From positions 1 to 20,432 of the IMG/VR virus record IMGVR_UViG_3300046804_002511: a stretch of DNA of 20,432 bases; one strand, 5' to 3'. Below are positions 1 through 20,432 of this stretch, one piece after another. Position numbers and translations under genes: made by a program. Under the pieces are notes generated by a model, which was not told where the DNA came from, made no database searches, and worked only from the letters and a program-made list of their open reading frames with translations. The DNA comes from a virus. How positions within the stretch are numbered: the first letter of the stretch is position 1; each line of letters begins with the position of its first letter.

Positions 1-1142
1 ATATTACCAGCAAAGTAATTACGAGTTTGGATTCTATTCGCCTCAAAGAATGCTTGCAACTTCTCTTTGGTTTCAGCAGTGTCTGTAATGATTGGAACAC
101 CGAACCACGATGGGTCAGCCTTGTTGAGATTACTTGCAACGCGAACGCCAGGAATATATTTTTCTAAAAGATCTTTGATCTTATTGAAGTTCCAACGACG
201 CTTTGTATCAATGTCGTCTATTTTCTTGAGTTGTTCTCGTCCGATCGCCCCTTGTAGGTCCAGAGGTTTAAGGTTGTATCCCATATTTGAGAATAGGTAC
301 TTGTGGTCGATGATGCCGTTGTATCCTTCGAGCCATTTGTCAAATCGATTCCCGCAAGTGCCACAAGCAAGCAAATTAGCAGCCCCGACACAGCGGCAAT
401 CGCGACCCCACCAAGATATAGAACGAGCAGTGTCAATAAGTTCTTTGTCATTCGAGCAAACCATCCCGCCTTCGCCAGTTGAAATGTGATGCGCTGGATA
501 GAAGGAAGTGGTCCAGGCATAATAATAATTAGTCAAAGGTTTTCCACCCCAGCGAGTGCCGAGTGAGTCACAATTGTCACCGATTAGATAGATATTATTT
601 TCTTTACAGAGCGATCCAATAATATCCATGTCTGGCGGATTACCAAGAACAGGTGATACGAAAATCGCGACGGTCTTATCAGTAATTGCTTGCTCAACTT
701 TATCAAGATCAAAGTTCAGCGTGTTCATTTCAATATCAACGAATACTGGCTTGAGATTATTCTGAACCAGCGGAGCAATGGTGGTTGGAAAACCAACAGG
801 TGATACGATGACTTCTGCACCATCCTTCCAACCCAAGTGTTTCTTCAACGCAGCAACCATTGTAAGATTGGCTGATGAACCAGAGTTGACCATGTGACAA
901 TGACCAACATTAAACTTACGACCAAACTCCCACTGGAACTTTGCGACTTGCTCGCCAGAGACCAGCCACTTGCCTGTGAGGAATGCACTTACGCCAGCGA
1001 TGATTTCCTTCTCATCCCAGTAAGGACCAGAATAGAAAACAGTATCCTTTTCTGGATTGAACTCTTTGCAGTTATAAGCATACTTCGGTGTGCCAACGGC
1101 AGCAACGAGTTGTTCAATCATCTTCTCCACATCAGTCTTCAT
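1..1142 (-). CDS. rfbH: RfbH/E1-type NDP-4-keto-6-deoxyglucose 3-dehydrase (3' end cut by window edge)
   Basis: Start is an ATG at 1142; 380 codons are visible and about 55 C-terminal residues of the family lie off the left edge. The fold is that of DegT/DnrJ/EryC1/StrS sugar aminotransferases, but the PLP-lysine is replaced by His: the stretch SFYPAHHISTGEGG carries H218/H219, the hallmark of the PMP-dependent E1 dehydrase. Four cysteines fit the E1 [2Fe-2S] pattern: C191 in GDNCDSLG, then after exactly 57 residues C249-x-C251, then C260 (with C263 as an alternative). DPSWFGVP and the FAGN motif near the visible end also match RfbH. In the family this enzyme, with a reductase (E3), removes the C3 hydroxyl of CDP-4-keto-6-deoxyglucose to give a 3,6-dideoxyhexose. 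No E3 gene is visible, so a host reductase may serve. It overlaps rfbA by ATGA and is the last gene of an rfbB-rfbA-rfbH run. Confidence 0.9.
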   Translation of the reverse strand, partial: MKTDVEKMIEQLVAAVGTPKYAYNCKEFNPEKDTVFYSGPYWDEKEIIAGVSAFLTGKWLVSGEQVAKFQWEFGRKFNVGHCHMVNSGSSANLTMVAALKKHLGWKDGAEVIVSPVGFPTTIAPLVQNNLKPVFVDIEMNTLNFDLDKVEQAITDKTVAIFVSPVLGNPPDMDIIGSLCKENNIYLIGDNCDSLGTRWGGKPLTNYYYAWTTSFYPAHHISTGEGGMVCSNDKELIDTARSISWWGRDCRCVGAANLLACGTCGNRFDKWLEGYNGIIDHKYLFSNMGYNLKPLDLQGAIGREQLKKIDDIDTKRRWNFNKIKDLLEKYIPGVRVASNLNKADPSWFGVPIITDTAETKEKLQAFFEANRIQTRNYFAGN

Positions 1143-2014
1143 AATGTCATCCTTAAAATTTGTCCAAGATATTTGCCATAATCAGATTTAGAATATTTCT
1201 CAGCAGCAAGAGTTACTTGATGTTCTGTAATCCATGCATTTTTATATGCAATTTCCTCAGGACATGCAATCATCATTCCAGTTCTACGTTGAACCGAACC
1301 AACAAAAGTTGATGCTTCAGCAAGCGATTCAAATGTTCCTGTATCAATCCAAGCAATACCACGATTCAAGTATTCAATTTTACAGTCATGATTTTGCATG
1401 TAAAGATTATTGATATCAGTAATCTCAAGCTCCCCTCTTGCAGAAGGAGATATCCTCCAAGCATATTCTACTACGTTATTATCGTAAAAGTAAAGTCCAG
1501 TGACGGCATAATTAGTTGGAGCAAATTTTGGTTTCTCAAGAATTCTGATAGGATCGCCATTCGCATTCAATTCAATTACACCAAATCGTTCTGGATCAGA
1601 AACATGGTAGGCAAATAACGTGCATCCAGAATTATTCCACTTGGCAGCATTGAATCGATTAATTAATTCATTACCATAGAAAATATTATCACCAAGAATA
1701 AGTGTGACATCATCATCACCAATCCACTTTTCTCCAATTCTGAAACACTCAGCAATGCCCTTTGGTTCAATTTGAGTTTCGTATGCGATATTCAATCCCC
1801 ATTGTGAACCATCACCAATTAATTTTTCAAATGGTCCACGATCAGCTGGTGATGTGATGATTAAAATATCTCGAATACCAGCCATCATTAATGTTGACAG
1901 AGGATAATAAACTAATGGTTTGTCATAAACAGGAAGAAGTTGTTTTGAGATAACTCTTGTGCATGGATATAAACGAGTTCCTAATCCACCCGATAGAATA
2001 ATTCCTTTTCTCAT
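1139..2014 (-). CDS. rfbA: Glucose-1-phosphate thymidylyltransferase (RmlA/RfbA)
   Basis: The 291-residue length is normal for RmlA. The enzyme joins glucose-1-phosphate and dTTP to give dTDP-glucose plus pyrophosphate, in the cytoplasm. The nucleotidyltransferase signature GGLGTRLYPCTR (residues 9-20) is followed by SKQLLPVYDKP (23-33) and LILGDNIFYG. This is the thymidylyl class; the glucose-1-phosphate cytidylyltransferase RfbF has a different N-terminus. The start at 2014 is chosen because its ATG overlaps the rfbB stop as ATGA and has GGAG 8 bases upstream; a GTG nine bases further upstream is in frame but less likely. One deviation from the usual family sequence is GIAECF where GLAQAF is common. 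It feeds RfbB, encoded just upstream. Confidence 0.95.
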   Translation of the reverse strand: MRKGIILSGGLGTRLYPCTRVISKQLLPVYDKPLVYYPLSTLMMAGIRDILIITSPADRGPFEKLIGDGSQWGLNIAYETQIEPKGIAECFRIGEKWIGDDDVTLILGDNIFYGNELINRFNAAKWNNSGCTLFAYHVSDPERFGVIELNANGDPIRILEKPKFAPTNYAVTGLYFYDNNVVEYAWRISPSARGELEITDINNLYMQNHDCKIEYLNRGIAWIDTGTFESLAEASTFVGSVQRRTGMMIACPEEIAYKNAWITEHQVTLAAEKYSKSDYGKYLGQILRMTL

Positions 2015-2958
2015 AGATACCACTCCAATGTTTTAATCAATCCATCTTGAATCTTAGTTTTGGCGAGCCAGCCAAGTTCAAGTTCAATTTTACCTGAATC
2101 AATTGAATAACGCAAATCATGACCTTTGCGATCATCAACGAATTTAATCCAGTCTTGATACATGTGAACTGGCTTACCCATGACATCAAGAATCATTGTA
2201 ACCATTTCAATATTCGAACACTCAAAGCCGCCACCAACATTATATCGTTCTCCAGTTTTTCCTCTATCACCAATTGTGATTAAAGCATCGCAGTGATCTT
2301 CAACATATAACCAATCACGAACATTCTCACCTTTACCGTAAATAGGCACTGGCTTATTTTCTTTGATATGACGAATTGCTGTTGGGATAAACTTCTCATG
2401 GTGCTGACGTGGACCATAATTATTAGAACAATTAGTCACAATTGCGTCAATACCATGAGTGTTGACATAGGCGCGCACTAAATGATCACTGGCTGCTTTG
2501 GTTGCAGAGTATGGATTACGTGGATTGTATGGAGTTTTTTCAGTAAAACTATTAGCAGTGAGTGATAAACTTCCATAGACTTCATCAGTCGAAACGTGAA
2601 TGAGTCGACCACCAAATTTACGAATGCACTTTAGAATTACGTGAGTACCAAGAATATTAGTTTGCAGAAACTCATCATCGCCATTGATCGAATTATCAAC
2701 GTGAGACTCAGCAGCAAAGTGAAAGGTTTTAGATGGCTGATATTCAATATACAGCTGCTGCATTCTATTCAGATTGGAGATGTCAACACGCTCAATCTTT
2801 ACGCGATAATCTTCGTAAAGACCGTAAATGTTGCGAGTGTTTGCGGCGTATGAGTAGTTGTCTAGAATAACAACCGTATCTGCTGCATGCGCCTGAAGAT
2901 ATTTAAAAACAAAATTTGAGCCGATAAAACCCAGCCCACCAGTCACGAATATAGTCAT
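2011..2958 (-). CDS. rfbB: dTDP-glucose 4,6-dehydratase (RmlB/RfbB)
   Basis: A 315-residue extended SDR that converts dTDP-glucose to dTDP-4-keto-6-deoxyglucose with a tightly bound NAD. The Rossmann motif GGLGFIG is at residues 7-13. The catalytic STDEVYG is at 123-129 (T124, D125, E126) and YSATK at 150-154 supplies Tyr150 and Lys154. HVDNSI, NCSNNYGPRQ and DRKGHDLRY are further RmlB signatures. Start ATG at 2958 has GAGG four bases upstream and lies 10 bases after the preceding peptidase-like gene. With rfbA it makes the activated 4-keto sugar that rfbH would deoxygenate. The rhamnose genes rmlC and rmlD are not recognisable in the window, so rhamnose is not the evident product. Confidence 0.95.
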   Translation of the reverse strand: MTIFVTGGLGFIGSNFVFKYLQAHAADTVVILDNYSYAANTRNIYGLYEDYRVKIERVDISNLNRMQQLYIEYQPSKTFHFAAESHVDNSINGDDEFLQTNILGTHVILKCIRKFGGRLIHVSTDEVYGSLSLTANSFTEKTPYNPRNPYSATKAASDHLVRAYVNTHGIDAIVTNCSNNYGPRQHHEKFIPTAIRHIKENKPVPIYGKGENVRDWLYVEDHCDALITIGDRGKTGERYNVGGGFECSNIEMVTMILDVMGKPVHMYQDWIKFVDDRKGHDLRYSIDSGKIELELGWLAKTKIQDGLIKTLEWYL

Positions 2959-2968
2959 AAAACCTCAA

Positions 2969-3364
2969 TTACAATTCAACTTCCTCATAAATTGCAGGAT
3001 TTGCCTTACCATAGTTTCTCATAAGCACACCAGCCATGCTGTTTGCTTCATTTTCAAATTCACTACCAGTTTCACCAGCATAATTGTGCAGAACACCATC
3101 TTGGTTTTGTTTATGATGGACTAATTCATGAGCCAGTGTTCTAAGAACATCTGCAAGATGGCGACCTGCAACATTCAAATGTATTGTTTTTTCTGATGGA
3201 GAATATCCACCAAAACTAGTATTTTCTCTGGCTATATTTCTGTCATCAACAACCACAAGACTAGGAAGTTCTGTAATGCCAAGATTATCCTTACAGTAAC
3301 CCATAAAGTCCTGTATGCTACTTTGTGCCTCTTGTTCCTTTAGGTACTGTTTGAACTTCTTCAT
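2969..3364 (-). CDS. Small HExxH metallopeptidase-like protein
   Basis: 131 residues. The zinc-binding helix TLAHELVHHKQ contains H79-E80-x-x-H83, and an acidic stretch SEFENEAN (residues 101-108) about 20 residues later can provide the third ligand Glu, a gluzincin-like layout. There is no signal peptide, so it probably acts in the cytoplasm or in the particle. The charged N-terminus (MKKFKQYLKEQE) resembles small peptidase-like proteins I recall from T4-like phages. The substrate is unknown. The 5' 47 bases overlap the 3' end of another HExxH gene in a different frame. A perfect TATAAATA lies about 120 bases upstream of the start. Confidence 0.75.
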   Translation of the reverse strand: MKKFKQYLKEQEAQSSIQDFMGYCKDNLGITELPSLVVVDDRNIARENTSFGGYSPSEKTIHLNVAGRHLADVLRTLAHELVHHKQNQDGVLHNYAGETGSEFENEANSMAGVLMRNYGKANPAIYEEVEL

Positions 3365-3971
3365 TTGATTTATAGACCTTCTTTAGAAATCTTTTCCAGA
3401 CTCTTGGATCATGTTTTCTGAACACTGAACGGTACATATAGATAGCCTCAGACTGTTCCCAGCTGATCTTATGTGCCTTCCTGAGTTTATTTATATCCAA
3501 TTTCTCAGCCTGAGTTTCATGTGCATGGGCATCCAATTCATCTGGATTCCCATAATACATGGCTTTCATCTTGTTTTGCTTCGGCTTTGGCTTATATTCC
3601 TTTTGTAATAATAAAGGTCTTTTCTTTTGTTGATGCTTATGCCTATATTCATGATGAATCGCCCGAATAATTTTAATGGCTAGGTTTTTAGCCCCATCTT
3701 TAGTAATTGTGGCTTTTTTTGGTATTCTGGGAAAATTTAAACAAATATAGATATGTTCAGGCACAACATTTGATATTCTTAAACAGTAATGACCACTTAC
3801 AATGACATTGTGATCGTCATAATACTCATCTTCATAACGCTCTGAAGAAAAGCACACAATGGTTCTTTTAAATTCTTTATTAAGTGAACGAATAATTGAA
3901 GGAATGTGTTGTTCTCCAACCCAATTATTGGCCAGAGAATATACTTTCTTTTCAATTTTGTAGAGTTTCAT
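3318..3971 (-). CDS. HExxH metallopeptidase-like protein, 217 aa
   Basis: The motif AIHHEYRHKHQ holds H107-E108-x-x-H111. About 35 residues later PDELDAHAHE (143-152) offers E145 or a His as third metal ligand. Between them lies a Lys-rich loop (residues 116-136). The N-terminal 75 residues contain no motif I recognise. The start overlaps the helicase stop as ATGA, and the 3' end overlaps the next, also HExxH-bearing, gene by 47 bases, so the two are probably co-translated. Zinc dependence is inferred from the motif and no substrate can be named. The two proteins are not obviously duplicates, since similarity is limited to the motif. Confidence 0.7.
   Translation of the reverse strand: MKLYKIEKKVYSLANNWVGEQHIPSIIRSLNKEFKRTIVCFSSERYEDEYYDDHNVIVSGHYCLRISNVVPEHIYICLNFPRIPKKATITKDGAKNLAIKIIRAIHHEYRHKHQQKKRPLLLQKEYKPKPKQNKMKAMYYGNPDELDAHAHETQAEKLDINKLRKAHKISWEQSEAIYMYRSVFRKHDPRVWKRFLKKVYKSNEEVQTVPKGTRGTK
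3488..3495 (-). promoter_or_regulatory. Candidate T4-type late promoter -10 (TATAAATA)
   Basis: The minus strand reads TATAAATA, the exact T4 late-promoter consensus recognised by the phage sigma gp55. It lies inside the 217-residue peptidase-like gene and would start RNA about 115 bases before the 131-residue gene and rfbBAH. In AT-rich DNA of this length one or two chance matches are expected, so this is only a candidate. Confidence 0.22.
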
Positions 3972-5344
3972 ACCTTTAGATTCTTGAACTTATCTGTATT
4001 TTTCTTTTTATCAAAAACTGGTTTAGATTCAATTTCATTCATCACACCATCTTGTGCTTTTTGTTCAAGATCATAAAGTTTCATCTTGGCTCGATCAACT
4101 CCAACCATAAATCTTTTGTGTAGATTTGGGTCGTTATATCGATTTTTCAACTGCTTCACTAAGAGTTGATTTAACTTTTGAAGTTCTTCAGTGCTTACCA
4201 ATGCAAACATAAAGTCAGCAGTCGCAGGCAGACCAAACGACTCAGAAGTATCCTCAAGTCCAGGATCAGAGTTACTGAAGCCAGAACGAGTTGTTTGAGT
4301 TGCTGAAAATATTGGAACATTATTCTCAACCGCAAGACCACGCAGTTCTTCAGCAATCGCTTTGATATAGGTATAACTATTCACATTCGCACCTGCCTTA
4401 ATTCTTGCAGATGCACAGATATTTAGATAATCCACGAAGATAATGTCTGGCTTGAAATTCTTTTTCAAAGCAAGATCATTGATCAGTGCGCGGAAGTGAG
4501 CAGGATTCGCTGATGCAGTTGGATACTCTTTGATGATCAACTTACCCTTGACTGAACTCTTGAGTTTCTCCATTCGACGCTCATACATATCCTTCGGCAT
4601 GTTCATGAGATCATCAAGAGAAACATTCAAAAGATTCGCGTCGATTCTTTCGGCGATCTTTTCCTCAGCCATTTCAAGAGTAATGTAGAGGACATTATAG
4701 TTTTGCGTCAGGCAAGAAGCAGCCACATGACACATAAACAAAGACTTACCAACACCAGTGCCAGCGAGCGCGATATTAAGAGTCTTTTGCGGTAAACCGC
4801 CCTTGGTAATTTTGTTGAAGAACTCGAGGTCGAAGGGGATTCTTTTTTCCACACGATGGTAGAAATCATATCGCTCAGCGAAGCTGTCAACGTAGTCATG
4901 ACCAATATGGGGATCGAAACTAACGCCCAAAGCATCAGACAACAGATTAGGAATACTTCCTTTACCGCGATTAGGGTCTTTTCCATCCAAGATTTGTATG
5001 GAATCCATGATGGCATTATAAACAGCCTTCTCTTGACAGAATTTTTCTGTTGTATCAAGTAGCCACTCAAGTTTTTGTTCCGATCGGTCATTCGAAATTT
5101 CCTTTAGTGTTTCGAGTGACTTATTTAACTCTCCTTCTGAGAGTTTGGTTGATTCTTTAAGACTGATCTCCAATGCTGCTTTCGGTGGCAGAGTGTTGTA
5201 CTTCAGGATAAACTTTTTTATTTCTTCGAACAGCTTTTTTTCGTGGCTTTCGCTCAGGTACTCGCTCTTCAGAAATGGCAACGCTTTCCTCATGAACGGT
5301 TCGTTGCGTATTAGATTTGACAAGATCAATGTTTCGGTTTTCAT
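3968..5344 (-). CDS. 41: Replicative DnaB-like DNA helicase (T4 gp41 family)
   Basis: 458 residues, close to T4 gp41 (475). It is the hexameric 5'-3' helicase that unwinds DNA at the fork and works with the phage primase. Residues 1-110 match the gp41 N-terminal domain (LSNLIRNEPFMRKALPFLKSEY). The RecA-like domain has Walker A AGTGVGKS (194-201), EMAEEKIAERIDAN (224-237) and Walker B IIFVDYLNI (301-309). The SYTYIKAIAEELR and SFGLPATADFM stretches are also gp41-like. The ATG at 5344 has AGAAGGA five bases upstream. The first 188 bases are shared, in another frame, with the end of the upstream 171-residue gene. Confidence 0.95.
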   Translation of the reverse strand: MKTETLILSNLIRNEPFMRKALPFLKSEYLSESHEKKLFEEIKKFILKYNTLPPKAALEISLKESTKLSEGELNKSLETLKEISNDRSEQKLEWLLDTTEKFCQEKAVYNAIMDSIQILDGKDPNRGKGSIPNLLSDALGVSFDPHIGHDYVDSFAERYDFYHRVEKRIPFDLEFFNKITKGGLPQKTLNIALAGTGVGKSLFMCHVAASCLTQNYNVLYITLEMAEEKIAERIDANLLNVSLDDLMNMPKDMYERRMEKLKSSVKGKLIIKEYPTASANPAHFRALINDLALKKNFKPDIIFVDYLNICASARIKAGANVNSYTYIKAIAEELRGLAVENNVPIFSATQTTRSGFSNSDPGLEDTSESFGLPATADFMFALVSTEELQKLNQLLVKQLKNRYNDPNLHKRFMVGVDRAKMKLYDLEQKAQDGVMNEIESKPVFDKKKNTDKFKNLKV

Positions 5345-5672
5345 TTACTTCCTTCTCAAGGCTTTCCAAGGAATGTAGTATCATACTACGCATAATATTT
5401 GTAGTAAACTTTTTGAATCCTTTTGATTCAGTGTCATGCAATTTTGGATTTGCGATCACATCAAAATCAAAACTCAACTCACCATCGTCTTTCATTTCAA
5501 TATTAGCAAATTCGACGATAGTATCAGGATACTTCTTTAGAATCTTGACAGCAAAGGACTTATTACTATCTTGATTTAAATCAAGAAAGAACGTCCAATG
5601 CTTGTCAAGTTTGCAGAACTTCTTGACGTACCAGAATTCGAGTCTGGCTTTGAGATCAGCAAGTTTACTCAT
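5157..5672 (-). CDS. Unknown protein in the T4 gene-40 position between uvsX and gp41, 171 aa
   Basis: Three consecutive ATG codons follow the sequence GAGGAGG, which is embedded in the acidic-tail codons of uvsX. The third ATG (5672, protein starting MSKLADLKARLEFWY) has the best spacing, 6 bases. Residues 1-110 look like a compact domain with basic and aromatic patches (VKKFCKLDKHWTFFLDL). The last 60 or so residues lie in the helicase overlap and are low-complexity and Lys/Arg-rich (ERKPRKKAVRRNKK). No family is recognised. Its position matches T4 gene 40 but I see no resemblance to gp40. Functional linkage to recombination or helicase loading is inferred from position only. Confidence 0.75.
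   Translation of the reverse strand: MSKLADLKARLEFWYVKKFCKLDKHWTFFLDLNQDSNKSFAVKILKKYPDTIVEFANIEMKDDGELSFDFDVIANPKLHDTESKGFKKFTTNIMRSMILHSLESLEKEVNENRNIDLVKSNTQRTVHEESVAISEERVPERKPRKKAVRRNKKVYPEVQHSATESSIGDQS
5569..5586. repeat. Perfect 18-bp palindrome
   Basis: TCTTGATTTAAATCAAGA is its own reverse complement. It sits inside the coding part of the 171-residue gene, about 90 bases after its start. It could be a protein-binding site or chance. Confidence 0.9.
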
Positions 5673-6717
5673 CATCATCCTCCTCAGCAATCAGATTACC
5701 AGCAAGTGCTGAACTAAATTGGTAATTGTTACGAATCCATTCCTTGAATGTTTCATCGGCAAGAATGCTATCCCAAAATTCTGGACATTCAGTGTCAGCC
5801 AAACGCCACTTCTTTGATTGAATCTCACCAGTTGAACGATCAACTTTTGCATACCAACCAACGTTCGGTTTGGCTACGTGACCCGATTCAAGAGCAATAT
5901 CAAGTAGACCGCTGTACTTGCTGATACCACCATCAAATCGTACAGTCACAGGAATCTTTGCTTTTTCGCGAACGTAACGTGACTTCTCAACGTTGATGAT
6001 GAAGTTATAGCCAATTAAATCCTGACCATCTTTTTCCTGCTGACGACCGAGAATATAAATGTTATCAGCAGAGTAATAAGAACCTGTGCCGCCGCCAACA
6101 ATATCCTTGGGAAACATACCAATTTCCTTGTAGGTATGATTTACAACCACCATCGGAATGTCCTTCAGCGTTAGGTGTGGGGTCACCATACGGAACAGGG
6201 ATTTTATTTGCTTTGCGCGACTCATGTCGGCGACAGACTTTTGATCGAGTGCATCTTCAACTTCTTTCTTAGAAGCAAGATTACCAATTGAGTCAATTAC
6301 GATCATCACGCGCTCACCACGTTCAATATTAGTCAGCTGTTGCATAATATCAAACTTCAGCTGCTCAACATCAGTAACAGGAGTATGGACCACACGTTCC
6401 ATATCAATACCAAAAGAGGTAAAGTAATTTTGTGGAGTGCCGAACTCAGAGTCATAGAACAAAACAACTGACTCGGGATACTTGGTTTGGTATGCTTTTG
6501 CCATCAAGAGACTGAATGCAGTCTTGAAGTGTTTACTCGGACCAGCCCACATAGTAAGACCAGGAGTGAAACCGCCATCTAGATCACCAGAGAACGCAAC
6601 ATTCACCACAGGAATGCTGGTTTGAATCATATCTTTAGCAGCAAAGAACTTTGACTGCGCAAGAATTGCTGTATCTTTGATTGTGCTATTTTTCTTCAAC
6701 TTTTCAAGTAAACTCAT
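5665..6717 (-). CDS. uvsX: UvsX recombinase (RecA-like)
   Basis: 350 residues. It forms filaments on single-stranded DNA and drives strand exchange for recombination-dependent replication and repair. Walker A is GPSKHFKT (59-66), in the UvsX style (T4 has GPSKSFKS), and Walker B is MIVIDS (138-143). MSRAKQIKSLFR and VVNHTYKEIG are UvsX-like. The C-terminus is a short run of acidic residues (EEDDDE), typical of this family and here doubling as ribosome-binding sequence for the next gene. Start ATG at 6717 has GGAG 8 bases upstream. It follows gp43 after a 40-base gap that holds a candidate promoter. Confidence 0.96.
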   Translation of the reverse strand: MSLLEKLKKNSTIKDTAILAQSKFFAAKDMIQTSIPVVNVAFSGDLDGGFTPGLTMWAGPSKHFKTAFSLLMAKAYQTKYPESVVLFYDSEFGTPQNYFTSFGIDMERVVHTPVTDVEQLKFDIMQQLTNIERGERVMIVIDSIGNLASKKEVEDALDQKSVADMSRAKQIKSLFRMVTPHLTLKDIPMVVVNHTYKEIGMFPKDIVGGGTGSYYSADNIYILGRQQEKDGQDLIGYNFIINVEKSRYVREKAKIPVTVRFDGGISKYSGLLDIALESGHVAKPNVGWYAKVDRSTGEIQSKKWRLADTECPEFWDSILADETFKEWIRNNYQFSSALAGNLIAEEDDDE

Positions 6718-6744
6718 TTGTGTTCTCCGTATTGCGATATATGT

Positions 6745-6773
6745 ATTGTATAATATTTTAACTGAAAAAGCAA
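6745..6773 (-). promoter_or_regulatory. Candidate sigma70-like promoter for uvsX and downstream genes
   Basis: On the minus strand TTGCTT (6773-6768) and TACAAT (6750-6745) are separated by 17 bases; TACAAT matches the -10 consensus in 5 of 6 and TTGCTT the -35 in 3 of 6. It lies in the only intergenic gap of any size, 28 bases before the uvsX start. The -35 falls in the last codons of gp43. Unverified. Confidence 0.35.
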
Positions 6774-9298
6774 TCTAGTGATTCAACTTTTTCTGACTGC
6801 CAATTGATTGTTGACAAAATAATATCTAATGGCTCAAGAAACGATTTTGCAAATTGAAGGTCATAGTCAATGTATTGCATTGCTTCAAGTTGTTTTGGGA
6901 TACCAGATAAAAATGCAAGTGTATTATTATTGAACAAATTAGGCTGTTTTAGATAGATAAATTTAATTTTTTCGCCTTCTTTGATCAATTGATATTTCTT
7001 TGTTAAGTTTTTGTTTACAAGCAAATGATTATATACAAGTGCACCTTTAACATGAATTGGTGTTCCCTTTTTGAATATATTTGCATTATCAGAATATTCT
7101 GCTAATCCATTAACAGATCTTGGAAATGCAATATCTTCGGGCGGAAGGGTTTTAAACTCATCACGAAACTTGTTAATGAATTTATGTAAATCATCTTGCG
7201 TTTGCGTCATGATAATCGTAATCGCTTCTTTAATCTTCTGACGACAAGCCGAAGGCGTAGATGATTTAACCGCCTCAAGCCCCATAATTTTGAGTTTTGG
7301 TTTTGCATATGCAACACCTTCGCTATTGTGAACATTTAAAATATATCGTTTTTTTGCAGTCCAAATTGCTTTATCAGCCAATGATTCACGCTTCATTTCC
7401 ATACGCTGTTGGAATGCATTTACATAATCTTTTAATTCTTGATATGATGCATCAATAAATGGCTGAATCTTATCATCGCAAACCTTATCCATAAACTTAA
7501 TAACTTTCTTGGTATCAGAAGAATCAGGATATAGTTTCTTAATCAATGGACCCATGTTTAGATAAATTGAATCAGTATCAGAAGCAATTACATAATCTTC
7601 ATTATGAGTTCGCAATGTTTTATTCATGTATTCATTGATCTTCTTTTCAATCCAACGAATAGATAATTGACCAGCGGTGGTAATTCCCTCAGCAATTCTT
7701 GTATCAAAGAAGCGGAAGTATTGATTACCCAGCGCACCGTAAGCAGAGTTCAGCGTAACCTTTTTTGCCAACTGAAGATTATTGTATCGCGCTACCTGCT
7801 TCTCAAGATACTCAACTTGATTCTTATCTTCAAGAACTGTTTCGATTTTCTTTTTTGCCTCTAGAGCCAATTTCTTATAGCGTGTACGATCTTTGTACAT
7901 ATTATCCATAATTTCAGGCATTACACCTTGCTCTTGGATTTTAAATAATTGGCCATTCGGTGTTACAGTTACACCAAGATCCTTTAGAATAGTTGTATCA
8001 ACTTGTTGATTTAATAATGTGTCTACATTTACATCACAATTAGTAATAAATCCACGCATATTATCATTGTATTTCGATGGTTCAACGATTGTTTCCATTG
8101 AAATATTATATTGCATGATCAAGTGTGGATACAGACTATTCAAGTCAAATGATGCAACCCATTCATGCATTCCAAGAATAGGCTCTTTAACATACGCACC
8201 TTCATATGCTGTTTTCTTATCTCCTCGTTTCATTTGCGGAATGACAATCTTTTTCTTGAGAAGATAATTATAAACAATCGCATCCCACATACGCACTTGA
8301 GTGAACACGTCGTCGTAGTTGACCTTGTTATCATATGCAAGAGTCAAAGCCAACTCGATCAACTTCATCTTGTCTTCAAGTTTCTCAACAAGTTCTACGT
8401 CCTTGACGTTATACTCAATGAACTTTTGATAATCTTGTTTATAGAGTTGGTGGAGAGTTTCGAATTCAGAGTAATCAATCTTTTTTTCGCCCAACTCAAC
8501 GTGAGCAATGTTATCAAGTCTGTACGACTCTTGCTGAGAATATGTGAACTTGCGATAAAGTTGGATGTAATCTAGGATAGCAATACCTGGAATTTCATAA
8601 ACTTGTGTCGCACGATTCATGATATATGCTTCGCGCTCATCTAATCTATTCCAAGGAGAAAGTTTCTTGGCATCATCATCGCCAAAGACTTTTTTGATAC
8701 GATTTACAAGATAAGGAATATCGAATGTTTCAATATTCCAGCCACTCACTACATCTGGATAGAATCTGCACCAGAGGTCGAGGAAACGTCGTATGAGGTC
8801 TGACTCATCGCGGCATTTTGCATAGTACACGTCGTCACGGTGCTTGCTATAATCGCCGACACCAAACACAAAATAATTACCTTTAATTTTGATAGTGATG
8901 GCTGTGATTGCTTCATTAGCATCTCTTGGCTCTGGGAATCCATTTTCAGATCCAACTTCGATGTCAAGATAAGCAACGCAAACTTTATTATAATCCCACA
9001 ATACGTCATCAGCAAAATGATCGGCAATAAAAGAATACTCATAACGATTATTACCATAAACAGGGAAATTATCGACACTTTCATACCTCTTTAAAAATTC
9101 ACGACACTCTGGGATTGTCCCAGGTTGAATTGGCTTGACATATTCGCCATCAAGCGTTTTATAATCAGTCTTTTCATTTGCCAAAAGATAAAAGGTCGGA
9201 CGAAATTCAATTTTCCGTCTGACCCTCTTATCATTCTCGACACCACGGAATAGGATATATTTGCCTGAAACCGTGATGTTTGTGTAAAAATCTGACAA
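6758..9298 (-). CDS. 43: Family B replicative DNA polymerase (T4 gp43)
   Basis: 846 residues, slightly shorter than T4 gp43 (898). It has 3'-5' proofreading and polymerase domains. Exo I is YLDIEVG (D112, E114), Exo II WNIETFDIPYL (near 187-197), Exo III YNVKDVEL (D300). Pol motif A is SFDLNSLYP (383-391), motif B KKVTLNSAYGALGNQ (512-526), motif C SDTDSIY (573-579). The C-terminus VESLDCFFS resembles a sliding-clamp-binding peptide. The N-terminus MSDFYTNI aligns with MKEFYISI of T4, which fixes the start at a TTG codon (9298) with GGGG 6 bases upstream; no ATG occurs in frame for well over 100 codons. It lies three bases after the Sm-like gene, suggesting translational coupling. Confidence 0.96.
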   Translation of the reverse strand: MSDFYTNITVSGKYILFRGVENDKRVRRKIEFRPTFYLLANEKTDYKTLDGEYVKPIQPGTIPECREFLKRYESVDNFPVYGNNRYEYSFIADHFADDVLWDYNKVCVAYLDIEVGSENGFPEPRDANEAITAITIKIKGNYFVFGVGDYSKHRDDVYYAKCRDESDLIRRFLDLWCRFYPDVVSGWNIETFDIPYLVNRIKKVFGDDDAKKLSPWNRLDEREAYIMNRATQVYEIPGIAILDYIQLYRKFTYSQQESYRLDNIAHVELGEKKIDYSEFETLHQLYKQDYQKFIEYNVKDVELVEKLEDKMKLIELALTLAYDNKVNYDDVFTQVRMWDAIVYNYLLKKKIVIPQMKRGDKKTAYEGAYVKEPILGMHEWVASFDLNSLYPHLIMQYNISMETIVEPSKYNDNMRGFITNCDVNVDTLLNQQVDTTILKDLGVTVTPNGQLFKIQEQGVMPEIMDNMYKDRTRYKKLALEAKKKIETVLEDKNQVEYLEKQVARYNNLQLAKKVTLNSAYGALGNQYFRFFDTRIAEGITTAGQLSIRWIEKKINEYMNKTLRTHNEDYVIASDTDSIYLNMGPLIKKLYPDSSDTKKVIKFMDKVCDDKIQPFIDASYQELKDYVNAFQQRMEMKRESLADKAIWTAKKRYILNVHNSEGVAYAKPKLKIMGLEAVKSSTPSACRQKIKEAITIIMTQTQDDLHKFINKFRDEFKTLPPEDIAFPRSVNGLAEYSDNANIFKKGTPIHVKGALVYNHLLVNKNLTKKYQLIKEGEKIKFIYLKQPNLFNNNTLAFLSGIPKQLEAMQYIDYDLQFAKSFLEPLDIILSTINWQSEKVESLDCFFS

Positions 9299-9301
9299 GT
9301 T

Positions 9302-9607
9302 TTACCCCGTAATCAATTGTTTAGGAGGAACAACTATTCCCGTTCCGAATATTTGATTATACCCGTTTTTCACTTCATCCGCAACCTCTGCAACGACAAT
9401 AATTTTATCTTTTGCGATTGTAAAAGGTCCATTTGAAGAGTGCATCCAAGGCATAAAGCCAAGAGCAGCACCACCTGTTTGCTGAGAACGCTGAAGAACT
9501 GAAGCAACAGGATTTTTAAATGTGATGTTATTTTTTGTTTCTTCTGTTACTTCTACTACTAATTCCTCGCCACTTACGAGTTTTACTGCTTTGATTCCGT
9601 CCGACAT
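9302..9607 (-). CDS. Small Sm/LSm-like phage protein upstream of gp43
   Basis: 101 residues. The N-terminal strand pattern IKAVKLVSGEELVVEV (residues 5-20) followed by NNITFKNPV matches a family of small phage proteins with an LSm/Sm-like beta-barrel signature (hydrophobic-x-L-x-G-E-E). The assignment is by pattern, not by search. ATG at 9607 has AGAGGA about 7 bases upstream. Its stop is three bases from the TTG start of DNA polymerase. In T4 this slot holds regA, a translational repressor; RegA itself is not recognisable here. Sm-fold proteins often bind RNA, so a regulatory role is possible but inferred. Its first 80 bases overlap the preceding gene. Confidence 0.8.
   Translation of the reverse strand: MSDGIKAVKLVSGEELVVEVTEETKNNITFKNPVASVLQRSQQTGGAALGFMPWMHSSNGPFTIAKDKIIVVAEVADEVKNGYNQIFGTGIVVPPKQLITG
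9317..9333 (-). promoter_or_regulatory. Candidate RNA hairpin upstream of gp43 start
   Basis: On the minus strand TTGTT and AACAA form a 5-bp stem (6 with a G-U pair) around the 7-base loop CCTCCTA, about 19 bases before the polymerase TTG start. T4 gp43 represses its own translation through a small hairpin of similar size. The stem is weak and the match is only by geometry. Confidence 0.18.
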
Positions 9608-9800
9608 ATTCTTTCCTCTTAATATAATCTGCCAAAAACTTTTTTTCTTCTTTACGACTTATTTGTGTTCCATTTTGGTATAGAACGCCATGAGCCATGT
9701 ACCATTTATCTTTACCAACAATGAGTTCACATCCACTAAATGATTTGATCTCAACACCATTATCAAGTAAATATTTTTTTAGATCAGTTAGCGAATCCAT
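9528..9800 (-). CDS. Unknown protein, 90 aa
   Basis: Starts at the ATG at 9800 (MDSLTDLKKYLLDNGVEI), which overlaps the end of the kinase gene by 17 bases; a longer reading upstream would be antisense-like extension into the kinase and is not used. The protein is small and basic, with a predicted helix (residues 3-14) followed by a strand-rich part (ELIVGKDKWYMAHGVLYQNG), then a Lys/Arg-rich helix. The last 27 residues (residues 64-90) overlap the Sm-like gene in another frame and are basic and low-complexity. No family is recognised. No strong ribosome-binding site precedes it, so translation probably depends on the kinase gene. Confidence 0.65.
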   Translation of the reverse strand: MDSLTDLKKYLLDNGVEIKSFSGCELIVGKDKWYMAHGVLYQNGTQISRKEEKKFLADYIKRKEYVGRNQSSKTRKWRGISSRSNRRNKK

Positions 9801-10512
9801 CTGCGTACTGCGCTGCTCCGATGAATCCAGCATTATTGCCAAGTTTTGCTTTATGTACAGCACATGGTACGATTAGTCGATGCGCCCATGAATCCCATTC
9901 TTCGCTCACGCCACCACCAATAATGAGATTGTCTGGCTGAAACATATCACAAACATATTGTAGATAGATGTTCATACGATAGCCATATTCTTCCCAGTTC
10001 ATGTTGAGTTCTTTTCTGGCTCTACCTGATACAAACTCTTCAGCGGTATCAATACCACGTGGCATTGCCATGCGACCAAACTCCATGTTTGGAATCAGTG
10101 TACCGTTATAAATCATGGCTGCGCCAATGCCAGTCCCAAAAGTCAATAAGATTGTAAGACCATGCGTATCGATATTTGCTGACATCTCGGCGACTGCTGC
10201 AGCATCGGCATCATTGATAAATGTACAATCAACACCAAGAATATCTTTGGCTGTTTCTTTGAGATTTATACTACGCCAGCCAGCGTCAACATTAGTGGAC
10301 GTCAATGCACGATTATTTTTAACAGCGCATGGAATTGCCATGCCAACCTTTTGAATGTCGGGAGTTATCAATGATTTGATGGCATTGAAAACATTTTCTG
10401 GTGTAGATGGATTTGGTGTTGCAATACTTGGGTTGTGCGCAACACTCCCACTAGAATAAACATCCCCACTCTTTATAAAAGAGCCACCAAAATCTACGCC
10501 AAGTGTAGTCAT
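9784..10512 (-). CDS. ROK-family sugar kinase, closest to polyphosphate glucokinase (PpgK)
   Basis: 242 residues, the usual PpgK length. The N-terminal phosphate loop is GVDFGGSFIKSGDV (5-18). The catalytic Asp is in INDADAAAVAEM (D101). TFGTGIGAAMIYNGTLIPN (124-142) and the EFG after it match actinobacterial strictly polyphosphate or polyphosphate/ATP glucokinases more closely than ordinary ROK kinases, and IIGGGVS (197-203) is the second nucleotide-side motif. The family phosphorylates glucose to glucose-6-phosphate. The ROK zinc cysteine motif is absent, as in PpgK. Where PpgK has EFGH this protein has EFGR (R147), which removes a conserved sugar-binding His. Its place in a nucleotide-sugar island suggests it supplies hexose phosphate. 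Phosphoryl donor and sugar cannot be told from sequence. Start overlaps the upstream 68-residue gene as ATGA. Confidence 0.85.
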   Translation of the reverse strand: MTTLGVDFGGSFIKSGDVYSSGSVAHNPSIATPNPSTPENVFNAIKSLITPDIQKVGMAIPCAVKNNRALTSTNVDAGWRSINLKETAKDILGVDCTFINDADAAAVAEMSANIDTHGLTILLTFGTGIGAAMIYNGTLIPNMEFGRMAMPRGIDTAEEFVSGRARKELNMNWEEYGYRMNIYLQYVCDMFQPDNLIIGGGVSEEWDSWAHRLIVPCAVHKAKLGNNAGFIGAAQYADGFAN

Positions 10513-10715
10513 TCTGAATCTGCGCCGTCTCGATTTTCAGCAGTGTTGCGTTTTAATTTAAAATTGACATGATTTGCGTGGGCTTCAATAAACATTCGTT
10601 TTGTTGCTCCACGATCATGTTCATTACCAGCCCAACCATATGCTTGTTGCATTGATAACATACGTTTAATTGCACGTGGTAATTTAGCATTAAAAAAATC
10701 AGATCGATTAGCCAT
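10509..10715 (-). CDS. Small conserved phage protein of unknown function, 68 aa
   Basis: Begins MANRSDFFNAKLPRAIKRM and contains FIEAHANHVNFK. From memory this resembles short hypothetical proteins common in marine T4-like phages, but I cannot name a function. It is basic and mostly helical in appearance, with no membrane segment. The ATG at 10715 has GAGGA 8 bases upstream and overlaps the preceding glycosyltransferase gene by 8 bases; the stop overlaps the kinase start as ATGA. Its location between sugar genes may be accidental. Confidence 0.8.
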   Translation of the reverse strand: MANRSDFFNAKLPRAIKRMLSMQQAYGWAGNEHDRGATKRMFIEAHANHVNFKLKRNTAENRDGADSE

Positions 10716-11385
10716 TTAAAATATCCTCACATTTTTTAATAAATCGTTCTTTCTGACCTGGATAAAAACTTTGGTACATATGCCAGAACATTTGATTCTC
10801 TTCAGTACCAAATGTCGTACCGATACCGTATTTCGGCATACCATCAGCAAGATCCCAGTATGGTGGAAGATTTTTTGGTTCCCAGTCCATACGAATTGGT
10901 GGCGCATCATATCGAACTGGCATTAAAATTTCTACTGGAATATTATTTTCTTCAGCCTTAAATGTTAATTCTTCAGCCACATCACCACGATGATTTGGAT
11001 TAAATGATGGATTTCCACACTTACGATAGTTGGCTATTGTAAATGTGACATTATGTGGCGCACAAAACACATGTTGATTGTTTTGTATATGGTTACTTCT
11101 TTGAGCAGAACCAATTATCTTACCAGCATAGGCTTGATTGAAAAAATAATCAATCGCAGTATCATTCAATGGTAGTGCATCAACATCTAAAAACATTATT
11201 GAATCATGACCTCTTTCTTCAAGAAGATCGACCAATTTATCCATTGTATAGCCAGGAGGTGCTTCAGTTAACACTGGATAATGTGGAACTTTGGATTTAT
11301 TAAACTTTTCTAGAACCTTTTTTTGGTTTTCTAGAATAACTGGGTCAATATTCTTCATGAATATTGTGGCAATGCATGGTTTCAT
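10708..11385 (-). CDS. Glycosyltransferase-like protein with DxD motif
   Basis: 225 residues. SIMFLDVDALPLND (residues 62-75) carries D67-V-D69, the metal/nucleotide-sugar-binding DxD of GT-A fold transferases, at the expected distance from the N-terminal strand (CIATIFM). The C-terminal half is rich in aromatic residues (PPYWDL, NQMFWHMYQSFYPG) and shows no family I can name. No signal or membrane segment, so it is a cytoplasmic, soluble enzyme. It probably transfers a sugar made by neighbouring genes. Overlaps the upstream SDR gene as ATGA. The acceptor is unknown. Confidence 0.7.
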   Translation of the reverse strand: MKPCIATIFMKNIDPVILENQKKVLEKFNKSKVPHYPVLTEAPPGYTMDKLVDLLEERGHDSIMFLDVDALPLNDTAIDYFFNQAYAGKIIGSAQRSNHIQNNQHVFCAPHNVTFTIANYRKCGNPSFNPNHRGDVAEELTFKAEENNIPVEILMPVRYDAPPIRMDWEPKNLPPYWDLADGMPKYGIGTTFGTEENQMFWHMYQSFYPGQKERFIKKCEDILNG

Positions 11386-12269
11386 ATAATTTTTCTCATT
11401 CCCTCATCAAATGATATTGGACTATAATTTGGCATATGTTTTCGAAGTTTACTTATGTTTGGTCGACGATTGGTCACTGACCCCTGAACACTTGGCAATT
11501 CTTCAAACACAGCATCAGGATGACCAAGATGTTTTGCAATTATCTTAACTGCATCACCAATTTTAACTTCTGCATCATTGCCGATATTAACAACTTCTTT
11601 AGAAACATTTTCTGCCATGTGTATACTAGCAGCAACAGCATCAGAAATATAACAAAAAGATCTTGTTTCATTTGCGCCTATAACGCTGAATGTGCCATTC
11701 TTTATCTTATTAATTTGATCACCAACAAAATGTCCTTGTTTGCTATTTTTTCCGTAGACATTAAAGTATCGTAGAATTAACCATGGTAAATTGCTGTTGA
11801 CCAGGAAATTTTCACTTGTTATTTTGGCAAGTCGATAACTCCAGCGAGGATTATGAATATCTTTAATTAAAACATCAGTGTTTTCTGGAACAGGTGATGT
11901 TGGGTCATCTGCGACAATCTCGCTACTTGATGCATAAACAATATTTTTTAGATTTGTACATTTACTTGCAAAATTAAACACATTAATATCACACACAAAG
12001 TTATTTGTTAATACCTTGTTAGGATATTTGTAGAAATTTGTTGTGCCATTAATTGCGCCATAATGATATATGTAATCAAAATTTGTTGGTAGCACATCAA
12101 ATGTTCTTGGATCATTCAGATCATGATTTTCCCAAATATCGCATTCAGGAATAGTGGTTGAGCGCGAATGATTATCAATAGCCCAAACATGATGACCTGC
12201 TTGAGTAAGCTGAGCACAAAACTCAGTTCCGAGCAACCCACTTGCCCCAGTTACTAAAACTTTACTCAT
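11382..12269 (-). CDS. NAD-dependent epimerase/dehydratase (extended SDR)
   Basis: 295 residues. NAD-binding TGASGLLG at 7-14, catalytic Ser in YASSSE (112-117), and the YRLAK pair Y145/K149. RYFNVYG follows, as in nucleotide-sugar epimerases and decarboxylases, and NIGN and SFCYISD are typical C-terminal substrate-domain elements. GAINGTTNFYKYPNKV resembles SDRs of lipopolysaccharide clusters. The reaction (epimerase, 4,6-dehydratase or decarboxylase) cannot be decided. It is coupled by an 8-base overlap to the UGD-like gene upstream, so a joint pathway from UDP-glucose is possible. Confidence 0.87.
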   Translation of the reverse strand: MSKVLVTGASGLLGTEFCAQLTQAGHHVWAIDNHSRSTTIPECDIWENHDLNDPRTFDVLPTNFDYIYHYGAINGTTNFYKYPNKVLTNNFVCDINVFNFASKCTNLKNIVYASSSEIVADDPTSPVPENTDVLIKDIHNPRWSYRLAKITSENFLVNSNLPWLILRYFNVYGKNSKQGHFVGDQINKIKNGTFSVIGANETRSFCYISDAVAASIHMAENVSKEVVNIGNDAEVKIGDAVKIIAKHLGHPDAVFEELPSVQGSVTNRRPNISKLRKHMPNYSPISFDEGMRKII

Positions 12270-13041
12270 TGGTAATTTTCTTGTTGTCAGATAGCACAGA
12301 TTGAATCGTTGTGTAATCCAAATTTAAATTTTGCATCAATTTAGCCCAAGCAGATGTGTCTTTTGGCAAACAATGCCCACCAAATCCTCGCAAGTTTTCA
12401 TTGCACATAAGATATGCTGGATTAAAACAATCACGCTTGATAATAGTAGTATATACGTTATCATAATCTGCGTCAAGTTTTTTGCAAACTTCATAGAAAA
12501 TATTAGCAAAAATAATCTGAACACTATGGTTTACATTGTTAAAATACTTTACAATTTCTGCTTCAGTAGGACTGATGCATGACACTTGTCGAGGTAGCCG
12601 ACCATGAATTTTCTTGACAAGATCATAATCTTCTGTTCTGTTGCTACCAATTACTAGTAGATCATGATTGTACATAAAATCAGCAAGGGCAGATTTTGCT
12701 CTTAAAAATTCTGGTACACTGCAAACTTTTAATGGTGGGTGCGCTTTAGATAACTTCTCTGAAGTTCCTGGTGTAACAGTGCTTTTAATTGCAACCAAAC
12801 CACGATAATTTCGTTGGCTTAATTCCGAGGCAACTCTTTCAACAATACTAGTGTCGCATTCTCCATTCGGCAATTGATCAGTTGGAACACAAACAAAAAC
12901 ACAATCAGTATCCAAAACATCATCAATTGTTGAGCCTTCATATTTAACATCAAAGAAACTCATTTTATGGCCAAGATGATTTAACCCATCATAAACAGCT
13001 GTGCCAACAACACCTTTACCAATTACGCCAACTTTAATCAT
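12262..13041 (-). CDS. UDP-glucose/GDP-mannose dehydrogenase-like protein lacking the C-terminal domain
   Basis: 259 residues against roughly 390-450 for the family. Present are the Rossmann motif GVIGKGVVG (5-13), VCVPTD (50-55), KSTVTPGT (86-93), SVPEFLRAKSA (108-118, with E111), AEIVKYFNN (161-169, K165 and N169) and the catalytic GGHCLPKD with C224. The protein stops about 35 residues after the catalytic Cys, so the third, UDP-sugar-binding domain is absent. The family oxidises NDP-sugars at C6 in two NAD-dependent steps. Whether this short form is active is uncertain. Its ATG at 13041 has a strong AAGGAG 7 bases upstream, so it is probably well translated rather than decaying. Confidence 0.88.
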   Translation of the reverse strand: MIKVGVIGKGVVGTAVYDGLNHLGHKMSFFDVKYEGSTIDDVLDTDCVFVCVPTDQLPNGECDTSIVERVASELSQRNYRGLVAIKSTVTPGTSEKLSKAHPPLKVCSVPEFLRAKSALADFMYNHDLLVIGSNRTEDYDLVKKIHGRLPRQVSCISPTEAEIVKYFNNVNHSVQIIFANIFYEVCKKLDADYDNVYTTIIKRDCFNPAYLMCNENLRGFGGHCLPKDTSAWAKLMQNLNLDYTTIQSVLSDNKKITNE

Positions 13042-13636
13042 TTCGCAACTCCTTATGATAAGTCATATCAATGCATTTATTTTCTTTGCTGAATGTACAT
13101 TCTAGAATTGTTCTAGCGACGTCTTCAGGCATAATATATCTAGTCGCCGTTGGATTCATCATTTTAGTTTTTGTTTTTACAGGATTTACTAATACAATTG
13201 ATATGTTGCTATTTTCAAAATATTCGCATGCACTCAACCACAAATTATATAATGCTGCCTTACTCGCAGCATAAAGCATATACAATTTACGACCTTCGCG
13301 ATAAGCACTAGATCCTATCATGACAATCTTTACGTTCTTATTTGGTTGGTTGTCAATATAGTGTTTAATTATTGCCCAATTCGAACCAAAATTTATATCC
13401 ATAGTTTGACGATGTTCTTCTGAATTGTCAGAGAAATGTCCAATGCAATTCACAACTAAATCTGGATTGTATTGTAACAGTATAGAATTAATTTTATTAT
13501 AAACGTCAACATCGTTAAAGTCAACTTGTTCTCTATTGAGATTCACTACATTATAAGTTGATTGTAGTATATTAGAAACAGCAGAACCAATACCACCTGT
13601 GCTTCCAATCACAACAGCAGTTTTAATCGTTGACAA
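13034..13636 (-). CDS. Short-chain dehydrogenase/reductase with TTG start
   Basis: 200 residues, a classical SDR somewhat shorter than the 250 typical. The cofactor loop is GSTGGIG (11-17), the NAG position reads NCIG (63-66), and the catalytic triad elements are S109/S110, Y122 and K126 in YAASK. The Rossmann loop begins at residue 11, so the start must be close, and the only possible codon after an in-frame TAG is TTG at 13636, with AGAG four bases before it. It overlaps the cupin gene upstream by 14 bases and the UGD-like gene by 8. Probably reduces a keto-sugar or related intermediate; substrate unknown. Confidence 0.85.
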   Translation of the reverse strand: MSTIKTAVVIGSTGGIGSAVSNILQSTYNVVNLNREQVDFNDVDVYNKINSILLQYNPDLVVNCIGHFSDNSEEHRQTMDINFGSNWAIIKHYIDNQPNKNVKIVMIGSSAYREGRKLYMLYAASKAALYNLWLSACEYFENSNISIVLVNPVKTKTKMMNPTATRYIMPEDVARTILECTFSKENKCIDMTYHKELRND

Positions 13637-14027
13637 TTGACTCTACTCTTATGGTATCTTTTTCGTAATCTTCGCCGCCACGTGGTCCTTCAGCAAATGC
13701 AATGAATAGACAACCATCAGCACCAGCCTTCATTGCATGAATTTCTTTTGGTTCACTTATGATAAAATCACCAGCGACTGCATCATGATGTTTAATTTGA
13801 GTTCTATCTAGATCAGATGCATAATATCTTAATGTTCCAGATAAGATATATGTGTATTGAGTTGTATGGTTGTGGTAATGATTACCACGAACTGCACCAG
13901 GATTATTATTGATGATACAGCCATGATTCATAGATTTCTGATAAAAGATATCTGTGATAGTTCCACGATCATCTAGAAAACTTCCTAGATTTTTTTCTTC
14001 ATTATTGTAGATATTATAAACTTTCAT
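13623..14027 (-). CDS. Cupin-fold sugar epimerase/isomerase-like protein
   Basis: 134 residues with a single cupin. GAVRGNHYHNHTTQYTYILS gives the first cupin motif with metal ligands H50 and H52 and Q57, and GDFIISEPKEIHAM gives the second with H97. DDRGTITDI at the start is shared with sugar cupins. The combination resembles CapF C-terminal cupins and the dTDP-keto-sugar isomerase family (FdtA) more than RmlC, which is longer. It could isomerise or epimerise the keto-sugar made by RfbB, but this is inferred. Overlaps the methyltransferase gene as ATGA. Confidence 0.8.
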   Translation of the reverse strand: MKVYNIYNNEEKNLGSFLDDRGTITDIFYQKSMNHGCIINNNPGAVRGNHYHNHTTQYTYILSGTLRYYASDLDRTQIKHHDAVAGDFIISEPKEIHAMKAGADGCLFIAFAEGPRGGEDYEKDTIRVESIVND

Positions 14028-15259
14028 TGTGATATAAACCTTATGTTTGGATTAATCTTAAGAAGGATTTGTTTTAATGAGTCACTGATATTCCAACTGA
14101 GAATCAATGCATATGGGCGTTCATGTTTAGCAAACTCATCGTCGCTGCGAATAGGTATTCTTGAAAGCGGTGTGTATTTGCCCTGTTTACTATTTGATGC
14201 ATCAGTAATACAGTGTAACAGAGTTTTATCAAGTCTATGCCAGTTTAGCCAAGTGTTGGCTTTTGCTGCTGCCCCAACTCCAATTACAACTGCTTTTGGA
14301 TCATTTTCTAACAGTTCGTAGAATTTCTTTAACCAATTGGCTCTATCTAGTTCCAACTTCTTTTGAAAGCGATGATAGAATTCTACATCATATAATCCAG
14401 CTGCTGTTTCTTCTTCAATTGCATTTAAAATCTTTTCTTTGTTAGCATTGCGACCTTTCAGTTTAGCCTCAACTCTTAAACTACCACCATGATAATCAAC
14501 AATATCAAAGTCAACCATTTCTAATCCTGCAGCATTCAGCAAATTATAGCAACTCTTTACTGTAAAGTAACTGATATGCTCATGATAAACCATATCAACA
14601 AATCGATTACTCTGCACCATCACCAGCCAATATGGAACTTCGAAGATAAAAACACCATTGTCTGAAAGCAATGTTGCTACTGCTTTCGCAAAGTCTAGTG
14701 GATTATTCGAATGATTGAAAACATTATTAGCAATAATAATATCAGCCTTACCATCCTCGCTGAGGACTTCTTGCGCGACAGGCAATCCAAAGACTCTTTG
14801 AATTGATCGGATACCATTAGAATTTGCAGTATCACACATTTGCTTAGAACAATCTATTCCAAGAATCTTTTTATTATTCTTTGCAAACTGATTGATTAAG
14901 TAACCATCATTGCTACCAATCTCAACAGAGAATTTATAATCTCCATATTTGTCTAAAGCATATGCAGCAAATTCATCCCAATGTTTTCTAGAAACTTTAG
15001 AATTGCTAGATGTATAACTGTATTCGTAAAGATTATATCGCTCTTCATCATCGCTCATATATCCAAGTTGAATCATTCCAGAATCTTTATTCAGAAACAA
15101 TTGTAATGGGAATACTGGCTCAGAGAGATTTAATTGATTCTCAGCAATGAATGTGTCAGCATAAGAATGCTGACCAAAATCTAGAATTTTTTCTACCTGG
15201 CTACCAGATATAAGACAATTCTTTAAAACTTTACTCGTGTACAATGAGTTCATAATCAT
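14024..15259 (-). CDS. NDP-sugar C-methyltransferase (TylC3/NovU-like)
   Basis: 411 residues with three parts: an N-terminal domain, a SAM-binding core, and a C-terminal Rossmann-like domain. The SAM motif is VEIGSNDGYL (112-121). YHEHISYF (225-232) is the hallmark that provides catalytic Tyr/His/Glu in sugar C-methyltransferases, and GVGAAAKANTWLN corresponds to the GASAKGNT-type C-terminal motif. Known members methylate C3 of TDP-3-keto or 4-keto deoxysugars to give branched sugars. The N-terminal four-Cys zinc site of the family is degenerate: C15 remains, but the positions of the other three read S, N and S. An alternative ATG at 15253 is possible. 29 bases overlap the upstream gene. Confidence 0.88.
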   Translation of the reverse strand: MIMNSLYTSKVLKNCLISGSQVEKILDFGQHSYADTFIAENQLNLSEPVFPLQLFLNKDSGMIQLGYMSDDEERYNLYEYSYTSSNSKVSRKHWDEFAAYALDKYGDYKFSVEIGSNDGYLINQFAKNNKKILGIDCSKQMCDTANSNGIRSIQRVFGLPVAQEVLSEDGKADIIIANNVFNHSNNPLDFAKAVATLLSDNGVFIFEVPYWLVMVQSNRFVDMVYHEHISYFTVKSCYNLLNAAGLEMVDFDIVDYHGGSLRVEAKLKGRNANKEKILNAIEEETAAGLYDVEFYHRFQKKLELDRANWLKKFYELLENDPKAVVIGVGAAAKANTWLNWHRLDKTLLHCITDASNSKQGKYTPLSRIPIRSDDEFAKHERPYALILSWNISDSLKQILLKINPNIRFISQ

Positions 15260-16133
15260 TTGACTCTACTTTTTTGTTATACCAATCTTCTTTATTTTTT
15301 ATAATACCAGCGAAATGCTCAGCCCGAGCTTTTTCTTCTGGGTATTTAATGAAGTATCCAAGTTCATCATTCCAATATCCTGGTGCCCAGCGATATGACG
15401 TATCCTTTGATCTTACAGAATACATGTGATATGGAAATGTTCCAAAATATTGTGCACCTTCACCGAATTCAATATCAAGAGTATTCTTAACAGCGGCTTC
15501 AAGATTCTTAAATGTGTGCATCATAACCTTCCGATAAATTAAATCTGGATTAGTTATAATATGTTTCATTATTGATAGATATCCTTCTACATTTTGCCGT
15601 GACAAAACAGCATATCGGTCAGTTATTCCACCATGGTATTCGCTATCTGGAACCCAAACATATTTTGGATTAAGTAATTCCATTGGCGGATGTGGACAGA
15701 GATACAAAAAATCAGATCTTGTTACAATAAATCGATCATATTGATCCAATACTTTACTGTTTTTTAAATTATGCAATAATAGCCATCTGAAAAAGATAAG
15801 AATTGCTCCCGCACCTGGAGCATTATTGATTGGAGAGAGCCAGTTTGCTTGGCGATCTTCGTTGAACAACATGTATTTCCAACGATCAGTGTGTTCTGGG
15901 AAATCAACTACGCGAGCATACTCAAACGCATTGACCCAGTCATCATATTCATGAGTTGTCCATTTATATTTGGCTGTTTGCCAGAATGGATTGTTATAAT
16001 CATAGTCGTCATTAACAGAGATGCAAAGCGCAAGATCTGCGTTTAAAACATCTAAAACATTGTTCTTAAAACTATTCCATGACAGTTCATGTTCTCTTGT
16101 TTGAGAAATGACACAGACTAAAGTTTTTTCCAT
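15231..16133 (-). CDS. Putative glycosyltransferase (RSD...GGxxDRYA type)
   Basis: 300 residues. The motif pair RFIVTRSDFLYL (134-145, R139-S140-D141) and VPDSEYHGGITDRYAVLS (161-178) is seen in soluble sugar transferases of capsule and lipopolysaccharide clusters, where RSD plays the part of a DxD and GGxNDR(F/Y)A binds the sugar. The N-terminus (LVCVISQTREHELSW) fits a Rossmann-like strand. There are no membrane segments. The exact family and donor are not known to me. It sits between a GT2 gene and the C-methyltransferase, consistent with the transfer of the modified sugar. Confidence 0.65.
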   Translation of the reverse strand: MEKTLVCVISQTREHELSWNSFKNNVLDVLNADLALCISVNDDYDYNNPFWQTAKYKWTTHEYDDWVNAFEYARVVDFPEHTDRWKYMLFNEDRQANWLSPINNAPGAGAILIFFRWLLLHNLKNSKVLDQYDRFIVTRSDFLYLCPHPPMELLNPKYVWVPDSEYHGGITDRYAVLSRQNVEGYLSIMKHIITNPDLIYRKVMMHTFKNLEAAVKNTLDIEFGEGAQYFGTFPYHMYSVRSKDTSYRWAPGYWNDELGYFIKYPEEKARAEHFAGIIKNKEDWYNKKVESNDYELIVHE

Positions 16134-16867
16134 GGTAAATTTCCATTATGAAGTTCAAGCATTTTTTGATTTCCTTGTAAAAAGAAATCTGCTTGAACAG
16201 AAAGCCCAGTATTGCCGACTCTATATTGTACTGTATAATCTCGAGTGCAGTCAAACTTTAATTTATTATTCATTAGCACATGAGCAATAGCCCGATCAAT
16301 TTCCATCTGACCAGGCTCGCGGAACTTGCGATACCAAACAGGACTCATGCCAACTGCAACTTCTTTCTTTACGAAATAACAATTAACATCAACAAAAAAA
16401 TCTTTTGGATGAAGAATAGAATGCCACATTCCGAGTGATTCGCAATCATCCAGACATAAAACCTTACCATCCTTATCAATAATTTTGCGGAAAGAGTATG
16501 CCCAGTCTAGATTTTTTTCTTGTACGAGTTTTACAAGTTTCTCAATATGATCTGGCTCAAGAATATTGTCGTCGTCTAGCCAGATATGATAATCACCATC
16601 TGCGAAATAAGTAGTGCCGCCATACACACGATGACCGTTATAACGGTCAGTCCCTGTAGGATACGGTAAGACCAATAATTTGTCACTGCTACTCTCTCCT
16701 CTCGGAAATGTTGCTTCAAATAAAATAGGTTCAGCATTTTGCCAACGCGATCTACCATCAACTACAACAATGTGTTCGACATTCTTATAAGTTTGATTGC
16801 GCACAGACTCGATGCAATCTTTGAGAAATAGATTACCAACAGTTGGTGTAATGACTGTAACTTTCAT
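16118..16867 (-). CDS. Family 2 glycosyltransferase
   Basis: 249 residues. The N-terminus MKVTVITPTVGNLFLKDCIE with SVRNQTYKNVEHIVVVDG is the GT2 nucleotide-binding strand set (D37). IWLDDDN (96-101) is the metal-binding DDD, and the remaining C-terminal region is compatible with an acceptor site. Start at 16867 is preferred over a GTG 12 bases upstream, since the motif begins at residue 3 and the upstream gene ends at 16870 with no overlap. No membrane anchor. It transfers a sugar from an activated donor; which one is unknown. It ends 16 bases inside the next gene. Confidence 0.9.
   Translation of the reverse strand: MKVTVITPTVGNLFLKDCIESVRNQTYKNVEHIVVVDGRSRWQNAEPILFEATFPRGESSSDKLLVLPYPTGTDRYNGHRVYGGTTYFADGDYHIWLDDDNILEPDHIEKLVKLVQEKNLDWAYSFRKIIDKDGKVLCLDDCESLGMWHSILHPKDFFVDVNCYFVKKEVAVGMSPVWYRKFREPGQMEIDRAIAHVLMNNKLKFDCTRDYTVQYRVGNTGLSVQADFFLQGNQKMLELHNGNLPWKKL
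16632..16649. repeat. Perfect 18-bp palindrome
   Basis: TGACCGTTATAACGGTCA is its own reverse complement. It lies within the GT2 gene, over codons for TDRYNGH, and has no gene start nearby. Confidence 0.9.
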
Positions 16868-16869
16868 GG

Positions 16870-17352
16870 TTAATCCCACAGATTCTCATAATACTTACCG
16901 AACAAACGCAATGCATTCTTGCGGCGAGCATAGTATGCTCTGTATTTTTCTTCGTCGCGAAAGGTGAAGCGATCTTCAGTCTGTTCCTTATCAATTTTTT
17001 TGCGCTTGTACTTCGGCTTCTGAATCCAGAACTGTGGATCGCGATCGAGTTTGATCTCGTTGAATGCCCAGATCATCTCTTGCATGATCCAATTCCAACG
17101 CTTGAAGTGATTCTTGTCTACATCCCATTCGTTTTTCTTGGGTGGTGCAGAAGTTGAGCGCAGTTTTTCTGGCACATCTTCATCGTCGGTCATGGGTGCG
17201 CCATTATTGGCCTCATGTAACTGCACCAACATCGGATGAATGATATACGCAAGAGTGTGGTCCATCGACCACGTATCCCACGGATCAATCTTGACCGAGA
17301 TCTTGCGCTGTTTCCTTGAGTCCTTGGGATACTTGCCGATTGAGATCTTCAT
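16870..17352 (-). CDS. Conserved phage hypothetical protein, 160 aa
   Basis: The segment VKIDPWDTWSMDHTLAYIIH (from about residue 20), continuing with a PMLVQLHE-like part, is a phrase I recall from hypothetical proteins widespread in tailed phages. The rest contains DEDVPEKLRSTSAPPK and WNWIMQEMIWAFNEI, and the C-terminal half is charged (KRKKIDKEQTEDRF). It has no membrane segment or catalytic motif that I recognise. Length is typical for the family. Its start overlaps the 74-residue gene by 68 bases. Role unknown. Confidence 0.85.
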   Translation of the reverse strand: MKISIGKYPKDSRKQRKISVKIDPWDTWSMDHTLAYIIHPMLVQLHEANNGAPMTDDEDVPEKLRSTSAPPKKNEWDVDKNHFKRWNWIMQEMIWAFNEIKLDRDPQFWIQKPKYKRKKIDKEQTEDRFTFRDEEKYRAYYARRKNALRLFGKYYENLWD

Positions 17353-17509
17353 CAGTCCACTGCCTCACATAAAAATATCCGTTACAACTATCTATCTCTC
17401 TTTTCGGATAGCCTTCACGAACTAACCATTCTTGTAAACTACCTTGGCAATCCCATAACTTTGGAAAGCCATACTTCCATCCACTTGGTGGATCAACCCA
17501 CACTTTCAT
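17285..17509 (-). CDS. Conserved phage hypothetical protein, 74 aa (MKVWVDPPSG type)
   Basis: Begins MKVWVDPPSGWKYGFPKLWD, a start shared from memory by many small phage proteins of unknown function. It then contains EWLVREGYPKREID and FYVRQW. The ATG at 17509 overlaps the stop of the 35-residue gene upstream as ATGA, which supports it over an in-frame GTG 30 bases earlier. The last 68 bases overlap the start of the 160-residue gene; that tail is polar and Gln-rich. No function assigned. Confidence 0.85.
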   Translation of the reverse strand: MKVWVDPPSGWKYGFPKLWDCQGSLQEWLVREGYPKREIDSCNGYFYVRQWTDEDLNRQVSQGLKETAQDLGQD

Positions 17510-17613
17510 TGCGACCACAATCCAATTAGGACTAACCACATAAGAACTGTTACAGACCCCTCAACATAACGACGACGAAATGATAATCGATGTCGAAAGT
17601 CAATTATTGGCAT
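17506..17613 (-). CDS. Mini membrane protein, 35 aa
   Basis: Begins MPIIDFRHRLSFRRRYVEGS: a basic N-terminus with five Arg, followed by a hydrophobic segment (TVLMWLVLIGLW, about 22-33) and the end SQ. This gives one C-terminal transmembrane helix with the positive N-terminus expected inside. The ATG at 17613 lies within the end of the 45-residue gene, and the stop overlaps the next ATG as ATGA. The chain of couplings supports it being real. Function unknown. Confidence 0.6.
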   Translation of the reverse strand: MPIIDFRHRLSFRRRYVEGSVTVLMWLVLIGLWSQ

Positions 17614-17737
17614 CGTATTTCCCACCCATTAAGTATACTCCAACTTGACATAAAAGCCAAGTCAGAAATAAAAGTCCGAAAAAACAAACAGCAACTAGCG
17701 CAAAACCAATTGCTGTTTGAATTGCTATATCAAGCAT
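17600..17737 (-). CDS. Mini membrane protein, 45 aa
   Basis: Starts MLDIAIQTAIGFALVAVCFF; residues 5-36 are almost all hydrophobic, long enough for one transmembrane helix or a short hairpin, and the C-terminus MGGKYDANN is polar. The ATG at 17737 overlaps the end of the basic 31-residue gene by 8 bases, and the gene overlaps the 35-residue gene by 14 bases. No homologue recognised; small phage membrane proteins often include holin, antiholin or superinfection-exclusion proteins, but nothing here decides. Confidence 0.65.
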   Translation of the reverse strand: MLDIAIQTAIGFALVAVCFFGLLFLTWLLCQVGVYLMGGKYDANN

Positions 17738-17825
17738 TGCGATTTCTTCGACGCGCCTTGCGTTTTTTAGAACCTAACTTTGCCCGTCCTTTTCCATAAC
17801 CTTTAATTCCTGTTTTTGCAGGCAT
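17730..17825 (-). CDS. Highly basic miniprotein, 31 aa
   Basis: 13 of 31 residues are Lys or Arg and none is acidic. It begins MPAKTGIKGYGKGRAKLG and continues with a Lys/Arg cluster ending RNRNA. The ATG at 17825 follows GAGAGGG by 7 bases, a strong ribosome-binding site that lies in the end of the 142-residue gene. Nucleic-acid or polyanion binding is the natural inference, but nothing more specific is seen. Confidence 0.75.
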   Translation of the reverse strand: MPAKTGIKGYGKGRAKLGSKKRKARRRNRNA

Positions 17826-17828
17826 AAA

Positions 17829-18257
17829 CTAACCCTCTCGTTTGTAATTGCCAACAGTATTAGGTGGGTCCCATAATATTCTGTCAGACCCAACTACATC
17901 AAAATCCTTTTCACTTGTCCCATTGAACGCGAATTCCGTCGGTCCATCAACATCAGGCTCGTGTTCCCATCCATTAGATTGCCATTGCTGACCATCTTTT
18001 TGCCAGAATAAATCTTCTTTCGATTCAGCAACCCATTCTTCCTCAGTCCAGTCATTAACCTCTGGCTGTTCTTTCTTATCTCTGCTTACAAGATCAAGAT
18101 AAGAGTAATCGTCAAAATAATAACCAGCACAGCGCAAGAAATTTTGAATCTCATTTAGAAGATCGTCAAGACAAACATCCTCACCAACTTCTAGTGTGAT
18201 TGATTTATCTGGACCATCAAAGATCTCGCCTTCGTATGTAAAAATAAAACGACCCAT
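17829..18257 (-). CDS. Acidic unknown protein, 142 aa
   Basis: ATG at 18257 with GAGGG 7 bases upstream. The N-terminal 65 residues form strands and helices (MGRFIFTYEGEIF, DDLLNEIQNFLRCAGYYFDD) that look like a conserved phage domain; the remainder is acidic and Trp-rich (WTEEEWVAESKEDLFW and NGWEHEPDVDGPTEF). The acidic and aromatic tail is reminiscent of DNA-mimic or inhibitor proteins, but that is speculation. Residues 1-60 probably form the main fold. No family named. Confidence 0.8.
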   Translation of the reverse strand: MGRFIFTYEGEIFDGPDKSITLEVGEDVCLDDLLNEIQNFLRCAGYYFDDYSYLDLVSRDKKEQPEVNDWTEEEWVAESKEDLFWQKDGQQWQSNGWEHEPDVDGPTEFAFNGTSEKDFDVVGSDRILWDPPNTVGNYKREG

Positions 18258-18443
18258 TTATTCACCCTCGCCATTATGGCGTTGTTTAGGAATCCAATTT
18301 TCTCCACATCGATTGCATGTTTTAAGAATAGCAATCGGAAACGGATAGTATTCGCACCTAGATGGGCGATATGCCGTTTCTGTTTTATGTAGTCCAATCT
18401 TACACAGGATTTTTCCGACCAATTGTTTTAGCATCTGATTCAT
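18258..18443 (-). CDS. Small Cys-containing protein, 61 aa
   Basis: Starts at ATG 18443 (MNQMLKQLVGKILCKIGLHK), with a second ATG three codons later. Four Cys: C14, then one in SRCEYYP and the pair CNRCG near residue 42-46, so a zinc-knuckle arrangement is plausible. This combination (CKIGLH near the start and CNRCG near the end) resembles small phage zinc-binding proteins. The first 44 bases overlap the 120-residue gene, and it ends directly before the 142-residue gene (TAAATG). Function unknown. Confidence 0.7.
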   Translation of the reverse strand: MNQMLKQLVGKILCKIGLHKTETAYRPSRCEYYPFPIAILKTCNRCGENWIPKQRHNGEGE

Positions 18444-18762
18444 CACTCACATATTGATACGCACCCTTGTTGTAAGCAATGGCGATGCGTTTAGACTTGG
18501 CTATAATTTCTGCGCGGACTTCCTCTGTCTCTTTCGCCAACTGCGCCGCATCCATGACTGAAGTTCTGCCAGTACAATTAGAAACGGCATGAAGAGAAGC
18601 AATTTTACTAGCAGTATCAGCACCGACTCGAGAACCATAAGAAAGACTCGGAAGTTTTTCTACCCCAAGAATAGCAGAAGAGCGGCGATACTTGGTCGCC
18701 ACCACACCTTTCGGCTTGCGCTTTTTCTTGGGTTTGAAACGCGCATTAGTATATATCATCAT
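18400..18762 (-). CDS. Unknown protein, 120 aa
   Basis: A basic N-terminus (FKPKKKRKPKGVVATKYRR) is followed by LPSLSYGSRVGADTASKIA, and a helix with mixed charge (AQLAKETEEVRAEIIAKSKRI, quoted here in part). The ATG at 18762 overlaps the stop of the upstream 63-residue gene as ATGA; a second ATG follows immediately. It contains a single Cys and no motif that I recognise. Similar short proteins with a basic N-terminus and a TG...M motif occur in T4-like phages, but the resemblance is loose. Confidence 0.8.
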   Translation of the reverse strand: MMIYTNARFKPKKKRKPKGVVATKYRRSSAILGVEKLPSLSYGSRVGADTASKIASLHAVSNCTGRTSVMDAAQLAKETEEVRAEIIAKSKRIAIAYNKGAYQYVSDESDAKTIGRKNPV

Positions 18763-18950
18763 AATGGGAAACGGTCAATATGACTTACATACCAAAGATT
18801 AATTCTAGCAATCATGCTTTTGATTTCTGGTGTGCAATCAGAAGCATTCACTGCCTTGCTAATGTTCTGTACGAACTCCCGAAGAACACGAAGTTCTTCA
18901 GTTGTACCCCGAGGCATTACTTCGAAATCTGCTTCAGCCATTACATTCAT
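18759..18950 (-). CDS. Small conserved phage hypothetical protein, 63 aa
   Basis: Begins MNVMAEADFEVMPRGTTEEL and contains LREFVQNISKAVN and INLWYVSHIDRFP. Mostly helical, acidic N-terminus, no membrane segment. The ATG at 18950 overlaps the stop of the 51-residue gene as ATGA, which decides the start over a Met three codons later. Function unknown; I recall similar sequences from marine T4-like phages but cannot name them. Confidence 0.8.
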   Translation of the reverse strand: MNVMAEADFEVMPRGTTEELRVLREFVQNISKAVNASDCTPEIKSMIARINLWYVSHIDRFPL

Positions 18951-19102
18951 CGTCCACTATTTAAAGCAATCACAGCATCACGACAGATGTCGATGATTTT
19001 CTGGACTTCTTTCTGCGTTTGTCGAATTTCATACCAGGCATAGGAAAGAAATGTAGAGACCAACACGATCAAAAAGCAAAGAATCAAAGCAATCATTTCC
19101 AT
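18947..19102 (-). CDS. Mini membrane protein, 51 aa
   Basis: Starts MEMIALILCFLIVLVSTFLS: a strong N-terminal transmembrane helix (about residues 3-21) followed by YAWYEIRQTQKEVQKI and a soluble amphipathic C-terminal helix. The ATG at 19102 has AAGGA five bases upstream and overlaps the stop of the 39-residue gene as TAATG. The ending overlaps the 63-residue gene as ATGA. Topology would be N-out/C-in with the cytoplasmic helix. Function unknown. Confidence 0.75.
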   Translation of the reverse strand: MEMIALILCFLIVLVSTFLSYAWYEIRQTQKEVQKIIDICRDAVIALNSGR

Positions 19103-19221
19103 TACTTTCCTTCCCGAAACTTGCGTTTCCAGTTTATATACTTGACTGCCTCAAGAACAGCATAACTGAACAGAAAAGTGTTGATGAACAATAGTAATAA
19201 AATGATTTCAAAAACATTCAT
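19102..19221 (-). CDS. Mini membrane protein, 39 aa
   Basis: Starts MNVFEIILLLLFINTFLFSY; a single hydrophobic helix (about residues 5-23) is followed by a short basic tail ending KRKFREGK. ATG at 19221 has GGAG 8 bases upstream and overlaps the previous stop as TAATG; its own stop overlaps the next ATG in the same way. The layout is very like the 51-residue neighbour. Function unknown. Confidence 0.75.
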   Translation of the reverse strand: MNVFEIILLLLFINTFLFSYAVLEAVKYINWKRKFREGK

Positions 19222-19442
19222 TAGACTTTCTCCACAAGTTTAGACAAAGTGTGGTCAGCAATTTTCGATCGAATCATTGTCGGAATATCCGTAAATGGAT
19301 CTTCAAGAAAATAAGAACAACCACTCTTCCATCCATTATACTTTACGAATTTAGCAAAGTCAAGCATATGATTTGGATTCGATGGATCAAATGCAACACG
19401 TGTTCTTGGAACAAGAGTTGTTTTACGATAACCAGCAACCAT
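19221..19442 (-). CDS. Unknown protein, 73 aa
   Basis: Starts MVAGYRKTTLVPRTRVAFDP and contains HMLDFAKFVKYNGWKSG and DIPTMIRSKIADHTLSKLVE. Soluble, no motif recognised. The helical segment around FAKFVKYNGW, followed by C and E/D-rich parts, suggests a small globular fold. ATG at 19442 has GGAG 8 bases upstream and overlaps the preceding stop as TAATG. Function unknown. Confidence 0.8.
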   Translation of the reverse strand: MVAGYRKTTLVPRTRVAFDPSNPNHMLDFAKFVKYNGWKSGCSYFLEDPFTDIPTMIRSKIADHTLSKLVEKV

Positions 19443-19666
19443 TAGTAATGCTCCGAGTTATAATCAGCATCATCGGGTTCAGACTCAAGATCATCATACC
19501 CGACAACGTCAGGGTCACGATCATAGTCATCTGCTTCAAACCGAGCGATGATATTGTGGACTTCGGTCAACGAAATGCCAAGAGAAGTGGCAATTTCAGT
19601 TTCCTTCATGCCATCTTCTTGAAACATCTGGATGACATCAATTTCAATATTTTTAAAGAATCCCAT
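19442..19666 (-). CDS. Small HTH protein with acidic tail, 74 aa
   Basis: Residues 8-42 resemble a helix-turn-helix: IDVIQMFQEDGMKETEIATS then LGISLTEVHNII, where TEIATSLGISLTEVHNI is the turn and recognition helix, as in sigma region 4-like and small regulators. The C-terminal 30 residues are strongly acidic (EADDYDRDPDVVGYDDLESE). GAGGG is 7 bases before the ATG at 19666, which overlaps the preceding stop as TAATG. A transcription or regulatory role is inferred from the HTH. Confidence 0.75.
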   Translation of the reverse strand: MGFFKNIEIDVIQMFQEDGMKETEIATSLGISLTEVHNIIARFEADDYDRDPDVVGYDDLESEPDDADYNSEHY

Positions 19667-19836
19667 TATGCTGCCCTCACGCTAGAATTTTCAATTTCAT
19701 CATATAGTTTATCAAGAATTGCATCGGCGAACAATGCATCTTTCGCAGGCATTGTTTTCATATAAAGAGTCAACGCATCATGCATAACGTCAAGTTCGCG
19801 TTCAACAAGACAAATATTGATGTCATATTCTTTCAT
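19666..19836 (-). CDS. Unknown protein, 56 aa
   Basis: ATG at 19836 (MKEYDINICLVERELDVMHD), just after the stop of the previous gene (TAACATG). It is mostly helical, with one Cys, and ends YDEIENSSVRAA. A longer in-frame reading starting at 20010 would overlap the 73-residue gene almost completely and is rejected. AAGGTG lies about 10 bases upstream. No function recognised. Confidence 0.75.
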   Translation of the reverse strand: MKEYDINICLVERELDVMHDALTLYMKTMPAKDALFADAILDKLYDEIENSSVRAA

Positions 19837-19837
19837 G

Positions 19838-20059
19838 TTAGAACGGCACCTTTGTAAAATCAGCAACATCCCTGTCAACATTTTCCTGGAACTTGCGATC
19901 ACCAAGAACGAGCAGCAAATGCGTTGCGCGCTCAAGTTTCTCCGCAAGATCATAGAGATCTCTATGAGAGAGACCATCAAGAGTCTCATTCGCGAGGACA
20001 TGATCAACATTGGCAGACAATCCGACTGCCTCTGTAAACAACAAACGATTTTTAGACAC
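19838..20059 (-). CDS. Unknown protein with GTG start, 73 aa
   Basis: Begins MSKNRLLFTEAVGLSANVDH with a GTG at 20059, preceded by AAAGGTG 7 bases away. It contains LSHRDLYDLAEKLERATHLL, a probable helix pair, then GDRKFQENVDRDVADF. Soluble and acidic. It overlaps the 70-residue gene by 8 bases. Function unknown. Confidence 0.8.
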   Translation of the reverse strand: MSKNRLLFTEAVGLSANVDHVLANETLDGLSHRDLYDLAEKLERATHLLLVLGDRKFQENVDRDVADFTKVPF

Positions 20060-20264
20060 TTGATTTCACCTTTGTGATGTTTTCATGATCGAGCAGAACT
20101 CGATCGCGCACACGCTCATACAAATGTAACGGACGATCAAGAATAACGGTATGCTGAACAGTACCGCCATACTTGACGCGACTCAACACGACGCGACCAG
20201 ACACAGGATGGTCACCCATGTAGTTGCCAGTCACATGCAATCCTTCAAGATTCCAGTTAGACAT
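20052..20264 (-). CDS. Conserved phage hypothetical protein, 70 aa
   Basis: Starts MSNWNLEGLHVTGNYMGDHP, with VSGRVVLSRVKYGGTVQHTV and then ILDRPLHLY. From memory this matches a small beta-rich protein conserved in marine T4-like phages. The ATG at 20264 is three bases past the stop of the upstream gene and has GGGG 8 bases before it; an in-frame TTG two codons earlier is less likely. Function not known. Confidence 0.85.
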   Translation of the reverse strand: MSNWNLEGLHVTGNYMGDHPVSGRVVLSRVKYGGTVQHTVILDRPLHLYERVRDRVLLDHENITKVKSSV

Positions 20265-20266
20265 GA

Positions 20267-20432
20267 TCAAAACCCCATTTCTTCCGCTGCTTGCTTCTCA
20301 GTGAGCAGCGTTGCCTCTGACACAAGAGCCGAAAAGACTTGTCGAATTTCGTTGCGATAGGTCAACTTCTGACCAGCAATCTTCAGCACGCGACCATAAA
20401 GTCGAACGCCATAGAATTCAACAAAAATCGGA
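20267..20432 (-). CDS. Partial unknown gene (5' end off the right edge)
   Basis: An open frame of at least 54 codons enters from the right edge and stops at TGA 20267-20269. Visible residues include FVEFYGVRLYGRV, GQKLTYRNEIRQVFS and LLTEKQAAEEMGF. The fragment looks like a strand-rich part followed by a helix. It cannot be assigned, and its true start is outside the window. The same direction and tight spacing place it in the small-gene cassette. Confidence 0.6.
   Translation of the reverse strand, partial: PIFVEFYGVRLYGRVLKIAGQKLTYRNEIRQVFSALVSEATLLTEKQAAEEMGF

Follow-up and report, generated by a model that had tools for sequence, protein, structure and literature searches.

Genomic context of the kinase gene

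The window, by which we mean the whole 20,432-nucleotide stretch of IMG/VR record IMGVR_UViG_3300046804_002511 that was analysed, carries a sugar kinase gene in the following setting.

6758-9298, minus strand: T4-like DNA polymerase gp43, with Synechococcus phages as its best cultured relatives (~52%)
9302-9607, minus strand: F7, a small conserved protein between F15 and the DNA polymerase
9528-9800, minus strand: F15, a small protein whose ATG overlaps the 3′ end of the kinase gene
9784-10512, minus strand: PpgK-family sugar kinase gene, 242 aa (open reading frame, profiles, structure match and tree)
10509-10715, minus strand: F2, a 68-aa protein without assigned function, directly upstream of the kinase slot throughout the lineage
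10708-11385, minus strand: F3, a 225-aa GT-A-like glycosyltransferase candidate with an FLDxD motif, a constant neighbor

The open reading frame of 242 codons that a preliminary description had placed at 9784-10512 is present, both peptides quoted there (one of them NDADAAAVAE) are found in its translation, and the observation is confirmed. The strand, missing from that description, is minus. The dN/dS ratio of the kinase is 0.16 for the window and L001 and 0.11 for L091 and L092, with dS near saturation in both pairs, and the ratios of neighboring genes range from 0.06 to 0.16. By this sequence-based measure the kinase is under purifying selection, and the ratios support a coding function for the open reading frame. 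The model of F3 is of moderate quality (pLDDT 78.9), and its resemblance to GT-A is weak (TM ~0.4).

The order F3-F2-kinase-F15-F7-gp43 is common to the window, L087, L088 (with L089 and L090), L091, L092 and L093, and L001 has the same gene order up to the end of its contig. The TGA of F2 overlaps the kinase ATG in the window (ATGA), and across the related loci the start codon of the kinase lies on or next to the end of F2, and F15 begins where the kinase ends. Where relatives lack the kinase, F2 runs straight into F15, its stop codon overlapping the F15 start (TAATG). Among the best 80 distinct loci from two pattern-limited scans, the counts of which are not population frequencies, the interval from F2 to the polymerase contains the kinase in six (1205-1227 bp) and is short, or empty, in 68 (327-594 bp, about 490 bp); five more hold a membrane-like protein of 271-283 aa at another point, and one measures 645 bp. 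Because the slot is empty in 68 of the 80 distinct relatives, the kinase is an accessory gene that was inserted cleanly. Several independent contigs, one of them 197 kb long, show it amid phage genes. In other phages the membrane-like protein has its insertion point one gene removed from that of the kinase, and the stretch upstream of gp43 seems to act as a hot spot for insertions. This second protein (MQIIVLMTALFLSGVAAYYSI...) sits between F15 and F7 in L128, L147, L151, L153 and L198.

The F2/polymerase loci from IMG/VR (L124-L281) represent a large T4-like lineage for which no cultured members were found; their polymerases are 80-87% identical to that of the window, which in turn is ~52% identical to those of Synechococcus phages. 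F2 had no match in cultured phages. The genes psbA and psbD are absent from the two longest, near-full-length relatives (197 and 173 kb), so a cyanobacterial host lacks support. HNH and GIY-YIG homing-endonuclease-like open reading frames were noted by sequence inspection at L092:453-1007 and L086:9631-10299, both on the minus strand.

Distribution among phages

IMG/VR yielded nine further contigs encoding seven distinct relatives, 42-73% identical to the window kinase, and bacterial relatives reach ~40% identity. A query of the genome contigs with the single protein returned no relative, whereas an alignment query of the same contigs did. Seven of the eight viral kinases occupy the same locus in a T4-like lineage that is related to cyanophages and for which no cultured members were found. 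The eighth, L086 (57% identical to that of the window), comes from a jumbo-phage contig resembling PA5oct; the closest matches to the helicase encoded there are in Pseudomonas jumbo phages of the PA5oct group (54%). The polymerase tree shows the kinase in scattered positions, requiring five changes of which at least three are forced, and identity to the window is 42-49% for the kinase vs 79-87% for replication genes. Due to this scatter and the presence of L086 on a jumbo-phage contig, the gene appears to move between phage lineages.

The preliminary description knew of no such gene as a standard part of T4-like phages, and this is borne out. No phage PpgK was found in INPHARED, no PHROGs family matched the kinase, and a fold search of BFVD gave no ROK-like protein among its best matches, which were Hsp70s (TM ~0.5-0.6). 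In the literature searched, no report of a phage polyphosphate glucokinase was found. Even in its own lineage the kinase is not standard, as most relatives are without it. Two INPHARED entries labeled "Bacteriophage sp.", MT836823.1 (L004) and MT835553.1 (L005), matched at 34% and were rejected as pieces of actinobacterial chromosomes; in the tree described below, L005 adjoins Brachybacterium and L004 falls among actinobacteria.

Family placement and catalytic motifs

In profile searches the match of the kinase to ROK and PpgK models is far beyond chance. It scores 79 bits against Pfam ROK (PF00480; E 5.6e-22), passing the curated cut-off of 22.9, and its best NCBIfam model is PpgK NF045942, matched over the full model length at 185 bits (E 1.8e-54), which falls short of the equivalog cut-off of 250 bits. 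The runner-up, ROK_glcA, reaches 69 bits and no other model scores higher. The closest solved structure by sequence is PDB 1woq, the polyphosphate/ATP-glucomannokinase of Arthrobacter (E 5.5e-33), which scores 322 bits in profile comparison vs 110 for the next structure. The same entry ranks first in a fold search with the AlphaFold2 model of the kinase (pLDDT 95.5, from an alignment of 64 sequences), with a TM of 0.88 and an E-value of 2.3e-24 (next, 4.2e-18).

A tree of 105 rows (IQ-TREE, LG+C20), which sampled PpgKs other than those of cyanobacteria, unites the eight viral kinases in a single clade (support 100/99) nested within bacterial PpgK on a long stem (1.15 changes per site). The PpgK side of the tree, with the viral clade and 1woq, is separate from the ATP-type ROK kinases (100/99). 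The bacterial branch nearest to the viral clade is L010, from the Pseudomonadota MAG G2_26 (100/89), which at 277 bits lies above the NF045942 cut-off.

Three motifs could be located in the gene:

10471-10494, minus strand: phosphate-1 motif D7-x-G-G-S-F-I-K14 (from sequence; role from PMC4252912)
10204-10215, minus strand: N100-D101-A102-D103, with the catalytic Asp101 (role of Asp from PMC4252912)
10072-10089, minus strand: N142-x-E144-x-G-R147, the sugar-binding ExGH with Arg in place of His (motif role from PMC5458393)

The DxGxT-like N-terminal motif of ROK proteins (D7-x-GGS) and the catalytic Asp (D101) are thus present, and Asp101, DxGGS/T, Lys14, GTGxG, Asn142, Glu144 and Glu158 are kept in all viral members. 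The zinc motif CxCGxxGCx(E/D), which is missing from PpgK and some NanK, was not found in the viral kinase nor in any of the 83 PpgK rows; CxCGxxGC is present in 8 of the 11 other ROK proteins. This comparison set of 11 excludes L104, L114 and L123, which are copies of PpgK genes. Taking as PpgK-diagnostic any residue found in at least 90% of PpgK and at most 20% of other ROK proteins, the window kinase keeps eight of ten, the exceptions being G12F and G106A. Diagnostic positions conserved across the viral clade are K14, D103, G118, N142, S203 and N226; Lys14 occurs in 83/83 bacterial PpgKs vs 1/11 other ROK proteins.

The preliminary description had assigned the protein to the PpgK type rather than to ATP-only ROK kinases. 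Profile, structure, tree and diagnostic residues all agree with this. Placement in an ATP-only clade, named beforehand as the result that would speak against it, was not seen in the tree. Membership of the PpgK family is supported at the level of sequence and predicted fold, the viral proteins forming a divergent branch of it. Calling the viral kinase an authenticated PpgK would go too far, because it lacks ExGH and scores below the equivalog cut-off.

Sugar genes in the same phages

Sugar genes in the window include:

1139-2958, minus strand: module of rmlA (1139-2023) and rmlB (2011-2958), named by sequence inspection
11382-16879, minus strand: variable sugar island of the window phage (profile matches), with an epimerase, a short nucleotide-sugar dehydrogenase, an SDR, a cupin, a C-methyltransferase, a 300-aa protein and a GT2 glycosyltransferase

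The rmlA/rmlB module is conserved in L088-L090, and rmlB is also found in L093. The nucleotide-sugar dehydrogenase (12262-13041) is only 259 aa long, matches positions 71-296 of the 413 in its model and is without the C-terminal domain.

The preliminary description had linked the kinase to sugar-nucleotide genes, and this link gained support from a family that we term F10, present in 5/6 kinase-bearing vs 1/26 kinase-less loci, the latter being those with at least 3.9 kb of upstream sequence (Fisher p 1.7e-4, uncorrected for shared ancestry). In L087, L091, L092 and L093 (for example L093:3147-4529) F10 joins a beta-phosphoglucomutase-like HAD domain and a sugar-1-phosphate nucleotidyltransferase in one fusion protein, and in L088 it is the nucleotidyltransferase alone. 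L189/L192 are an exception, having the F10 cassette without the kinase. The fusion is missing from L001 and from the window phage, which has a different island but does carry an rmlAB-like module; the cassettes beside the kinase vary between phages. As a pattern of gene content, the co-occurrence supports, but does not prove, the idea that the kinase serves NDP-sugar supply.

One such cassette also encodes, between a cupin and a methyltransferase, a RuBisCO-large-chain-like protein (L088:4740-5984, also in L089 and L090; Pfam RuBisCO_large, E 1.1e-41), which scores 188 bits against the form III model, below its cut-off, and is also similar to the decarboxylase OiaX.

Proposed role

We lean towards reading the gene as a phage accessory ROK kinase of the PpgK type that feeds NDP-sugar supply, with polyphosphate as the most likely donor. 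Such an enzyme would most likely act on a hexose inside the cell, be it glucose, mannose or a derivative, phosphorylating its 6-OH at the expense of polyphosphate and possibly NTP as well. A mutase, either that of the host or, in sister phages, their own beta-phosphoglucomutase-like domain, could then convert the hexose-6-phosphate to hexose-1-phosphate, which a phage nucleotidyltransferase (rmlA or the fusion protein) would join to a nucleotide. In combination, kinase, mutase and nucleotidyltransferase would lead from free hexose to NDP-hexose, which phage modifying enzymes and glycosyltransferases would use. A saving of ATP, as envisaged in the preliminary description, would be a possible consequence.

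Polyphosphate use is likely by analogy with the rest of the family. The choice of donor stays inferred because the range of the family is broad and, to our knowledge, no sequence rule separates strictly polyphosphate-dependent PpgKs from those that use polyphosphate and NTP; the acceptor, the direction of flux and the use of host polyphosphate stores are likewise inferred. Characterized PpgKs range from strictly polyphosphate-dependent (All1371, Methylomonas) to enzymes using polyphosphate and NTP (PMC4252912, PMC6406325). A PPK2 search of the related phage contigs found none.

Sugar acceptor and alternative explanations

The ROK ExGH motif is absent from the viral clade, with Arg at the His position (R147) in 8/8 members. 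The same position is His in 71 of 83 bacterial PpgKs (Arg in 6, Gln in 5, Ser in 1) and in 11/11 other ROK proteins. Further clade-wide changes affect G12, G106A (A106 in 8/8), W176Y (Y176 in 7/7) and F209W (W209 in 7/7); ExGR and these four changes had been overlooked in the earlier reading of the gene. In ROK kinases ExGH interacts with the sugar, and its His is Tyr in LmNanK (PMC5458393), the PDB entry of which, 4htl, is named beta-glucoside kinase. The clade-wide change from ExGH to ExGR, together with the length of the stem branch, calls for caution: the enzyme may accept a sugar other than glucose. The pocket changes, and the fact that the cassettes beside the kinase differ from phage to phage, would fit a PpgK-derived enzyme whose acceptor has become a deoxy, amino, acidic or phosphorylated sugar, a direct precursor of the glycan pathway. 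We consider such a switch doubtful, as the catalytic Asn/Asp is preserved, as are both Glu ligands, and one Bacteroidota PpgK clade likewise has Arg, Gln or Ser here; this clade accounts for most bacterial departures from His and indicates that the position tolerates change.

An ordinary ATP- or GTP-dependent hexokinase built on a PpgK scaffold, with polyphosphate unused in vivo, is quite improbable. Many characterized PpgKs accept NTPs too (PMC4252912) and the PpgK score lies under the cut-off, but the closest characterized relatives are all polyphosphate users, the tree shows no relation to ATP-only clades and the PpgK-diagnostic residues are retained. We give very little credence to a non-catalytic protein that keeps only the ROK fold, such as a sugar or polyphosphate sensor, a scaffold or a partner of F2: D101, DxGG...K, GTGxG and E144/E158 are invariant in 8/8 and the gene is under purifying selection, and while F2 and F3 are constant partners, the ExGH motif is altered and the kinase diverges faster than the replication genes, F2 and F3 are present without the kinase in most relatives. 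Bacterial contamination or misassembly, of the kind seen in the two mislabeled INPHARED entries, is ruled out by synteny, the kinase lying between T4-like genes in an order conserved across independent contigs, one of 197 kb, with start/stop codon overlaps and matching empty sites.

A bolder proposal, which we put forward as speculation and hold to be unlikely, is that a virus-specific PpgK branch with a remodeled pocket (ExGR) spends host polyphosphate during infection on charging a non-glucose sugar for the synthesis of phage glycans, and passes together with NDP-sugar genes, as one module, from one phage lineage to another, unrelated one. If active with polyphosphate, the kinase would be, as far as we found, the first demonstrated case of a phage enzyme that pays for sugar activation from a host phosphate reserve, and it would connect such stores of phosphorus with phage glycan or DNA-sugar chemistry at no cost in ATP. 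Should it prove inactive with polyphosphate, it is still an accessory kinase inserted at one site between T4-like genes and occurring in both T4-like and jumbo phages. The consistent ExGR change in the viral clade also offers a handle on the role of the ExGH histidine in PpgK enzymes.

Comparison with known systems

The Arthrobacter enzyme (1woq) resembles the viral kinase in length, fold, DxGG..K, NDAD, GTGxG, NxExG and the lack of a zinc motif. The two differ in that identity is ~31% and the viral protein has ExGR for ExGH, G12F, G106A and other changes; the former is a polyphosphate/ATP-glucomannokinase, whereas the activity of the phage-encoded protein is predicted from sequence. L010, the sister of the viral clade, shares GGSFIK with it but has the canonical ExGH, passes the NF045942 cut-off and is ~40% identical to the viral kinase. 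All1371 of Anabaena (PMC4252912) and the PpgK of Methylomonas sp. 12 (PMC6406325) share family, motifs and the lack of CxCGxxGCxE with the viral kinase, but both are bacterial chromosomal enzymes with measured activity, and a Methylomonas relative (L036) falls on the same side of the tree as the viral clade but is not its sister. A Bacteroidota PpgK clade (Polaribacter, Roseivirga, Persicitalea and others) has also lost the ExGH His (ExGR/Q/S); it forms a well-supported clade of its own (100/99), and the change arose independently. Finally, ppk1 and ppk2 have been reported in phages (PMC13188868) and are, like the kinase, polyphosphate-related phage accessory genes, but they encode polyphosphate kinases, which belong to another protein family and are not sugar kinases.
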